DNA from: Phycisphaerae bacterium | GTDB lineage: Bacteria > Planctomycetota > Phycisphaerae > UBA1845 > Fen-1342 | DNA: 64,000 nt | Assembly (NCBI GenBank): GCA_017999985.1 | Contig: JAGNKU010000007.1 | Span: 124,001-188,000, forward strand | Reading direction: 5' to 3' | Shown: in pieces, positions 1 through 64,000 of the stretch | Position numbering within the stretch: position 1 is the stretch's first letter | How the letters are laid out: each line of letters starts with the position of its first letter | Position numbers and translations under genes: made by a program | Notes under the pieces: model-generated | Database searches by the model: none | Told to the model about the DNA's origin: nothing | Seen by the model: the letters and a program-made list of their open reading frames with translations, nothing else

Positions 1-699
1 GATCATCACCGGTTGGCCGTTGGCGTCGCGGACGATCTTGCCCGTCAGCGGGTCGCCCTCGCGCTTCTCGCGGCCCTTCTCGCGAATATCGAACGCGATC
101 GCATTCGCCCGCCGGGTCGAGGTCGTGTTCAGGTTGACGTTGTACGCGACGAGGAAATCGCGCGCCCCGACGGCCGTCGCGCCGCTCTTCGGATTGAACG
201 TCGCCGGCCCGAAGTCGGGCTTCCATTCCGGACTTGCCAGCCGGTCCTTCAGGCCCTCGTACTCACCGGCCCGCACCGTCGCGAGGTTCCGCCGCTGCTC
301 GCTCAGGGCCGCGTTTTCGTAGCAGAACACGGTGATGCCCAGCTCGTCGCCCAGCCGCTGCGCGAGCTTGCGGGCGTAGACGACGGTCTCCTCCATCGTG
401 ATGTTCGCGACGGGGACCAGCGGGCAGACGTCGGTCGCGCCGAACCGCGGATGAGCGCCTTTGTGCTTGCGCATGTCGATCAGCTCGGACGCCTTGCGCA
501 CCGCGCGCACCGCGGCCTCCAGCACCGGCTCCGGCGGACCGACGAACGTGACCACCGTGCGGTTGGTGGCCTGGCCGGGATCGACGTCGAGCAGCTTCAC
601 GCCCTCGACCGTCTCGATCTGGTCGGTGATCTGCCTGATGACGGCCGGATCGCGCCCTTCGCTGAAATTCGGTACGCACTCGATCAACTGGTTGCTCAT
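1..699 (-). CDS. ftcD: Glutamate formimidoyltransferase, N-terminal part (cut by window edge)
   Basis: The minus strand is open from an ATG at 699 down to base 1 with no stop, giving 233 codons of an incomplete gene. The protein begins MSNQLIECVPNFSEGRD, the hallmark start of formiminotransferases, which move a formimino group from N-formimino-glutamate to tetrahydrofolate in histidine breakdown. GAHPRFGATDV near residue 83 carries the conserved active-site histidine region. The visible part covers the N-terminal formiminotransferase subdomain and part of the next. Whether a cyclodeaminase domain follows cannot be seen. The gene lies downstream of tsaB on the same strand, separated by about 130 bases filled with palindromic repeats, so co-transcription is uncertain. 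Family assignment is strong. Confidence 0.9.
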   Translation of the reverse strand, partial: MSNQLIECVPNFSEGRDPAVIRQITDQIETVEGVKLLDVDPGQATNRTVVTFVGPPEPVLEAAVRAVRKASELIDMRKHKGAHPRFGATDVCPLVPVANITMEETVVYARKLAQRLGDELGITVFCYENAALSEQRRNLATVRAGEYEGLKDRLASPEWKPDFGPATFNPKSGATAVGARDFLVAYNVNLNTTSTRRANAIAFDIREKGREKREGDPLTGKIVRDANGQPVMI

Positions 700-729
700 C
701 GCACGCTGTTCCTCATGTCCACTGTGTGC

Positions 730-814
730 CACTGCTCTTGAGCAGTGTTCCTCGGAACCCGCTCGCTTGCGCTCGGGGCTCTGATTGCGCGCCACTGCTC
801 CAGAGCAGTGCCAC
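730..814. repeat. Dispersed palindromic repeats, copy cluster A
   Basis: Two perfect inverted repeats with arms CACTGCTC/GAGCAGTG lie at 730-747 and 793-810. Between them is a 26-base segment (758-783) identical to 5734-5759. The same family fills the gap at 5674-5905. They sit between tsaB and the formimidoyltransferase gene. They look like REP-type intergenic palindromes; any transcriptional or mRNA-end role is inference. Confidence 0.75.
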
Positions 815-830
815 AAGTCCACCCGATACC

Positions 831-1667
831 CTATGTCACGTCGCGCCGCGCGCGAGCCTCCGCCCGGCGTTGCTCGTACACTTCCTCGCACTCCGGCGGA
901 CGCAGGTACGCCGGCACAATCTCGTCCGGGCTGCAGAATCGCCCAGCCGCGGCCAAGCGTCGCCCGATCGCGAGCACTTCCCGCGCATCGGGCTCCCAGA
1001 ATTCCTCTGGCAGCACGTCCAGCCCTGCCAGCAGGTCCCGGCACGCCGGCACGCCGTCGCCCAACACCACGCCGGGGCGCTCCAATGTCGCCAGCCACGC
1101 CGGCGCAGCGTGCAGACCGGCGTCCGCGATCACGCGCAGCCCGACAGCGCCGATCCCTCCAAAGGAGGAGCCAGCCTCACTCCCTCTCCCTACCAGGGCG
1201 GGGCCAGCCTCAACCCCCCTCCCTTCCAGGGAGGGGCCGGGGGAGGGTTCTTCCGCCCGGGGGGCGCGTTCATACACCGCGCCAAACACCTGCCCGCGCC
1301 GGGCGTCGCGCAGCACGACGATCCGCCCCGCGACATCCGCCCGGCGAAGCACATTGCGCGCGATCGCCTCCAGCGTCGGCACGCCAACCACGCGGCTGCC
1401 GATGGCCGATTGCCACATCCGCGCCAAGGTCGCCGCCACGCGCAGGCCCGTGAAACTCCCCGGCCCCTGCGAGAAGCAGACCACGCCGACGTCGCGCGGC
1501 CGACAGCCCACCTCGGTGAGCAGCTCGCGGACCACGGGCAGCAACTCGGTGGTGTGCCGGCGGTCCGCGGAAAGCGGACGATACGCCATCACATCCGGGC
1601 CGCGACCCAGCGCCACGCTGCCATGTCGGCTGGAGGTCTCGAGCGCGAGCAGCCACGCGTCGTGCAT
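831..1667 (-). CDS. tsaB: tRNA threonylcarbamoyladenosine biosynthesis protein TsaB
   Basis: TsaB is the non-catalytic ASKHA-fold partner of TsaD and TsaE in making the t6A modification at position 37 of ANN-decoding tRNAs. The N-terminus has the family's LALETSSRHGSVAL segment, and CFSQGPGSFTGLRVAA (about residues 64-79) is the diagnostic TsaB motif. At 278 residues it is longer than most homologues. The excess maps to about residues 137-172, a Pro/Gly/Ser-rich stretch encoded by a G/C-rich repeat (1155-1258) that has inserted in frame. The start ATG at 1667 directly precedes the conserved fold. tsaD and tsaE are not in the window. Family call secure; the effect of the insertion is unknown. 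Confidence 0.93.
   Translation of the reverse strand: MHDAWLLALETSSRHGSVALGRGPDVMAYRPLSADRRHTTELLPVVRELLTEVGCRPRDVGVVCFSQGPGSFTGLRVAATLARMWQSAIGSRVVGVPTLEAIARNVLRRADVAGRIVVLRDARRGQVFGAVYERAPRAEEPSPGPSLEGRGVEAGPALVGRGSEAGSSFGGIGAVGLRVIADAGLHAAPAWLATLERPGVVLGDGVPACRDLLAGLDVLPEEFWEPDAREVLAIGRRLAAAGRFCSPDEIVPAYLRPPECEEVYEQRRAEARARRDVT
1155..1258. repeat. G/C-rich repeat inserted in frame in tsaB
   Basis: The segment holds a CCTCCAAAGGAGG palindrome followed by two related units, each with a CCCT...CCAGGG core and a GGGGCC-AGCCTCA or GGGGCCGGGGG tail. It is read through in tsaB as Pro/Gly/Ser/Glu-rich sequence (GPSLEGRG, GPALVGRG). Similar PSLEGRG-type insertions are known as protein-coding REP-like repeats in several phyla. 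A looser relative lies between convergent genes at 42245-42275. Confidence 0.7.
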
Positions 1668-1710
1668 CGGGTCATTTTAACGAGGGGGGCGGAAGAAGGC
1701 ACGGAGGGAG

Positions 1711-1770
1711 GGGATCAAGGGAGCGAGGGATCAAGGGATCAAGGGAGCGAGGGAGTGACGGGATGAAGGG
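1711..1770. repeat. Octamer tandem array GGGANNNA
   Basis: Phased 8-base units run GGGATCAA, GGGAGCGA, GGGATCAA, GGGATCAA, GGGAGCGA, GGGAGTGA, then after one extra base GGGATGAA. The array is intergenic, between tsaB and the GspK-like gene. The same GGGATCAA octamer makes up a four-unit array at 11187-11218 inside a pseudopilin gene. Confidence 0.85.
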
Positions 1771-1837
1771 TCTACGCGTCGGCGCTCCGTCCCAAGGCTC
1801 CGAGCTCAAGTTCCGTGGCTGAACCCGAGCACCAAGA

Positions 1838-1907
1838 ACTGACGACTGCCGACTGAAAACTGACAACTGATAACTGCCGACTGAGAACTGACAACTGACG
1901 ACTGACC
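1838..1907. repeat. Heptamer tandem array ACTGNNN x10
   Basis: Ten consecutive 7-base units all begin ACTG; the last three bases vary (ACG, CCG, AAA, ACA, ATA, CCG, AGA, ACA, ACG, ACC). It ends 14 bases before the GspK-like stop codon, so it would sit in the 3' untranslated region of the T2SS-like operon. No gene is visible in 1668-1921 apart from these arrays. Confidence 0.85.
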
Positions 1908-1921
1908 ACGCCACCACCCCC

Positions 1922-4900
1922 CTACTCGTCATACCGGGCATTGAAGTACGACACTTCGCGCTGCCCGATGATCTCCGGCCGGCCGGTGCCCGGGAGCACA
2001 CTGTAGTAGTCGGTGGGATTGTAGGGATCCCACACGTCCGCGGGATCCTGCCACGGATCCCTGTAAAGGTCGCCGTCGCGATCCTCCCACACCAGCCGCG
2101 GCAGCAGGTTCGTCCGGTCGATGGTCACCTGCGACCGCACGCTGGATTGCGGATTCACCCGGTCCGTCAGCGATACGTAGATCGTAAACGTGTTGCTGCG
2201 CGTCGTGAGGAAGTTCGTATCCAGCAGCGCCAGCAGGCTCACGGCCTTCATGAAGTCACCGCCGCCGCCGCTGAGGTAACCGCCCGCCCCTTCCAGCACG
2301 GTCGTGGGACCGCCGGCGGTGAAATCTCCGCAGTAGCTCGTGCGCGGATCGGTGCTGTCAAATCCCATGACGTTGGCGAGCTCGCCGATCGTGAGGAAGC
2401 CGCGCTCGGGGGCCCCGGCGCGGATCGTTCCGTATACCGTCGCGGTGCGATACACCATCCCGTTGCCGTCGTTGCGATACCACGCGTCGGCCAGATACGA
2501 CGTGCTCGTTCTGGCGTACGGCACACGATCACGATAGGCCGTCACAGCTTGAGCAAGGTAGGGCCCAAGCCGGTACCACTGACCGCCGGCGCTGCTCGAG
2601 CGGTCCACGAGCGTCGGGCACCGCGGCCGCCGATCCCAGCCTTCGCCTGCCAGCACGCCCGCCTCGTAGCTCCAGAAGGCCGGCGCCGCGGTCGCCGAGA
2701 GCGGCAGGTTCGAGGTCGTGAAGCCGGCTGCACTCATCGGTCCGATCAGCGGCAGCCCCGCCATCACGTACCAGGAAGCGGAGTTGATGTTGATGCGCCC
2801 CGGCACGCGGTACGGGTCAACATCATCCGGTGTACCCGCAACGTTGTCCGGTCCATTTGGATTCAACGTCGTGAAATAGTCGAACACGAGCAGGCCCCAC
2901 GGCACCTTGCCCAGCCGGTTGAAGCCGCCCGCGTTGCTGTTCTCTTCCTGGCGGTTGTCGAATATCGGCATGTGACCGAAGTCGGCCGGGACGCTGGCGA
3001 TGCTCAGGCCGCGCTCTTCCCATTGCTCATACAGCCAGACACTGGCGGGTCTCCGTTCCGTCGTGGATGAGGTGTGACAGAAGCGTGGCACGAAGAGCAT
3101 GAAGCCGGTGGTCGGGAACGACGGCACCCGCGCCATCCCGTGGATGAAGACCGTCGCGCCAGGGTCCGCGTTCATCGTGTACAGCGGCACGCACGGCATG
3201 GTCGGTGCGGCCGCCGTGCTCGGCATGAGATCGCCGGTTCGCAGTTCGGCCAGCGTCGTGGCGAGCGGTTGCCCATCCGTGTAGTTCGAGTTGTTGTGCG
3301 TGTCGTCCTTCGGGAACGACATCGTCATGCGCCAGCGGGCATGCGGCGTGAGTCCGCTCGGGGCAATTCCCAGGTAGGGCTCGTACGTGGTATCACGGCT
3401 TATGGTGATGTACCCCTCCTTATCAGTCTGCAGATCACCAGTCGACAGACCCGCGGTCTTCAACTCCATCTCGTCCACGACGTACCACATCGTACGCGCC
3501 CGGTTGGAGCGCCAGAGCTTGACGGTGATGTTGTCGCCTTGCGAGGAATACGGCACGTTCAGCGTCGGCAGCGAACCGTCGAGGACAAACGCCCCTGCCA
3601 CGGCTTGATCGTTGAAAAACGAGTTCGAGCCGCTGTTCAGCGCGCAGACGAAGAACTCGCGCCCGGCCAGGCGCAGCACGCCCGTCGTGCTCAGGATCCC
3701 GAACACCGCCGGATCCATGTTGAGTGGTTGCCCCGGGGCGCCCGCCTCGTCATTGATGCTCAGCGCGAAATAGCTGAGATCGAGGTCAAAGCGACCGCTG
3801 CCGCCCGGGTCACGATCGTACGGGTTATACAGCTCCACCGCCAGCGCGATGTCCGCGTCCTGGCCGGGCGTATCCGTCTCGTTGTACGCAATGACCTGCG
3901 TGATGAACGGCTGCGGGGCAAAACCGAAGTAGGCCTTGTCCAGCGTGGCCGCGCTCATGTACACCGTATCAACATGACCATCCGTGGCGTCGTGCGGCGC
4001 GGCGAAAGCCACCGTGTTCACCGCCAGCATGAGCGCCTGTTCCATCTGCGACACGGCTTCGGTAGTAGTCCCGGCGCCGGCGCGCCACCCCTTATGTGCA
4101 GACAGCATCTCGTAGAAGTACGCCGCCAGCTCATACACGATTCGCGGCCCGCGCGTGTCGTTGTAGGTGCCGTCCGCGTTGAACGCACCCGAGACCGGGT
4201 CCGTGATCCGCCCGAGGTAGAACTTCAGCGTCCCCGGTAGCAGCCCTCGGCCGTCCCACAGCGGCGGTTGATTGGGGTCAAGCTGCTTGACCCGGTTGAT
4301 CCGCGCCAGCTCGTCGCTGTTGTTGACCGTCGTCAGCACCTGCCGCGACGCGTAGGCGTTACGCTGCACGATCGGGTTCAGGTAGTACTGCTCCGGATCG
4401 ATCGTCGCCGCCTGCCGCCAGAGCCGCCAGTCAGTCTGGTCCGCCAGGTTGAAACGCTGCCACGCGCCCGTCTTGCCGCTCAACGCGAGCGGCGTAAACG
4501 TGTTGCCGAAGTCTTCGTACACGGCGGAGAGCGCCGGCGGGACGTTCCCGGCCGCGAGGCCGCGCGCCTCCGGCAGCAGCCCTCCGCGCCGACGGAGGAT
4601 CGGCTCGATGGCGGCGCTCTGCGCGTACATGTTGTACAACTGCTGGTAGGTCGGCGCCCCGCTGTCCGAAGGATGCTGCACCCACGCGAACATGCCGTAC
4701 AGGAACCCGCTGTTCCACATCTGGGCGCTCAGCGACTGGCTCACCTGCACCATCCCGCCGTGCGAGACCACCTTCGCCGCCACCTCGTAGCGCGCCTGCT
4801 GGTCAAACTGCTCCCAGCGCCGCACGTTCGTGTCTGGCAGGTTGCTCGGATCCAGGTCCGCCGGGTTGATCCCCGTCGCCGACACCGCCCGCCCGGCGAT

Positions 4901-5476
4901 GCTGTTGGCCAGCTCCGTCAAAACGGCCGACGCAGCGAAGGAGGCATCCGGGATGCCGTCGCCGTCGGCGTCCATGAACGGCAGCAGTGCGTTCGCGGCC
5001 AGGTCATTAGTCGAATCGCCATCGCGGTTCGCATCCACCAGGAGGTTCGTCAGCAGCACCGTCCCGCTGGCACCACCGGAGACGCTCGTCACCGCCGGCA
5101 CGCGATAGTGCGCCGGCTCCGCGATCGTCGCCGACACGCTCGGCGCCAGCACCGGCTCCGGCGACGCCAGCCACGGCGAGCCCCACGCCGTATTCGTGCC
5201 GGTGACCACGCCCGCCAGCCCCGGCGCATCGACGTAGGCGGTCCCGGTCACGCGGTCGCCGCCGTCGGCATCGGTGATCGCCCCCTCGATCACGCCGTAA
5301 AGGCTTTCCATGATCTCGGTGACCTGCTCGGACTGGGCAACCATGCGGAGCGACTGGCGGTCGTTCCGGGCCAGGACGATGTAGGCCGAGATGAGGATGA
5401 ACAGCATCGCCAGCAGTCCCACGATCATCAGCAGGACCGTCGCGCGTCGCCGGGAACGTAGTTCAACGCGTTTCAT
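1922..5476 (-). CDS. Giant GspK-like pseudopilin-operon protein
   Basis: Last gene of the gspE-to-pseudopilin operon. The 1184-residue product begins with a basic stretch (MKRVELRSRRRA) and one hydrophobic helix (about residues 12-36, TVLLMIVGLLAMLFILISAY), as in GspK proteins, which cap the pseudopilus tip of type II secretion systems. GspK is normally about 300-350 residues, so this is more than three times the usual size. The rest is Ala/Gly/Asp/Asn-rich and probably extracytoplasmic, with acidic stretches such as DANRDGDSTND and DADGDGIPD that resemble calcium-binding loops. The FTLVE-type cleavage motif is absent. A 541-base repeat-filled gap separates it from the GspJ-like gene. GspK assignment rests on position and N-terminus only. 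Confidence 0.6.
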   Translation of the reverse strand: MKRVELRSRRRATVLLMIVGLLAMLFILISAYIVLARNDRQSLRMVAQSEQVTEIMESLYGVIEGAITDADGGDRVTGTAYVDAPGLAGVVTGTNTAWGSPWLASPEPVLAPSVSATIAEPAHYRVPAVTSVSGGASGTVLLTNLLVDANRDGDSTNDLAANALLPFMDADGDGIPDASFAASAVLTELANSIAGRAVSATGINPADLDPSNLPDTNVRRWEQFDQQARYEVAAKVVSHGGMVQVSQSLSAQMWNSGFLYGMFAWVQHPSDSGAPTYQQLYNMYAQSAAIEPILRRRGGLLPEARGLAAGNVPPALSAVYEDFGNTFTPLALSGKTGAWQRFNLADQTDWRLWRQAATIDPEQYYLNPIVQRNAYASRQVLTTVNNSDELARINRVKQLDPNQPPLWDGRGLLPGTLKFYLGRITDPVSGAFNADGTYNDTRGPRIVYELAAYFYEMLSAHKGWRAGAGTTTEAVSQMEQALMLAVNTVAFAAPHDATDGHVDTVYMSAATLDKAYFGFAPQPFITQVIAYNETDTPGQDADIALAVELYNPYDRDPGGSGRFDLDLSYFALSINDEAGAPGQPLNMDPAVFGILSTTGVLRLAGREFFVCALNSGSNSFFNDQAVAGAFVLDGSLPTLNVPYSSQGDNITVKLWRSNRARTMWYVVDEMELKTAGLSTGDLQTDKEGYITISRDTTYEPYLGIAPSGLTPHARWRMTMSFPKDDTHNNSNYTDGQPLATTLAELRTGDLMPSTAAAPTMPCVPLYTMNADPGATVFIHGMARVPSFPTTGFMLFVPRFCHTSSTTERRPASVWLYEQWEERGLSIASVPADFGHMPIFDNRQEENSNAGGFNRLGKVPWGLLVFDYFTTLNPNGPDNVAGTPDDVDPYRVPGRININSASWYVMAGLPLIGPMSAAGFTTSNLPLSATAAPAFWSYEAGVLAGEGWDRRPRCPTLVDRSSSAGGQWYRLGPYLAQAVTAYRDRVPYARTSTSYLADAWYRNDGNGMVYRTATVYGTIRAGAPERGFLTIGELANVMGFDSTDPRTSYCGDFTAGGPTTVLEGAGGYLSGGGGDFMKAVSLLALLDTNFLTTRSNTFTIYVSLTDRVNPQSSVRSQVTIDRTNLLPRLVWEDRDGDLYRDPWQDPADVWDPYNPTDYYSVLPGTGRPEIIGQREVSYFNARYDE

Positions 5477-5673
5477 GCTGCACCCAAGGGCCGCAGATGC
5501 CGGCCGCCACGCGGCCTGCGCCTCTGCTCCACGAAATTATGTCGCCGGCGGTCAAAGCTCCCAGCTTTCCACACCGGATGCGGTCCCGTAATTCGCGCCA
5601 TTGACGCGAATTTACGCCGGCCACGCGTCCGCGACCACCGGATTCAGCGCCCGAAGCGCCGGCGAGTGCCGGC

Positions 5674-5905
5674 CACTGCTTCAGAGCAATGCCTCGCGCC
5701 CGGGTGCCACTGCGCTTGAGCAGTGCTCCGCACCCCGCTCGCTTGCGCTCGGGGCTCTGTTCTGCCCCCGCGCCACCACGCGGGGCTCTGTTCCTGTCGA
5801 GCGCCGTGCCCCGACGCTCACCTCGATCTGCCCGCAAGCCACTGCTCGAGAGCCGTGCCACAAACCTCGAACTACCATCGTGCCACTGCTCGGGAGCAGT
5901 GGCAC
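5674..5905. repeat. Dispersed palindromic repeats, copy cluster B
   Basis: At least four copies of the CACTGCTC...GAGCAGTG palindrome occur: 5674-5691 (imperfect), 5708-5725 (one mismatch), 5840-5857 (imperfect) and 5880-5905 (perfect, 12-base arms). The 26-base segment at 5734-5759 is identical to 758-783. The cluster lies between two pseudopilin-type genes of one operon, so the transcript would carry several hairpins there. Confidence 0.75.
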
Positions 5906-5979
5906 AGGTCCAACCGCCGCGCGGTGCCTTTCCCGCGTCCGGCAACTATCTGGCGGACCAACCTCCGGTCGGTCATTAC

Positions 5980-6011
5980 TGCGTGCCTGTGTCCCTTCGT
6001 GCCTCCGCGCC
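5980..6011. repeat. 4x8-base element, inverted copy
   Basis: Four octamers read on the plus strand: TGCGTGCC, TGTGTCCC, TTCGTGCC, TCCGCGCC. This is the reverse orientation of the GGCACGNA element used in the pseudopilin leaders. It ends 6 bases from the stop codon of the GspJ-like gene. Confidence 0.75.
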
Positions 6012-6017
6012 TTGCTC

Positions 6018-7628
6018 TCATTCAAACCGGTGCACGAGGCTGCGCACGATCGGCTCATCCAGCCGGCCGCGCGGGTCCCACACCCGCACCGTGACCCGGA
6101 TCGCATACGGCCACGTGCGGATGATGCGGTTGCTGACGATCGTCCCGGGCTGGCTCGCGTCGTTGCCCGGCGTCTGGTCCAGCCGCGCGAAATCGTTCAA
6201 AAGTCGGGGAGAAGGCAAGTTCAGATTCGCAGGCGTCGGATCAGACGCCAGCAGGTTTCGATTGTCCGGCGTGTCCGGCACGAAGATGTACGTCTCGCCT
6301 GGGACCACGCTCGTCCAGCGCGGCATGTCCGAGCGGGAACTGACGTTGATGTTCAACGGCGCCGGAGATGCGTACGTCACGCTGTTCCGCGGGTCCTCCG
6401 GCATCAGGAACTCGACCTGGAACCACGCGCAGGCCGGCAGCATCTGCACCGCCATGTTGCCTTGCAGGTCGACCGGCACGTCGTCGAGCACCGTCGCGAC
6501 GTGGTGGAAGCTCGACAGCGGCGAATACGCCTGCGAGTACAGCAGCGGCTCGATGTACGCCCCCAGAATCGTATTGAATCCGCCGTAGAACGGTCCGTAG
6601 GGACGTTCCAGCGCCGCCGGCGAGCCCAGTCCGGCCAGCGTCCAGTGCGGGCCCAGGTAGTTCAGCAGTGTGGTGACACCGAACATCACGGCGTCACCCG
6701 GCAGCAGCCACCCGTTGCTGGTGTCGTTGTACCAGGCGCCCTGCGCGACATTCCACTGCGACTCCGCGGTCGGCACCGTCCAGTTCCCCCAGTCGAACAT
6801 GATCGTCGCCCGGCGGCTCAGGTGCCACTGGTTCGCGGGGATTCTGCTCAAGGCCAGCGGGTCCGTGCCGCCACCCGCCACCTGCTCGATGTGCCGCAAC
6901 GCCGCGGGGTTCGTCGGAAACTCGTACTGCCGCCGGCCGGCGTTCCACACCGGGCTCGCGAAGGCCGCGTGGCCATACACCACCTCGACCGGCGTGAACC
7001 TGGTGCCCAGCGCGGCGGCGTACGCCCATTCGTCGCTCGGGTCGACATCGGGCACCGGCGCGACGGAGACCGTCGGCCGCTGCGAGAAGAACATCAGCAG
7101 GTCGGCCCGCGGGTTGCTGTACTGCGGATTGGGGGCACCCGTCGTGTACTCCGGGTCATAGTTGCCCGCCACGCCCGCGTCGCCAATGAGCACGCGATGG
7201 AATTTGCCCGCCTGCAAGTCGTCCGCGGTCAACGCGGCGGCCTGCGTCCGGCCGACGAGGACCAGCACGCTCTTGGACGGGTCGCAGTAGCGCAGGTCTT
7301 CCTCGATCTGCAGCGTGAACTGCCGCACCCAGTTGTGGGCTTCGGAGTACGCCGCCGCCTGGCTGGTCGTCTTCGTCGTCACCGAGAAGACGACGCCGAC
7401 CACCGCCATCGCCAGCGACAGCACGGCCAGCGAGACGAGCATCTCGATCAACGTAAAGGCACGGAGGCACGAGTGCACGCAGGCACGCAGTGCCGGGTGG
7501 GCGCGCGCGGTTACCTTGTTACCTGCGCACCTGGTTACGTCGGCGCGTCCACGGCCTTGCTCCGCTGCACTGCGCAAGACCGTGCCACCCGTGCACGCGG
7601 GACGGAGATTGTCATGACCGCACGCCAT
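6018..7628 (-). CDS. GspJ-like minor pseudopilin
   Basis: A type II secretion-type pseudopilin. The prepilin motif AFTLIEMLVSLAVLSLAM begins at residues 57-58, with Glu at position +5 of the mature protein and a hydrophobic helix behind it. GspJ proteins form the pseudopilus tip with GspI and GspK. The start is well supported: its ATG overlaps the upstream gene's TAA (TAATG), indicating translational coupling. This gives an unusually long 57-residue leader ending in LRACVHSCLRA, encoded by a 4x8-base repeat (7458-7489). Ala instead of Gly precedes the cleavage site. The 536-residue length is about twice that of usual GspJ. The C-terminal part (NVSSRSDMPRW, RTWPYAIRVTVRVWDPRGRL) resembles the beta-rich GspJ region. 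GspJ is inferred from position and size class. Confidence 0.75.
   Translation of the reverse strand: MACGHDNLRPACTGGTVLRSAAEQGRGRADVTRCAGNKVTARAHPALRACVHSCLRAFTLIEMLVSLAVLSLAMAVVGVVFSVTTKTTSQAAAYSEAHNWVRQFTLQIEEDLRYCDPSKSVLVLVGRTQAAALTADDLQAGKFHRVLIGDAGVAGNYDPEYTTGAPNPQYSNPRADLLMFFSQRPTVSVAPVPDVDPSDEWAYAAALGTRFTPVEVVYGHAAFASPVWNAGRRQYEFPTNPAALRHIEQVAGGGTDPLALSRIPANQWHLSRRATIMFDWGNWTVPTAESQWNVAQGAWYNDTSNGWLLPGDAVMFGVTTLLNYLGPHWTLAGLGSPAALERPYGPFYGGFNTILGAYIEPLLYSQAYSPLSSFHHVATVLDDVPVDLQGNMAVQMLPACAWFQVEFLMPEDPRNSVTYASPAPLNINVSSRSDMPRWTSVVPGETYIFVPDTPDNRNLLASDPTPANLNLPSPRLLNDFARLDQTPGNDASQPGTIVSNRIIRTWPYAIRVTVRVWDPRGRLDEPIVRSLVHRFE
7458..7489. repeat. 4x8-base element in GspJ-like leader
   Basis: Four octamers on the plus strand: GGCACGGA, GGCACGAG, TGCACGCA, GGCACGCA. 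On the coding strand it directly abuts the Phe codon of the prepilin motif and encodes the residues ending LRACVHSCLRA. Confidence 0.85.
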
Positions 7629-9112
7629 TACGGGATCCCCCGCAAACGCACCGTCCGCCGGGCCACCGCCAGGATCGAATTGCGGTCCGGAATCACGGGG
7701 GCCGCGGTCGTTCCTTCTTCATACGCCGGCGGGATCACCCAGACGGGCCACATATCGGCGTTCGAGCCCGGGATGACGGTATAGTTGCCTCCGACCACCG
7801 CCACCGGGTAGAAGCCGTTGTATTTCACCACCAGGGTCGTGTTGTTGGGCCGCTCAACCACCTCGTAAATGGGCAGCGCGTTCGGCGACGGCGGGCTCAA
7901 CCCCACGCGGACGCTCCCCGTCGCCAGCCCGCTGGGCGTCAGGTCATTCCGCGCGGGAATGAAGATTGCGCCCACCGGAAACAGCGGACTGCGGCTCGGC
8001 GCGCAATTGAAAAACACCGTGGCCGGCGGCCCGCCAGCGCCGAACAGCGGCATGCCGGTAGTTGTGTTGACGCCCAGTGGCGGTGCGGCGAGCGCCGTGA
8101 GACTCACGAGCCAGGGCACGGGAGTCGCCGTGTCCACACCCGCCAGACCGGTCAGCCCCAAGGCGGACGTCCCAAACGCACCACCATCCGCCGGGTCCTG
8201 CAACGGGAAGCGACTGTTCGACGACGGCCGCCGCACGGCGACGCTGATCAGCTCGTACACGTACGGATCGCCGGCCTGCCCCGTCGCCCCGCTGGTATCG
8301 GCATACATCACGCGGCGGTAGAAGCCGGTCCAGGCCACACGCCGATCGTAAATCTTCCTGGCCTCGGTGGTGAACTGCCAGCCCGTGTATGAGTTCCTCG
8401 GCGGCAGGAAATCCGCGGGGACATACTCCGTGCGGCCGGCAGCCGGCCCCCCGTTGACCCAGACTGTGTTGGGCGTGATCGGAGGATACGCCATGGCCAC
8501 CGCGGGCAGCGGCCAACGCATCCACGGTCCATCCTGCAGGTTGTCGCACTCTTTCGGGTCATCCCCGCCCAGCCAGGCGCGTACCGCACCTTCGACCGTC
8601 ACACCGTAGCCGAGGTTGTCTTGCAGCCCGGCAGAGCCCGGCGTCGCATCCACAATGCGCGCGAAGAGCGCGTGGACCTTGATGAGCGGCTCGTAATTCG
8701 GGATGAACTGGCCGTGCACATAATCCGGAAACGCCGGGTCCGGCGGGTCGCTCTGCCGGGGCACGAACAGCGCGGCTTCGCGGATCAGATCGCCGGTGGT
8801 ATCCAGCACCTTGTCCGGAATGCACAGGCTCTGCTCCATCAGGTCGAGCCCGTACGCCGCCGCCGCTTCGCCGGTGGCCATGTTGATCGACTCGCGCGTG
8901 TAGCGCACGCCGATCGGCAGCGCCGCCCCGATCACCAGCAGGCCCATCGCCAGGATCGCCAGGGAGATCATCATCTCGGCGAGGCTGAAAGCCCGGAAGG
9001 CACGGAGGCACGCAGGCACGGAGGCGCGGAGGGATAGCGCCGGCCCTCTGCGGCCGACGTCCGGCCGATGTCGCCGCGAAGTAGAGTTGTGCGTGCGCAC
9101 CGTCATCGCCAA
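7628..9112 (-). CDS. GspI-like minor pseudopilin
   Basis: Pseudopilin with motif RAFSLAEMMISLAILAMGLLVIG; mature Phe is about residue 42, and a hydrophobic helix follows. The SLAEMMISLAILAMG form is typical of GspI/PilV-type minor pseudopilins. The 494 residues greatly exceed the usual 120-200. The remainder is a presumably periplasmic domain without a family I recognise. The leader contains LRASVPACLRAF from a 4x8-base repeat, then a second RAF before the cleavage site, suggesting a short duplication. It ends in a TAATG overlap with the GspJ-like gene and starts 3 bases after the stop of the GspH-like gene. Confidence 0.75.
   Translation of the reverse strand: MAMTVRTHNSTSRRHRPDVGRRGPALSLRASVPACLRAFRAFSLAEMMISLAILAMGLLVIGAALPIGVRYTRESINMATGEAAAAYGLDLMEQSLCIPDKVLDTTGDLIREAALFVPRQSDPPDPAFPDYVHGQFIPNYEPLIKVHALFARIVDATPGSAGLQDNLGYGVTVEGAVRAWLGGDDPKECDNLQDGPWMRWPLPAVAMAYPPITPNTVWVNGGPAAGRTEYVPADFLPPRNSYTGWQFTTEARKIYDRRVAWTGFYRRVMYADTSGATGQAGDPYVYELISVAVRRPSSNSRFPLQDPADGGAFGTSALGLTGLAGVDTATPVPWLVSLTALAAPPLGVNTTTGMPLFGAGGPPATVFFNCAPSRSPLFPVGAIFIPARNDLTPSGLATGSVRVGLSPPSPNALPIYEVVERPNNTTLVVKYNGFYPVAVVGGNYTVIPGSNADMWPVWVIPPAYEEGTTAAPVIPDRNSILAVARRTVRLRGIP
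8999..9030. repeat. 4x8-base element in GspI-like leader
   Basis: Octamers GGCACGGA, GGCACGCA, GGCACGGA, GGCGCGGA on the plus strand. The coding strand reads it as part of the leader peptide, nine bases ahead of the mature N-terminus. Confidence 0.85.
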
Positions 9113-9115
9113 TCC

Positions 9116-10111
9116 TTACTGTGGCGCCTGCTTGCCGGGCGTCAACCCACCGCTGAAGCGATGGACCAGGTACGGCCGGCCCGCCGTCTGCAGGTACTGC
9201 TGCCGGTCGTAGCCGCTCGCCGCCGCCCCCAGCGCGACGAACGGCTCCCGCCGATAGGTCACCACGCCGGAGAACGCGTAGCGCTGGTACCAGTGCCGCG
9301 CGTCGGCCGGGTTCGTGTCGCTGGTATCCGCGTCGATGCGCCAGCCGTCCTTCGGCACATAGGCCCGCAGGTGAAACGGCGTCGGCATGCCGCGCCGGGC
9401 GCCCGTTTCCGGATCGCACACGATCAGGAAGTCGTCCGCGTTGAGAAAGCTGCCGGAGTCGCTGTTGCCGCTCGCCCGCTCCGCATTGAACGCGAACATA
9501 CCGCGCTGCCCGTCCAACACGAAGTCTTGCCCAATGGAGCGGTAGTACTGGCTCCACCCGTTCGGCCCAAGCAGCGCCGCGGGCTGGCTCGACAACGCCT
9601 CCAGCGGCGCCGCCCACACATCGTCCGGCATCGCCACCGACGCCAGGTCCTTCGCCCGCTCGAAGTATTCGCCGAACGAGACAAAGAAATTCCCGCTGCC
9701 GGGCGGCAGCTCCTGCGACGTCTTCCCCACGTAGCTGTAGATCGCCAGGTGCTGCCGTCCGCCCGGCGCCTGCGATTCCTTGTCGGCCACGTCCCACTCG
9801 CCCGGGAAGAACCGCACGGCGGTCATTGTCCGGTCCGCCATCGCCAGGTAGAACGCCCGCGTCGTCACGCCGCTGATCGTCTGCTGCGCGGACGTCAGGC
9901 GGGCCTCGGCGTTCATCGCGCTGAGCCCCGGGACGGCAACCGCGAGGATGAGGATGATCACGGTCACGACGACGATGAGCTCGACGAGGGTGAAGGCGGG
10001 GCGGAAGGCACGCAGGCACGTAGGCACGCAGGCACGCAGGGCGCGGGGGCCAGAACCGCGCGCACGTGCCACCTCCTGCGAGATCTGCGACCTGAACGCA
10101 CTAACCTGCAC
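9116..10111 (-). CDS. GspH-like pseudopilin
   Basis: Pseudopilin with FRPAFTLVELIVVVTVIILILAVA near the N-terminus. I place the start at a GTG at 10111, preceded by GGAG seven bases upstream. The longest open frame begins at 10294, but that would overlap the upstream gene by 76 bases; a GTG at 10072 is a third option. With GTG-10111 the mature Phe is residue 40. GspH-type minor pseudopilins bind the tip of the pseudopilus, and the Ala-Gln-Gln-like helix behind the membrane segment (ARLTSAQQTISGVTTRAFYLA) fits GspH/FimT proteins. At about 331 residues it is twice the usual size. The leader contains LRACVPTCLRAF from the 4x8-base repeat. Confidence 0.75.
   Translation of the reverse strand: MQVSAFRSQISQEVARARGSGPRALRACVPTCLRAFRPAFTLVELIVVVTVIILILAVAVPGLSAMNAEARLTSAQQTISGVTTRAFYLAMADRTMTAVRFFPGEWDVADKESQAPGGRQHLAIYSYVGKTSQELPPGSGNFFVSFGEYFERAKDLASVAMPDDVWAAPLEALSSQPAALLGPNGWSQYYRSIGQDFVLDGQRGMFAFNAERASGNSDSGSFLNADDFLIVCDPETGARRGMPTPFHLRAYVPKDGWRIDADTSDTNPADARHWYQRYAFSGVVTYRREPFVALGAAASGYDRQQYLQTAGRPYLVHRFSGGLTPGKQAPQ
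10007..10038. repeat. 4x8-base element in GspH-like leader
   Basis: Octamers GGCACGCA, GGCACGTA, GGCACGCA, GGCACGCA on the plus strand. It is the cleanest copy. Twelve bases (Phe-Arg-Pro-Ala) separate it from the mature Phe codon. Confidence 0.88.
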
Positions 10112-10218
10112 TGCCGGACTCCAACTACAGCTTCGCCTCACCCATAATTCTAAAAGTCGCCATCTGTCTACTGCCGGCCGCGTGCCCGCTGGCCGGCAAA
10201 TGGCGCTGATCTGACGCT

Positions 10219-11226
10219 CTACGGCACGAAACCGAACGCCGACTCGCGATCCCCCCCGACGCTCAGATCGCCGGCGCCAACCGCCCGCGCCCAACCGTTT
10301 TCCGTGCCCGCATTGGTGTTGAGCGTGCCCGTCTGCCAGAACGCGGCATTGGCCTGGTTAGCCGCCGGCGACGGGAACGGGTCGCTGAAGATCCAGTCCT
10401 GTTTGTAGTCCGAAAGCGTGCCGGCGGGGCGCGCCACGTCGTAAACGTCCTTCGAAACGCCCAGCGACCGCAACACGGGCACGCGCTGTGTGACCGTCCA
10501 CCCCGTGATGCCCCACTCCAGTTTCACGTAGAGAAAGTAATCCAGCGGCACGCCCCAGGCATCGTGGATGCCCAGCACGTCCACCGCACCAGCAACCCCC
10601 GCCGACGCCCCCGTACCCGCGGGATTCACATACTCAGGCGTTGCCGACAGCGGCTTCAGCGCGCTCGCCGGCACTTGTGTCAACACGCTGTTGGCGTACA
10701 CCCGCAGATACGTGTAGAGCGCGCGAATGTCCAAGTCCGCCGCGGGCGGATCGACTGTGCCCCATGAGACGAAGTTCTGCACGCTTCCAACCCGATTTCC
10801 AAAATCGCGGTGAAAACGATTGGCCAGCGCGTAGTCGCCTGGTAGCGACCCCCCCGGCTCCAACACCCCACTAACACACGTTCCGCCGCACGCCGCGAGC
10901 TGATATGGCGGATACGGCCCGAATGTCGGTCGGATGCCGAGGCTGATATTCGTCTTACGATCGTAGATCGCCCCCAGCGGGTTATCGTTCGCGAACTGGT
11001 CGATCGCCAGCCGCACGTTGCGCATGATCGACTGCGTGAAGTTGACCTTCTGATGGTGGATCACCTTCACGCCGACCAGGCCGATCGCCGCGATCAGCAG
11101 CCCGATCACGACGATGACGATGAGGACCTCGACCAGCGTGAAGGCACGCAGGCACACAGGCACGCAGGCACGCAGGGGGCTGCGCCTGGATCCCTTGAGC
11201 CCTTGATCCCTTGATCCCAGCATCAT
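10219..11226 (-). CDS. GspG-like pseudopilin with repeat-built leader
   Basis: Pseudopilin with AFTLVEVLIVIVVIGLLIAA; mature Phe is residue 29. The ATG at 11226 overlaps the upstream gene's TGA (ATGA), supporting coupling and this start; ATG-11223 is an alternative. Nearly the whole leader is encoded by two tandem arrays: a GGGATCAA x4 array (GSRDQGLKGS) then the GGCACGNA x4 element (LRACVPVCLRA). GspG-like proteins form the pseudopilus shaft, but at 335 residues this is much larger than the usual ~140. Later segments (GVPLDYFLYVKLEWG, SDYKQDWIFSDPF) suggest a large folded extracytoplasmic domain of unknown function. Which of the G-like genes makes the major subunit cannot be told. Confidence 0.75.
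   Translation of the reverse strand: MMLGSRDQGLKGSRRSPLRACVPVCLRAFTLVEVLIVIVVIGLLIAAIGLVGVKVIHHQKVNFTQSIMRNVRLAIDQFANDNPLGAIYDRKTNISLGIRPTFGPYPPYQLAACGGTCVSGVLEPGGSLPGDYALANRFHRDFGNRVGSVQNFVSWGTVDPPAADLDIRALYTYLRVYANSVLTQVPASALKPLSATPEYVNPAGTGASAGVAGAVDVLGIHDAWGVPLDYFLYVKLEWGITGWTVTQRVPVLRSLGVSKDVYDVARPAGTLSDYKQDWIFSDPFPSPAANQANAAFWQTGTLNTNAGTENGWARAVGAGDLSVGGDRESAFGFVP
11143..11218. repeat. Two adjacent four-octamer arrays in a pseudopilin leader
   Basis: 11143-11174 holds GGCACGCA, GGCACACA, GGCACGCA, GGCACGCA. 11187-11218 holds, on the coding strand, GGGATCAA, GGGATCAA, GGGCTCAA, GGGATCCA. Both are exactly four units (32 bases). Together they encode most of residues 3-27 of the pseudopilin at 10219-11226. 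Confidence 0.85.
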
Positions 11227-12266
11227 TGTCCGTTGTGCTCGAAGTTCGCGATGTCGTCCGCCGTGCCGTAGCGGCCGTCCGCGCCGGCACTGATGAGGAG
11301 GTACGAATCAGCGCGGGCCGGCTCCAGGCGGGCCTTCACCCCCATATTCATGATGTAGCGATTCAGCGTGCCCACCGGCGGCGGGTTGTTCAGCGCGTCG
11401 TAGCCCCCGGTGACCCAGTTCAGTGCATGATCTTCGCCGGCCTTGTTGAGCCGCAGCATCTCCCCGCTGTTGTTGCGATTGTCCACCAGGTTCGCATTGT
11501 CCTCCGCGTGGTAGATGCCGCGCGGGATGCCCGTGTTACTGCGCGAATCGTCCAGCATCGCGCGCCCCGCCGCATCGGCCCGGTAGTACAGGATCGGGTA
11601 ACCGTAGGCGTCGAGGTACATCGGGTAGCGCCGCGTGGCCCGTTGCACGCCCAGCGACTTGCAGGTGTTCACTTCCTCGGCAATCGCGAAGTCCGGCGAA
11701 TTGAACGCGCCCAGGTTCTGCGTCACGCGCAGCTTGCTGGAGTCCACAAACGGCCCGAAGCGCGGATGAACCGGCTGGTTGGCCTGCGCGTGACCGGTCG
11801 GATACAGCGCGTACAAGTCACTCAGCGTCGGGTTGCCCGTGTCCGCCTGGACACCCGTGGCCATGCCCCAATATGCGTTGGTACCCACCGTCTGGAAGCC
11901 CGCCGTCCCCAGCAGATCGGCCCCCGACAGTGCCCACACCAGCAATCCGGCCCCCGCGATCGGAATCCGGCCGCTCCCGTAGGGGCTTTCCACCTGCCAC
12001 TCGCCGTTCTGCCACCAGTCGGACGCCGACGGCGGATACGCCCCGCCCAGCTTCTCGCTGGCCTTGAACGTCTCCAGCCCGGTCTCGATCGACGCCAGCG
12101 CAGCTTTGGAGGAGGCGGCCTTCGCCGCGTTGCGGGCCATGTTGACCGCCGGAATCAGCAGCCCGATCAACAGCGCGATGATGACGATCACCACCAGCAA
12201 CTCGACCAGCGTGAATGCCACGTCTCGGCGTCGCCGCCGGCACCGCGCATCGGCCTTACCTGTCAT
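11223..12266 (-). CDS. Pseudopilin, GspG/PulG type
   Basis: Pseudopilin with a short normal leader (MTGKADARCRRRRRDVA) and motif FTLVELLVVIVIIALLIGLLIPAV. The ATG at 12266 is chosen because AGGAG lies eight bases upstream and gives a 17-residue leader; the open frame extends further upstream to 12734, overlapping the previous gene. The sequence after the helix (ARNAAKAASSKAALASIETGLETFKA) is the long alpha-1 helix typical of shaft pseudopilins. The C-terminus ends SAGADGRYGTADDIANFE, close to the SAGKDGLYGTADDPTNF ending of the neighbouring pseudopilin, so the two are probably paralogues. The DxxYGTxDD signature matches the calcium-binding loop of GspG. Ala precedes the cleavage site. No octamer array is present here. 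Confidence 0.85.
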   Translation of the reverse strand: MTGKADARCRRRRRDVAFTLVELLVVIVIIALLIGLLIPAVNMARNAAKAASSKAALASIETGLETFKASEKLGGAYPPSASDWWQNGEWQVESPYGSGRIPIAGAGLLVWALSGADLLGTAGFQTVGTNAYWGMATGVQADTGNPTLSDLYALYPTGHAQANQPVHPRFGPFVDSSKLRVTQNLGAFNSPDFAIAEEVNTCKSLGVQRATRRYPMYLDAYGYPILYYRADAAGRAMLDDSRSNTGIPRGIYHAEDNANLVDNRNNSGEMLRLNKAGEDHALNWVTGGYDALNNPPPVGTLNRYIMNMGVKARLEPARADSYLLISAGADGRYGTADDIANFEHNGQ

Positions 12267-12324
12267 GTTTGCGACTCCTGCGTGAGCGGTCCGGCGGCGA
12301 GCGGCGCCGCCGCGGCCCGCCGCG

Positions 12325-13293
12325 CTACAGACCACCTTTGTCGGAAATGAAGTTGGTCGGGTCATCCGCGGTCCCGTACAAACCGTCCTTGCCGGCGGAG
12401 ATGAACAGGTACGTGTCCGGCCGCTGCGGCCAGACCTTGCCCTGGCCGCCCGATTGGCGCGTCTGCTCATACACGGCGCGATCGTAGACGAACCCGGCGA
12501 AGCCCGCCGGCTCCTGGAGCTGGTTCGGGCTGTTCTCCCGCCAGCCCAGGTTCCGCAGCGGGTGGTTCGCGCCGCCGCCCAGGTCCCAGCCCGCCACGTT
12601 GCCGTTCTCCGACCCGGTAAACGGCGTGTTGTCCCACTGCGTGTACCGGCCCGGCTTGCTCGCGCTCGGATCGGTGAACGGCAGCTTCGCATGCTCGTTC
12701 GCGCGGTAGTACAGGACCGGGAACCCGAATGCATCCACGGCGAACGGCAGTTTCCCGTTGTTCCAGTCCGAGGTGCCCGCGCTGCCGCCGGGCGTCAGCA
12801 GTTGCGGCAGCGTCTTCGTCTGCGACGTGTTGTCGCGATAGTACTCCGGCGACTGGGCGATCTTGCCGTCCACCTGGATGTACGGCCCGTAGCGCTGGTA
12901 GTCGCGATCAGGCTCCAGCGAGTACCAGTCGCGCCAGTCATTCTCGCTGAATGTATGCTCGCGCTCCTTGTCCGGCATCACGAAGCCCTTCAGGTCCGCG
13001 CCGGCGAGTTCCAGGATCAGCCACTGCGCCCCCGAGAGGTAAACCCCGGAGCCCTCGCCCTCGAACGGGTTCTCGCCGAACGACCGCGGATAGCGGTCGA
13101 ACTCCTTGCTGTACAACTGGCAGCCCGTGTCGAGCGTGCTGATCAGCTTTTGTGTTGTGACCTTCTTCGCCTGGTCGCGGGCCTTGTTCACCGCCGGCAC
13201 CAGCAGGCCGATCAGCAGCGAGATGATCGCGATGACGGCCAGCAGCTCGATCAGGGTGAACCCGCGGCGCGGCGCGCTTGCACGGCTTCTCAT
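12325..13293 (-). CDS. gspG: Major pseudopilin candidate, GspG type
   Basis: Pseudopilin with the canonical site RRG|FTLIELLAVIAIISLLIGLLVPAV, the only member of the cluster with Gly before the cleavage site. I choose ATG-13293, which has an AAGGTG ribosome site six bases upstream and gives an 11-residue basic leader. ATG-13317 and a longer frame to 13356 are alternatives. The C-terminus contains SAGKDGLYGTADDPTNF, matching the calcium-loop signature of GspG shaft subunits. At 322 residues it is over twice the usual GspG length, so a domain is inserted between helix and calcium loop. First pseudopilin after gspF, the usual place for the major subunit. Confidence 0.85.
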   Translation of the reverse strand: MRSRASAPRRGFTLIELLAVIAIISLLIGLLVPAVNKARDQAKKVTTQKLISTLDTGCQLYSKEFDRYPRSFGENPFEGEGSGVYLSGAQWLILELAGADLKGFVMPDKEREHTFSENDWRDWYSLEPDRDYQRYGPYIQVDGKIAQSPEYYRDNTSQTKTLPQLLTPGGSAGTSDWNNGKLPFAVDAFGFPVLYYRANEHAKLPFTDPSASKPGRYTQWDNTPFTGSENGNVAGWDLGGGANHPLRNLGWRENSPNQLQEPAGFAGFVYDRAVYEQTRQSGGQGKVWPQRPDTYLFISAGKDGLYGTADDPTNFISDKGGL

Positions 13294-13385
13294 GGCGTAC
13301 ACCTTTGTCTGTTCCATTTTCTTCACTACCGCGGGCCAACCGCCCGCACCAGCCACGGTGCGCCACCGACAAGGCGCCGGGACCG

Positions 13386-14669
13386 CTAGCCGCCGCCGGC
13401 GCCGCTGCCCATCACCGACTGGATCAGCGTTACCAGGGGGAGGAACAGGGCCACGACGATGAACCCGACGATACCGCCGAGCACGAGCACCATGATCGGC
13501 TCCAGCAGGCTGACCAGCGAGGCCACCAGCGTGTCAACCTCGTCGTCGTAGTTGTCGGCGACTTTCATCAGCATCTTGTCGAGTTCGCCCGTCTCCTCGC
13601 CGACGTCCACCATGTTGACCACGATCGAGTCCACGGTCTTCGACGCGCGCAGCGGGTTGGCGAACGAGTCGCCCTCGCGGATCGCATCATGCACGCGCTG
13701 CAGCATCCGCGCGTAGACTTCGTTGCCGCTGGTCGCTCGCGTGATCGCGATGGCCTCCAGGATCGGCACGCCCGCCGCCACCAGCGTCCCCAGCGTCCGC
13801 GTGAACCGCGCTACCGACGACTTGCCCACCAGTTGGCCCAGCACCGGAATCTTGAGCGTCAACACGTCCAAGGCGTAACGCCCGAATTCCGCCTGCCGGA
13901 TCAGCTTGTAAATGATGAACACCATGATCGGCGACAGCAGGATGACCAGCCAGCCCGGCGGACGGCCCGTGGCAACCCAGTTCGACAGGGAGATCAGGAA
14001 CTCGGTCACTGCCGGCAACGTCGTCCCGAAATCCTGGAAGATCTCGCGGAACTTCGGCACGACGGTCACCATGATGAACGTCACGATGCCGCCCGCGGCC
14101 GAGATGACCACGGCCGGGTAGATCATGGCACCGATGATCTTCCGCTTCAGCTTTTCCGACTTCTCCAGGAAGTCCGCCAGGCGCTGCAAGATGACGTCCA
14201 GCACACCGCCCGCCTCGCCCGCGGCCACCATGTTGCAGTACAGCCGGTCGAACGCCTTCGGGTGCCGGGACATCGCCTCGGACAACGTCGCGCCGCCCTC
14301 CACGTCCTCGGTGATCTGCTTCAGGCACGACCGCAGCATGCCCGGCTTCTGCTGCTGCTCCAGGATGCGAATGCTCCGCAGGATCGGCAGGCCGGCATCC
14401 TGCAGCGTCGAGAGCTGCCGCGTGAACGAGCAGAGCACCTTCGTGCTGACCCACCCCATGCCCGTGCCGGCCGCCTTGCGGGCCTTCGGGCCGCCGCCCT
14501 TCTTGGCGGAAATCTTCTTCTTATCGGCCTTCTCTACAACCTTCGTCGGGAAGTAGCCCAGACCGCGGACGCGCGAGACCGCCTCTTCCTTCGACGGCGC
14601 CTCGATCTCGTCCTTGATCTCCTGTCCGGAGGCGTTCAGCGCCTCGTACTTGAAGACAGCCATACCCAA
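13386..14669 (-). CDS. gspF: Type II secretion inner-membrane platform protein GspF
   Basis: Polytopic platform protein that couples the GspE ATPase to pseudopilus assembly. The 427 residues show the two repeated T2SSF domains: one from about 85 (FTRQLSTLQDAGLPILRSIRIL) and one from about 285 (FTRTLGTLVAAGVPILEAIAIT), each followed by a membrane segment, with a third near the C-terminus (VLVLGGIVGFIVVALFLPLV). The acidic CNMVAAGEAGG and NMVDVGEETGELD motifs are typical. A Lys/Gly/Ala-rich linker (KKISAKKGGGPKARKAAG) separates an N-terminal domain. It lies 138 bases after gspE on the same strand. T2SS and type IV pilus versions (PilC) are hard to separate by sequence; the large pseudopilins favour a secretion-type machine. 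Confidence 0.93.
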   Translation of the reverse strand: MGMAVFKYEALNASGQEIKDEIEAPSKEEAVSRVRGLGYFPTKVVEKADKKKISAKKGGGPKARKAAGTGMGWVSTKVLCSFTRQLSTLQDAGLPILRSIRILEQQQKPGMLRSCLKQITEDVEGGATLSEAMSRHPKAFDRLYCNMVAAGEAGGVLDVILQRLADFLEKSEKLKRKIIGAMIYPAVVISAAGGIVTFIMVTVVPKFREIFQDFGTTLPAVTEFLISLSNWVATGRPPGWLVILLSPIMVFIIYKLIRQAEFGRYALDVLTLKIPVLGQLVGKSSVARFTRTLGTLVAAGVPILEAIAITRATSGNEVYARMLQRVHDAIREGDSFANPLRASKTVDSIVVNMVDVGEETGELDKMLMKVADNYDDEVDTLVASLVSLLEPIMVLVLGGIVGFIVVALFLPLVTLIQSVMGSGAGGG

Positions 14670-14729
14670 GCCTCCAAGCCCGCTTCAGTCCTGGGCTACG
14701 TCCGACGGACCCCCGGCCGGGGGCCGGGA

Positions 14730-14750
14730 GCGGGAAGATGACTTTCCCGC
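14730..14750. other. Hairpin between gspE and gspF
   Basis: GCGGGAA at 14730-14736 pairs with TTCCCGC at 14744-14750 across a seven-base loop. No T-tract follows on the minus strand, so it is not a clear terminator. It may affect relative gspE/gspF expression (inference). Confidence 0.35.
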
Positions 14751-14807
14751 CGCCATTATGCGGGTTCCAAAGTGGCCGCGGACACTCGATTATGAACGCC
14801 GGCGGAC

Positions 14808-16562
14808 TTAAACCGCTTCCTCCGCCAGGGTCTCGCGCACGATCTCCTCAATCGTCGTGATGCCGTCGTAGAGCGTCAGCAGGCCCGATTCGCGCAACGA
14901 CCGCATCCCGCGCTTTCGCGCTGCCTGCCGCAGGACGTTGGTCGACGCGTGTTTCATGATCAGTTCCCGCAACTCGTCATCCAGGACCATGGTTTCAAAA
15001 ATGCCACGCCGCCCCTTGTAACCGGTATGGTTGCAGTAGTCACATCCCTTGCCGTAGAAAAACGTCCGCCCCTTGATGTCCTCCGGCAGAAGCCCGAGCT
15101 CCATGAGCTGCTGCTCGGACGGGGTGTATTCTTCCTTGCAGTTCTCGCAGATCTTGCGCACAAGTCTTTGTGCGATAATGGCTTCCAGCGTCGCGGTCAG
15201 CAGGAACGGCTCCATGCCCAGGTCCAGCAGACGCGCAATGGAGCTGGGGGCGTCGTTCGTGTGCAGCGTCGAGAAGACCAGGTGGCCCGTAAGTGACGAT
15301 TGAACAGAGATTTGCGCCGTTTCGAGGTCGCGAATCTCGCCGACCAGGATGATGTCGGGGTCCTGTCGCAGGAAGCTACGCAGGCAGCGCGCGAACGTAA
15401 GCCCAATATCAGCCTTAATTTGGCACTGAATCAGCCCGTCGATGTCGTACTCGACCGGGTCCTCGCTCGTGAGGATCTTGACCTCGGGGGTGTTCAGCTC
15501 CTTCAGCGCCGAGTACAGCGTCGTCGTTTTTCCCGACCCCGTGGGACCGGTCACGATGATGATGCCGTGCGGTTTGTTGATGAGCTGCTTGATCGTCCCC
15601 ATGTCCTCTTCGCGCAACCCAAGCTGCGTGAGATCCAGGTTCACCTGCGTCCGGTCCAAGACACGCAGCACCACGCTCTCGCCGAACATGGTCGGGAGCA
15701 CGCTGACACGCAAGTCCACCGGCCGGCCCTCGACCAGCAGTTCGATACGCCCGTCCTGCGGCACACGCCGCTCCGCGATGTCGAGGTTCGCCATGACCTT
15801 GATGCGCGATGAGATCGCCATCGCGACGTGCTTGGGCGGCGGCACCATCTCGAACAGCACGCCATCGATGCGATAGCGCATCTTGAATTCGTCCTCGAAC
15901 GGCTCGAAATGGACGTCGGACGCCTTGTCGCGGATGGCCTGCAGCAGTACCAGATTCACCAGCTTCTTGACCGGGCTGCTCTCAGCCATCTCGCGCAGCT
16001 CGTCGAGGTCGATGCTCTCGCCGCGGCCCTGGAACTTCGCCAGGTCTTCGTCGCTGGACAGCTCGGTGATAATGTCGTTGATGGTCGCGGCGGCCTCTTC
16101 CGGGTAATACCGGTTGAGGGCGTCGTTCATGTCCGCTTCGGTCGTGATCCGCGCGACGACATTGAAGCCCATCAAGGTCTTCAGGTCGTCCGTCGCGTGG
16201 AAGTTGTCCGGGCTGGCCAGGGCCACACCCAGGGTGTGCGTCTCGCGGTCGTACTCCGTCGGGACGATGCGGTAGGCATGCGCCATCTGCGCCGGAACCA
16301 TATCGATGACGTTCTTGTCAATGTCGATATCGGCCAGCTTGATCGACTCCATGCCGACCTGCGCCGCCAGCGCCCGGTTGACGTCGGCCTCCTCGACATA
16401 GCCCATCTCGATCAGCAGTTGCCCCAGCGGACCCCGCTTCTTCTTCTGCAGCTCCAGGGCCTCGGAGACCTGCACGCGGGTCACCTTGCCCATCTTGATC
16501 AGGATGCGCCCCAGCGGCCGGCCCCTGAGTTGCGCGATCGGCGGCATTCCGTCGGCTGGCAT
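14808..16562 (-). CDS. gspE: Type II secretion / pilus assembly ATPase GspE
   Basis: Hexameric cytoplasmic ATPase that powers pseudopilus extension. Domains in order: an N-terminal MshEN-type region (about 14-160, GRPLGRILIKMG and GPLGQLLIEMGYV repeats), the N2 domain, then a RecA-like domain with Walker A GPTGSGKTTT (about 338), Asp box LTSEDPVEYDIDG, Walker B QDPDIILVGEIRD and the His box TGHLVFSTLHTND. A tetracysteine zinc motif follows (CENC near 468 and CDYC near 505), as in GspE. All catalytic elements are intact. AGGAG lies eight bases before ATG-16562, and a promoter with perfect TATAAT sits just upstream, making this the first gene of the operon. Confidence 0.96.
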   Translation of the reverse strand: MPADGMPPIAQLRGRPLGRILIKMGKVTRVQVSEALELQKKKRGPLGQLLIEMGYVEEADVNRALAAQVGMESIKLADIDIDKNVIDMVPAQMAHAYRIVPTEYDRETHTLGVALASPDNFHATDDLKTLMGFNVVARITTEADMNDALNRYYPEEAAATINDIITELSSDEDLAKFQGRGESIDLDELREMAESSPVKKLVNLVLLQAIRDKASDVHFEPFEDEFKMRYRIDGVLFEMVPPPKHVAMAISSRIKVMANLDIAERRVPQDGRIELLVEGRPVDLRVSVLPTMFGESVVLRVLDRTQVNLDLTQLGLREEDMGTIKQLINKPHGIIIVTGPTGSGKTTTLYSALKELNTPEVKILTSEDPVEYDIDGLIQCQIKADIGLTFARCLRSFLRQDPDIILVGEIRDLETAQISVQSSLTGHLVFSTLHTNDAPSSIARLLDLGMEPFLLTATLEAIIAQRLVRKICENCKEEYTPSEQQLMELGLLPEDIKGRTFFYGKGCDYCNHTGYKGRRGIFETMVLDDELRELIMKHASTNVLRQAARKRGMRSLRESGLLTLYDGITTIEEIVRETLAEEAV

Positions 16563-16588
16563 ACACGTGACTCCTGTCGTCGCGCCAC

Positions 16589-16616
16589 ATTATATGGGCG
16601 ATCGCGCGCGGCACAA
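16589..16616 (-). promoter_or_regulatory. Promoter of the gspE operon
   Basis: On the minus strand a perfect TATAAT (16594-16589) is preceded by TTGTGC at 16616-16611 with a 16-base spacer. Transcription would start about 20 bases before the gspE ATG, with AGGAG within the short leader. It is probably the main promoter for the nine-gene operon. Confidence 0.6.
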
Positions 16617-16836
16617 ACCGCGGCGGCACCGGCGGGGACGCCGCTATCCGGGCTTCGTCCCCAGTCCCTCCTGGGGGCCGGCTCCGGCGCGCGGCCGAGC
16701 GCAGTTCTGCACGGGGCGTGTCGCGCTGCCTCAGTTGGAGTGGCAGCCGGCCATGGCGCGCGGGCATCCGAGCGCGGGCGCCCGCCGCAACGCAGGCACC
16801 GATAACGGAAACGTCGCGCCCCGGCCGCCCGCGCGT

Positions 16837-16865
16837 TTGACGCGCCACCGCCCCAGCGTCAGAAT
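16837..16865 (+). promoter_or_regulatory. Candidate promoter for the lipoprotein gene
   Basis: TTGACG at 16837-16842 and CAGAAT at 16860-16865 are separated by 17 bases, about 30 bases before the predicted ATG at 16899. The rest of the 336-base divergent region 16563-16898 shows no gene. Confidence 0.45.
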
Positions 16866-16898
16866 GGGGTGTTTCGCAGAGGATCGGGAGACTTGGCC

Positions 16899-17393
16899 AT
16901 GAGCGCTGCCGTCGTGCGAACAAGTGGACGCATGCTGCCCGCCGTTGCCTGTGCCGGCTTGATTCTCGTGACCGCCCCACTCGCAGGCTGTGACAGCCTC
17001 GGCGGGGGCGGGAGGGCCCAGGGCGCGACGGCGGCGCCGGTCCAGCACCCGTTGCTGGAGAACATCCCGCTGCCCAACGGGTTCCGGATCGTGCCGGAGC
17101 GGAGCGTGGCGCGCATGGCCGGGCCACTGCGCGTGGCCCAATGCGAGTTTCAGGGCTCGACCAGCCCGGACGCCGTGGCCCGTTTTTACGTCGAGTACCT
17201 GCCCACCGCCCGGTTCACGCTGCTGAACAAGCGGTTCGACAACGGGCAGTACAGCATGCGGTTTGAAAGCCCGAACGAGGAATGCAACATCCGCATCCGG
17301 CCGCAGAACGCGAAGACAGTCCTGGTGATCGACATCGGGCCGCTCGCGAAGGCCGCGAACGAAGAGGACTTGAACCCGGCCCGCCAACCGTGA
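16899..17393 (+). CDS. Small lipoprotein of unknown function
   Basis: A 164-residue exported lipoprotein. The N-terminus has a hydrophobic signal (LPAVACAGLILVTAPLAGC) with lipobox LAGC, so Cys would be lipidated and the protein anchored to a membrane. The mature part starts with a Gly-rich linker, then a compact domain (PLPNGFRIVPERSV...RVAQCEFQGSTSPDAVARFYVEYLP) resembling DUF4810/DUF3568-like small secreted domains, but I do not recognise a family. GGGAG eight bases upstream supports ATG-16899 rather than an earlier in-frame ATG at 16869. It is followed after 32 bases by the TPR protein gene, so the two are likely co-transcribed. Confidence 0.75.
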   Translation: MSAAVVRTSGRMLPAVACAGLILVTAPLAGCDSLGGGGRAQGATAAPVQHPLLENIPLPNGFRIVPERSVARMAGPLRVAQCEFQGSTSPDAVARFYVEYLPTARFTLLNKRFDNGQYSMRFESPNEECNIRIRPQNAKTVLVIDIGPLAKAANEEDLNPARQP

Positions 17394-17425
17394 GTGGCCG
17401 CCCGGGACGTTTCCCCGAGGTGTGA

Positions 17426-18289
17426 GTGATGGATGCCGATACACGACATCAACTGAAGCAGAACGAGCTGGCCGAGGCCCTCAGCAAGTTGCGCGACCTG
17501 CGCGATCCGCGGATTCTCTACGCCGCCGGTGCCGTGGTCGTTGTTTTGCTCGCCGTGCTGGTGTGGTACGGCTGGCGCGCCAGCCAGCAGGCCGCGCTCG
17601 AGCGTGGCTGGGAGCGCCTGTCGGATATTGCGGCAAACCTGTCGGGCGCCGACCCGACTGCGGTCACCGCGGCCCAGGGCGAATTGCGGACCTTAATCCA
17701 GGAAACCGGTTCGCCCAGCGTCGCCGGCTATGCCCGGCTCGCACTGGCCCGCTCCCGCTACGACCAGGGGATGCTCAAGCCGGACGAGCGCCAGGCCGCG
17801 TTCAGCGAAGCCATCACGCTGCTCGAGCAAATCCGCGCCGACCCGGCCACACGGACTGATCTCGACGCCGCCGCCGCGTTCCTGCTGGCCAGCACGTACG
17901 AATCGACGCGTCAATTCGACAAGGCCCGCCAGTTGTACCAGACGCTCAAGGACGACACGCGCTACGCCGGCCTGCCGTATGGCGCCCTGTCCGCAGACCG
18001 TCTGGCCACGCTCGATGATCTGACCGAACCGATCGCTTTTACGCCGGGTGAAGCCCCGCCGCCGCCGGCACCCGAGACCCAGGCGGCCACGCCGGCGCCC
18101 GCGCCGCAGTTCCAGCGCATGACGCCCGAGCAGCTCGGCGTGGTCGCGCCTCCGCCGGCCGCGCCGGTGCAGCCGCCGGCCGAACAAGTGCCCCCGGCAG
18201 CGGAGCCAGTCCCACCGCCGACACCGGCCCCCGACACGCCGCCGCCCGCGGAGCCGGCCCCGCCGACGCCAACCACCAGCCCCGGCTAG
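17426..18289 (+). CDS. YfgM-like membrane-anchored TPR protein
   Basis: A 287-residue protein with a short charged cytoplasmic N-terminus, one transmembrane helix (about 32-50, AAGAVVVVLLAVLVWYGW), and an Ala-rich helical region with TPR-like repeats (about 55-195, e.g. YARLALARSRYDQG and AAAFLLASTYESTRQFDKARQLY). A Pro/Ala-rich low-complexity tail follows from about 205 to the end. This architecture matches the YfgM/TPR_21 family, which helps periplasmic protein trafficking with the Sec translocon. The proline tail is probably disordered. It ends 5 bases before the pseudouridine synthase gene. Family assignment is by layout and is moderate. Confidence 0.7.
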   Translation: MMDADTRHQLKQNELAEALSKLRDLRDPRILYAAGAVVVVLLAVLVWYGWRASQQAALERGWERLSDIAANLSGADPTAVTAAQGELRTLIQETGSPSVAGYARLALARSRYDQGMLKPDERQAAFSEAITLLEQIRADPATRTDLDAAAAFLLASTYESTRQFDKARQLYQTLKDDTRYAGLPYGALSADRLATLDDLTEPIAFTPGEAPPPPAPETQAATPAPAPQFQRMTPEQLGVVAPPPAAPVQPPAEQVPPAAEPVPPPTPAPDTPPPAEPAPPTPTTSPG

Positions 18290-18294
18290 CTGCC

Positions 18295-19323
18295 GTGAAG
18301 CCCGAAGAAGAGGATATCCTCGAGCGACCGATTCCCATCGACGAGGACCAGGCGGAGCGTGTCCGGCTCCGAATCCGCCGCAAGCTGCCCGGACGGCGCC
18401 TGGACAAGTACCTGCACGCCCGCTTCCCGCGCCTGTCGCGCACCGCGATTCAGCGCTTGATCAAGCAGGGCGCCATCACCGTCAACGGTCAGCCCACCAA
18501 GTCCAGCTATGAGATGTGCGGCGGCGACGTCGTCGAGCTCGTCATTCCACCGCCCGAGCCGCGCGAGGTCGTGCCCGAGAACATCCCGCTCGACATCATC
18601 TACGAGGACGAGCACATCCTCGCGATTAACAAGCGCACCGGGATCATCTGCCATCCGGCCCGCGGCGATCAGACCGGCACCATCGCCAACGCCCTCGTCT
18701 ACTACGCCAACCAACTCAGCCACGGCGAGGACCCGTTCCGCCCCGGCATCGTCCATCGCCTCGACAAGAACACTACCGGCGTCATGCTGGTCGCGAAGAC
18801 CGACGAGGCCCACTGGCGATTGTCGCTGCAGTTCGAACGCCGCACCGTCCAGAAGACGTATCTCGCCATCGTGCACGGCTGCCCCCACCTCGACGGCGAC
18901 ACGATCGACGCCCCGATCGGCGTACATCCCGTCGTCCGCGAGAAGTTCGCCGTCATGGTCCGCGAGAACAAGATCGACGTGGCCAAGCACGCGGTCACGC
19001 ACTACGAGGTCGCCGAGCGCTACAAGGGCTACGCCCTCGTGCAGCTCTTTCCGAAGACCGGCCGGACGCACCAGTTGCGCGTGCACATGTCGCACATCGG
19101 CCACCCGATCGTCGGCGACACGATGTACGGCGGGCGCGTCATCAGCGAATTCGACCTCACCGGCACGGGCTCCGTCGAGCCGCTCTTCGCGCACCAGGCG
19201 CTGCACGCCTGGCGCATCGCGTTCCGGCATCCCATTCACGAACGCCCCATGGAAATCGAGGCCCCGTTCCCACCCCCGTTCAGGACGCTGGTGAACCTGT
19301 TGCGGAGTCTGAGTAGTGCTTGA
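18295..19323 (+). CDS. rluD: RluA/RluD-family 23S rRNA pseudouridine synthase
   Basis: Converts specific uridines in RNA to pseudouridine. An S4 RNA-binding domain occupies about residues 33-90 (RRLDKYLHARFPRLSRTAIQ). The catalytic domain follows with IYEDEHILAINKRTGIICHP, the signature GIVHRLDKNTTG with catalytic Asp157, and KTGRTHQLRVHMSHIGHPI. The gene starts with GTG at 18295, five bases after the TPR gene's stop, and its end overlaps the next gene. At 342 residues it matches RluD/RluA-type enzymes. The precise target site cannot be decided from sequence. Confidence 0.9.
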   Translation: MKPEEEDILERPIPIDEDQAERVRLRIRRKLPGRRLDKYLHARFPRLSRTAIQRLIKQGAITVNGQPTKSSYEMCGGDVVELVIPPPEPREVVPENIPLDIIYEDEHILAINKRTGIICHPARGDQTGTIANALVYYANQLSHGEDPFRPGIVHRLDKNTTGVMLVAKTDEAHWRLSLQFERRTVQKTYLAIVHGCPHLDGDTIDAPIGVHPVVREKFAVMVRENKIDVAKHAVTHYEVAERYKGYALVQLFPKTGRTHQLRVHMSHIGHPIVGDTMYGGRVISEFDLTGTGSVEPLFAHQALHAWRIAFRHPIHERPMEIEAPFPPPFRTLVNLLRSLSSA

Positions 19324-20764
19324 TTACGGTTCCCCTTCGCGCCGAACCCGATTGCTCACCGCGCGCTTCACGGTAACCGCGCTGCTTGGATTCCTTGCGG
19401 CGCCGCCGGCCTGGGCCCAGCCTGCGGCGCTCACCGCGCGCCTTGACGAACGGCTCGCGCGCGTCCCGCAGAACACGCGCATCGGCCTGCTGGTCGCCGA
19501 GGCCGACAGCGGCGCCGTGTGGTACGCCCACGACGCCGACGCCCTGCTCAAGCCCGCCAGCGTCCAGAAGCTTTTCGTGACTGCCGCCGCGCTCGAGCGC
19601 TTCGGCCCGGACTTCCGCTTCGAGACGCGGCTCTACGCGCGCGGCGATGAAGTGTGGATTCTGGGCGGCGGCGATCCGGGCTTCGGCGACGAGCGCATCG
19701 AGCAGCGCCAGAATTGCCGCCTGACACGCATCTTCGATGAATGGGCCGCCGCCCTGCGCGCCCAAGGCACGACCGCGATCGGCAAGCTCGTCCTAGACGA
19801 CTCGATCTTTGACGCGCTGGTCCGCCACCCCGACTGGCCCGACGACCAGTCCGACCGCTGGTACCAGGCCCCCGTCGGCGGGCTGAACATCAACAACAAC
19901 TGCCTGGACGTCACCGTCGTCGTCCGCGGCCGCGACATTTCGCTGCGCCTGCACCCGGACGTGTCCACCGAGCTCATCCGCAACACCCTGCAACGCGGCA
20001 AGCAGCAACGCCCCGTGCTGAAGCGTCCTCCCAATAGCGACGTGTTCCAGCTTTCGGGCACCGTCACCCGCGGCGGCCCGCTCGACCCCGTCTGCGTGAA
20101 TCAGCCCACGATGTTTTTCGCGCACGCGGTCCGCGCCGCCCTGCAGCAGCGTGGCATCAGCATTCGCGGCGACGTCGTGCGCCGCCAGCTCACCGCGCCG
20201 GAACTGGCCGGCGCCAAGCTGCTCGCCACGCACGCCACCGCCCTTCCCGACGTGCTGTGGCGCTGCAACACGTTCAGCCAGAACATGTTCGCGGAATCCC
20301 TCCTCAAGTCGCTGGCCGCCTATGGACCCGACGGTCAGCGTGGCAACGCCTCGGGCAGTTGGGATGCGGGCCGCGCGCTCGCACGCGCGACACTCGAACG
20401 GCTCGGTATCGACATGACCGGCGCGACGCTCCGCGACGGCAGCGGCCTCAGCCACGACAACCGCGCCACCGCCACGCAGTTCACCCGCCTGCTCATTCGC
20501 ATGCGCCGCCATCCGCACGCGGACGTCTTCCTCAAGAGCCTCGCCGCCGCGGGCGAAGAGGGCTCCATGCAACGCCGCTACGGCGACCCCGCCCTGCGTG
20601 GTCGGCTGCGCGGCAAGACCGGCACCATCGCCGGCGTGCATACGTTCGCGGGGTATCTCACCCGCCCCGATGGCACCGTCCTGGCGGTCGCCGTCCTGGT
20701 CAACGGCCCCGCGGCCAACAATCTCCCGCCCGACGTCTGCAAGCTGCTTGCCACGGTCGATTAG
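19316..20764 (+). CDS. dacB: PBP4-type D-alanyl-D-alanine carboxypeptidase/endopeptidase
   Basis: A periplasmic peptidoglycan hydrolase of peptidase family S13. An N-terminal signal peptide ends near AWAQ (about residue 35). The three penicillin-binding motifs are in order: SxxK as SVQK with Ser82 and Lys85, SxN as SQN (Ser321-Asn323), and KTG at 434-436. The long gap between the first two motifs is the inserted domain typical of PBP4. The frame begins with GTG at 19316, overlapping the previous gene by eight bases. Its presence shows that this organism handles cross-linked peptidoglycan, consistent with the mur genes at 24809-28060. It converges with the GH172-like gene, the coding ends overlapping by four bases. 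Confidence 0.93.
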   Translation: MLDYGSPSRRTRLLTARFTVTALLGFLAAPPAWAQPAALTARLDERLARVPQNTRIGLLVAEADSGAVWYAHDADALLKPASVQKLFVTAAALERFGPDFRFETRLYARGDEVWILGGGDPGFGDERIEQRQNCRLTRIFDEWAAALRAQGTTAIGKLVLDDSIFDALVRHPDWPDDQSDRWYQAPVGGLNINNNCLDVTVVVRGRDISLRLHPDVSTELIRNTLQRGKQQRPVLKRPPNSDVFQLSGTVTRGGPLDPVCVNQPTMFFAHAVRAALQQRGISIRGDVVRRQLTAPELAGAKLLATHATALPDVLWRCNTFSQNMFAESLLKSLAAYGPDGQRGNASGSWDAGRALARATLERLGIDMTGATLRDGSGLSHDNRATATQFTRLLIRMRRHPHADVFLKSLAAAGEEGSMQRRYGDPALRGRLRGKTGTIAGVHTFAGYLTRPDGTVLAVAVLVNGPAANNLPPDVCKLLATVD

Positions 20765-21930
20765 CGTCGTCGCCGGGCCCGCGTGGCTGTCTTGGGTGGC
20801 GCTGCCGGCGTGCCTGGCGCCGGGACAAACGGCGGCCAGTCCGGCCGCGCCAACCGCTTCGCCGCCGGCAGCAGCTTGGGGAACTTGCCGTGCGGCTCGA
20901 ACTGGTACCAGTACGCCGTGCTGCTGTAGTCGTTGCTCAGCTTGTTGTTGTGCCCATGCTCGATCGTCACCCGGATCGACCGGTTGAACCGGATCGGATC
21001 CAGCACGTGAAAACGATACAGCGAGTTCTTGCCGCGAAACGGCCAGTGCTGGTCCGCCTCGCCCCACTGCGGCGAGCCGCTGTATTGCGTGATTCCGGTA
21101 TAGGGCGAGCTGTACTCCGTCCGGGGGCAGTATGCGCCGCTGAAGTAGTCCTCGGTCCCCGTGCCGTGCAGGCTCGGCGGCCACGGCTCGCCGTCGATGA
21201 AGATCATGTCGTCGCCTTCGCCGTACCAGTCGTTCTTCTCGCGCTGGAAGCAGTCCACGTCCAGGTGGCAGCCGACGTACTGTCCGCGCCCGCGCGCTTC
21301 AAGAATGACATAGTTCTCCGCCCCGGTCGTGTTCGGCGTGGCCCAGGCGCGCTTCAGGTGCGCGACATTCGGCGGCCCTTTGATATCCTGCCGCCCCCAC
21401 CCCTGCGTCGGATTCTCACGCCGCCATTGCGCGTGAAAATACGCCAAGTCCGCTTCCCAGCGCGGGTACAGCTCGTAGTCGACGTAGAAGAAGATCTCGA
21501 TCGGCTCGCGCCATTCGTTGTGAACCTCGAGGCGTGCCCGCCGGCGAAACGGCATCGGGAACCAGCAGTTCATCCCGCGCCCGCCATCCGGATTCATCTG
21601 CAGCGGCGCCGACCAGAAATTCCGGCAGATGCCGAACCCGCCGCCGAAGAAATCGGCCAGCGGCACCTCGACGCTGGGCGTTCGCTCGTCGTCCCACCAC
21701 ATCCGCAGCACCATGCTGCGCATCGCGTCGCGATTGTGGGCATGGCTGCACGTGCTCCAGATATGCTTGATGCACGCGGGACCGTCGATCGCCGCCAGCA
21801 CGAGCCGCTTGCCTGGCGCCACCGGGATCGCGTCGTGGTTGCCGCCCGTGCGGTCAAAGCTGCTGCACCGTTTGGACTTGAAGTCGCGGATCTGAGCGAG
21901 CGCGCTTAACGACGAAAGACCGATCTGCAT
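20761..21930 (-). CDS. DUF2961 / GH172-like glycoside hydrolase
   Basis: A 389-residue protein of the DUF2961 family. Family members include difructose-anhydride/alpha-fructofuranosidases and exo-alpha-D-arabinofuranosidases of GH172, which have a viral-capsid-like jelly-roll fold. Recognisable family blocks are DGPACIKHIW, VEVPLADFFGGGFG, NCWFPMPFRRRARLEVHN and the hallmark GTGTEDYFSGAYC near residue 254, which carries a conserved acidic residue. No signal peptide is evident. GGAG six bases upstream supports ATG-21930. A Lys/Arg/Pro-rich tail ends the protein. The substrate is unknown; two GH127-type arabinofuranosidase-like genes further along make an arabinose-containing glycan plausible (inference). 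Confidence 0.82.
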   Translation of the reverse strand: MQIGLSSLSALAQIRDFKSKRCSSFDRTGGNHDAIPVAPGKRLVLAAIDGPACIKHIWSTCSHAHNRDAMRSMVLRMWWDDERTPSVEVPLADFFGGGFGICRNFWSAPLQMNPDGGRGMNCWFPMPFRRRARLEVHNEWREPIEIFFYVDYELYPRWEADLAYFHAQWRRENPTQGWGRQDIKGPPNVAHLKRAWATPNTTGAENYVILEARGRGQYVGCHLDVDCFQREKNDWYGEGDDMIFIDGEPWPPSLHGTGTEDYFSGAYCPRTEYSSPYTGITQYSGSPQWGEADQHWPFRGKNSLYRFHVLDPIRFNRSIRVTIEHGHNNKLSNDYSSTAYWYQFEPHGKFPKLLPAAKRLARPDWPPFVPAPGTPAAPPKTATRARRRR

Positions 21931-21947
21931 GACTGACTCCTACTTGT

Positions 21948-24662
21948 CTAACCAGGGCTGCCGCTGCTCGTCGCGGGCCCGCACAACACGGGAAACCGCG
22001 GACACAGCGTGGCCCGCACGCAATCCAAGACCTCCGCGGGACTGCCCCGCGCAGTCGCCTCGGCCAGCAGACGCTCCAAGGCGTCGGCGGTCGATTCCGG
22101 CGTGGCGCCGATGGCCTGCAGGCCTTCCTCAAGCTGCCCCGCGGCCAGCCGAGAGAACGCCAGTTGCCGCTGAAACGGGCCGACCAGCTCCTCGTACTTC
22201 TGCTCCTGGATCACCGGCAACCGCCGAATGGCCTCATCTACCAACCGGGCCGCCTCTTCCGCCCGCGCTGCCCCGCCGCGCAGCAGGTAATCGGCCTGCT
22301 CCGCCAGCGCTACCGACTGCAGCGTCGGAAACCGCGGACGCAGCGGCGCGTAAAGCTCCGCGGCGCGCGCCGCTCGTTCGGCCGCGCCGACCAGATCGCC
22401 GCGCAGCGCCAGCCACGCCGCCGCCAGGCGCTGTGTCTCCCCCGCGCGGGACGCGATGATCGCTTCGATGTCCGTCTCGGGCGTGATCGGTCCGGCCGCC
22501 GCCACAAACTGGCTCAGCACCGCCTCGAAGCCCGGCTGACTCCCCAGTTGACGTAGCACGTGCGTCCAGAACTGCTGCGCGCCGCGCCGGCTCTCCGCCA
22601 CGAACGGCAGCGTGTCCATGAACCGCAGCGCATCGCGCAGCAGGCCCACGTGCGCGTCCAGCCCCGCCGGGTAGCGCGTCAGCGCCAACAGGGTGTCCAC
22701 GTCGAACGGCGTCCGCTCCCGTTGCCGCAGCCAGGCCCGCCGGGCCCGCTCCGCCCACTCGGCGGCCGCCTGCGGCGCCGCCTGTCCATTCACCACAGCC
22801 AGCCACTCGGCGCACCGCGCCGCCGTCGCGTCCGTCTGCTCCAGCGCCGGGGTCACTTGAGTGAGTTCCAGCGCCTCGCCATACGCCGCCTCCGCCAGCG
22901 GCGCCGCTTTCGCTGCCGTCGCTGGTGACGGTTCGGCGATGAAGGCGCGCATCGCCTCACGCGCCATCCCCACGCGGTACTCCAGCGCCGCCTTGCGCGC
23001 GGCCGTCACCCGCACCGGATCCAGCAACCGCGACTCCGCCACGCGAATCGCCGCCTCGGCCGCTGCATAGTCCTGCCGGAGTTCGGCGACCGACGCCGCT
23101 TGCTCCGCGACCACGCCGGACCAGTTGCGCAGCCCCGCCCAGCCGGCCGCCCCGGATGCCGCGAGGCAGACCAGCGCCGCCAGCACCCACGAATGCTTGG
23201 CAGGCGTGCCGGCCGCGTGCGAAGCCGCACCCGCGCCACGCGGCGTCAACGGCCCCGCCACCGCCCACAACGCCCCCAACAGCGTGAAAAGGATCGGCGC
23301 CGCCCCCGGCAGGCGCAGCGACACCCCCGTCAGCGCGTCGGCCATCAACGCCGCAATGCTGCCCGTTAGCGCTAGATGGAGCCAGCGCTCCCGCCCCGGT
23401 GTGCTGGCCCGCAGCAAGGCCGACGCCGCAAACAGCGACGCCACGAACCCGCCGACATACGTCACGCCCCCGAGCAGGCCGATCTCCGTGAGCACCTCCA
23501 GCACTTCGTTGTGTGCATGCTCCACGATTTCGCCCATGAACGCCGCCGGGTCGAGCGCCCGGTCGCGAACTGCATAGACGCCGGCCAGACGCGGGTATGA
23601 GCCGGCCCCCTGCCCGGCCATCCGCGCCCACGACGACGCATTCCACAGCTCGGACGCATACCGCCAGGCGTAGATCCGGAAGCGGACGGTTGCGCCGCGC
23701 GCCATGGTCACGTCCAGGTGCGAGCTGTGGAACCACCACGTGCCGGCCCCCATCACGCCCAGTGCAAACACCAGCGACAACGCCCAGCGCAGCCGCCGCC
23801 CCACCTGAAACAGCCCGATCACGACCAGCCCGGCCGCCAGCCCCAGCAGCGCTCCCCGCGCCCCCGTCAGCACCTGGCACCAGATCAGCGGTACCAGCAT
23901 CACACCCGCCCACGCCGCCCGCCCGAGCGCGCCGCGACGCCGCTCACGGACGAACTCGAGGACCGCCGACACCCCCGTCGCCACCGCGATCAACACCCCC
24001 GGCAGCAGCACCGCCGCCAGCACATTGGGGTTCCCGATCGGGAACCCGGGCCGGTGCGCGGGATTGCGTTCGTGCACGTACCAGATGCACAAGACCGCCC
24101 CCAGCGCCGAGATCGCCGTCAGCCCATGGAGCAGCCCCGGCAGGTGCCGGCGTTGCAGCGTGCCCGCCAGGCTCACCGCCCAGCACAGGTGCAGCGCGTA
24201 AAGCAGCGCCTGCCCCCGCGCGATCGCCGCGTCGCCCGCCCACAGGCTGCTGAGCAGGGAGAGCAGCACCCACCCCGCCAGCAACAACTGCGCCGACCCC
24301 GCCGGCCCAGACCGCAGGGGGCCCACGGCCGCCCGGGTCAGCAGCGTGCACGCCGCCAGCAGCAGCATCCCCAGGGCCGCCGCCAGGTGAAACACCAGAT
24401 CCTTCACTTCCACCCCCCGGACCGTGGCCAGCCGGCCGTTCAAGGACATCCACTCCGTCAGCCGATGCAGCAGGGAGTGAGGACTCCAGGGGATCGCACC
24501 AGGATAGGTCTGCCCCGGCGGCGGACTGAGCAGGAAGAACGTGCCGGCGAGCAGCAGCCACGCCAGCAGCAGTGCGGTCCGCGAGCAGGTGCGCGCCGCG
24601 GACCCGGGCGGATCGGTGTGTGTGGCCGCGAGCGCGATTTCGGTATTCACAGCCCTGCGCAC
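21948..24662 (-). CDS. O-antigen ligase-like membrane protein with helical C-terminal half
   Basis: A 904-residue protein. The first half has about a dozen hydrophobic segments. The Wzy_C/O-antigen ligase region lies around residues 300-420, with GAGSYPRL and the motif EIVEHAHNEVLEVLTEIGLLGG, typical of WaaL and PglL-type enzymes that transfer lipid-linked glycans. The C-terminal ~400 residues are Ala/Arg/Glu-rich helical sequence suggestive of TPR-like repeats, as in large O-antigen ligase fusions of Planctomycetota. It starts at GTG-24662, with in-frame GTG-24650 also possible. It is divergent from murC, with about 146 bases between, and lies 17 bases upstream of the GH172-like gene. Acceptor (lipid A-core, protein or teichoic-like polymer) is unknown. 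Confidence 0.82.
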   Translation of the reverse strand: MRRAVNTEIALAATHTDPPGSAARTCSRTALLLAWLLLAGTFFLLSPPPGQTYPGAIPWSPHSLLHRLTEWMSLNGRLATVRGVEVKDLVFHLAAALGMLLLAACTLLTRAAVGPLRSGPAGSAQLLLAGWVLLSLLSSLWAGDAAIARGQALLYALHLCWAVSLAGTLQRRHLPGLLHGLTAISALGAVLCIWYVHERNPAHRPGFPIGNPNVLAAVLLPGVLIAVATGVSAVLEFVRERRRGALGRAAWAGVMLVPLIWCQVLTGARGALLGLAAGLVVIGLFQVGRRLRWALSLVFALGVMGAGTWWFHSSHLDVTMARGATVRFRIYAWRYASELWNASSWARMAGQGAGSYPRLAGVYAVRDRALDPAAFMGEIVEHAHNEVLEVLTEIGLLGGVTYVGGFVASLFAASALLRASTPGRERWLHLALTGSIAALMADALTGVSLRLPGAAPILFTLLGALWAVAGPLTPRGAGAASHAAGTPAKHSWVLAALVCLAASGAAGWAGLRNWSGVVAEQAASVAELRQDYAAAEAAIRVAESRLLDPVRVTAARKAALEYRVGMAREAMRAFIAEPSPATAAKAAPLAEAAYGEALELTQVTPALEQTDATAARCAEWLAVVNGQAAPQAAAEWAERARRAWLRQRERTPFDVDTLLALTRYPAGLDAHVGLLRDALRFMDTLPFVAESRRGAQQFWTHVLRQLGSQPGFEAVLSQFVAAAGPITPETDIEAIIASRAGETQRLAAAWLALRGDLVGAAERAARAAELYAPLRPRFPTLQSVALAEQADYLLRGGAARAEEAARLVDEAIRRLPVIQEQKYEELVGPFQRQLAFSRLAAGQLEEGLQAIGATPESTADALERLLAEATARGSPAEVLDCVRATLCPRFPVLCGPATSSGSPG

Positions 24663-24808
24663 CTGCTACAATGCCCGGCGCGGTCACGAGCTTGCGGTTC
24701 GTCACGGATGGCGAACAACCGCGCCCCAGAAGCGGAGAGTATAGCCTCGATCCTCCAAGCGACGAGCCCCTCTGGGCCAAACATGGATGCGACGGATGGG
24801 CGGTACGT

Positions 24809-26257
24809 ATGACGCAAGTTGCCGTTTCGATGAGCGCCCCGCGCTGCGATTCGCGCGTGATTCCCGGCGAGCTTGAAAAACTGCGCATTCACCTGGTCGG
24901 CATCGGCGGCTGCGGCATGTCCGCGCTCGCCACCCTGTTGCTGCGCCGCGGCACGCGCATCAGCGGCACCGATGCACGCGCATCGGCCGAGCTGGAACGC
25001 CTCGCCGCGTGCGGCGCGCACGTGACCACCGTGCAGACCGCTGCCGCGCTTCCGCCCGGCGCCGAGCTGGTCGTCGCGTCCGCCGCCATCCCCGCGGACC
25101 ACCCGGAGCTGCTCGAGGCGCGCCGCCGCGGTGTGCCCATCGTCAAGTACGCCGAGCTGCTCGGCGCGGTCATGTCACGCTACGACGGCATCGCCATCAG
25201 CGGCACCCACGGCAAGAGTACGACCACCGCCTGGCTCGCGTTCGTTCTCCGCCAGGCCGGCCGCGACCCCAGCTTCGTCGTCGGCGCGACGGTCGCGCAG
25301 CTCGGCGGCGGCAGCGGCGCCGGCGCCGGCCGGCACTTCGTGGCCGAAGCCTGCGAGTACGACCGATCGTTCCTGAACCTGCGTCCCCGGCGGGCGGTGA
25401 TCCTGAACATCGAGGAAGACCACCTCGACTGCTACAAGGACATCGACGCCATCCGCGCGGCCTTCGCGGCCTTCGCCCAACAGGTGCCCGACGACGGGCT
25501 GGTGGTGCTCAATGCCCAGGACGTCCGCTGTCGCGCGCTGCGGCCCGCAGTCACCGCGCGCGTGGAGACGTTCGGGTGTGACGAGCACGTTACCTGGCGT
25601 GCCACCGACATCACGCTCATCGACGGCCGCTATGCCTTCAACGTCGTCCACGACGGCACGCTGCTCGGTCGCGTGCACCCGGCCCTGCCCGGCCGTCACA
25701 ACGTGGACAACGCCCTCGCCGTCATCGCGCTGGCCCACGACAGCGGCGTGCCGTGGTCGGAGATGCAGCGCGGCCTGCACGAGTTCGCGGGCGCCCGGCG
25801 GCGGCTGGAGCTGCGCGGCGAAGTGGCCGGACGGACGATTCTGGATGACTACGCCCACCACCCGACCGAAATTCGCGCGACGCTCAAAGCCGCCCGCGAG
25901 CGCTTCAATCCGAAGCGGCTGTGGTGTGTCTTCCAGCCGCACCAACACTCGCGCACGCGCTTCCTACTGACCGATTTCGCGCAGAGCTTCAGCTACGCCG
26001 ACCGCGTCGTCGTCCCCGACATTTACTTCGTCCGCGACAGCCAGCGCGAGCGCGAGCTGGTCTGCGCGCAGGACCTCGTCAACGAGATTCAGGGCCGCGG
26101 CGGCGACGCCACGTTCATCCCGCAGTTTGACGCGATCGTCGCGCTGCTGGCCCAGGAAACGCAGCCGGGGGATATCATTCTGACCATGGGCGCTGGAAAC
26201 ATCTGGAAGGTCGCCGATGAGCTGGTGCAGCGGCTTGGAGGACATCTGCCGGCGTGA
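24809..26257 (+). CDS. murC: UDP-N-acetylmuramate--L-alanine ligase
   Basis: Adds L-Ala to UDP-MurNAc, the first amino-acid step of peptidoglycan precursor synthesis in the cytoplasm. The N-terminal Rossmann motif is GIGGCGMSALA, the ATP loop GTHGKSTTTAW lies at about 132, and the middle domain has HFVAEACEYDRSFL and LNIEEDHLDCY. The C-terminal ligase domain contains DDYAHHPTEI. At 482 residues it is of usual size. I place the start at ATG-24809; ATG-24830 is also possible, and the open frame extends upstream without homology. It overlaps murB by 41 bases. Intact mur genes agree with newer evidence that Planctomycetota make peptidoglycan. Confidence 0.95.
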   Translation: MTQVAVSMSAPRCDSRVIPGELEKLRIHLVGIGGCGMSALATLLLRRGTRISGTDARASAELERLAACGAHVTTVQTAAALPPGAELVVASAAIPADHPELLEARRRGVPIVKYAELLGAVMSRYDGIAISGTHGKSTTTAWLAFVLRQAGRDPSFVVGATVAQLGGGSGAGAGRHFVAEACEYDRSFLNLRPRRAVILNIEEDHLDCYKDIDAIRAAFAAFAQQVPDDGLVVLNAQDVRCRALRPAVTARVETFGCDEHVTWRATDITLIDGRYAFNVVHDGTLLGRVHPALPGRHNVDNALAVIALAHDSGVPWSEMQRGLHEFAGARRRLELRGEVAGRTILDDYAHHPTEIRATLKAARERFNPKRLWCVFQPHQHSRTRFLLTDFAQSFSYADRVVVPDIYFVRDSQRERELVCAQDLVNEIQGRGGDATFIPQFDAIVALLAQETQPGDIILTMGAGNIWKVADELVQRLGGHLPA

Positions 26258-27098
26258 TGTCCCGCTGTCCGAGCACACCTGGTACGGGCTCGGCGGGCCG
26301 GCCCGCTGGTTCGTCACTCCCCGCAGCGAGGACGAGCTGGCGACCGTCCTGGCGCGCTGTGCCGCGCAGGCCGTTCCCTGGCGCATCCTCGGCCGCGGCG
26401 CCAACGTCCTCGTCCGCGACGCAGGCGTCGACGCCGCCGTCATTCACCTGACCGGCCGCGCCTGGGAAGCCATCCGTTTTGAAGACCCACTGGTCCACGT
26501 CGCCGGCGGGGCGGATTTCACGCGGGTCGTGAAGCAGGCAGTCGAGCGCGGGCTGGTCGGCCTCGAAAACCTCGCCGGCATCCCCGGCAGCATGGGCGGC
26601 ATCATCCACATGAACGCCGGCGGGCGCTACGGCTCGATCGCGCAGTACGTCCGCGACGCGCACCTCATGACCCCGGACGGCCAACGCCTGACCCGCAGCG
26701 CGGCGCAGCTTGGTTTCACCTATCGCCACTGTGCGCTCGCGGGCGCCATCGTCACCGCGGTGACGCTCGCGCTGCAGCCCGGCGACCGCGCTGCGGCGCG
26801 CGCGCGCTTCCGCGAAATCTGGACCGCGAAGCACGCCACCCAGCCGCCCGTGTCCGCAAAGTCCGCCGGTTGCATCTTCAAGAATCCCCCCGGCCACGCC
26901 GCCGGCAAGTTGATCGACGAGGCCGGTCTCAAAGGCACGCGCCGCGGCGGCGCGGAGATCAGCCCGCGCCACGCGAACTTCATCGTGGCTCACCCTGGCG
27001 CGCGGACCCAGGACGTGTTAGACTTGATCGCACTCGTCCAGGAGCGTGTGTATCACGCCACCGGCCTGACCCTGGAGCTCGAGGTCGAGCTCTGGTGA
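26217..27098 (+). CDS. murB: UDP-N-acetylenolpyruvoylglucosamine reductase
   Basis: FAD-dependent reductase that makes UDP-MurNAc from the enolpyruvyl intermediate. FAD-binding blocks are seen in ILGRGANVLVRDAGV and GLENLAGIPGSMGGIIHMNAGG. The proton-donor loop reads SAGCIFKNP, with Cys where the E. coli enzyme has Ser; this substitution occurs in many bacterial MurB enzymes. At 293 residues it is a short, type II-like MurB without the Tyr-loop insertion. The start overlaps the murC end by 41 bases and ddl follows after 14 bases, so murC-murB-ddl-ftsQ is one transcription unit. Confidence 0.95.
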   Translation: MSWCSGLEDICRRDVPLSEHTWYGLGGPARWFVTPRSEDELATVLARCAAQAVPWRILGRGANVLVRDAGVDAAVIHLTGRAWEAIRFEDPLVHVAGGADFTRVVKQAVERGLVGLENLAGIPGSMGGIIHMNAGGRYGSIAQYVRDAHLMTPDGQRLTRSAAQLGFTYRHCALAGAIVTAVTLALQPGDRAAARARFREIWTAKHATQPPVSAKSAGCIFKNPPGHAAGKLIDEAGLKGTRRGGAEISPRHANFIVAHPGARTQDVLDLIALVQERVYHATGLTLELEVELW

Positions 27099-27112
27099 AG
27101 GGAGTTTTCGGC

Positions 27113-28060
27113 ATGCCTAGTCCATCGTCGGCCAATCCGCCGGCCCGCCCGCGCAAGTTGCGCGTGACCGTCCTCTGCGGCGGCCCCAGCGCCGAGCGCG
27201 AGATCAGCCTCGCTTCCGGCCAGGCCGTCGCGGAAGCGCTGCGCCGCAACGGTCACGACGTGTTCGTCGCGGACATCGGCCCCGACCAGCTCGCGGCCCT
27301 CGATCAGCCCGCCGACGTCGTGTTCCCTGCTCTCCACGGCCCCTTCGGTGAAGACGGGACGGTACAGCGCTTGCTCGCCGAGCGCGACCTGCCGTTCGTG
27401 GGGTCCGATGCCCGCGCCTCCGCGCTGGCGATGGACAAGGCCGCGACGAAGGAAGCCGTCATCGCCGCCGGCATCCCAACACCAGCCTACGAAGTGTGGG
27501 ACGCCGTCACGCTGCGCACGCGGCCAGCTCCCCGCCTGAGCTGGCCCGTGATCGTCAAGCCGGTGGACCAGGGCAGCAGCGTCGCGACCAACATCGTCCG
27601 CGAAGCCGCCGGCTTCCCGCCGGCCGTCCGCCTGGCCGTGGACCAGTTCGGCCGGGCCCTCGTGGAACAGTTCATCGCCGGCGAGGAAATCACGGTGGGC
27701 ATCCTCGGCGACCAGGCCCTGCCGCCGATCTGCATCCGCCCCAAGCGCCAATTCTACGACTTCGAGGCCAAATACCGGGACAACGCGACCGAATACTTGT
27801 TCGACGCCGGCTATCCGGCGCGCGTCTTCGAGGACGCGCAGGCGCTCAGCCGGCAGGTGTTCGCGCGGCTCGGCTGTCGCCACTTGGCGCGCATCGACTG
27901 GATGGTGGACCAGGAACAGCGGCTGTGGTTCCTCGAAGTGAACACGTTGCCGGGCTTCACGAGCCATTCGCTGGTGCCGAAAGCTGCGGCCCGCGCGGGT
28001 CTCTCGTTCGACGCCCTCGTCGACCGCCTCGTGTACATGGCCCTCGGGGAGTCATCGTGA
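27113..28060 (+). CDS. ddl: D-alanine--D-alanine ligase
   Basis: ATP-grasp enzyme joining two D-Ala for the pentapeptide terminus. Recognised by VLCGGPSAEREISLASG, VFPALHGPFGEDGTVQ, VIVKPVDQGSS and the C-terminal signature FLEVNTLPGFTSHSLVPKAA, which holds metal- and D-Ala-binding residues. The start ATG-27113 is preceded by AGGGAG eight bases upstream. The 315 residues match Ddl (about 300-360). The stop overlaps the ftsQ-like GTG start (GTGA). The product supplies the substrate trimmed by the PBP4-type enzyme encoded at 19316-20764. Confidence 0.95.
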   Translation: MPSPSSANPPARPRKLRVTVLCGGPSAEREISLASGQAVAEALRRNGHDVFVADIGPDQLAALDQPADVVFPALHGPFGEDGTVQRLLAERDLPFVGSDARASALAMDKAATKEAVIAAGIPTPAYEVWDAVTLRTRPAPRLSWPVIVKPVDQGSSVATNIVREAAGFPPAVRLAVDQFGRALVEQFIAGEEITVGILGDQALPPICIRPKRQFYDFEAKYRDNATEYLFDAGYPARVFEDAQALSRQVFARLGCRHLARIDWMVDQEQRLWFLEVNTLPGFTSHSLVPKAAARAGLSFDALVDRLVYMALGESS

Positions 28061-29007
28061 AAGGAGCCGCCCCGCGACGCCCGCTGACGCGCAACGCGAT
28101 CACCACGTCGCGCCGGAGCGCCGCATCGGTGACAACCTGGCCCCTGTGGCAGAAGCTCGGCCGGGTCCTCGGCTGGGCACTCACCTTCGCCGCGGTTGGC
28201 TGGGGCCTGCAACGGCTGGGCGCGTTCGTGCTCGCCCCCCGCCCCGACATCGAGTGCCGCCTGGAATGGCTGGATCTGCCGCCGTGGCTCTCCGCTCCCG
28301 CGGGGGCGCCCATGCTGCGCCAGATCCAGGACGCCGCCGGCCTGGCGCCCAGCGACGATATCCACGACCCCATGCTCTGCCAGCGCGTCGCCGAGGGCCT
28401 GCTGAACTCCGCCTGGGTGGCCGAGATCAAGCGCGTGACCAAGCACCCGGACGGCCGCATCCGTGTCCAGGCCGTCTACCGCGACCCGTTCGCATTTGTC
28501 GAAGCCGGGGGCGTGGCATACCTGGTTGATCGCCACGGCGTGCGTCTGCCGTACCAGCACGACCTGGCTGTGATCGAGGCACTCGATCCCAACGTGTGGA
28601 ACAACTGGCTGCTCATCACCGGCGTGAGCGAGCCCGTTCCGGAGGTGGGCCGCGCCTGGCCCGGCCCCGATCTCGCCGCCGGACTGCGCCTCGTCGACTA
28701 TTTGAAAGAAGCGACTTCGCGCGGGGAAGTGCCGTTCCGCTCGTCGCTGCGTACGGTCAACGTGGCGAACTACAGCCAGCGCAAGTTCCAATACGAGGGC
28801 CGACTCCGCATCGGCTTGATTTATGCGGGGTACTATATTCATTGGGGCCTGCCGCCTGGCGAGGAAGCCGGGATCGAGCCCCCCGCGAGCCGCAAGCTGC
28901 AGTTGCTGGCGTACGAATATGCGACCCACGGCCAACTGCCCGTGAACGATCTGGATGTCCGCTACTTCGAAAAGGCGCGCCCCGGAAAACCGGGGCTTCG
29001 GCACTGA
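28057..29007 (+). CDS. ftsQ: FtsQ/DivIB-like cell-division protein
   Basis: A 316-residue bitopic protein: a basic cytoplasmic tail, one membrane helix (about 31-58, LGRVLGWALTFAAVGWGLQRL), then an extracytoplasmic region. The GTG start overlaps the ddl stop and is preceded by GGGGAG five bases upstream. FtsQ sits after ddl in the classical dcw cluster, and the pattern WVAEIKRVTKHPDGRIRVQAVYRDPFAFVEAGGVAYLVDRHGVRL matches the FtsQ beta-domain layout (PxxAxV...LVDxxGV, given here only as a motif idea). No ftsA or ftsZ follows, in line with Planctomycetota lacking FtsZ. Identity rests on gene order and this domain; sequence similarity is modest. Confidence 0.75.
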   Translation: MKGAAPRRPLTRNAITTSRRSAASVTTWPLWQKLGRVLGWALTFAAVGWGLQRLGAFVLAPRPDIECRLEWLDLPPWLSAPAGAPMLRQIQDAAGLAPSDDIHDPMLCQRVAEGLLNSAWVAEIKRVTKHPDGRIRVQAVYRDPFAFVEAGGVAYLVDRHGVRLPYQHDLAVIEALDPNVWNNWLLITGVSEPVPEVGRAWPGPDLAAGLRLVDYLKEATSRGEVPFRSSLRTVNVANYSQRKFQYEGRLRIGLIYAGYYIHWGLPPGEEAGIEPPASRKLQLLAYEYATHGQLPVNDLDVRYFEKARPGKPGLRH

Positions 29008-29042
29008 GCCCTGTGCCCGGCGAAAGCCGAGGAGTGCGATCT

Positions 29043-29855
29043 ATGCCTACCAATGACTGGCCACGCATGGTCTTCGACGCCCTCAAAGAGCACATCCCGC
29101 CGGGCGCTGAGTGGGTCCCGCTGGCCGCGGCCGGCCTGACCGCTGCGATCGGACTCGTTTTCATGGTGAAGGGCGCCCGCCTCGCGCCGTACCTCGCCGC
29201 CCTCGTGTTCGCGGCACTGGGCGCCGGCGCCGGGCCGCTGATCGCGCACTACGGCGGGACGCCGCTCTGGCCGACCGTCGCCGGCGCGGGCGCCGTGGGA
29301 CTCGTGCTGGGCGTACTGCTCTTCCGCGTGTGGCTCGCCGTGCTCGTGGGCACCTGCCTCACACTCGCGTCGCTGTCCATTTACAGCGGGCAGGTTTTGC
29401 GCAACCCCCTGAACGAGTATCTCACCGCCGGCCTGAATAGCGAGCAACAACTCGTCACGCTTCCGGACGCCGCCAATGCCGCCGCGTCCACCGACTGGCA
29501 GGCCAAGCTGACCGATCTATGGAACTACCTGGGCACCCACGTGCCGAACTTCCAGGTCAGCATTGTTGCCATCGCCATCTCAACCGGACTCGCCGGCCTG
29601 GTCTTCGGTCTCGCCCTGCCCAAGATGGCCCGCGCGTTCTGGGCGGCCTCGTTCGGCACCGCCCTGCTCGCCGTCGCCGCGCTGGCCATCATGCAGGTGA
29701 GCTGGCCCGCTGGGAAGGAATGGCTCAGCGGCCAGCGCGGCCTCATCGTCGCCGGCGCGCTCTGGCTGATCTCGCTCATCTACAACTGGGCCGATGTGCA
29801 CGGCCTGCGCGCACCCAAGCCGCCGCCGGCCGAACCGAAGCAGGCCACCGCCTGA
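29043..29855 (+). CDS. Multi-pass membrane protein of unknown function
   Basis: A 270-residue hydrophobic protein with about seven membrane segments. Five lie in the first ~125 residues (LAAAGLTAAIGLVFMVKG, LAALVFAALGAGAGPLIAHY, AGAVGLVLGVLLF, AVLVGTCLTLASLSIY) and three after a soluble loop of about 60 residues (NFQVSIVAIAISTGLAGLVFGLAL onward). GGAG eight bases before ATG-29043 sets the start. I do not recognise the family; the pattern resembles TM198/DUF4203-type proteins. It follows ftsQ by 35 bases and is followed by another membrane protein with similar segment spacing, possibly a distant paralogue, so both may work at the envelope with the dcw products (inference). Confidence 0.7.
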   Translation: MPTNDWPRMVFDALKEHIPPGAEWVPLAAAGLTAAIGLVFMVKGARLAPYLAALVFAALGAGAGPLIAHYGGTPLWPTVAGAGAVGLVLGVLLFRVWLAVLVGTCLTLASLSIYSGQVLRNPLNEYLTAGLNSEQQLVTLPDAANAAASTDWQAKLTDLWNYLGTHVPNFQVSIVAIAISTGLAGLVFGLALPKMARAFWAASFGTALLAVAALAIMQVSWPAGKEWLSGQRGLIVAGALWLISLIYNWADVHGLRAPKPPPAEPKQATA

Positions 29856-30008
29856 GCCGCACACGCTGCCGGGAGGTGTTCTCGGACGTAACCTCAGCAC
29901 GCACTCCCCGGCCGGATGTCTGCAGCAGGTCGTGATTCGGCCGCCTCTCAAAGTAAACGATATACACCGACAGCCGGACGCTTAATCCATGCGCGCCAGG
30001 AGTCACCG

Positions 30009-30677
30009 TTGCTCCCGTATCAACACGCGGTATTCAGTTGGATCGCCGAGCAGGCGGGCTTGACGGGCGCGGTCATCTTCGCTGCGGGGCTCCTGTCCGC
30101 CTTCTACGGCTTCCGCTTCCTCCGTTTCCTCCTGATGATCGCCTGTGCCGGGCTGGGGTACGTGGGCGGGTGGCTGCTCACTGAGCACGTCGGGCAGCCG
30201 CCACTCGTCTGCGGCGCCGCCGGCGCGATCGCCGCCGGCCTGCTCGGCCTCGCGTGGCCGACGCCGGCGGTCGCGGTCGGCAGCGGCGGCACCTGGGCCT
30301 TGCTGGCCGCGTACATCGGCAGCCAGGTGGGCCTGAAAGGTCCGGCGCTTTGGATCGGCGTGGGGCTGCTCGGCGGTATCGGCCTGCTCATGACACTGGT
30401 GTGCCGCCGCGCGATGACCTTGCTGCTGACCAGCCTGCACGGGGCGGCGTGGATGATTATCGGGTTCGTGGGGGCGGCGTGCGCGTTCATGCCCGCCGTC
30501 GGGGCCACGTTCAAGAGCTGGGCCAGCGGGCCGTCGTACGTCGTGCCCATCCTGCTGCTGATGCTGGTGGCCACCGGATACTCGTGCCAGGCCAATGCCC
30601 GGCAGGGTGATATCCGCAGCGGCGTGCAGGACGGCGTGCGCGTCGCCCCGCCGCGGACCGCGGCGCGCCCGGGGTAG
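30009..30677 (+). CDS. Second multi-pass membrane protein, DUF4203-like
   Basis: The open frame begins at 29916, but I choose TTG-30009, because AGGAG lies six bases upstream and the first membrane segment follows soon after. This gives 222 residues with about six helices (GAVIFAAGLLSAFYGFRFL, FLLMIACAGLGYVGGWLLTEH, GAAGAIAAGLLGLAW, AVAVGSGGTWALLAAYIGS, IGVGLLGGIGLLMTLVC, PILLLMLVATGYSCQ). The Gly-rich small-residue helices resemble TM198/DUF4203 proteins. A short, polar, Arg-rich tail ends the protein. No catalytic motif is visible. It is probably co-transcribed with the preceding gene. Confidence 0.65.
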   Translation: MLPYQHAVFSWIAEQAGLTGAVIFAAGLLSAFYGFRFLRFLLMIACAGLGYVGGWLLTEHVGQPPLVCGAAGAIAAGLLGLAWPTPAVAVGSGGTWALLAAYIGSQVGLKGPALWIGVGLLGGIGLLMTLVCRRAMTLLLTSLHGAAWMIIGFVGAACAFMPAVGATFKSWASGPSYVVPILLLMLVATGYSCQANARQGDIRSGVQDGVRVAPPRTAARPG

Positions 30678-30697
30678 CCGAGCTGTCGAGTTCTTAG

Positions 30698-30725
30698 TTG
30701 ACATCCCCGCCCCAGCCGATAAAGT
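30698..30725 (+). promoter_or_regulatory. Promoter of thrS-infC
   Basis: A perfect TTGACA at 30698-30703 and TAAAGT at 30720-30725 are spaced by 16 bases. The predicted transcript starts about 30732, leaving a leader of roughly 255 bases before the thrS ATG. The long leader contains the structured segment at 30836-30918. Confidence 0.6.
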
Positions 30726-30835
30726 GCTGAGTGTATCATCTGGTGGGACCGTTTCTGGTCACGACCCGGTTCGGGACGCCCAGGTCGCCGCGCCCGGGTA
30801 CAGGATGGCTGTTTTGTGGCATGATGGATCACGGG

Positions 30836-30918
30836 GTTGAAACGTGAGCGAGCCGTCCAGCGGAGGGAGCGCCGGCAGCGCGCTCGCCCGCCCGTCCAGT
30901 TCGTTCCCGCGTTTCAAC
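30836..30918 (+). promoter_or_regulatory. Structured thrS leader RNA, possible autoregulatory element
   Basis: GTTGAAACG (30836-30844) and CGTTTCAAC (30910-30918) form a perfect 9-base closing stem. Inside, GCGAGC (30848-30853) can pair with GCTCGC (30882-30887). Alternatively GAGCGC (30867-30872) can pair with GCGCTC (30880-30885). The two inner helices share bases and exclude each other. Threonyl-tRNA synthetase of E. coli represses its own mRNA through leader structures, so this is a plausible control element; it matches no riboswitch I know. The rest of the 311-base gap 30678-30988 shows only the promoter. Confidence 0.45.
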
Positions 30919-30988
30919 GGCCGGCTTCCTACCCGCCATCGCCGGCCTGGCCCCACGCTCCCCACACGCCCATGAGGATCACCTCTCC

Positions 30989-33127
30989 ATGCTGAAGGTG
31001 CACCTACCCGACGGCAACGTCGTCGAACATCCCGACGGCGCGTCAGTGCTGGATGTGCTCCAGTCGGTTGCGCCGGGGCTGGCGCGCAAGGCCGTCGCCG
31101 CCAAAGTCAACGGCAAGATCGTGGACCTCGCGACGCGCCTCACCGGCCCGGAGGTCACACTCGTCGCGCTCAAGCCGGATGATCCGGCCGGGCTCGAGGT
31201 GCTCCGTCATAGCTGCGCGCACGTCATGGCCGAGGCCGTCTGCACGCTCTGGCCGGAGACGAAACTCGCCTATGGGCCGCCGGTCGACAACGGCTTCTAC
31301 TACGACATCGAGCTGGACCACAGCCTGACGCCCGAAGACTTCGTCCGCATCGAAGCCAAGATGGACGAGATCGTGCGGGCCGACCGGCCGTTCACGCGCT
31401 ATGAGCTGCCGCGCGACGAGGCCCTGGCCAAGCTGCGCGCCGAGGGTAACCCCTACAAGATCGACAACGCGGAGCGCGCCGACGGCAACACGCTCAGCTT
31501 CTACACGACCGGCGAGCCTGGTGCGGGTCATTTCGAGGATCTCTGCCGTGGCCCGCATGTCCCCAGCACCGGCCGCATCGGCGCCTACAAGGTCATGCAG
31601 GTGGCCGGCGCCTACTGGCACGGCGACTCCAGCAAGCAGATGCTCCAGCGCGTCTACGGCACGACCTTCCCCGACAAGAAGGCGCTGAAAGCCCACCTTG
31701 AGCAGCTCGAGGAAGCCAGGAAGCGCGACCACCGCAAACTCGGCCAGGAGCTCGGCCTGTTCACCATCGACCCGCTGGTCGGCACGGGCCTGGTGCTCTG
31801 GAAGCCCCGCGGGGCCGTCATCCGCCGCGTGCTGGAAGCCTACATCCTCGACGAACTGCTCAAACGCGGCTACCAGCCCGTGTACACGCCGCAGATCGGC
31901 CGCCTGGATTTGTACCGCACGAGCGGACACTTCCCCTACTACAAGGACGCCCAGTATCCGCCGCTGTTCGAGTCGGACCGCGCCCGCCTGCTGAACGCCC
32001 TCTGGGAAGTCGCGCACGCATCGAAAGCGGATCACGCGGACGCCGCCGAGATCGCGCTCTTCGAGCGCATCGCCGGCGAATACCCGGAGCTGGCGAAGGC
32101 CGGCTATCCGGCGAAGTCGCCCGCGGAGGATCGGCTGCGGCGCATCCGGAGCTGGCTCGCCCAGGAGGACGGCTACCTGCTCCGGCCGATGAACTGCCCG
32201 CACCACATCCGCATCTACGCATCGGACGCCCGCAGCTATCGCGACCTGCCCGTGCGCATCGCCGAGTTCGGCCAGGTGTATCGCTACGAGCAGTCCGGCG
32301 AAGTCTCCGGCATGACCCGCGTCCGCGGTTTCTGCCAGGACGATGCTCACATTTTCTGCACGCAGGAGCAGTTGCTCGACGAGATCGCGGGCTGCGTGGA
32401 CATGGCGAAGCTCTCACTGCGGGTCATCGGCCTGAAGGACTACCGCGTGCGCGTCGGCCTGGGCGACGGCAGCGAGAAGTACATCGGCGGGCCCGAGCTC
32501 TGGGCCAAGGCCGAGGCCGCCGTGCTCGATGCCGTCCGCACCAGTGGCATGGACCACGTCGTCGAGCGCGGCGAGGCCGCGTTCTACGGCCCGAAGATCG
32601 ACTTCATCGTGAAGGACTGCATCGGCCGCGAGTGGCAGCTCGGCACCGTGCAGGTGGACTACAACCTGCCCGAGCGCTTCGACCTGAAGTACGTCGGCGA
32701 GGACAACCACGAGCACCGGCCGGTGATGATCCACCGCGCGCCATTCGGCAGCATGGAGCGCTTCGTCGGCATCCTCATCGAGCAATTCGCCGGCGCGTTC
32801 CCGCTCTGGCTGTCGCCGGTGCAGGTGCGCATCTGCTCGATCAGCGCGAAGTCGAAAGAGTACGCCCAGAAGGTTTTCGAGCTGTGCCGCGCCGCGCCGC
32901 TGCGGGCCGAGCTGGACAACAGCGATGACCGCATCGGCAACAAGATCCGGCTGGCCGCACACGCGAAGATTCCGTATATCCTGGTGGTCGGCGAGCAGGA
33001 AGCCGCCGAAGGGAAGGTGAACGTCCGCACGCGCGAGGGCAAGCAGTATGGAAGCTTCACGCTGCCCGAGTTCCTGGCCGCGTGCGCCATTGAAATCGCG
33101 AACCGGGGCGAAGAGCCCCGTGCCTGA
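30989..33127 (+). CDS. thrS: Threonyl-tRNA synthetase
   Basis: Charges tRNA-Thr. Order: TGS domain (about 1-62), the editing domain with zinc-like HxxxH (His74, His78) and CxxxH (Cys186, His190) in FEDLCRGPHVPSTG, a class II catalytic core with GLVLWKPRGAVIRRVLE and YRYEQSGEVSGMTRVRGFCQDDAHIFC, and the anticodon-binding domain (about 610-712). The motif usually read MNCPGH is MNCPHH here. Between the YYKD block (about 318) and the LLRPMNCP block (about 395) there are around 60 extra residues compared with E. coli, largely helical and charged. At 712 residues it exceeds the ~640 norm. infC follows after a short gap. Confidence 0.96.
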   Translation: MLKVHLPDGNVVEHPDGASVLDVLQSVAPGLARKAVAAKVNGKIVDLATRLTGPEVTLVALKPDDPAGLEVLRHSCAHVMAEAVCTLWPETKLAYGPPVDNGFYYDIELDHSLTPEDFVRIEAKMDEIVRADRPFTRYELPRDEALAKLRAEGNPYKIDNAERADGNTLSFYTTGEPGAGHFEDLCRGPHVPSTGRIGAYKVMQVAGAYWHGDSSKQMLQRVYGTTFPDKKALKAHLEQLEEARKRDHRKLGQELGLFTIDPLVGTGLVLWKPRGAVIRRVLEAYILDELLKRGYQPVYTPQIGRLDLYRTSGHFPYYKDAQYPPLFESDRARLLNALWEVAHASKADHADAAEIALFERIAGEYPELAKAGYPAKSPAEDRLRRIRSWLAQEDGYLLRPMNCPHHIRIYASDARSYRDLPVRIAEFGQVYRYEQSGEVSGMTRVRGFCQDDAHIFCTQEQLLDEIAGCVDMAKLSLRVIGLKDYRVRVGLGDGSEKYIGGPELWAKAEAAVLDAVRTSGMDHVVERGEAAFYGPKIDFIVKDCIGREWQLGTVQVDYNLPERFDLKYVGEDNHEHRPVMIHRAPFGSMERFVGILIEQFAGAFPLWLSPVQVRICSISAKSKEYAQKVFELCRAAPLRAELDNSDDRIGNKIRLAAHAKIPYILVVGEQEAAEGKVNVRTREGKQYGSFTLPEFLAACAIEIANRGEEPRA

Positions 33128-33177
33128 GCTGCCAGGCTCAGGTAGCCCAGCGCGGCCGGCTGCGACCGGCTGCATGA

Positions 33178-33195
33178 AAGGATGGTGTCTGCATC
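33178..33195 (+). promoter_or_regulatory. infC ribosome site and AUC start codon
   Basis: AAGGATGGTG (33178-33187) lies five bases before ATC at 33193. No ATG or GTG exists in frame near the conserved N-terminus; the later TTG at 33205 is 17 bases from the ribosome site. infC mRNAs in many bacteria start with AUU or AUC so that IF-3 can limit its own synthesis. The codon choice is inferred from spacing. Confidence 0.6.
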
Positions 33196-33858
33196 AATCT
33201 GAACTTGCGCTGCAACGAGCAGATTCGCGTCTCGCCGGTGCGCTTGATCGGTGAGAACAACGAACAGCTCGGGATCCTCCCCAATTACGAGGCCCTGCGC
33301 CTGGCGCGCGAGGCCGGGGTGGATCTGGTCGAGGTGGCCCCGAACGTGCGGCCACCGGTTTGCCGCCTGATGAACTACGGCAAATGGAAGTACACCCAGA
33401 AGAAGAACGTCAAGAAACACCACGAGCAGCAGACCAAGGAAGTGCGCTTGCGGCCCAAGACCGACACGCACGACCGCCAGATCAAGGTTCGCCAGGCCAT
33501 CAAGTTCTTCAAGAAGGGTGACAAGGTCCAGTTCACGATGGTCTTCCGCGGCCGCGAACGCTTCCGTCGCGAGGTCGCGCTGGACGTCTTCAAGTCGATC
33601 CTCGACGAGTTCGGCACGCGCGTGAAGGTGGAACGCCCGCCGTCCATGGACGGCCGGCACATGGTCATGATCCTCTCCGCGCTGAAAGACGCCTTCGGCG
33701 ACGTCGATGCCAGCGACGAAACCGCCGCGGCGCCGTCGTCGAAACCCGCGCCCGCTCCGCCGCCGGCCTCCGCCGACCCGGCTCCCGGCGCCGAGCAGGC
33801 CCCCGCGCTCCAGCACGAGACGCCACCGGCCCTGTCCGTGCCCGAGCCCCAGGGCTGA
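33193..33858 (+). CDS. infC: Translation initiation factor IF-3
   Basis: IF-3 binds the 30S subunit and checks start codon-initiator tRNA pairing. The N-domain reads RCNEQIRVSPVRLIGENNEQ and the linker DLVEVAPNVRPPVCRLMNYGKWKY contains the PROSITE-type signature. The C-domain has EVRLRPKTDTHDRQIKVRQA and GRHMVMILSALK. An extra C-terminal tail of about 50 residues is Pro/Ala-rich and probably disordered, a lengthening seen in several Planctomycetota IF-3 proteins. With an AUC start at 33193 the product is 221 residues; a TTG start at 33205 would shorten it by four. rpmI and rplT, which usually follow infC, are absent here. Confidence 0.93.
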   Translation: MNLNLRCNEQIRVSPVRLIGENNEQLGILPNYEALRLAREAGVDLVEVAPNVRPPVCRLMNYGKWKYTQKKNVKKHHEQQTKEVRLRPKTDTHDRQIKVRQAIKFFKKGDKVQFTMVFRGRERFRREVALDVFKSILDEFGTRVKVERPPSMDGRHMVMILSALKDAFGDVDASDETAAAPSSKPAPAPPPASADPAPGAEQAPALQHETPPALSVPEPQG

Positions 33859-33906
33859 CACCCGCCGGCCAGCGACCGGCGACCACAACCCCGTTCGTAT
33901 CCACGA

Positions 33907-33935
33907 CCCCGCTTGCAGCCTTCGGCTGAGCGGGG
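33907..33935 (+). terminator. Hairpin after infC, possible terminator
   Basis: CCCCGCT (33907-33913) pairs with AGCGGGG (33929-33935), and inside CAGCC (33916-33920) pairs with GGCTG (33924-33928) around a TTC loop. No T-run follows, so intrinsic termination is doubtful. It may be an mRNA-end stabiliser or a repeat palindrome. Confidence 0.35.
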
Positions 33936-33975
33936 CCGGTGATCGCGTCCACAGTATCAGGGGAAGGACGCCACC

Positions 33976-34866
33976 ATGCGTACGCCATCCACGGCGCTCG
34001 GCTTCATCGGCCTGGGCATCATGGGTGCGCCCATGGCCATGCACCTGCTCCACGCCGGCTACCGGCTCTACGTGCACACGCGCACCGCCGCACGCGCCCA
34101 GCCCCTGCTCGACGTTGGCGCCGTCTGGTGCGACACCCCCGCTGACGTTGGCCGCCAGTGCAACGTGCTGATCACCATCGTTACCGATACGCCCGACGTC
34201 GAAGCGGTCCTTTTCGGCCCCCACGGTGCCGCCGAAACGCTGCCCACTGGTGCCTGCGTCATCGACATGAGCACGATTGACCCGGAGCAGACGCGCGTTT
34301 TCGCGCAGCGCCTGGCCGCGCGCGGTGTCACCCTACTCGACGCCCCCGTCACCGGCGGCGACGTCGGGGCCCGCAACGCCACGTTGACCATCATGGTCGG
34401 CGGCGACGCAACCGCGTTCGAACGCATCCGGCCCGTATTGGCTCACCTGGGCCGCCGCATCGTGCATGTAGGCCCCAGCGGCAGCGGCCAACTGCTCAAA
34501 GCCTGCAACCAGATCCTCTGCGCCGTGAACATGATCGGCGTCTGCGAAGCTCTCACGCTCGCCCGGCGTGCCGGCCTGGATCTCGCACAGGCGATCGAGA
34601 CGCTGAACTCCGGGGCGGGCGGCTCCTGGGCACTCGGAAACCTCGGCCCCAAGATCGCCGCCGGCGACGACGCCCCGGGCTTCATGATCAAGCTGATGCA
34701 AAAGGACCTGCGTATCGTCCAGTCCGTCGCTGCCACGCTCGGCATCACGCTGCCCGGCGCCGCACTGGCACAGCAGTTCTACCGCAGTGTCAGCGCCGAG
34801 CCGGAAGGCGCGCGCCTCGGCACGCAGGCCATGATCCACGCGCTCAACCGCCTCAACGACCCCTGA
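33976..34866 (+). CDS. NAD(P)-dependent beta-hydroxyacid dehydrogenase
   Basis: A 296-residue enzyme of the 3-hydroxyisobutyrate dehydrogenase / tartronate semialdehyde reductase family. The N-terminal cofactor loop is GFIGLGIMGAPMA, followed by IDMSTIDP and the substrate-binding DAPVTGGDVGA block. GSGQLLKACNQ carries the catalytic Lys and the Asn three residues on. The helical C-terminal domain ends normally. The exact substrate (3-hydroxyisobutyrate, tartronate semialdehyde, gamma-hydroxybutyrate or another) cannot be set from sequence. It lies between infC and larC on the same strand with about 75-115 base gaps, so it may have its own promoter. Confidence 0.88.
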   Translation: MRTPSTALGFIGLGIMGAPMAMHLLHAGYRLYVHTRTAARAQPLLDVGAVWCDTPADVGRQCNVLITIVTDTPDVEAVLFGPHGAAETLPTGACVIDMSTIDPEQTRVFAQRLAARGVTLLDAPVTGGDVGARNATLTIMVGGDATAFERIRPVLAHLGRRIVHVGPSGSGQLLKACNQILCAVNMIGVCEALTLARRAGLDLAQAIETLNSGAGGSWALGNLGPKIAAGDDAPGFMIKLMQKDLRIVQSVAATLGITLPGAALAQQFYRSVSAEPEGARLGTQAMIHALNRLNDP

Positions 34867-34940
34867 GCCCCGCGCTGTCGCCGAATCCGCCCCCCGCCGC
34901 TAGACTCCATGCGCGCCCCATCCGCGGGCGACGAGGTGCC

Positions 34941-36152
34941 ATGATGCGCTGCGCGTACTTCGACTGTTTCTGCGGGGCGGCGGGCGACATGATCCTCGCC
35001 GCGCTCGTCCACGCGGGCCTCAAGCTCGATTCCCTGCAGGAGGTCGTCGCCCGCCTGCGTCTGCCCGGCGTGGAGCTCGACGCGGAACCGGTGCGGCGCG
35101 GCGGCTTCGCGGCCACGCACGTCACCGTCCACGTCGCGCACGAGGCTCACCACCATCACCGCCATCTGCCTGATATCCTGAAGATCATCGCTGCGGCACA
35201 GTTCTCGCCGCGCGTCACGAAGGACGCCGGCCGCGTATTTACGCGCCTCGCCGAAGCCGAGGCCACCGCCCACGGCATCTCCGTCGACAAGGTCCACTTC
35301 CACGAGGTCGGCGCCGCCGACGCGATCGTCGATATCGTCGGAGCCTGCGCCGGGCTCGAAGCCCTCGGCATCGAGCAGCTCGTCTGCTCGCCGATCCCCA
35401 CCGGCAGCGGCACCGTCGAGTGCGCCCACGGCATCCTGCCCGTACCCGCGCCCGCGACGGCCGAGCTTCTCCGCGGCGTACCCCTGGCGGCGTGTGACGC
35501 GCCGGGTGAGCTGACTACCCCGACCGGTGCTGCCATCCTCACGACGCTCGCCGAGTCCTTCGGCCCCCTGCCGCCCATGCGCGTAGCCACCATCGGCTAC
35601 GGCGCCGGAACACGCGAAAATCGCTCCCGGCCCAACATTCTTCGCGTCCTGATCGGCGATCTGCCCGTACCCGCCGGCGACGTACCCGAGTCCATTCTCG
35701 TCCTGGAAACGCAGGTGGACGACGCCACGGGGCAGAACGTCGCCTATGCCGTCGAACGGCTCCTGGAAGCGGGTGCGTTGGACGTGTTTACGGTGCCGAT
35801 AGGAATGAAGAAGGGTCGGCCCGGGCAGCTTGTGACGGTGCTCTGCCGGCCCGCCGACGTCGCCGCGCTCGAGGCGATTCTGTTCGGCGAGACCACGACG
35901 CTGGGGGTCCGCCGGCACGAGTGCCAGCGGACGGCGCTGGAGCGTGCGACGCATACTGTGACGACGCGTTTTGGTGCGCTCCGCGTGAAGGTCGGGCGGC
36001 GCGGGGACCAGGTCGTGCAGACCTGGCCGGAATACGAGGATTGTGCCGCGGCCGCCCGGACGCATGGCGTGCCCCTGCGGACGGTGCAGGACGCGGCGTT
36101 GCGCGAATGGGCCGAACGGCATGCTGGTGACGACGCTCGGGACGCTGGATAG
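34941..36152 (+). CDS. larC: Nickel insertion protein LarC, single-frame form
   Basis: LarC inserts nickel into the pincer cofactor of lactate-racemase-type enzymes, using CTP. The start MMRCAYFDCFCGAAGDMILAALVHAG is the family hallmark, followed by a His-rich stretch (HEAHHHHRHLPDI) suited to metal binding and KVHFHEVGAADAIVDIVGA. The C-terminal domain (ETQVDDATGQNVAYAVERLLEAGALDVF) is fused in the same frame, whereas in Lactobacillus LarC needs a programmed frameshift. 403 residues is normal for the fused form. larA, larB and larE are not in the window. The gene overlaps the next one by 32 bases. Confidence 0.92.
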   Translation: MMRCAYFDCFCGAAGDMILAALVHAGLKLDSLQEVVARLRLPGVELDAEPVRRGGFAATHVTVHVAHEAHHHHRHLPDILKIIAAAQFSPRVTKDAGRVFTRLAEAEATAHGISVDKVHFHEVGAADAIVDIVGACAGLEALGIEQLVCSPIPTGSGTVECAHGILPVPAPATAELLRGVPLAACDAPGELTTPTGAAILTTLAESFGPLPPMRVATIGYGAGTRENRSRPNILRVLIGDLPVPAGDVPESILVLETQVDDATGQNVAYAVERLLEAGALDVFTVPIGMKKGRPGQLVTVLCRPADVAALEAILFGETTTLGVRRHECQRTALERATHTVTTRFGALRVKVGRRGDQVVQTWPEYEDCAAAARTHGVPLRTVQDAALREWAERHAGDDARDAG

Positions 36153-36765
36153 CACGCTCCTGATCCTCGTTGGGGTCATTTGTCTGGCACTCATCGCGAT
36201 CGCGTTCTTTCGACGCGCCGCGTGGCGCAGCGCGACGGCGCGTGATCTGACGCGCGAGCAACGTGCCCGTCTGCGCGAGCAGCGCGAAGTGTGCCGCACG
36301 ATGGACGAGTTGCTCGTGCAGCTCGAGGAAGCGTCCCGCCGGATCAGTGCCCAAGCGGACACCCAGTTCGAGCGCTTGCGGGCCGCGATTCGCGACGCCG
36401 ACGAGCGCATCAACCGCCTGTCACACGCTGGGCCCGTCCGCCAGTCGACCGCCCCGCCGCCAGCGCAGCCGCCGCCGCGACCGCTGGAGGAATTCAAGCC
36501 GGGCTTGCCTACGGCCCCGCCGGCCGCACCAGCCGCCGCGCCCGCCCCACCCACCGTCACGCGCGCCGTCGTCAGTGCCGTCGTCCCCGCCGCGCCGCCC
36601 GCCGCGGTCTCTTCGCCGCCCCCGACGCCGGCCGACGAAAGGCGCCAGCGCATCTACGAGCTGGCCGACGCGGGAACGTCATTGGTCACAATCGCCGACG
36701 TGCTGCAAATCCCGGTCGGCGAGGTCGAGCTGATTCTCAGCCTCCGCACGTTCACAAACACTTAG
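36121..36765 (+). CDS. Membrane-anchored coiled-coil protein with HTH-like C-terminus
   Basis: A 214-residue protein beginning at ATG-36121, inside the end of larC (32-base overlap). It has one membrane helix (about 14-32, LLILVGVICLALIAIAFF), a charged helical region likely to form a coiled coil (about 40-105, EQRARLREQREVCRTMDELL), a Pro/Ala-rich linker, and a C-terminal segment RIYELADAGTSLVTIADVLQIPVGEVELILSL. That segment has the helix-turn-helix look of DUF2802/SwrB-type tails, where an N-terminal anchor and a C-terminal HTH occur together. DNA binding is not shown. It is a candidate for a regulator or scaffold, but I do not recognise a specific family. Confidence 0.65.
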   Translation: MLVTTLGTLDSTLLILVGVICLALIAIAFFRRAAWRSATARDLTREQRARLREQREVCRTMDELLVQLEEASRRISAQADTQFERLRAAIRDADERINRLSHAGPVRQSTAPPPAQPPPRPLEEFKPGLPTAPPAAPAAAPAPPTVTRAVVSAVVPAAPPAAVSSPPPTPADERRQRIYELADAGTSLVTIADVLQIPVGEVELILSLRTFTNT

Positions 36766-36881
36766 ACAAGATGTCAGTTCTGCCGGCAGCATCGCCGCGG
36801 CCCTGCGGTAGAATGCTGCCAGTTCACCCGGCGACGCCGTCGGGCGCGATGATCGCGGCACCGGTGATGGGAACACCCACC

Positions 36882-38873
36882 ATGCGCAAGACCGTAATGA
36901 CGGCCCCGATGTGCGTCATCCTCGCCTGCGCGCTGATCAGCCAAATGAGCATCGCCGTCGCGCAACCGTCCCGCGCGCTGGGCACGCCGAACGATGTGCC
37001 GCTCTGCCTGGCACATGGCAGCGCGCCCGCAGCGGAGCCCACACTGCTCGTCGGCTACGCGTCCGGTCGCGTCGCACGCGTGGGCTGCGCCGCAGGCCAA
37101 CCCCGCGTCGCCTGGGAAGCCCAGGCCGATGGCGCCATCCTCGCTCTCGTGGAACTCGCCTCGCCAGGACAATCCGGGCGAGACGTCGTCGCCAGCACCG
37201 CCACCGGCCGCGTGGTCTGCTTCCGCGGCGACGCCCCGGCCCCCGTCTGGCAGTTTAGATCGACGTGCGAGGTTTCCGCGCTCGCCGGCGTGGCTGATGT
37301 CGACGGCGACGGGGCCACCGACCTCGTAGCGGCCGGCGCGGCGCAACGCGTCCACCTGCTCAGCGGCCGCGGCGGCCAGGAACTCTGGTCGCAGCTCTTC
37401 GAATCCAAGGAGGGCACCGCGTCCGTGCAGCGGCTCCTGGTCATCGCCGATCAGAATCAAGACGCGCTCCCCGAGGTCGCCGTCTGGCTCTGGAGCGGCG
37501 AACTGGCCGTGCTTAGTGGCCGGACCGGAAATCCAATCTGGCGTCGGCCGATCGGCGGCGGCTTCACGGAAGGCTTTGCGCTCGTGCCCGACCTGAACGG
37601 CGACGGTGCGGCTGAGCTGCTCGTCGGCGGAAACGACGGCATGGTCCGCGCCTGCTCCCCGCTCGACGGGACCGTCTTGTGGTCCGGCCAGGTCGCCCGG
37701 CCAATCCGCGACCTGGCTGTGCAGCCCGCCAGTGCAACGCCGGCCAACGTGTACGTCGCCTCCGCCGGCGGTGAAGTCGCGCGCTTCGATCCCAAGCCGC
37801 AGACCACGCCGGATGAGCCGAAATGGACGGTCAGCCTCGGCGACGTTTGCCGCAGCGTAGCGACGACAGTCGATGTGGATAACGACGGCACGCTCGACGT
37901 AGCCGCCTGCGCCGAAAATGGCGTGGTCGCACTGCTCTCCGGCCAGACCGGGCAAGTCCTGCAACGCTGGCAGGCCAGCGACGTCGTCCGCACCATCTGC
38001 CCAATTTCGACAAGTGACCAGGCGTACATCGCCGCCGCAAGCCTGGATGGCGAAGTGCGCTGGCTCCCTGTGTCCGGCCGCGCATGCGCCACACAGGCGA
38101 CCAACGCGCCGACGACGCGACCCGACATCAGGGGCCAGCCCCGCCTGATTTCGCCGGCGACTGCGGAAGACCCGCGCGTCATCATCCTCCTCTATCACGA
38201 CGTGCTCCCCGAGGCGCGCTATCACTACGCCACGTCAGTCGAGAACTTCCAGTCGCAGATGGACGCGCTCGTCCGCGAGAAGTACATCTGTGTCTCGCTC
38301 GACCAGATCGCCGACTGGCTCGAGGGCACCGGCGGCTTGCCGGCGCGGGCCGTGTGCATCACGTTCGACGGCCAGTACCAGGGGCAATACACGTACGCCT
38401 ACCCGATCCTCCGCGCCCGCGGCCTCTTCGCCACGTCCTACATCACAACCGACTGGATCGGCACGCCCAATCACTGTGACTGGCACCAGATTCGCGAAAT
38501 GGATGAGGCCGGCGTGCTCGATGCACAGAACCACACCATCAATCACCCGATCTTGACGAAGTGCGCGCGCCCCGCTCAGATCGCCCAGCTCACCGGCTGT
38601 GATCGCGCGATTGAACGACACGTGAAAACGCCGCTGTGGCGTCATCACGCCTACCCGGCCGGCGTGTACGATCCCTCTGTGCAGGCGCTGCTCCGCGAGC
38701 TCGGATTCCGCACCGCGACCACCGTCCGCGCGGGCGCGGTCACCCGCGAAGATGACCGCCTGACGTTGCCGCGCTACACGCTCTGTATCCACAAGACGCT
38801 GGCACAGTTCGAAAGCTGGCTGACCGGCAAAGACGCACCGGACGCCGGCCACGGCCAGGCGCCCGCGAAGTGA
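36882..38873 (+). CDS. Secreted beta-propeller and polysaccharide-deacetylase fusion
   Basis: A 663-residue exported protein. A signal peptide covers about residues 1-28, ending near IAVAQ. Residues about 40-420 form a beta-propeller of repeats with FG-GAP-like calcium motifs (DVDGDGATDL, DLNGDGAAELLVGG, DVDNDGTLDVAAC). Residues about 440-650 form a NodB-homology deacetylase domain: ILLYHDVLP, ITFDGQYQGQY and the His pair HTINHP (His551, His555). The usual TFDDG motif is TFDGQ here (Asp496-Gly497), so one metal-site Asp is missing. It may de-acetylate a glycan or peptidoglycan, or be a binding protein. Start ATG-36882 is the last of three in-frame ATGs. A TAGAAT -10-like hexamer lies at 36809. 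Confidence 0.8.
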   Translation: MRKTVMTAPMCVILACALISQMSIAVAQPSRALGTPNDVPLCLAHGSAPAAEPTLLVGYASGRVARVGCAAGQPRVAWEAQADGAILALVELASPGQSGRDVVASTATGRVVCFRGDAPAPVWQFRSTCEVSALAGVADVDGDGATDLVAAGAAQRVHLLSGRGGQELWSQLFESKEGTASVQRLLVIADQNQDALPEVAVWLWSGELAVLSGRTGNPIWRRPIGGGFTEGFALVPDLNGDGAAELLVGGNDGMVRACSPLDGTVLWSGQVARPIRDLAVQPASATPANVYVASAGGEVARFDPKPQTTPDEPKWTVSLGDVCRSVATTVDVDNDGTLDVAACAENGVVALLSGQTGQVLQRWQASDVVRTICPISTSDQAYIAAASLDGEVRWLPVSGRACATQATNAPTTRPDIRGQPRLISPATAEDPRVIILLYHDVLPEARYHYATSVENFQSQMDALVREKYICVSLDQIADWLEGTGGLPARAVCITFDGQYQGQYTYAYPILRARGLFATSYITTDWIGTPNHCDWHQIREMDEAGVLDAQNHTINHPILTKCARPAQIAQLTGCDRAIERHVKTPLWRHHAYPAGVYDPSVQALLRELGFRTATTVRAGAVTREDDRLTLPRYTLCIHKTLAQFESWLTGKDAPDAGHGQAPAK

Positions 38874-38912
38874 TCTCGCCCCGCTCCCGGCCGCCGCTGG
38901 CGAGCACGTCGC

Positions 38913-39668
38913 TCAGACTTTGTCCGCCGACGGGCAATCCGCCGCCAGCGGACAATTCGCGCACGCCGGCTTGCGCGCCGTGCACACGCGCCGTCCATGC
39001 TCGATGAGCGCATGCGCCAGCCACGTCCACGTGTCCTGCGGAAACACCGCCATCAGGTCGCGTTCGATCTTCTCCGCATCCTTGCTGCCCTTCGCGCTCG
39101 GGGCCAGCCTCAAACGCTCGGCAATGCGCCCGACGTGCGTGTCCACGACGATGCCGACGTTACGGCCGAACCACGTCCCCAGCACGCAGTTCGCCGTCTT
39201 GCGCGCGACGCCGGGCAGTCGCAGCAGTGCCTCCATCGTGTCCGGCACCTGCCCGCCAAACTCGTCGCAGACCAGCCGCGCCATCCCCAGCAGGCTCTTC
39301 GTCTTGTTGCGGAAAAAGCCCGTCGACCGAATCGCCGCCTCCAGCTCCGCCGGGTCCGCCTCCGCCAGCGCCCGCGCATCGGGATAGCGTCGGAACAGAT
39401 CGGGCGTCACCATGTTCACGCGTTCGTCCGTGCACTGGGCCGACAGAATGGTCGCGACCAGCAGCTTCAGCGCACTGTCATGGCGCAGCGCACAGGTCGC
39501 ATCAGGATACGCCGCCTGCAGCGCCGCCAGCAGCCGCGCGGCCCGCGCCGCGCGCCCGGCTTCGCTTTCACGCGGGCGCTTCGCGGCTGGGCACTTCGGC
39601 GACGGACGCTTCGCAGCGGGCTTGCGCTTCGCGCGCGGCTTCTGCGTTTTCGTGGCAACCTCCTTCAT
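38913..39668 (-). CDS. nth: Endonuclease III
   Basis: DNA glycosylase/AP lyase that removes oxidised pyrimidines in base-excision repair. The core matches Nth: LLVATILSAQCTDERVN, helix-hairpin-helix LPGVARKTAN with catalytic Lys, the acidic site VDTHVGR, and the 4Fe-4S cluster Cys-x6-Cys-x2-Cys-x5-Cys in CTARKPACANCPLAADC. A Lys/Arg/Ala-rich N-terminal extension of about 38 residues (KTQKPRAKRKPAAKRP) precedes the enzyme and may help DNA binding. The start overlaps the stop of the upstream lipoprotein gene (ATGA), so the two are coupled. Confidence 0.95.
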   Translation of the reverse strand: MKEVATKTQKPRAKRKPAAKRPSPKCPAAKRPRESEAGRAARAARLLAALQAAYPDATCALRHDSALKLLVATILSAQCTDERVNMVTPDLFRRYPDARALAEADPAELEAAIRSTGFFRNKTKSLLGMARLVCDEFGGQVPDTMEALLRLPGVARKTANCVLGTWFGRNVGIVVDTHVGRIAERLRLAPSAKGSKDAEKIERDLMAVFPQDTWTWLAHALIEHGRRVCTARKPACANCPLAADCPSADKV

Positions 39669-40495
39669 ACCGCCCCCGGTTCGTCGCGTCTCGGCGGCAG
39701 CTCGCGATTATCCTCCGGCTCCGGAATCTCGCCGCCCCGCGGCTCCAACCGCCGGCTGGCTTTCAAATCGATCTGAAACTGCCCGCCCGGCGGATCAGGC
39801 AGCCGGTCCGCCGCCGGCCCGAGAAACACCATTTCGTACGGGTCCCAGACGTATCGCGCGATCTCAGCATCGCCCCGGACCCCGGCAGCCAATAGCCCGA
39901 CGTAGCTGTACCCGCTCTGCTGACGCAGCGCGAACCGCACCGGCTGCTCCGCCTTCCGCACAATCGCCGGCACAACCTCCTCCCCGACGATCAACACCCG
40001 CAGCGGCGAAGTCGCGACGTGGGGGAACACCTCCGCGTCGCGCGACACGTGCAGGACCTGCAGCTCTTCTTCAACCCCCTCGGCCAGCACCGTGACGGTC
40101 CCGTCGGCCGCGATCAACACCGGCGCCCGCAATACATCCTTCTTGCGCTTCTCCGCCAACCCAAGCGCCCACCGCTCCGGACCCAGCGTTACCAGCCGCA
40201 GCCGCCGCATGTGCTCCGCGGTCAGTTCATCCGGCACACACAGCGGCTCCAGCGCCGCCAGGCGCACGAGCCGCACCGCCGCGCTGACTGCGAGCTTCGG
40301 ATCGTCCAGGTGCGCAGAGGCCTCTTCACGCGACCACTCCGACGACCCAGGCGCCACCACCTCGGCCACCGGCTGCGACTGCGGTGCCCCACCGGCCGGA
40401 TCTTTCCGACTGCACCCCGCCACCGCGGTGACCGCCACCAATGCCAGAGTGAGCCCACGATCGGCCACCGGACATCTCCAGCAGGGCGCCGCCAT
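39665..40495 (-). CDS. Lipoprotein of unknown function coupled to nth
   Basis: A 276-residue protein with a signal peptide ending in the lipobox VAGC (ALVAVTAVAGCSRKD), so it should be a membrane-anchored lipoprotein. The mature part has an alpha/beta-looking region (AVSAAVRLVRLAALEPLCVPDELTAEHMRRLRLVTL) and a middle beta-rich region (VLIAADGTVTVLAEGVEEELQVLHVS). I do not recognise the family. The start ATG-40495 is preceded by GGAAG. The frame extends upstream but reads over the divergent gene's region. It ends in an ATGA overlap with nth. It faces a divergently transcribed glycosyltransferase about 100 bases away. Confidence 0.7.
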   Translation of the reverse strand: MAAPCWRCPVADRGLTLALVAVTAVAGCSRKDPAGGAPQSQPVAEVVAPGSSEWSREEASAHLDDPKLAVSAAVRLVRLAALEPLCVPDELTAEHMRRLRLVTLGPERWALGLAEKRKKDVLRAPVLIAADGTVTVLAEGVEEELQVLHVSRDAEVFPHVATSPLRVLIVGEEVVPAIVRKAEQPVRFALRQQSGYSYVGLLAAGVRGDAEIARYVWDPYEMVFLGPAADRLPDPPGGQFQIDLKASRRLEPRGGEIPEPEDNRELPPRRDEPGAV

Positions 40496-40594
40496 CACTT
40501 CCGCGCCCGCGGTCGTTAGTGTATTCCGAGCCGGCGGCCCGGGACAATCGTCTCCCGTGCCGCATGCTCGCCCGCGACCGGCCCGCCCGCTACC

Positions 40595-41758
40595 ATGCCC
40601 CGCGTGTCCGCTTCCGTGACATCCGCCGTCGAACCCTTGCGCTGCTCCGCCGTGTTGACGCACCATTGGCTCGTCCGCCGGCGTGGCGGCGAAAAAGTGC
40701 TCGAAGCTCTCGCCGAATTGCTGCCGGACAGCCCGCTCTACACGCTGGTGCACGACGCCGCCGGCATGGCCGGATCGCCGCTGATCCGCCGGCCGGTACA
40801 CACTTCCTGGCTGCAACACCTACCCGGTGCGACGCGCCACTATCCCAAGCTGCTGCCGCTGCTACCTTCGGCCGCCCGGCGAATGAAACTCCCGCCGGTC
40901 GATCTCGTCGTCTGCTCCGACGCCGCCATCGCCAAGGCCATGACGCCCGACCCGCGCAGCAAGGTTGTCTGCTATTGCCACTCGCCGATGCGCTACGCGT
41001 TCGAGCCCGAGATCAGCCGAGGATATCGCCGGACGCTCCCGCTGCTCGCCCGGCCATTGTGGGGACCGACGTGTGCCTACGTGCGCAAGGCGGACTACCG
41101 CGCCGCGCAACGCGTGGACCGGTTTGTCGCCAACTCGTGGCACGTCGCCGCGCGGATCAAACGCTGTTACGGCCGCGAAAGCGTGGTCGTCTACCCGCCG
41201 GTGGACATCCCTCCGGCCCCCACGACCAGCCCACGCGAGGACTTCTACCTTTGCGTCGGCTATCACACGCCCTACAAGCGGCTCGATCTGGCCATTGAAG
41301 CCTGCCGGCGCCTTCGGCAGGGACTGGTCGTCATCGGCGACGGCCCGGACACCGCGCGCATCGACCCGCAGCGCGACAAGCACGTCGAGCTGCTCGGCTG
41401 GCAGTCCGCCGACGTGATCGACCGCTACCTGGACCGCGCCGCCGCCCTGCTCTTCCCCGGCGAAGAGGACTTCGGCATCGTCCCCGTCGAGGCCATGGCC
41501 CACGGCTGCCCGGTGATCGCCTACGCGGTCGGCGGCGCGACGGAAACAGTCATCGACGGTCAGACTGGCGTGTTCTTCGAGCAGCAGACGGTAGAGAGTC
41601 TGGCTAACGCGATCGAGCGCTGCACACAGTGCGCGTTCGATCCGAGCGCGATGCACCGCCATGCGGCGCAATTCGGCCGCGCGCGGTTCTTGCGCGCGAT
41701 GCGCGAGGTGCTGGCGGACGTTATGATGCGCCCGGCCGCCCGGGCACTTGGGCGCTGA
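40595..41758 (+). CDS. GT4-family glycosyltransferase
   Basis: A 387-residue retaining glycosyltransferase of the GT-B fold. The N-terminal domain includes HHWLVRRRGGEKVLEALAELL and CYCHSPMRYAFEP. The C-terminal nucleotide-sugar site has VGYHTPYKRLDLAIEACRR and the E-x7-E-like block GEEDFGIVPVEAMAHGCPVIAY. The pattern CHSPMRY...DF.GI.PVEA is typical of WbaZ-like mannosyltransferases, but the sugar cannot be fixed. No membrane helix is present. It could feed the surface-glycan pathway implied by the O-antigen ligase at 21948-24662. Confidence 0.87.
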   Translation: MPRVSASVTSAVEPLRCSAVLTHHWLVRRRGGEKVLEALAELLPDSPLYTLVHDAAGMAGSPLIRRPVHTSWLQHLPGATRHYPKLLPLLPSAARRMKLPPVDLVVCSDAAIAKAMTPDPRSKVVCYCHSPMRYAFEPEISRGYRRTLPLLARPLWGPTCAYVRKADYRAAQRVDRFVANSWHVAARIKRCYGRESVVVYPPVDIPPAPTTSPREDFYLCVGYHTPYKRLDLAIEACRRLRQGLVVIGDGPDTARIDPQRDKHVELLGWQSADVIDRYLDRAAALLFPGEEDFGIVPVEAMAHGCPVIAYAVGGATETVIDGQTGVFFEQQTVESLANAIERCTQCAFDPSAMHRHAAQFGRARFLRAMREVLADVMMRPAARALGR

Positions 41759-41775
41759 CGCGAGCAGACGTGCGC

Positions 41776-42225
41776 ATGACCGGCCCACTCGACAAGGACT
41801 GGCTCGACCGGCAGGCATCGGTGCAGGTCGACGATCGCACCGTCGATCTTGACACACTGCCGAAGTGCCCCGAGTGCGGCTACATCATCTACAAGCTCCC
41901 GCGCATGCGCTGCCCCGAATGCGGCAACGTGATCCGCGCGGAAGACGTGCACTGTGCGCCCCTGCGGGCCGAACTGGAACGCGCCGTTTGGCACGATCGC
42001 TGGAAGAGCTGGATCGGCGTGGGCTCCGGCCTGGCCGGGGCGGCACTCGTTGTGTGGACGACGCGCGGCGCGCGCCTGGCCTTCGGCTGCTTCTTCGTGC
42101 CACTGACCATTTTCACGGTCGCCGCACTTGCCTGCCGGCTGTACCTGGGCGATAGCCTGCCCCCCGCGCTGCTGCTGATCGGCACGCTGTGGCTCGCCGT
42201 CGGCCTGTTCCTCTTCTTCGTCTGA
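41776..42225 (+). CDS. Zinc-ribbon membrane protein, CPECG type
   Basis: A 149-residue protein. Residues about 31-51 form a double CPECG zinc ribbon (KCPECGYIIYKLPRMRCPECGN). A basic/aromatic stretch follows, then three hydrophobic helices (GVGSGLAGAALVVW, GCFFVPLTIFTVAALACRLY, LLIGTLWLAVGLFLFFV). Such CPECG-x(n)-CPECG plus membrane-helix proteins are abundant in Planctomycetota, and their role is unknown. ATG-41776 is the likely start; GTG-41770 is an alternative. It follows the glycosyltransferase by 17 bases. Confidence 0.7.
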   Translation: MTGPLDKDWLDRQASVQVDDRTVDLDTLPKCPECGYIIYKLPRMRCPECGNVIRAEDVHCAPLRAELERAVWHDRWKSWIGVGSGLAGAALVVWTTRGARLAFGCFFVPLTIFTVAALACRLYLGDSLPPALLLIGTLWLAVGLFLFFV

Positions 42226-42244
42226 CACCACACAGCTCGCCGTC

Positions 42245-42275
42245 ACCCCCTGCCGGAGACGGGGCCGGGGGCAGG
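42245..42275. repeat. G/C-rich hairpin between convergent genes
   Basis: CCTGCC (42249-42254) can pair with GGCAGG (42270-42275) around a GGGGCCGGGG-like core, loosely resembling the in-frame repeat inside tsaB (1155-1258). It lies in the gap between two converging genes. A terminator role is possible, but there is no T-tract. Confidence 0.35.
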
Positions 42276-42335
42276 CTGAGCCGCTGGATTGCCCCCCGCG
42301 TTTCGCGTCCGCGCATGGACGCGCGTCTGCGGATC

Positions 42336-42854
42336 CTACCCCGACTTGTGAAGCTGCTTCAGAAACCCCAGCAACACCGCCCGCGGAATCTTCGCCAGCC
42401 GCGCCGGCGGCAGCTCGTCCATCGTCAGCCGCTGGATGTACTCGTCCGCGCGGGCCATGTCCATCCGGATTTCGACCGCGAGGTCCTCCGCTTCTTTCAG
42501 TTTGCCTGCGGCCATGGCCAGCACGTAGTCGCTGACCAGCACCTCCATGTCGCTCGGCAGGCGCACATCGCCGAGTGGCGCCGGCATCGACGGCGACGCC
42601 TTGGCAACCTCGGGCGGCACTTCCTTGTCCTCGCGCAGCCGCCGCGCGATCTCGCGTGCTTCCTCCTCCGCCCGCTTCCGCGCCTGCTCATCCGCCGTAT
42701 CGCGCGGCGCCAGCCGCAACGGCTCGATTTCCTCGCTCGGCGTCGGGATGTACACGCTCTGGTGGCAATGCGGACACTTCCCGCGCTTGCCGGCGTGCTC
42801 GTTCGCCGTCCGGATCATCTGGCCGCAGTGGTTGCAGTGAAACTCGATGGCCAT
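42336..42854 (-). CDS. Zinc-ribbon protein with helical tail
   Basis: A 172-residue soluble protein. An N-terminal zinc ribbon, FHCNHCGQMIRTANEHAGKRGKCPHCHQ, is followed by a charged helical region (ARKRAEEEAREIARRLRED) and an acidic C-terminal helical part (SDYVLAMAAGKLKEAEDLAVEIRMD). The first ribbon motif is common in Planctomycetota proteins that start CxxCG...AGKxGKCPxC. ATG-42854 is favoured because GGGAG lies five bases upstream; the frame could begin at GTG-42860. No function can be given. Confidence 0.7.
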   Translation of the reverse strand: MAIEFHCNHCGQMIRTANEHAGKRGKCPHCHQSVYIPTPSEEIEPLRLAPRDTADEQARKRAEEEAREIARRLREDKEVPPEVAKASPSMPAPLGDVRLPSDMEVLVSDYVLAMAAGKLKEAEDLAVEIRMDMARADEYIQRLTMDELPPARLAKIPRAVLLGFLKQLHKSG

Positions 42855-42913
42855 CAGCACTCCCTCTCGCCACGACTCGGACTATTATCCCGAGCCCGCA
42901 GGCCCGTGCAAGC

Positions 42914-44245
42914 TCAGCCCGGCCGCGCGCGATCCGCCCCGCTCGCGCGGAACCACAGCCGCAACGGCACTTCCTTGAACGGCGTCAGCTCGCGCAGCCG
43001 GTTCTGCATGAACCGCCGGTATTCCTCGCGCACCAGCGCCGGGTCGTTGCAGAAGCACACCAGCGTCGGCGGCGCCACGGCCACCTGTGTCGCATAGTAG
43101 ATCTTGACCGGCTTGGTCCCGTGCTTCGCGCTCGGGCCGCGCAGCGCCAGGATGTCCTGCAACGCCGCGTTGAGCCGCCCGGTCGTCATCCGCGTGTTGG
43201 CCTGTTCGTGCAGGCTCAGCGCCACCTCCACCGCCGCGTCCACGTTGTACCCGGTCTTGGCCGTCATGAACGTGATCGGCGCGAAGCTCAGCGCCGGCAG
43301 CACGCGGCCCAGATAGGCGTTGAACTCCGCCGGCTCGGTCAGCTCGCACGCCAGGTCCCACTTGTTCACGGCGATCACGACCGGCTTGTACTCGTCGAGC
43401 ACGGCCGACGCCAGCTTCAGGTCCACCTCCGCCACGGGCACAAGTGCGTCGATCAGCAGCAGCACCACGTCCGCCCGCCGGATCGAACGCAGCGCCCGCG
43501 TGTACGAATAGAAGTCGATGTCGTCCATGCTCGACTTCTTGCGCACGCCAGCCGTGTCGATCGCGATGAACTGCCGCCCGTCGCGCTCGAAGCGCACGTC
43601 CACCGCGTCGCGCGTCGTGCCGGGAATCTCGCTGACGATCATCCGCTCTTCGCCGGCCAGCGCGTTGACCAGCGTGCTCTTGCCCGCGTTGCGCTTGCCG
43701 ACGATCGCCAGCTTCATCACCGGCGCCTCGGGCTCGGCCACCGCCTCCGGCCCCAGCAGCGGCAACAACCGGTCCAGCAGCAGGCCGCGCCCCTGCCCGT
43801 GCAGCGCCGCGACGCACAGCGGCGTGCCGTGCCCCAGCCGCTCGAATTCCCCCGCCGCCGGCTCGTGCTTGGCGTCGTCCACCTTGTTCGCCACCAGAAT
43901 GACCGGCTTGCCCGCCTTGCGGAGCAGTTCCGCCACGGTCTGGTCCAGGGCCGTGATCCCCGCGGTCACATCCACCAGGAAAAGAATCACGGTGGCGTTC
44001 TCGATCGCGAAGCGGATCTGCTCCTCGACGTGGGACTCCAGGTGGTCATCGTCGACGATGCCGATCCCGCCGGTGTCGACCAACTCGAAGTAACGCCCCG
44101 CATGCTCGATGACCGCGCTGACCCGGTCGCGCGTGATGCCCGAGCGCGGATCGACAATGCTGATCCGTTCGCGCGCCAGCGCGTTCAGCAGCGAGCTCTT
44201 GCCCACGTTTGGGCGCCCGACGATCACCACCCGCGGCAGTGCCAT
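42914..44245 (-). CDS. der: GTPase Der (EngA), ribosome biogenesis
   Basis: An essential double-GTPase acting in 50S subunit maturation. First G domain: VVIVGRPNVGKSSLLNAL with DTGGIG and NKVDD. Second G domain: LAIVGKRNAGKSTLVNAL with DTAGVRKK and NKWDL. A KH-like domain follows from about 350 (RLNAALQDILALRG). The second P-loop reads GKRNAGKST, with Ala and Lys/Arg where GRPNVGKS is usual. ATG-44245 is the start that fits the family; an upstream frame adds residues without homology. The 443-residue length is normal. Confidence 0.95.
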   Translation of the reverse strand: MALPRVVIVGRPNVGKSSLLNALARERISIVDPRSGITRDRVSAVIEHAGRYFELVDTGGIGIVDDDHLESHVEEQIRFAIENATVILFLVDVTAGITALDQTVAELLRKAGKPVILVANKVDDAKHEPAAGEFERLGHGTPLCVAALHGQGRGLLLDRLLPLLGPEAVAEPEAPVMKLAIVGKRNAGKSTLVNALAGEERMIVSEIPGTTRDAVDVRFERDGRQFIAIDTAGVRKKSSMDDIDFYSYTRALRSIRRADVVLLLIDALVPVAEVDLKLASAVLDEYKPVVIAVNKWDLACELTEPAEFNAYLGRVLPALSFAPITFMTAKTGYNVDAAVEVALSLHEQANTRMTTGRLNAALQDILALRGPSAKHGTKPVKIYYATQVAVAPPTLVCFCNDPALVREEYRRFMQNRLRELTPFKEVPLRLWFRASGADRARPG

Positions 44246-44311
44246 GGGCGGAATGATAGACGATGCCGTGCCGCGAAGCACGGCGGGCGCGTCCCGGCTT
44301 GTCGCGGCGGA

Positions 44312-44977
44312 TCAGGCGACCGAGCGGCTGCGATAGCGATGATGACCGTTGCGTTTGTGCTGCCCGAGGGAGGTCTCCAGTAGCTGCGCCGTCGTCAGCA
44401 GCTCACAGCCCTTGGCCGCCAGTTGACGGAGCGCCATCTCGCCGTCTTCGGCATCCCACCAGCCGCAGGCGTCCTGCACCACCGCGATGCGCCGGTGGCG
44501 CAGCAACAAGCCCAGCGCCAAGAGCCGGATCGACGTCTCGAGCGACACGCCGAACACGACGAAGCGCCGGATCGGCAACTCGGTCAGCAGCCGGTCGAGC
44601 TTCGGGTTGGTGAAGGGGTCGCGGTGCTCCTTGACGAGGATGGCCTGCTGGTGCTGCTGCAGGACCTCGAGCGAGACGCACAGGCAGTTGTCCGAATCGA
44701 TCTGCACGCGATCCGGCAGCAGCGTGAACGGCAGCTTTTGCTGCCCGCGCGTGCCCAGCACGCAATTGCTCGCCGCCAGGCCCCGCACGTCGCCCGGCCG
44801 GCGGGCGTCCACGCATGACAGCGTGGGGATGTGCGCCCAGCGGGCAAACGCCATCAGGTGTTTGAGGTTGGGCGTGATCTGCGAGGCGTTCAGGCTGGGA
44901 CTGGCACCATCCAGGGCGAGATAGTCGCGCTGGGTGCACATGTCGACGAATACGTCCGGTCTGCGCGCGATACTCAC
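44312..44977 (-). CDS. Isochorismatase-fold protein lacking the catalytic Cys
   Basis: A 221-residue cysteine-hydrolase-fold protein. The GTG start at 44977 has GGAGGGA seven bases upstream. The Asp of the triad (VDMCTQRDYL, Asp12) and Lys (VKEHRDPF, Lys116) are present. The nucleophile position, normally Cys in a GxxTxxC motif, is Ser149 in GVSLETSIRLL. Family members hydrolyse isochorismate, nicotinamide or N-carbamoyl compounds through that Cys, so this protein is either inactive, uses Ser, or has another role such as binding. A 17-base perfect dyad lies about 95 bases upstream of the start. Confidence 0.78.
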   Translation of the reverse strand: MSIARRPDVFVDMCTQRDYLALDGASPSLNASQITPNLKHLMAFARWAHIPTLSCVDARRPGDVRGLAASNCVLGTRGQQKLPFTLLPDRVQIDSDNCLCVSLEVLQQHQQAILVKEHRDPFTNPKLDRLLTELPIRRFVVFGVSLETSIRLLALGLLLRHRRIAVVQDACGWWDAEDGEMALRQLAAKGCELLTTAQLLETSLGQHKRNGHHRYRSRSVA

Positions 44978-45070
44978 GGCGCAGTCCCTCCATAGAGCCA
45001 CAGATGGGCAGGCAGTTCCACCGTACGGCGGCGAACCGCGTGTGCTTCTTACGCGACGGCTGCGCGAGTC

Positions 45071-45087
45071 TTCAGTTGTGAACTGAA
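45071..45087. promoter_or_regulatory. Perfect inverted repeat, candidate operator
   Basis: TTCAGTT-GTG-AACTGAA is a perfect dyad with seven-base arms. It lies upstream of the minus-strand isochorismatase-fold gene in a region otherwise without genes (44978-45135). An operator for an unidentified dimeric regulator is an inference. Confidence 0.4.
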
Positions 45088-45135
45088 ATGATCGGCAGAG
45101 CTGCCAACCACTTTCTCCTCCGTTAGCGGCTGATT

Positions 45136-45603
45136 CTACGCAGACCCGCGCGGCTTGGCAATCAAATTCCGCGCGGCTTTCTGCGTCGTAAGCTCCGATA
45201 ACTCGGGCACTTCCAGCGCCGCGCCGCACCCGAGTGGCGGCGGCGTTTTTATGACGCGCTCAGGCTGTGTTAACCTGCCGCCAGTTTCTGCGCCGACATG
45301 ATCAGGCCAGGCCCGCTGCGACTCCCAATAAACCTGCAGCCGCGGCGCGCCGCACGGCTGCGCAGCGTCGCGCTCCGGCCCGCGCGAACGACCGACGACC
45401 TCGACAAATATCTCGTCGCCCGACAGCGCGCCGTTCGCGTCATTACACGGCAGAATCAGCACGGTTCGCACGTTCGCCGCGTGACGCTCTGCGACGCCAC
45501 CTCGTTGCAAATCCCGGCTGGGCCTCGTGACACCCGCGCCCGTCTCCAGCGACGGCACAACCGAGACCCGGACCCACACGCCGGAACACCAGGGCACATC
45601 CAC
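45136..45603 (-). CDS. Uncertain small ORF or gene remnant
   Basis: The minus frame is open from GTG-45603 to the stop at 45136 and codes for 155 residues, including a protein-like stretch (VRTVLILPCNDANGALSGDE, then IFVEVVGRSR and LQVYWESQRAWPDHV). The codon third positions are GC-rich through the middle, as expected for this genome. The frame also reads antisense into the glmM region further upstream, and no ribosome site is evident. It may be a real small gene, a remnant of a larger secreted protein, or chance. The rest of 44978-45786 shows only the dyad and the hairpin described separately. Confidence 0.3.
   Translation of the reverse strand: MDVPWCSGVWVRVSVVPSLETGAGVTRPSRDLQRGGVAERHAANVRTVLILPCNDANGALSGDEIFVEVVGRSRGPERDAAQPCGAPRLQVYWESQRAWPDHVGAETGGRLTQPERVIKTPPPLGCGAALEVPELSELTTQKAARNLIAKPRGSA
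45217..45250 (+). terminator. Hairpin with T-tract upstream of glmM
   Basis: A GC-rich stem (CGCCGCGCCGC...GGCGGCGGCG, about 45217-45245, with a bulge) is followed directly by TTTTT at 45246-45250. It looks like an intrinsic terminator on the plus strand, but no plus-strand gene ends nearby. It could end a small RNA or attenuate transcription toward glmM. Confidence 0.4.
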
Positions 45604-45786
45604 GCATGGTCCGCCGGCCAGAACGCGACGGGGTAGCGGGCGCCCTCGGCCTGGCTTGCGGCGCCGCGCCGGCGCGGCATACTGTGCGGCTCGCCGTCGC
45701 GGCGCCCCGTGGAGCGACCGCCAGTTGAATCCGTGACGCACCCCCACAGGGGTCCCGATCGCGGCGGTCTGCGCGAGGTTGACGAA

Positions 45787-47121
45787 ATGACGCTCATGGT
45801 CGGCGTTTCCGGCATTCGCGGCACCGTCGGTGAGACCCTGACCCCGCTGGTCGCGCTCGAATTCGCCCACGCCTATGGCATCATGCTGGCAGGCGGTCGC
45901 GCCGTGCTGGCCCGGGACTCGCGCCCCAGCGGCGCCATGTTCGAGGCCGCCGCCGCCGCCGGCCTGATGGCCGCCGGATGCGCGGTCACCCAGCTCGGCG
46001 TCGCCATGACCCCGACCGTCGGCCGCGCGATCCGGGACGGAGAATACGACGGCGGGGTGATCATCACCGCCAGCCACAACCCCCGCGAATGGAACGGGCT
46101 GAAATTCCTCGACGACCTCGGCGTCGCGCCCGATCCGGAGCGGGCCGGGCGTGTCGCCGAGCTGCGGGCCGCCGGCCGCTGGGACCTGCCCGCGCGCGGT
46201 TTCCGTCCGCCGAGTGTGGACACGGAAGCCGGCCGCCGCCATGTCGCCGCGGTGCTGGATGCGCTCGAGGTGGACGTCGCGGGCCTGCGCGGCCTGCGGG
46301 TTGTGCTCGACAGCATCAACGGGGCGGGCTGCGTCGATACGCCCGCGCTGCTCAAGGCGTTGGGCTGCGAAGTCATTCACCTGAACGGCGAGCCGACGGG
46401 CGAATTTGCCCATCGGCCCGAGCCGATCAAGGAAAACCTCGGCGACCTGTGCGCCGCCGTGCGCGCCGCGCGGGCCGCCATCGGTTTCGCACAAGACCCG
46501 GACGCCGACCGTCTGGCCATGGTCGATGAGCACGGCACCTACATCGGCGAGGAATACACGCTCGCGCTCGCGACGCGCTCGGTCCTCTCCCGCCGCCCGG
46601 GACCGGTCGCGGCCAACCTCAGTACGTCGCGCATGATCGACGACGTCGCGGCCCGCTTTGGCGCGACGGTCGTGCGGACCCCCGTCGGCGAAGCGCACGT
46701 CGCGCACGGCATGCTCGCCCACCAGTGCGTGATCGGCGGCGAGGGCAACGGCGGCGTCATCGACCCACGCATCTGCTACGTTCGCGACAGCCTCTCGGCC
46801 ATCAGCCTCGTGCTGCAGCTCCTCGCCGCCACCGGCCAGCCGCTCAGCGCCCTGGTCGCCGAGCTGCCCCGCTACGCTTCCGTCAAGCAGAAGGCCGAGC
46901 TGCCACGCGAGCGCATCGACGCCGCCGTCGCGGCCGTCGCAACCGCGTTCGCCGACCGAAAGCCGAATACGGCCGATGGCGTCCGTGTTGACTTCCCCGC
47001 GGGCTGGGTACACTTACGGGCGTCGAACACCGAGCCGATTGTGCGCGTCGTGGCCGAGGCCGCCACCGCAGCCGAGGCCGAGCGACTCGTCGCCCAGGTG
47101 CGCGCGGCCGCCGGGATCTAG
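45787..47121 (+). CDS. glmM: Phosphoglucosamine mutase-type phosphohexomutase
   Basis: A 444-residue alpha-D-phosphohexomutase. The N-terminus MVGVSGIRGTVGETLTP is typical of bacterial/archaeal GlmM/PMM-like proteins, and the phosphoserine site is TASHNPREWNGLKF. The metal loop is DPDADRLAM, the sugar-binding loop GGEGNGGVI, and the C-terminal phosphate site RASNTEPIVRVV. GlmM interconverts GlcN-6-P and GlcN-1-P for peptidoglycan precursor synthesis. A phosphomannomutase/phosphoglucomutase role is possible, and the neighbouring glucan phosphorylase (Glc-1-P producing) makes PGM activity worth considering. ATG-45787 is the start that directly precedes the conserved fold. Confidence 0.88.
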   Translation: MTLMVGVSGIRGTVGETLTPLVALEFAHAYGIMLAGGRAVLARDSRPSGAMFEAAAAAGLMAAGCAVTQLGVAMTPTVGRAIRDGEYDGGVIITASHNPREWNGLKFLDDLGVAPDPERAGRVAELRAAGRWDLPARGFRPPSVDTEAGRRHVAAVLDALEVDVAGLRGLRVVLDSINGAGCVDTPALLKALGCEVIHLNGEPTGEFAHRPEPIKENLGDLCAAVRAARAAIGFAQDPDADRLAMVDEHGTYIGEEYTLALATRSVLSRRPGPVAANLSTSRMIDDVAARFGATVVRTPVGEAHVAHGMLAHQCVIGGEGNGGVIDPRICYVRDSLSAISLVLQLLAATGQPLSALVAELPRYASVKQKAELPRERIDAAVAAVATAFADRKPNTADGVRVDFPAGWVHLRASNTEPIVRVVAEAATAAEAERLVAQVRAAAGI

Positions 47122-47256
47122 CCCTCATCCAGGTGGCGCGGCGGCGCGTTTCGGGTCACGTCGCGGCCCAGCGCGGCCGATAATAGAGATGGACTTGCGA
47201 TGCCACCAGCAATGAACCCCCGCGGCGACTCGGCGTCTTCGCTGGCCGGAGAGTGC

Positions 47257-49812
47257 ATGAAGAACATACGTACCTTCGTCATCGTCCCCTCCCTTCCCGA
47301 ACTGCTCGAGCCGCTCCGCCAACTGGCTTACAACCTGTGGTGGACCTGGAACCCTACGGCCACCGACTTGTTCCGCCGGCTGGACGTGGACCTCTGGCGC
47401 CGGGTAGGGCACAACCCCGTGGCCCTGCTCTGGCAGGTCAGCCAGGCGCGCCTCATCCAGGCCGCCCGCGACGATGCCTACGTCGCCCAGCTCTGCCGCG
47501 TCATGGACAGCTTCTACGTGTACATGAACAGCCGCACCTGGTTCGACGAGCACTACCCCAGCGAACGGGACACCGTCATCGCCTATTTCTCCGCCGAGTT
47601 CGGGCTGCATGAGAGCATGCCGATCTACTCCGGCGGCCTGGGCGTGCTCGCCGGAGACCACCTGAAGTCCGCCTCCGACCTGGGCGTCCCCCTGGTGGCC
47701 GTCGGCCTGGCCTACCGCCACGGCTACTTCAAACAGCAACTCACGGAGGACGGCTGGCAGCTCGAGAGCTACCCCGTCCACGATCCCCACCAGTGGTGCG
47801 CCACGCCCGTTCTGACCCCCGAGGGCCATCAGCTCCAGATCAGCGTCCCGCTCGGGACCCACGCCGTGCACGCTGGACTCTGGCTGGTCAACGTCGGCCG
47901 CGTCAAGCTCTACCTGCTCGACACCGACATCCCCGACAATCCGCCAGAGCTGCGCGGCCTCACCGCGCGGCTCTACGGCGGCGATGGCACCATGCGCATC
48001 CGCCAGGAGATGCTCCTCGGCATCGGCGGGCTGCGCGCCCTGCGCACGATCGGGATTCACCCGCTCGTGTGCCATATGAACGAAGGCCACGCCGCTTTCC
48101 TGGCCCTCGAGCGCATCCGCCTCGCCATGCGCGAGCACAACCTCAGCTACCGCGAGGCGCGCGAGGCCGCGTTCGGCGGCAACATCTTCACCACGCACAC
48201 GCCCGTCCCCGCCGGCATCGACCGCTTCGATCCGCGCATCGTCGAGCAGCACCTCGGCTGGATGGCGCATGAGCTCGGCATCAGCATGCGCGACCTGCTC
48301 GCCCTCGGCCGCGAACACCCGGACCGCAACGAAGAGGAATTCTGCATGCCGCTGCTCGCCCTGCGCATGTCGTATCGCAGCAACGGCGTGAGCAAGCTGC
48401 ACGGCGACGTGGCGCGCGGCATGTGGCAGGGCTACTGGCCCGGCATCCCGCGCGAGGAAGTGCCCATCACCCACATCACCAACGGCATTCACACGCGCAC
48501 CTGGACCAGTCCCACGATGGCCGACCTGTTCGACCAGTACCTCGCCCCGGGCTGGGCCGAGGCCGACGAGCACGACCCGCTCTGGCGGCGCATCGCCGAG
48601 ATCCCCGACGCCGAGCTCTGGCGCGTCCACGTCCGGCGCCGCGAATGGATGATCGCGGCCATCCGGCGCCGGCTACGCGACCAGCTCAAGGGCCGCGGCG
48701 CCCCGCCCGCCGAGATCAAGGCCGCGGAGGAAGTGCTGGATCCGGAGGCCCTGACGATCGGCTTCGCCCGCCGCTTCGCCCCGTACAAGCGGGCCACGCT
48801 GATCTTCCGCAACCTGGAGCGCCTCGCGGCCCTGATCGGCAACCGCGAGCGCCCCGTCCAGTTCATCTTCGCCGGCAAGGCCCACCCCAACGACGGCGCC
48901 GGCAAGGAGCTGATCAAGCACATCGCGGTGATCTGTGCCCGGCCCGAGTTCCGCCGGCGGATCGTGTTCCTCGAGAACTACGACATCTCGCTGGCCCGCG
49001 TGATGGTGCAGGGCATCGACGTCTGGCTCAACAACCCCCTGCGCCTGCACGAGGCCAGTGGCACGAGCGGCATGAAGGTCCCCGCGAACGGGGGTCTCAA
49101 CCTGTCGTGCCTCGATGGCTGGTGGCCCGAGGCCTACAACGGCGAAAACGGCTGGGCGATCGGCGACGGGCGCGTCTACGACGACCTGGCCTACCAGGAT
49201 CACGTCGAAAGCGAGTCGCTCTACAACCTGTTGGAACGGGAGATCGTCCCCCTGTTCTACGAGCGCACGATCGACGACCTGCCGCGCCAGTGGGTCGCCC
49301 GCATGAAGGAATCGATGAAGACCATCGTGCCGGTCTTCAACACCAACCGGATGCTGCGCGAGTACGCCGAGCGGATGTATCTGCCCGCCCTGCGCCGCGT
49401 CTGCAAGGTGCGCGCGGACGATTTCGCCATGGCCCGCGCGCTGTCCACCTGGAAGGACCGCCTCCGCAGTCACTGGCACGAGGTGCGGGTCGCCGAGGTG
49501 CAGGCCCCCGGGCACCAGATCCTCAAGGTCGGCGACCAGCTTCCGTTGCTCGTCCGTATTCGCCTCGGCCCGATTCCCCCCGAGGACGTCGCCGTCGAGG
49601 CCTACTGGGGTCCGCTCACCCCGGACGGCGAAATCACCAGCGGCTCAGCCGTGCGGATGAAGTACGCGCGCGCGGAATCCAACGGCGAGCACTGGTTCGA
49701 GGGCGCGGTCCCCTGCCAGGCCAGCGGCCGCAATGGCTACGCGATCCGCGTCGTCCCGTGCCACGAGGACCTGGCCGATCGCTACGATCAGGGCCTGGTC
49801 GTCTGGGGCTGA
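47257..49812 (+). CDS. glgP: Alpha-glucan phosphorylase
   Basis: A GT35 enzyme that releases glucose-1-phosphate from glycogen or maltodextrin. An N-terminal DUF3417 domain (LRQLAYNLWWTWNPTATDLFR) leads into the catalytic part with FSAEFGLHESMPIYSGGLGVLAGDH given here only in part, FTTHTPVPAGIDRF and FARRFAPYKRATLI. The PLP site is EASGTSGMKVPANGGLNLS, with the Lys that binds the cofactor. At 851 residues it is the long TIGR02094-type phosphorylase. ATG-47257 is preceded by GGAG; an in-frame ATG at 47200 is also possible. A C-terminal beta domain (SNGEHWFEGAVPCQASGRNGYAIRVV) ends the protein. Confidence 0.93.
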   Translation: MKNIRTFVIVPSLPELLEPLRQLAYNLWWTWNPTATDLFRRLDVDLWRRVGHNPVALLWQVSQARLIQAARDDAYVAQLCRVMDSFYVYMNSRTWFDEHYPSERDTVIAYFSAEFGLHESMPIYSGGLGVLAGDHLKSASDLGVPLVAVGLAYRHGYFKQQLTEDGWQLESYPVHDPHQWCATPVLTPEGHQLQISVPLGTHAVHAGLWLVNVGRVKLYLLDTDIPDNPPELRGLTARLYGGDGTMRIRQEMLLGIGGLRALRTIGIHPLVCHMNEGHAAFLALERIRLAMREHNLSYREAREAAFGGNIFTTHTPVPAGIDRFDPRIVEQHLGWMAHELGISMRDLLALGREHPDRNEEEFCMPLLALRMSYRSNGVSKLHGDVARGMWQGYWPGIPREEVPITHITNGIHTRTWTSPTMADLFDQYLAPGWAEADEHDPLWRRIAEIPDAELWRVHVRRREWMIAAIRRRLRDQLKGRGAPPAEIKAAEEVLDPEALTIGFARRFAPYKRATLIFRNLERLAALIGNRERPVQFIFAGKAHPNDGAGKELIKHIAVICARPEFRRRIVFLENYDISLARVMVQGIDVWLNNPLRLHEASGTSGMKVPANGGLNLSCLDGWWPEAYNGENGWAIGDGRVYDDLAYQDHVESESLYNLLEREIVPLFYERTIDDLPRQWVARMKESMKTIVPVFNTNRMLREYAERMYLPALRRVCKVRADDFAMARALSTWKDRLRSHWHEVRVAEVQAPGHQILKVGDQLPLLVRIRLGPIPPEDVAVEAYWGPLTPDGEITSGSAVRMKYARAESNGEHWFEGAVPCQASGRNGYAIRVVPCHEDLADRYDQGLVVWG

Positions 49813-49893
49813 GCCAGAGCGCCGTCGGCCCCGTCCCCAGCCGCACCACCGCGAGAAGGCGCCCGAACGCCTTGCCCAGCGGGGTGCGCCGTC

Positions 49894-51822
49894 TCATGGC
49901 ACCCGCGGTAGCCAGACCCGCATCGCGCCGACATCGCGATGACACCAGGCGTAATACGGCACCGCGACGAGCTTGACCGGTGCGTCCCCGCGCGTGGCCG
50001 TCCCGCGCAGGATCGTCACGCCGCCGAGCAGCGTCGGCACTGGTTCGGCCCGCAGCGCAGCATCATCGGGCAAGATCAGGTCCGCCACCTCGCCGCCGTT
50101 GTCCACCGCCTCGACGCAGTACATGATCGGCCCGCGCTGGAGCGCAACCCGGTCCACGTTGTCCTTCACCGCCGGATTGGCCACCACGCGTCGGACCGCC
50201 ATCGGCAGCGCCAACTCGACCCGGTCGCCGGCCTGCCAGGTGCGCTTCACACGGGCGTAGCCGCGCTCAACGTCGAGCGGAACCGCCGCGTCGTTCACGC
50301 GCAGGGTCGGCTGTGCCGCCGGCTTCTCGAGGAAGTGATACAGGTCGCTCGGCACCGCCTGGTCGCCGGCCCAGCCGGGAATTCGCACGTACACTGTGAA
50401 CTCGGCGGACTTCTCCGGCGTGATCGTCATCTGCACATTGCCGTCCCAGGGATACCGCGTCGCTTGCGTCAGCGCGACCGTCTGCCCGCCCAGCGGGATC
50501 TGGCCGCTGCCGGCGACAAACAGATTCACGTACACGGCGCCGTCGCCGACCGCGTACACGTAGCCGGGGACCGACGGCAGGAAGCGGACAACGTTGGTCG
50601 GGCAGCACGAGCAATCGAACCACGCCTGGCGCTTCGCCTTGCCATCCGACGCCAGCGGGTTCACGTAGAAGAAAAGGTCGCCGCTGAGCGAGACACCGGA
50701 GAGGAACCCGTTGTAGAGCACGCGTTCGAGCACGTCGACATACTGCGCGTCGCGGTGCAGCAGAAACATGCGCTGGTTCCACATGGCGTTCGCAATGGCC
50801 GCGCAGGTCTCGCAGTACGCCGTCGCGTTCGGCAGCTCGTAATCATCGCCGAAAGCTTCTTCACCACCGCGGGCCCCAATGCCGCCGGTCACGTACATGC
50901 GCTTGGCGACCATGTTCTGCCAGATGCGGTCGATGGCGCCAATGTAGCGCTCGTCGCCGGTCAGCGTCGCGACGTCGGCCATGCCGCAGTACATGTAGCC
51001 TGCCCGCACGGCGTGGCCGACGGGGTGGTCCTGCTCGAGCACGGGCTGATGGTCCTGCGCATACTCGCCGTACAGCTCGCGGTCATGGGCATAGCCGCGC
51101 TCGTCGAGGAAGAACTTCGCCAGGTCGAGATAGCGCCGCTCGCCGGTGAGGCGATAGAGCTTCGCGAGGCCAATCTCGATTTCCTGGTGTCCGGGGACGC
51201 CGTGGCGGGCCGTGGGCCCGAATTCGCGGGCGATGAGATCGGCGGACTTCAGCGCCACGTCGAGCAGCGTGCGCTTGCCGGTCGCCTGGAAGTGCGCGAC
51301 CGCGGCCTCGTACAGGTGTCCCATGTTGTACAGCTCGTGACTCTGGGCCAGGTAGGACCAGCGCGTCGCGCCGCAGCCGTCCGGCGGGTTGTCGGGATTC
51401 AGGCGGCGGATCGTGTACAGATAGCCGTCCGGCTCCTGCGCCGCGGCGATCTTGGCGATCAGGTCGTCGAGGTACCTATCGAGTTGCGGGTCCGCCTGCA
51501 CGGTCAACGAGTACGCCGCGCCTTCGATCACCTTGAACACGTCGGAATCGTTGAAGCGCAGGCCTTCGTGCTTGCCCGGCATGAGTCCGCCGGCCTTGGC
51601 GAAGTTGTCGATCCGCCCGGTCTCTTCACACTTCTTGAACGCAAAGGGGATCGTGACGCGGCGGTTCGTTTCCAGCCGCGGCGACCAGAACTCGTCCGTG
51701 AACTTCACGGCGGTGAACGGCACGGCGGTCACGGCCTGTGGTTTCACATCCTGGGCGCTGGCCAGTCCGGTTGCGCCGGCCGCACAGAGCACGGCCGGCA
51801 TGATGCGACAGAGATTCATCAT
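49894..51822 (-). CDS. GH127-type beta-L-arabinofuranosidase-like enzyme
   Basis: A 642-residue secreted protein with a signal peptide (MPAVLCAAGATGLASAQD). GH127 enzymes remove beta-1,2-linked arabinofuranose using a zinc-bound cysteine nucleophile. The zinc residues are all here: Glu338 and Cys340 in YCETCAAIAN, and Cys406-Cys407 in CSCCPTN, matching the Glu-x-Cys and Cys-Cys pairs of characterised enzymes. The (alpha/alpha)6 region is followed by beta-sandwich domains (FTVYVRIPGWAGDQA, RTWQAGDRVELALPM). GAGG precedes the ATG pair at 51822/51819. It is 10 bases downstream of the second DUF1680 gene, so they are co-transcribed. Confidence 0.9.
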   Translation of the reverse strand: MMNLCRIMPAVLCAAGATGLASAQDVKPQAVTAVPFTAVKFTDEFWSPRLETNRRVTIPFAFKKCEETGRIDNFAKAGGLMPGKHEGLRFNDSDVFKVIEGAAYSLTVQADPQLDRYLDDLIAKIAAAQEPDGYLYTIRRLNPDNPPDGCGATRWSYLAQSHELYNMGHLYEAAVAHFQATGKRTLLDVALKSADLIAREFGPTARHGVPGHQEIEIGLAKLYRLTGERRYLDLAKFFLDERGYAHDRELYGEYAQDHQPVLEQDHPVGHAVRAGYMYCGMADVATLTGDERYIGAIDRIWQNMVAKRMYVTGGIGARGGEEAFGDDYELPNATAYCETCAAIANAMWNQRMFLLHRDAQYVDVLERVLYNGFLSGVSLSGDLFFYVNPLASDGKAKRQAWFDCSCCPTNVVRFLPSVPGYVYAVGDGAVYVNLFVAGSGQIPLGGQTVALTQATRYPWDGNVQMTITPEKSAEFTVYVRIPGWAGDQAVPSDLYHFLEKPAAQPTLRVNDAAVPLDVERGYARVKRTWQAGDRVELALPMAVRRVVANPAVKDNVDRVALQRGPIMYCVEAVDNGGEVADLILPDDAALRAEPVPTLLGGVTILRGTATRGDAPVKLVAVPYYAWCHRDVGAMRVWLPRVP

Positions 51823-51832
51823 GGTTCCTCGC

Positions 51833-53893
51833 TCACTTCTGCGCCGGCGCCCGGGTGGCCTCCGGCACTACCCAGTCGTGCGCATCCGGGCCGTCGCCAA
51901 TTGTCGGGAACGACGCGATACGCAGCCGGGCACAGCCCATCGGGATCAACGTTACGGTTTCAAGCGGCTCCTTGCTGCGCGCCGGGCTGGGCTGCAGCAG
52001 GCCAACCAGGCCGAGCGCGTCTTCTTTCCAGGCCGGGATCCGCCGCGCGGACGCCCGGAGCGCAACCGGAGCCGCCTCGGCGGTGAACGGCAGGTCATCC
52101 TCGGGCCAGGCCTGGGTGAGCACTTCGAACGACGCCGCCGGTTCGCCGGCCCTCAGGACCAGGCCGTAGTTCCACGGCGTGGTCGGCAGGATTTCATAGG
52201 CGGGCCAGGCATCCGTCCCGCCGGCGCGCACGATCTGCTCACCGATCTTCAGCGCGTAGGTCAGCGGGCCGCGCGACACGGAGACGCTGTCCTTGTTTTT
52301 GGTCCAGCGCTGGAGCGTGATCGACATGGGCAGGCACAGTTCCACACGGTCACCGTCCTGCCAGGTGCGCTCGACCACGATGTACCCGCGCGGCGCCGCC
52401 GGCAGCTTCTGCGGCTGACCGTTGACCTGCACCTCAGGCGCCGTGCACCAGCCCGGGACACGCAGATACAGAGGAAAACGCACCGCCTGCCGGACCGCCA
52501 GGCGGATCGCAATCCGGTCGTCAAACGGGTAGTTCGTGTCCGTCTGCAGCGTCACCTCGCCGTCCGGCCCGACGCGCACCTTGGCCACAGCGGGCGCATA
52601 GAGCGCGGCCGCCACGCCGTTGTCCGGCGTCGCCAGCCACAGGTGCTCGACGAAGTACGGCCAGGCCTGGCTGACATTGTGCTGACAGCAGCGATAGCGG
52701 TGCGGGTCGAAGGAGAACATGTCGCCGTCGTTCTGAATGCCCGGGGCCTTGTTGCCGCGGTCGCAGCGCACGAGGTTCGGCGACGTCAGGTAGTGCAGGG
52801 CTTTCTGGTCGGCGGTCATGGAGGCGGGCAGCGAGTCGAAGGTCACCTCTTCACAGCGGTCGGCCCAGATCGGGTCACCGCAAATCGTGAGCAGCATCTC
52901 GAACGAGCGCATGTACTCCGCCCACGTACAGGTCTCGGTGCCCTGGCGCGGGTCGATGTAGCCGGGCCGCGCGTTTTCGTCTGCGCCGAAGCCGCCGCCT
53001 GGCACCTGGCCGTAGATGCCCATGACTTCCGCGTAGTTGCGCTCGGCGGCGCGGAGGAACTTCGGATCCTTGGCCTGCTGGTAGTACACCGCCGGCCCCC
53101 GGAAGGCTTGCGCGATGTTCACGCCATGCCAGTCGGCGACCCCGTCGGTCCAGTTTGCGGTCCGGCGATGGATCTTCTCCGCCAGCTCCAGGAGGTACTT
53201 GTCACCGCGGATGTTGTAGAGCCAGTAGACGTTGGCGAGGTTGTCGGCGGCGCGCTGCTGCTGCCAGAACGGGAGCAGAAAGTCCTGCTCCGGCCAGTCC
53301 AGCTCCCAGCGGAAGAAGCCCGCCATCAAATCGAGCACCCGTTCGTCGCGCGTGAACTCATAGTACGAGCGCAGGGCGTCGAGCATGATCATGTGCGGCC
53401 AGACATCTGGTTTGCCGTCGAGGCTCGTGAGGTTGGCACGCGGGCCGAAATAGCCGCTCTCGGCCTGACTGGACAGCACGCCTTCAATCCAGACGCGTGC
53501 TTCCTTGATGATGCGCTCGTCGCGGAGGATGTAGCCCAGATTGCCGAAGCCGCGCAGCCAGTACGGCACCTCCTCCCAGCCGAAGTCGCCCTCGCCGGTC
53601 GGGCTCAACCACGCGTTGTGCTCTTTCCTCAGGAACTTGCTGATTTCCGTGAGATGCCCGATGAAGCCCTCCGCCTCAAGCTCCAGTTGCTTGCGCAACC
53701 AGCCGCGCGGCTCGATCTGCCCCACCGGCAGCTTCGAGAACGGACTGGGCAGGAGCGGCGGCTGGTTATGCACGTAGTGCGTATTGGCCGACTCCACCGG
53801 CGGCGCCGCCACCACCGACACCGCGTCCTGCGCGCTCACCATCGACATCGTGATCACCGACAGCATCAGGGCACCCAAACGATACGCACACAT
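51833..53893 (-). CDS. Second DUF1680/GH127-clan secreted enzyme
   Basis: A 686-residue protein with a signal peptide (ALMLSVITMSMVSAQD). ATG-53893 is favoured because GGAG lies six bases upstream; the frame extends to 53989. The core has the helical GH127-like fold (WLRKQLELEAEGFIGHLTE, PYWLRGFGNLGYIL). Candidate metal/nucleophile residues are Glu320 and Cys322 in ETCTWAEYM and Cys402-Cys403 in YRCCQHN. A C-terminal beta part (YLRVPGWCTAPEVQVNGQPQ) is also shared. It is only distantly similar to the downstream GH127 protein; family GH127, GH146 or another DUF1680 group is possible. The pair probably acts on arabinose-containing plant or algal glycans. Confidence 0.85.
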   Translation of the reverse strand: MCAYRLGALMLSVITMSMVSAQDAVSVVAAPPVESANTHYVHNQPPLLPSPFSKLPVGQIEPRGWLRKQLELEAEGFIGHLTEISKFLRKEHNAWLSPTGEGDFGWEEVPYWLRGFGNLGYILRDERIIKEARVWIEGVLSSQAESGYFGPRANLTSLDGKPDVWPHMIMLDALRSYYEFTRDERVLDLMAGFFRWELDWPEQDFLLPFWQQQRAADNLANVYWLYNIRGDKYLLELAEKIHRRTANWTDGVADWHGVNIAQAFRGPAVYYQQAKDPKFLRAAERNYAEVMGIYGQVPGGGFGADENARPGYIDPRQGTETCTWAEYMRSFEMLLTICGDPIWADRCEEVTFDSLPASMTADQKALHYLTSPNLVRCDRGNKAPGIQNDGDMFSFDPHRYRCCQHNVSQAWPYFVEHLWLATPDNGVAAALYAPAVAKVRVGPDGEVTLQTDTNYPFDDRIAIRLAVRQAVRFPLYLRVPGWCTAPEVQVNGQPQKLPAAPRGYIVVERTWQDGDRVELCLPMSITLQRWTKNKDSVSVSRGPLTYALKIGEQIVRAGGTDAWPAYEILPTTPWNYGLVLRAGEPAASFEVLTQAWPEDDLPFTAEAAPVALRASARRIPAWKEDALGLVGLLQPSPARSKEPLETVTLIPMGCARLRIASFPTIGDGPDAHDWVVPEATRAPAQK

Positions 53894-54594
53894 GCGGCTC
53901 TCCACATGGCCACGTCCCGCACGTGGCACGAGTCTTGCGATTTCCATCACTTCGTGCGGCGCGGCCTGACCGCAGCGCCGATCCTCCACGGCGCCGCGCC
54001 CGTCACGCGCTTGCCGTGGTCCCGCAGGATAGCCGGAATCCTCGCTCAGGGGACCATCTGAAACGGCGACCGCCAGCCGTTCGCGGAGGCAGGCACCAGG
54101 CGAATGTCACCCACGTTGTGTGCCCCCAATGCCCGCAACCACTTGATCCGCTCGTCCGGCGTGCGGCGGGTCGCCGCGCTCCCCGGTGGGCTGCCGCCGC
54201 CCACGCGTCCCGCGCCGTTGAAACCGGGCCGGGAGCGTGAACCGCGCACAGCCCCTCCGCACACCCACTTCCCCCGACCCGCCGCGAAATTACGCTCCCA
54301 AACTGAGGCATCGGGCTGCCCGCAGGCTGTGTTCACCGCTGTGTGGCGCGCGCCACGCAGCGCCGACGGCTGGCATGATACGCTCGGCCGCACACGCCGT
54401 CGATGCGCGCGGCGGGAGCGATTATCGGTCGAATCGGCGCTGGGCGCCGCCACGACCGAGAAAACCGCATTCCAATCATCGCTGTAATCTGTTATTCTGA
54501 TGAGCGAGTCGGCCTTGACCCTCTTCTGACCGAAGAGGGAACGGGAGTCCTGTTCGTGCGTCTTGTACAGATCAGGCGCATAAGGAGCATCTCA
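53894..54594. other. Divergent intergenic region with possible gene remnant
   Basis: The 701 bases between the GH127 pair and the gingipain-like gene hold no complete convincing gene. On the minus strand a stretch ending at 54046 reads RIKWLRALGAHNVGDIRLVP and then ASANGWRSPFQMVP before a stop. It is protein-like, but there is no good start and no extension upstream. It may be the end of a decayed gene. A short hairpin at 54519-54539 lies in the leader of the plus-strand gene. Confidence 0.4.
54519..54539 (+). promoter_or_regulatory. Leader hairpin of the gingipain-like gene
   Basis: CCCTCTTC (54519-54526) and GAAGAGGG (54532-54539) form a perfect eight-base stem with loop TGACC, about 55 bases before the ATG. 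A role in mRNA stability or translation is possible but unproven. Confidence 0.35.
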
Positions 54595-57500
54595 ATGCGT
54601 TCGTTCGGGTGCCGTTCTATGCTTGGGCTCGTAGCGACAATGCTCGTCATGGCCGCGGGGGTGCCCGCCGTTGGTGATGAGCTGTCCCTGAACATTGGAA
54701 CCGACGGTGCTCTGCGCGCCACCGGGGGCAACGCGCCCACACCGCAAGTGATCGTCCGGGGCTACGATACTGAGAGCCTGGATGTGACTGTGCAGTTCCT
54801 GGGCTTGGACCTGGCGACGGAACTCACGGACCTCGGTGAGGTCATCCGCGTGAGCTGCCCGGACACGCCGCTGGCCGGCGCGGATGGCGCCCCGGCCCTG
54901 CCGGTGGTTCGCAAGCTCTTTGGGGTGCGCCCGGGGGCCCGAATCGACGTGACCGTCGACGAAGGCCCGACACTCTTCGTCGACCTGGCGGCGCTCGGGC
55001 TGCGGGGCGTCGTCGCTCCCGTGCAGGGGTATCCCAGCTTGGCGCCGGTGTCCGGTCAGGGCACGCGGCTGGACGCCGAACGGTACGCGGCGGACGCCTT
55101 TGAACCCGCGACCCCGGTGAACATCTCGCGCGTGGGTATCGCCCGCGGCCTGGAGCTGCACCTGCTCGAAGTGCGGCCGGTGCGGTACAACCCGGCGCAG
55201 GGCGCGCTTGCGGTCTGCCCGCAGATCGATATCGCGCTGCGTTTCGACGGCGGCGAGGACCTGAGCCACCTGGCGACGCCGCTTCCCGGCGTGGCGCAGA
55301 CACTGCTGAACCCCCCGCCCGTGCAGCGCGACCAGCCGGACCGCGCCAAGATCCTGCTGATCATCACTGCCCAGGACTTCGCCGGCAGCGCTCCCCTGAC
55401 CCAGTTCATTAATGCCAAGACCACGCAGGGTTACACCGTCTCCACATACACGGCCGTATCCGGCACGACGAACGTGACGATCAAGGCGTACATTCAGAGC
55501 CTGTGGCACACGGCCAACACGCCGGACTATGTGCTGATCGTGGGCGACGCCATCAGCAGCGCCGACGTGGCCGAATCCGAGACCATTCCAGTCTGGCGCG
55601 GCGGCGGCTCCAAGTTCAACTACACCGACGTGCCCTACGTGTGTCTGGACGCCGGAGACGACTGGATGCCCGACGTTCCACTCGGCCGCTTTCCGGTCGC
55701 CACGGTGGGCGAACTGCAGGCCATCGTGGACAAGGTGCTCTACGTGGAATCCGGCGCGTTCGCCGACCCAGACTACCTGAAGCGCGCGGCGTTCATCGCG
55801 GGCGTCGATCCGTACGCCGACGCCGAAACCTTGCACAACTACATCATCCTGACGTACATGCTTCCAAACAGCATCACGTCCAACCGCGTGTATGCGCTCA
55901 GCTACGGCGCCGACACGCAGGACGTGGCGGACGCGTTCAACGAGGGCATCTTCCTGGGCTCCTACTTTGGCCACGCCACCGCGACCGGCGGCTGGGGCAG
56001 CCCGGTCTTCGGCTACGGCGACATCGACAATCTCACGAACGCACAACTCTATCCCTTCCTGGTGAATTTCAGTTGCAGTTCGGCCGGCATCCACTATGTC
56101 GGCAGTCTGGGCTGCAATGAAAAATGGATGACGGTCGCGAACAAGGGCGCCGCGTCCGCCTACGGCACGACGCGCGAGCTCGAGCCGTACGCCTGGTCCA
56201 CCTGGGGCAACCTGTACAAGTTCCTGTTCCAGGCTCTGTACAGTGACGGGACCCGGGAACTCGGCCCGCTGTGCCACGCCGCCGACCTCCTCTTCGTCAC
56301 GTACTACGGCACGAGCGACCCCGTGTCGCGCGATTTCGTCGAGGAATTCGTCATTCACGGCGATCCGAGCATGGCGGTGCCCGCCCCGCCGGAGCCGCCA
56401 CTGGGCAACTACCTGATCGTCGCCGCCTCCAACTACGTGAACTCCGCGCCGCTCAACCAGCTCATCGCGGCCCGCGAAGCGGACGGCTTCGTGGTCACCA
56501 CCTATGCTGTTCCCGCTGGCACCAGCCGCGATTCGATCAAGGCCTACATCCAGAGCCTGTGGGGCACGGGCAACGCTCCCAACTATATCCTCATCGTCGG
56601 TGACACGAGCGGCGCGACCTCCACCGCCACGACGATCCCGCACTGGGTCGGCGGCGGCAGCAAGGCCGCGACGACCGACCTCCCCTACGCCTGCATGAAC
56701 GGCAGCGGCGACTGGTACCCCGACATTGCGATCGGCCGCTTCCCCTGCACATCCGTGGCCCAGCTTCAGGCCATGGTTGACAAGACGCTGTTTGTCGAGG
56801 GCGGGTCGTACCCGAACCCCAACTACGTCCGGCGCGTGGCGTTCCTCGCCAACCCGGACACCTACAACACGGCTGAGCCGACCGCCGAATGGGTCATCTC
56901 GACCTACCTCGAACCGCGCGACTACGAGCCCGTCCGCATCTACGCGGCCCAGGGCGGCAACACGGCCGCCGTCACCGCCGCCGTCAATACGGGCTGCCTC
57001 TTCGTGACCTACATGGGCCACAGCGGCTCCAGCGGCTGGTGGGATCCAGCCTTCAACCAGAGCAACGTCAACGCGCTCACGAACGTCGGTCGCTACGGCC
57101 TCGTGTTCGGCTGGTCCTGCAACACGGCCCACTTCGACTACGACGAGTGCTTCGGTGAAACCTGGGTCCGCGGGGCCAGCAAAGGCGCCGCCGCCTACAT
57201 CTCGGCGTCGAACTATATCTACTGGGGCAGCGTCGAGGCCTGGCTGCCGTCCGCCATCCTGGAGAAGGCGTTCTTCGGCTCGTTCTTCGCCAAGGACATC
57301 TGGCGCGTCGGCCCGGCCTGGAACGAAGCGCTGTACCAGTTCCTCGATGAGTACGGCCAGCCCGCCACCCCCGGCGGCTTGCCGACCCAGAACGCTGACA
57401 TCATCCGCAACTTCTTCGAGGAATTCGTGCTGCTGGGCGACCCGGCGCTCCACCTGCCGCAGGGTGACGGCTTCGGCGTCACAGCCACGCCCGCCACGCA

Positions 57501-59559
57501 ATCGCTCTGCTGTCCGCCGGCCACGCAGGCCTCCTACGTGGTCAGTGTCGCCAAGCTCGGCAATTTCGCGCAGGGCGTCAGCCTCAGCGTGTCCGGCGTC
57601 CCCGCCGGCGCCACCGCGAGCTTCACGAACAACGGGCTGCTGCCGCCCTACAATTCGACGCTCACGATCGGAAATCTGGCGAGCGCTCCCCCCGGCAGCT
57701 ACACGCTGCAAATCACCGGCACGGGCGGCGGTGATCAGAAGAGCGTCAGCGTCACGCTGACGATCTCGAACACCGTCCCCGGCACCGTCACATTGTCGAC
57801 GCCGCCCAATGGAGCGGTCGATGTAGCGCGCCAGCCCACCCTGACCTGGCAGCCCGCCGCGCAGGCCGCCACGTACGACGTGCAGGTCGCGACGGACGTC
57901 AACTTCAACGCGGTCGTCTTCAGCACCACCACGTCGGCCACGACGGCGAACGTGACCGTGAACCTGGATTCCAACCAACTGTACTACTGGCGGGTCCGCG
58001 CCATGAACGGCTGCGGCAACGGCACGTACTGCACGCCCTTCTCGTTCACCACGCTCGGACAGCCGGATTACTTCACGGAACTCTTCGCTTCCGGCAGCGG
58101 CAGCGTCGACCTGGACTATTACACGCTGTTTCTGATCCCGGACGGCTCGGGCGATTTCTACCACGCCTGCATTGCCAGCGCGACGGCGCTGCCGACCAAT
58201 CCGGCCGGTGGCACGACCCTTACCCTGAGTGACGACGCCTCGGCCCTCGTCACGCCCCAGGCCGTGGTCAAGCTCTACGGCAACAGCTACTCGTCGTTCT
58301 ATGTGAACGCCAACGGCAATATCACCTTCGGGCAGGGCGACGGCACGTGGACGGAGAGCCTGACCGTCCACTTCACACTGCCGCGCATCTCGGCGCTGTT
58401 TGACGATCTCAACCCCGCCACCGGCGGGACCGTCAGTTGGCGCGCCCTCCCCGATCGCGTCGCGGTCACCTGGCTGAATGTCCCCGAGGTCAGCACCAGC
58501 AACGCGAATACGTTCCAGATCGAGATGTTCCTCAACGGCGAGATCCACATCACCTGGCTCGCGCTCGCGTGCAACGACGCCGTGGTCGGCCTCTCCCGCG
58601 GCACCGGCATGCCGTCCGACTACGTCGAGTCGGACCTCACCGCCTACGGGCCGTGCGAACCGCCCGGCGCCTGCTGCGTCGGTGAAACCTGCCTGATCGC
58701 CTACCAAACGGACTGCCTCGCGTCCGGCGGCACGTTCCTCGGCTCGGGCACGGATTGCGAGCCGAACCCATGCCTCACGTATGACACGTCCTGCCTGATC
58801 ATCAGCGAGGTCGTGCGGGGCACCGAGAGCGGCGGTTGCCCGCGCTGGGTGGAGATCACTAACACCGGCACCACGGAGTTCCCATTCTTCCAGGGCGGCC
58901 TCATCGTGCAGTCCGCCGGCAGCTCCGACGTGGTCGTCGATGTCGATCTCACCGGCGTCGTCATCCCCGCCGGCACATCGTTCGTGATCGTCTCGAACTC
59001 GAACGGCGTCTGCACCGGGGCCTTCCCCGCCGTGTACGGCCAGGCCGCCGACCTGTACACGAACTTCACGTTCGGCCTGGGCGACGAGCGCTTCATCCTG
59101 ACCGACACGGCCGACGGCTCTCACCTGATCGACATCTACGGCGAGTTCGGCGTGGACGGCACCGGCACGCCCTGGGAATACACCGACGGGTATGCTTACC
59201 GGCTGCCCCTGTACAACGCGGCCCAGGGTGGGACCTTCGTGCCCGGCGAGTGGTTCTTCGGTGGCGTCGGCAGTCTCAGCGGCGAAAACCCCACCGAACT
59301 GCTCCTGACGCTCACGACTCCCGGCACGCACGCGTTTGACGGCCCGTGCCACCCGATCCTGCCCGGTGACCTCAACTGCGACGGCGTGGTCGATTTCAAG
59401 GACATCAACCCGTTCATCCTCGCACTCACGAACCCGGCCACGTGGCATGCCATGTATCCGGGCTGCAACATCGCGAACGGCGACATCAGCGGCGACGGTC
59501 TGTTCAACTTCGGCGACATCAACCCGTTCGTCACGCTGCTCAGCGGCGGCGGCTTCTAG
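54595..59559 (+). CDS. Gingipain-like secreted peptidase with two C25 domains and a dockerin-like end
   Basis: A 1654-residue exported protein. ATG-54595 has AAGGAG seven bases upstream, and a signal peptide runs to about residue 29 (MLVMAAGVPAVGD). A propeptide-like region (about 30-245) precedes two peptidase C25 domains. The first is about 248-600, with His460 in YFGHATATGG and Cys494 in NFSCSSAGIH. The second is about 603-960, with His809 in YMGHSGSSGWW and Cys842 in GWSCNTAHFD. Each ends with EEFV...GDP, typical of the family. Then come an Ig-like part, an FN3-like domain (about 1062-1150), a nidogen-like region, a Cys-rich linker, a lamin-tail-like domain (about 1397-1578) and a two-repeat dockerin-like domain (about 1586-1654). 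Tandem complete C25 domains are unusual. Confidence 0.88.
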   Translation: MRSFGCRSMLGLVATMLVMAAGVPAVGDELSLNIGTDGALRATGGNAPTPQVIVRGYDTESLDVTVQFLGLDLATELTDLGEVIRVSCPDTPLAGADGAPALPVVRKLFGVRPGARIDVTVDEGPTLFVDLAALGLRGVVAPVQGYPSLAPVSGQGTRLDAERYAADAFEPATPVNISRVGIARGLELHLLEVRPVRYNPAQGALAVCPQIDIALRFDGGEDLSHLATPLPGVAQTLLNPPPVQRDQPDRAKILLIITAQDFAGSAPLTQFINAKTTQGYTVSTYTAVSGTTNVTIKAYIQSLWHTANTPDYVLIVGDAISSADVAESETIPVWRGGGSKFNYTDVPYVCLDAGDDWMPDVPLGRFPVATVGELQAIVDKVLYVESGAFADPDYLKRAAFIAGVDPYADAETLHNYIILTYMLPNSITSNRVYALSYGADTQDVADAFNEGIFLGSYFGHATATGGWGSPVFGYGDIDNLTNAQLYPFLVNFSCSSAGIHYVGSLGCNEKWMTVANKGAASAYGTTRELEPYAWSTWGNLYKFLFQALYSDGTRELGPLCHAADLLFVTYYGTSDPVSRDFVEEFVIHGDPSMAVPAPPEPPLGNYLIVAASNYVNSAPLNQLIAAREADGFVVTTYAVPAGTSRDSIKAYIQSLWGTGNAPNYILIVGDTSGATSTATTIPHWVGGGSKAATTDLPYACMNGSGDWYPDIAIGRFPCTSVAQLQAMVDKTLFVEGGSYPNPNYVRRVAFLANPDTYNTAEPTAEWVISTYLEPRDYEPVRIYAAQGGNTAAVTAAVNTGCLFVTYMGHSGSSGWWDPAFNQSNVNALTNVGRYGLVFGWSCNTAHFDYDECFGETWVRGASKGAAAYISASNYIYWGSVEAWLPSAILEKAFFGSFFAKDIWRVGPAWNEALYQFLDEYGQPATPGGLPTQNADIIRNFFEEFVLLGDPALHLPQGDGFGVTATPATQSLCCPPATQASYVVSVAKLGNFAQGVSLSVSGVPAGATASFTNNGLLPPYNSTLTIGNLASAPPGSYTLQITGTGGGDQKSVSVTLTISNTVPGTVTLSTPPNGAVDVARQPTLTWQPAAQAATYDVQVATDVNFNAVVFSTTTSATTANVTVNLDSNQLYYWRVRAMNGCGNGTYCTPFSFTTLGQPDYFTELFASGSGSVDLDYYTLFLIPDGSGDFYHACIASATALPTNPAGGTTLTLSDDASALVTPQAVVKLYGNSYSSFYVNANGNITFGQGDGTWTESLTVHFTLPRISALFDDLNPATGGTVSWRALPDRVAVTWLNVPEVSTSNANTFQIEMFLNGEIHITWLALACNDAVVGLSRGTGMPSDYVESDLTAYGPCEPPGACCVGETCLIAYQTDCLASGGTFLGSGTDCEPNPCLTYDTSCLIISEVVRGTESGGCPRWVEITNTGTTEFPFFQGGLIVQSAGSSDVVVDVDLTGVVIPAGTSFVIVSNSNGVCTGAFPAVYGQAADLYTNFTFGLGDERFILTDTADGSHLIDIYGEFGVDGTGTPWEYTDGYAYRLPLYNAAQGGTFVPGEWFFGGVGSLSGENPTELLLTLTTPGTHAFDGPCHPILPGDLNCDGVVDFKDINPFILALTNPATWHAMYPGCNIANGDISGDGLFNFGDINPFVTLLSGGGF

Positions 59560-59579
59560 TCCGCGTCCTGCACAGAGCC

Positions 59580-59628
59580 AGCCTCCGATCCCGACAACCA
59601 ACGCGCTCGGGACCGGAGGCTGTTCTTT
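59580..59628 (+). terminator. Intrinsic terminator after the gingipain-like gene
   Basis: A stem of AGCCTCCG-A-TCCCGA with TCGGGA-C-CGGAGGCT (59580-59594 and 59607-59621, one mismatch) is followed by TGTTCTTT (59621-59628). It starts about 20 bases after the stop codon and is the clearest terminator of the window. Confidence 0.75.
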
Positions 59629-59676
59629 GCGCCGCTCGCCGTTCACTCGTTATCCGAAGCCGGGTAGCATCCCCGC

Positions 59677-61359
59677 ATGCTGGCGAGCGACTCCGCTTCG
59701 ATGTCCGCCTGGCACGTGCGGTGCATGCTGTTGGTCGTACTGCTCGGCGCCGGCCTGCTGCGCCTGGCCGCCCTCGATGAGGTCCCACCCGGCCTGCACC
59801 AGGACGAGGCCGTCAACGCGTGGAACGCATACTGCCTGCTGCACACGGGGCGTGACCAGGCCGGCGTCTCCTGGCCGATCTTCTACACCCGCGCCCTCGG
59901 CGAGAATCGCAGCACGCTCTTCATGTACACGCTGCTGCCGTTCCAGGCTCTCGCCGGCATGAACACCTGGACCATGCGTCTGCCCGCGGCCCTCGCCGGC
60001 CTGCTCACGGTCGGGCTGCTCTACCACGTCGGCCGCCGCCTGTTCGGGCCCGCCACCGGGCTGGCCGCGGCCGCCCTGCTGGCCATCAACCCCACGCACA
60101 TCCAACTGACGCGCTGGGGACACGAGGCGGCCCTGAATCCGCTCCTCACCCTCGCGCCGCTGGCGGCGCTGCTGTGGGCGGGCCTGCCCGGCAGCGACCG
60201 CGACGCCACACCCCGCCCCCGCCGCGCCGCACTCGCCGGCCTGCTCACCGGCCTGTGTTGTTACGGCTACCCGGCCGTTCGGCTGTTCCTGCCCGCGTTT
60301 CTCGCGGCCAGTATGGCCGTGACCTGGCGCTCCTGGTACGCCTTGCTGACCGCACGCGGCGGACGACGAACACTGGTCGCGTATGTGCTCACACTGGCCG
60401 CCACCGCGGGTCCGCTGGCGACCATGCACGTTCTGCACCCGGAGGCGATCGGCAAGCGGGGGCAGACTACGTGGATCTGGTCACCCGACGATCCGCCTGC
60501 CACGCGCGTCGCCAAGGTGCTCGCGCGCCACGCCAGTCACTTCGCGCCCGACTTCCTCTTCGCGGCCGGCGACGCCGATGAGACCGCGTGGACCGTACCC
60601 TTCGGATTCCTGCCCTGGTACTACGCGCCGCTTTTGGCGCTGGGCGTCGGAGTGTGTGTGGCGCGCTGGCGCCGCTCGCCCGCGGTGCGCCTGCTGCTGG
60701 TCGGAGTCGTGCTCTTTCCCGTCGGCGACGCGCTGAACTGGCACATCAGCCTGCACGCTCTGCGCAGCACCGCCGGTCTCTGGCCGCTCGTCCTGCTGGC
60801 CGCCCTCGGGCTCACCGCCACGCTCGGTGCACTCGCGCGGCGCCGCCTGCGCGCTTCCCTGGCCGTGGCCGTCATCGGTCTGCTGGCCATCATCGTCCCC
60901 CAGACCGTCGCGGTGCTGCAGGCGTATTTTCAAGCCCGGGCCCGGCAACTGCCCGTCTACTACGGCACGCACACCGATCTCGTCTCCGCCTGCGCCTGGC
61001 TGCGCCCGCGGCTGTCGGACGTCGACGCCGTGATCTGCTTTGCCGCCGGCCCCAACCCCGGCTACACACCTTACATCGTCATGCTCGTCGCGCTCGGCCA
61101 TGACCCGCACGCCTGGCACACCGAGCCGCGCGAGGTCGATACGACCGGTGCATGGGACCACTATCGTCGCTACGGGCGCTTCTACTTCGTCGACGGCGCG
61201 GCGCGCGCCGCCGTGCTCGCGGAGCTGCGCGCCAACGACCGCCCCGACCGCGTCGTCATCTTCGCCCGTCCCGACCAGGACGCGTACGGCCCGCCGGCCG
61301 CCAGCATCCGCACGCCCACCGGCGAACCCGCCGTACTGATCTACGACTGCCGGCTTTGA
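59677..61359 (+). CDS. GT39/ArnT-like membrane glycosyltransferase
   Basis: A 560-residue polytopic GT-C protein. An acidic motif in the first luminal loop, PPGLHQDEAVNAW (about residues 37-49), carries the Asp-Glu expected of lipid-linked sugar transferases. About ten hydrophobic helices follow (LPAALAGLLTVGLLYHVG, AAAALLAINPTHIQLTRWG, and others). A soluble C-terminal domain of about 130 residues (YYGTHTDLVSACAWLRPRL) ends the protein. The family moves sugars from polyprenyl phosphates to lipids or proteins. In-frame ATGs at 59677 and 59701 both precede the first helix. It follows a terminator, so it starts a new unit with the next gene. Confidence 0.82.
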   Translation: MLASDSASMSAWHVRCMLLVVLLGAGLLRLAALDEVPPGLHQDEAVNAWNAYCLLHTGRDQAGVSWPIFYTRALGENRSTLFMYTLLPFQALAGMNTWTMRLPAALAGLLTVGLLYHVGRRLFGPATGLAAAALLAINPTHIQLTRWGHEAALNPLLTLAPLAALLWAGLPGSDRDATPRPRRAALAGLLTGLCCYGYPAVRLFLPAFLAASMAVTWRSWYALLTARGGRRTLVAYVLTLAATAGPLATMHVLHPEAIGKRGQTTWIWSPDDPPATRVAKVLARHASHFAPDFLFAAGDADETAWTVPFGFLPWYYAPLLALGVGVCVARWRRSPAVRLLLVGVVLFPVGDALNWHISLHALRSTAGLWPLVLLAALGLTATLGALARRRLRASLAVAVIGLLAIIVPQTVAVLQAYFQARARQLPVYYGTHTDLVSACAWLRPRLSDVDAVICFAAGPNPGYTPYIVMLVALGHDPHAWHTEPREVDTTGAWDHYRRYGRFYFVDGAARAAVLAELRANDRPDRVVIFARPDQDAYGPPAASIRTPTGEPAVLIYDCRL

Positions 61360-61399
61360 CCGGCCGCGCAGCGTTGCAACCCCGCTCCGCCCGGGTAGC

Positions 61400-63337
61400 A
61401 TGCTCACCATGCCCGACACGACGGCTGAAAAACCGGCCAGCGACGTTCCGCCGGCCGCGGCACCCGCGGCGGAGGCGGCCGTACCCCGGCCCAGCCACAC
61501 GCCGGTGATCAGCGACGTCTGGTCGTGGACGGCCCGCAAGTACCGCATCCGCGCCGTGGCCTCCCTGGCCTTTAATTTCCTGCTCTTCTGCGGCCTGTGC
61601 ATTTTCACGTACTGGCTGCACGACGGCGTGCTGTTCAATTTCCACCCGGAGACGTACTTGGGCCCGCTGCGCTTCTGGGGCTCCCAGACGCAGAACCTCT
61701 ACGACTTCATCCTGTTCCCCATCAGCGTCGATCAGACGCCCATTCACGGCGTGGTGATCGGCTTGCTCATGGCCGCGATGGTGGCTGTCCCGATCTCTGT
61801 CTCGATCCTGTATCGCTTCAGTTGCGCGCTGCCGTTCATCCTGGCGGTACTGCTGTTGGGGCACCTGCCCTGGATGGCGATCACGCTGCTCGGCAGTTGC
61901 GTGCTGGCCTCGGTGCGGCCGTTCCGGATGTCGTTCCGCTTCGGTTCCGCGCTGGTGGCCATGCTCCCCGTACTGCTGTACCTGTTCCTCGCCACGCGCG
62001 GCCCGGGCGATACCGTCAGTGCGAGCCTCTCGCCGGAGCGCAAGCTGCTGCTGGCCGCGCCCTGGCTGCTCGCGATCCTCGCCGCGTGCATGATGATGGC
62101 CGCCATCATCTTCGCCGCGCGCCTCGTCAACTACCGTCCCGGCGCCGTTGCGCCCGTCATCGCAGTCATGTTCGCCACGCCCGCGATCCTCTTCCATGCC
62201 TATGTCGGCGTCGACGAGCTGCACTACCGCGTGCTCGAATCCAAGTACGGCCCGCGCTCTGAGCGCTTCGAGCCCGTGCGCGACGCGACCGACACCATCC
62301 TCACGCTGCTGCACCACTGGACCACGCCCGGCCTGGAGCGCGAGCCGCGCCGCAGCGCCCTGCTCGCGATCTGGAGTGCCGACCCCCAGGAGCAGACGGC
62401 CCTGAAACGCCGTGTCCTGCGCCGCCTGCTCCTCGACCTGATGGACGACCGCCGCGAGGCCTACGACGCCTGCAAGGACTTCATCGCCGACCACCCCACC
62501 AGTCGCTACGTGCCTTGCGCGCTGTTCATCCAGGCCCGCGCGCTTGACACGCGCCTCGACGAGCGCACCCTCATCGGCGAAACCGCGCAGCGCGAACTGT
62601 ACACCGACTTCCCGCACCTCGAGTCCGAGCCCGTCTGGACCAACCTGCTCACCCAGTACCCGGACTCAGTGCTGGCCGTCGCCGCCCGCAACCGCGTCGC
62701 GCAGCTCCGCACGCGCAAGGGCGACGTGGACGGGGCGCTCGCCGTCCTCGCGCCACCGCCCGCCGCGGCCACCGAGCCGGAGCCCACCACCGACGTGCGC
62801 GCGCGACCCCGGCCGCTGCTCCACACCACGCCGCCCGAGACCAGCCTCGATTTCGATCCGGACCAGGATCACTTCGAGGCCCGGCGCCTCCGCGAACTGC
62901 TCCTGGCCAACCGGGACGACCCCCGCTACGGCGTCGCGCCGCTCCGGGCCCTGTCCGCGCTCGATCCCCACCGCGCCGGCTATCGCGGCCAGTTGCAGTA
63001 CGTCGCAGCGCAATACCCCGACAGCCTGCTGTACGACAACCTCGTCGTCCGCTGGGCCAGCGCCGCGCCCAAACGCGAAACGCGCGCTGCCGGCCTGCTC
63101 GCCTGTATCCAGCGCTTTCCGACCGGCGATGCGCTGCCGCAGGCGATGTTCGAGCTGGCCGACCTTGAACTCCAGGGCTTCGGCGGCGATGAGGCCCGCC
63201 GCGCCGCCGGCATCGCCCGCATGCGCGAAGTCGCGACGCGCTTCGAGGACACCTGCTGGGCCACCCGCGCGCGCGAACGCCTCCGCATCCTTGAACCCCG
63301 GTCCGAAACCAGCAGCCGGCCCACGGAGCCGCCATGA
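61400..63337 (+). CDS. Membrane protein with TPR-like tail, unknown function
   Basis: A 645-residue protein. A Pro/Ala-rich N-terminus of about 50 residues precedes a hydrophobic region with about six helices between 55 and 280 (FNFLLFCGLCIFTYWL, HGVVIGLLMAAMVAVPISVSILYRF, SALVAMLPVLLYLFLAT, LLLAAPWLLAILAACMMMAAIIFAA). The C-terminal ~370 residues look like helical repeats (DDRREAYDACKDFIADHPTSRYVPCALF, QRFPTGDALPQAMFELADLELQGF) of BamD/YfiO-like type, which often mark peptidoglycan or envelope assembly factors. I do not recognise a family. It overlaps ubiX by four bases (ATGA). ATG-61400 or ATG-61409 may be the start. Confidence 0.72.
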   Translation: MLTMPDTTAEKPASDVPPAAAPAAEAAVPRPSHTPVISDVWSWTARKYRIRAVASLAFNFLLFCGLCIFTYWLHDGVLFNFHPETYLGPLRFWGSQTQNLYDFILFPISVDQTPIHGVVIGLLMAAMVAVPISVSILYRFSCALPFILAVLLLGHLPWMAITLLGSCVLASVRPFRMSFRFGSALVAMLPVLLYLFLATRGPGDTVSASLSPERKLLLAAPWLLAILAACMMMAAIIFAARLVNYRPGAVAPVIAVMFATPAILFHAYVGVDELHYRVLESKYGPRSERFEPVRDATDTILTLLHHWTTPGLEREPRRSALLAIWSADPQEQTALKRRVLRRLLLDLMDDRREAYDACKDFIADHPTSRYVPCALFIQARALDTRLDERTLIGETAQRELYTDFPHLESEPVWTNLLTQYPDSVLAVAARNRVAQLRTRKGDVDGALAVLAPPPAAATEPEPTTDVRARPRPLLHTTPPETSLDFDPDQDHFEARRLRELLLANRDDPRYGVAPLRALSALDPHRAGYRGQLQYVAAQYPDSLLYDNLVVRWASAAPKRETRAAGLLACIQRFPTGDALPQAMFELADLELQGFGGDEARRAAGIARMREVATRFEDTCWATRARERLRILEPRSETSSRPTEPP

Positions 63338-63948
63338 AACCCATCGTGATGGCCATCACCGGCGCCAGCGGCGCCGTCTACGCGCGCCGGCTGGCCCAGG
63401 CGCTCGTCGCCGCCGACGCCCACGTGCACCTCGTCGTCTCGCCGCACGGCCAGCGCGTCCTGGCCGACGAGCTCGACCTGCGGACGCCCGACCCCGCGGC
63501 CCTTCTGGGCGCGCCCACGCCGGCCGTCACGCTGCATCCCTACCGCGACATCGGCGCGGTCATCGCCAGCGGCTCGTTTCCCACCGCCGGCATGGTCATC
63601 TGCCCGTGCAGCAGCAACACGCTGGCCGCGGTGGCGACCGGCCTCGCGGACAACCTGATCACCCGCGCCGCACTGGTTACGCTCAAGGAGGCCCGCCGAC
63701 TCGTCGTCGTCCCGCGCGAAATGCCGCTCGGCCAAATCGAACTCGCCAACATGCTCCGCCTCAGCCAGGCCGGCGGGGTCGTCTGCCCGGCGTGCCCCGG
63801 TTTCTACCTGCGGCCCACGTCCATCGCCGCGCTCGTGGACTTCGTCGTCGGCCGCGTGCTCGATCTGCTCGGCCTGCCGCACGCCTTGGACACGCGTTGG
63901 GACCCGTCGCCGGCCCGCCACCGCGCCCAGCCCGCCCCGCCGGAGTGA
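63334..63948 (+). CDS. ubiX: Flavin prenyltransferase UbiX
   Basis: Makes prenylated FMN, the cofactor used by UbiD-type decarboxylases in quinone synthesis and related steps. Signatures are ITGASGAVYARRLAQALV at the N-terminus and the active-site block CPCSSNTLAAVATGLADNLITRAA, with Ser and Glu/Asn typical of the family. LVVVPREMPLGQIELANM and the GxxV-CPACPGFY end match. The 204 residues are slightly longer than usual because of an Ala/Pro/Arg-rich tail. The ATG overlaps the stop of the upstream gene. A probable ubiA gene begins right after it, as in ubiquinone and futalosine menaquinone operons. Confidence 0.94.
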   Translation: MKPIVMAITGASGAVYARRLAQALVAADAHVHLVVSPHGQRVLADELDLRTPDPAALLGAPTPAVTLHPYRDIGAVIASGSFPTAGMVICPCSSNTLAAVATGLADNLITRAALVTLKEARRLVVVPREMPLGQIELANMLRLSQAGGVVCPACPGFYLRPTSIAALVDFVVGRVLDLLGLPHALDTRWDPSPARHRAQPAPPE

Positions 63949-63951
63949 GGC

Positions 63952-64000
63952 ATGCCGACGCTGCCCGCCAGCCTGCAGACGTGGGCGGAGATGATCAAGC
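63952..64000 (+). CDS. ubiA: Probable UbiA-type prenyltransferase (start only)
   Basis: Only 16 codons are in the window: MPTLPASLQTWAEMIK. The end AEMIK resembles the ...EMIKFSHS start of UbiA-family membrane prenyltransferases, and the gene follows ubiX by three bases, a common pairing. The product could be MqnP of the futalosine menaquinone pathway or 4-hydroxybenzoate prenyltransferase. This rests on position and a few residues only. Confidence 0.55.
   Translation, partial: MPTLPASLQTWAEMIK

Follow-up and report, generated by a model that had tools for sequence, protein, structure and literature searches.

The leader of the threonyl-tRNA synthetase gene thrS in a 64,000-nucleotide stretch of DNA from a Phycisphaerae bacterium (this whole stretch is called the window here) is probably a ribosome-mediated attenuator which senses charged tRNA-Thr. 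A conserved hairpin in this leader overlaps the end of a short, threonine-containing open reading frame, which suggests a ribosome-stalling switch sensing the supply of threonine.

The thrS leader and its promoter

30698 to 30725, forward strand: predicted promoter, TTGACA (30698-30703) and TAAAGT (30720-30725), 10/12 sigma-70-like
30972 to 30978, forward strand: Shine-Dalgarno sequence (SD) of thrS, GAGGA within ATGAGGA, overlapping the stop of a 43-codon frame
30989 to 33127, forward strand: thrS, threonyl-tRNA synthetase (ThrRS), from its sequence and from ThrRS matches in relatives

A sequence-only reading of this DNA had described a leader of about 255 nt behind a good promoter, and this agrees with the predicted site above, that length being given by the end of the promoter-like site at 30725. 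For the family comparison, the sequences 5' of 25 thrS genes from the window's family were aligned, and a TTGAC-N-TANANT motif is present in 23 of these leaders. Shortly downstream of the presumed transcript start (at about 30740-30800 in the window), many of them also contain another 5' hairpin, the sequence of which is unrelated from genome to genome.

A conserved hairpin within the leader

30836 to 30845, forward strand: 5' arm of helix P1 (fold, alignment and covariation), overlapping the last leader-peptide codons
30846 to 30853, forward strand: 5' arm of helix P2 (fold, covariation and blind scan)
30899 to 30906, forward strand: 3' arm of P2 (fold, covariation and blind scan)
30909 to 30918, forward strand: 3' arm of P1 (fold, alignment and covariation)

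The perfect 9-bp closing stem noted by the same reading is formed by GTTGAAACG (30836-30844) and CGTTTCAAC (30910-30918), and can be extended to 11 bp with one G-T pair. A perfect 9-bp inverted pair arose somewhere in the leader in 140 of 1000 shuffles and so says little by itself. Compared with shuffled sequences, the 106-nt hairpin had a fold z-score of -2.79 and its 95-nt core one of -3.18, the 301-nt leader as a whole was not unusual (z = -0.67), and the hairpin fold energy lay below the shuffled mean in all 17 family sequences examined.

Comparison with relatives, which the sequence-only reading had suggested, showed that the stem is kept, aligning well in eight close thrS leaders (the window, L002, L003, L005, L006, L007, L013 and L017). 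A covariation test of own-genome against cross-genome pairing, carried out on these eight and L004 (nine leaders), supported both P1 (24/20000 permutations) and P2 (17/20000); an outer 5-bp helix, P0, was rejected as unsupported (1913/20000). A blind scan of all helix positions (1480 pairs, seven genera) placed P2 at the top; 4 pairs reached p ≤ 0.002 against about 3 expected, so that the weight of P2 rests on this top rank and on its nesting directly in P1. The covariation of P1 and P2 is moderate, because the strands were first picked by eye and because the number of low-p pairs in the blind scan was about that expected. The stem, like the leader and its promoter, was confirmed. What did not survive was the idea of mutually exclusive helices acting as a device: the two inner stems, GCGAGC/GCTCGC (30848-30853/30882-30887) and GAGCGC/GCGCTC (30867-30872/30880-30885), are indeed present and have bases 30882-30885 in common, but the inner alternative, tested as the P2 5' strand paired with the apical region, is not conserved and is peculiar to the window sequence (5807/20000 permutations). 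The apical parts of the hairpin are not conserved either. A covariance model of this close form, run on 61 genomes, gave a strong score only at the eight thrS leaders used to build it, and the distant thrS leaders were not reached.

The leader does not look like a T-box, as had been said. T-boxes likewise place synthetase genes under amino-acid control, but RF00230 had no match in any of the 61 genomes (the same search matched 5 of 14 controls) and no known T-box feature was seen. No other Rfam family matched; across 13 loci, with E-values allowed up to 5, only sub-threshold miRNA and similar models appeared.

Threonine codons upstream of thrS

30824 to 30847, forward strand: leader-peptide frame MDHGVET-stop (ATG GAT CAC GGG GTT GAA ACG TGA), from the small-ORF listing and from relatives
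30842 to 30844, forward strand: candidate regulatory threonine codon ACG, directly 5' of the TGA at 30845-30847

The CGTGA in the 5' arm of P1 is invariant across all eight close leaders and is read as Thr-stop in seven of them, and as Ser-stop (TCG TGA) in L002. Their leader peptides, each ending at a stop codon like all those given below, are MLTRGVET (L013), MSTRGATT (L006), MVRGVET (L003 and L005), MDHGNET (L007), MQRGIET (L017) and the threonine-free MARRIES (L002), and that of L004 is MWCRVAT. The window frame has a second in-frame ATG at 30821 and a single threonine codon, and it lacks a good SD at the usual distance, only a remote AGGA lying upstream; by eye, AGGAG or AAGGA is found 6-7 nt 5' of the start in L003, L005 and L006. 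More distant leaders of the family carry MLRTRGTRTL, MMLRTQTL, MTVIQTT, MAGRTATL, MRSETTRA and others at a similar distance from thrS. Two near-identical pairs among the 25 family leaders were reduced to a single member each, and 17 of the resulting 23 had a threonine-containing ORF of 4-12 codons ending at -152 to -130, compared to 2.0 ± 1.3 (maximum 7) in local shuffles, and 11 of the 23 had at least two threonine codons in the ORF at this place (0.5 ± 0.7 in shuffles, maximum 4). Arginine occurs at least once in the fixed-place ORFs of 16 of the 23, and twice in 3. Such a threonine ORF is absent at this place from the other six, among which L010 and L020 have a promoter too near to thrS to include it and L009 and L023 lack the promoter motif; L002, ending Glu-Ser-stop, and L021 fail to fit the threonine leader-peptide reading.

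The enrichment extends beyond the family. When each leader was represented by its 4-15-codon ORF with the highest count of codons from one box and compared with shuffled sequence, the threonine box scored 1.82 against 0.84 ± 0.10 over 55 leaders (z = 9.4; 6.8 in the window's family alone and 6.9 in sister families), the next highest boxes being serine (z = 4.7 over all 55) and proline (4.7 in the window's family). A short ORF with at least two threonine codons is present in 34 of the 55 thrS leaders, compared to 10.5 ± 2.6 when shuffled. In 68 further leaders, many of them from other planctomycete orders, threonine is the sole clearly enriched box (z = 4.8, next box 1.2). Sister-family leader peptides include MRSTTRTTAS, MKPTTRTTE, MTRTTL, MTTRTSS, MTRTA, MARTTA and MTHTVL, and those found elsewhere in the class include MSMTTTTTGTTTTPL, MAPNPTTTTTTASG, MSQTSTTTTPTPCRG and MTTTTTTPEGG. 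The leuS, pheS and trpS genes of the same genome had no notable leader ORF rich in cognate codons (at best two leucine codons, the pheS and trpS starts being uncertain).

It would be possible to read the leader as a constitutive structured 5' UTR, in which hairpins stabilise the mRNA and the threonine codon of the window is fortuitous, and the single codon here, the six family leaders without a threonine ORF and the ordinary fold of the whole leader would all suit this. We consider it very improbable, given that threonine is enriched at a fixed position in leaders of different genera, that threonine leaders occur class-wide and that P1 and P2 covary.

Poly-threonine leader peptides, with up to nine threonine codons, occur elsewhere in the Phycisphaerae (L078, L085, L086 and L113), with textbook terminators before thrS.

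The output step

30909 to 30970, forward strand: C-rich, G-poor stretch and candidate Rho-loading region, between the hairpin and the thrS ribosome-binding site and starting inside the P1 3' arm

In sister families a large hairpin and, after it, a U-tract lie a short way 5' of thrS, and the leader ORF overlaps this hairpin, borders on it or is contained in it; U-tract terminators were found in 18 of 30 sister-family leaders compared to 5.7 ± 2.0 in shuffled sequence. Several threonine leaders further out in the class also have textbook terminators downstream. In the window's family U-tract terminators are at chance level (3/25 leaders, 3.6 ± 1.7 when shuffled), although the hairpin is retained. 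The stretch between the hairpin and the SD is unusual here: C minus G is 0.29 over 30909-30970, a value reached by 0.4% of the 62-nt stretches of the window, and in the family the 62 nt preceding the SD of thrS have a mean C of 0.40 and G of 0.25, with C at least 1.5 times G in 15 of 25 leaders compared to 0/9, 1/9 and 1/9 in sister families f4, f7 and f8. As the U-tract is missing, this stretch is C-rich and G-poor and a Rho gene is present, our guess is that the last step in the window's family may be Rho-dependent or U-less termination within it. This is put forward as a guess since the folding model gave no consistent change on stalling: simulated stalling altered the accessibility of the thrS ribosome-binding site in few of 19 cases (3 up, 1 down) and the pairing of the C-rich stretch in either direction (4 more paired, 5 less paired of 19), and translational attenuation by hiding either of them was set aside on these results. 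No separate conserved antiterminator was found, the inner alternative not being conserved, and the ribosome itself may play that part.

The sister-family leaders L028-L031 and L052-L055 (for example L053, 341-446) have a terminator-like hairpin whose 5' arm carries an MRSTTRTTA-type peptide; they are a cleaner example than the window leader and would make the better experimental model.

The E. coli thrS gene has a translational operator with a structured leader. By analogy, ThrRS could bind the P1-P2 hairpin as a mimic of tRNA-Thr and so block thrS translation autogenously, and the right gene, a conserved and covarying hairpin which in its close form scored strongly only at thrS among 61 genomes, and the C-rich stretch before the SD would be compatible with this. 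We think it improbable all the same: hairpin loops of the NGU anticodon type are present in 4 of 25 leaders compared to 6.5 ± 1.8 in shuffled sequence, so that anticodon mimicry was rejected, the apical parts vary, the sister families carry a terminator at the equivalent place, and the threonine codons, which would be left unexplained, point to sensing by the ribosome. The sequence-only reading had left attenuation and autogenous control side by side; the threonine-codon leader peptide in the 5' arm, which it had not seen, favours the former, and the lack of NGU-loop enrichment goes against the latter. The E. coli operator is mentioned in PMC2965389.

A second frame over the hairpin

30844 to 30975, forward strand: 43-codon open frame, its GTG at 30844 overlapping the leader-peptide stop and its TGA at 30973-30975 lying in the thrS SD region (ATGAGGA)

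The bases of the hairpin are also covered by this frame, whose preservation offers a competing use for them and counts against the attenuator reading. The conserved block would then be the start of an upstream ORF ending on the thrS SD, acting by translational coupling or occlusion with the hairpin hiding the start. Identical GTG and TGA codons bound a frame of 41-44 codons in the eight close leaders, with all gaps being multiples of three, and in 11 less closely related leaders (a near-identical pair from one genus included) a frame of 13-15 codons runs to the same TGA; in L020 a 12-codon frame ends 7 nt earlier. The gap of 13 nt from its stop to the thrS start is near the 10-13 bp peak linked to reinitiation in PMC4833913, where leader genes that end 10-13 bp ahead of a gene are described as being in excess, also in Planctomycetes. 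Through this frame thrS may be subject to reinitiation or occlusion, but we regard this account of the conserved block as unlikely: the peptide is nearly unconserved (frame score 0.29 compared to 2.15-3.28 for thrS blocks), the product of chance-open probabilities (0.027) is not extreme, L004 breaks the frame, and the GTG overlaps a stop codon better explained as that of the leader peptide. Reading the hairpin region as a conserved protein was rejected on its weak codon signal, and the frame was kept only as a rival.

Proposed mechanism

The conserved promoter, the hairpin, the threonine-codon ORFs overlapping its arm and the sister-family terminators can be read from the sequences; we infer that the leader peptide is translated, that ribosomes stall on it and, for the window's family, how the output step works as a whole. 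A ribosome would translate the leader peptide of 7-8 codons (30821/30824-30847), the last sense codon of which is threonine (ACG). When Thr-tRNA is scarce it would stall at this ACG, where it would sit on the 5' arms of both P1 and P2 and so block the hairpin; when Thr-tRNA is ample it would terminate and leave, the hairpin would form, and less thrS mRNA or protein would be made. In sister families the equivalent hairpin with its U-tract would be an intrinsic terminator, which a ribosome held on the threonine codons would prevent from forming; in the window's family, where the U-tract is gone, the final step would probably be termination within the C-rich stretch, either Rho-dependent or U-less. 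A broader version, which we hold only tentatively, is that a thrS attenuator may run through the class Phycisphaerae, the threonine codons of the leader peptide being themselves the 5' arm of a terminator hairpin and one stalled ribosome replacing an antiterminator, and that in the window's family the terminator may have been swapped for Rho-type or U-less termination and a second frame ending on the thrS SD, with the sensor kept.

Relation to known attenuators

The thr, phe and trp attenuators of proteobacteria have cognate codons in a short ORF with a hairpin downstream. The thrS leaders resemble these in their cognate-codon ORF and hairpin, with a U-tract terminator in sister families, but differ in that no separate antiterminator was found, that a stalled ribosome would occupy the hairpin arm itself, and that the window's family is without a U-tract. 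The closest precedent is thrL before thrS in Streptomyces lividans, which, according to PMC8079986, has a leader peptide with two threonine codons (MKRVRPFLETTPGFVPAR), one hairpin and no U-rich tract; the two share a short threonine leader peptide before thrS, a single hairpin and the absence of a U-rich tract, whereas the S. lividans transcript is leaderless compared to about 90 nt before the leader peptide in the window, and only in the window do the leader-peptide codons themselves form the 5' arm of the hairpin. No report of a leader peptide for thrS or a synthetase in planctomycetes was found in the open-access literature. Leader-peptide attenuation is thus known in other bacteria and unreported there for thrS in planctomycetes, with the sensor supported by the sequences compared here and the output in the window's family offered as a proposal. 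It would give a testable amino-acid switch in a phylum for which little RNA regulation is known, and possible control of a synthetase gene where no T-box was found, and the natural series from sister families with a U-tract to the window's family without one may show how the output of an attenuator can change when its sensor stays the same.

Other features of the locus

A 7-codon frame of the window, MRITSPC (30972-30995), begins with the ATGAGG at position -17 relative to the thrS start, and its TGA overlaps the thrS start region. Most family leaders keep the ATG at -17, even where the AGG is absent (L008, L011 and L020); CATGAGG-N-ATG is not rare within the window (2 matches, 0.69 expected). 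An ORF at 33205, 3' of thrS, is presumably infC-like, being named from its own sequence. A search with the window ThrRS gave a match in 59 of the 61 genomes of the order, and in five sister genomes among these (G027, G029, G030, G034 and G057) the match lies only on either side of about residues 327-394, some 68 residues of the window protein being unmatched, suggesting a lineage-specific insertion.
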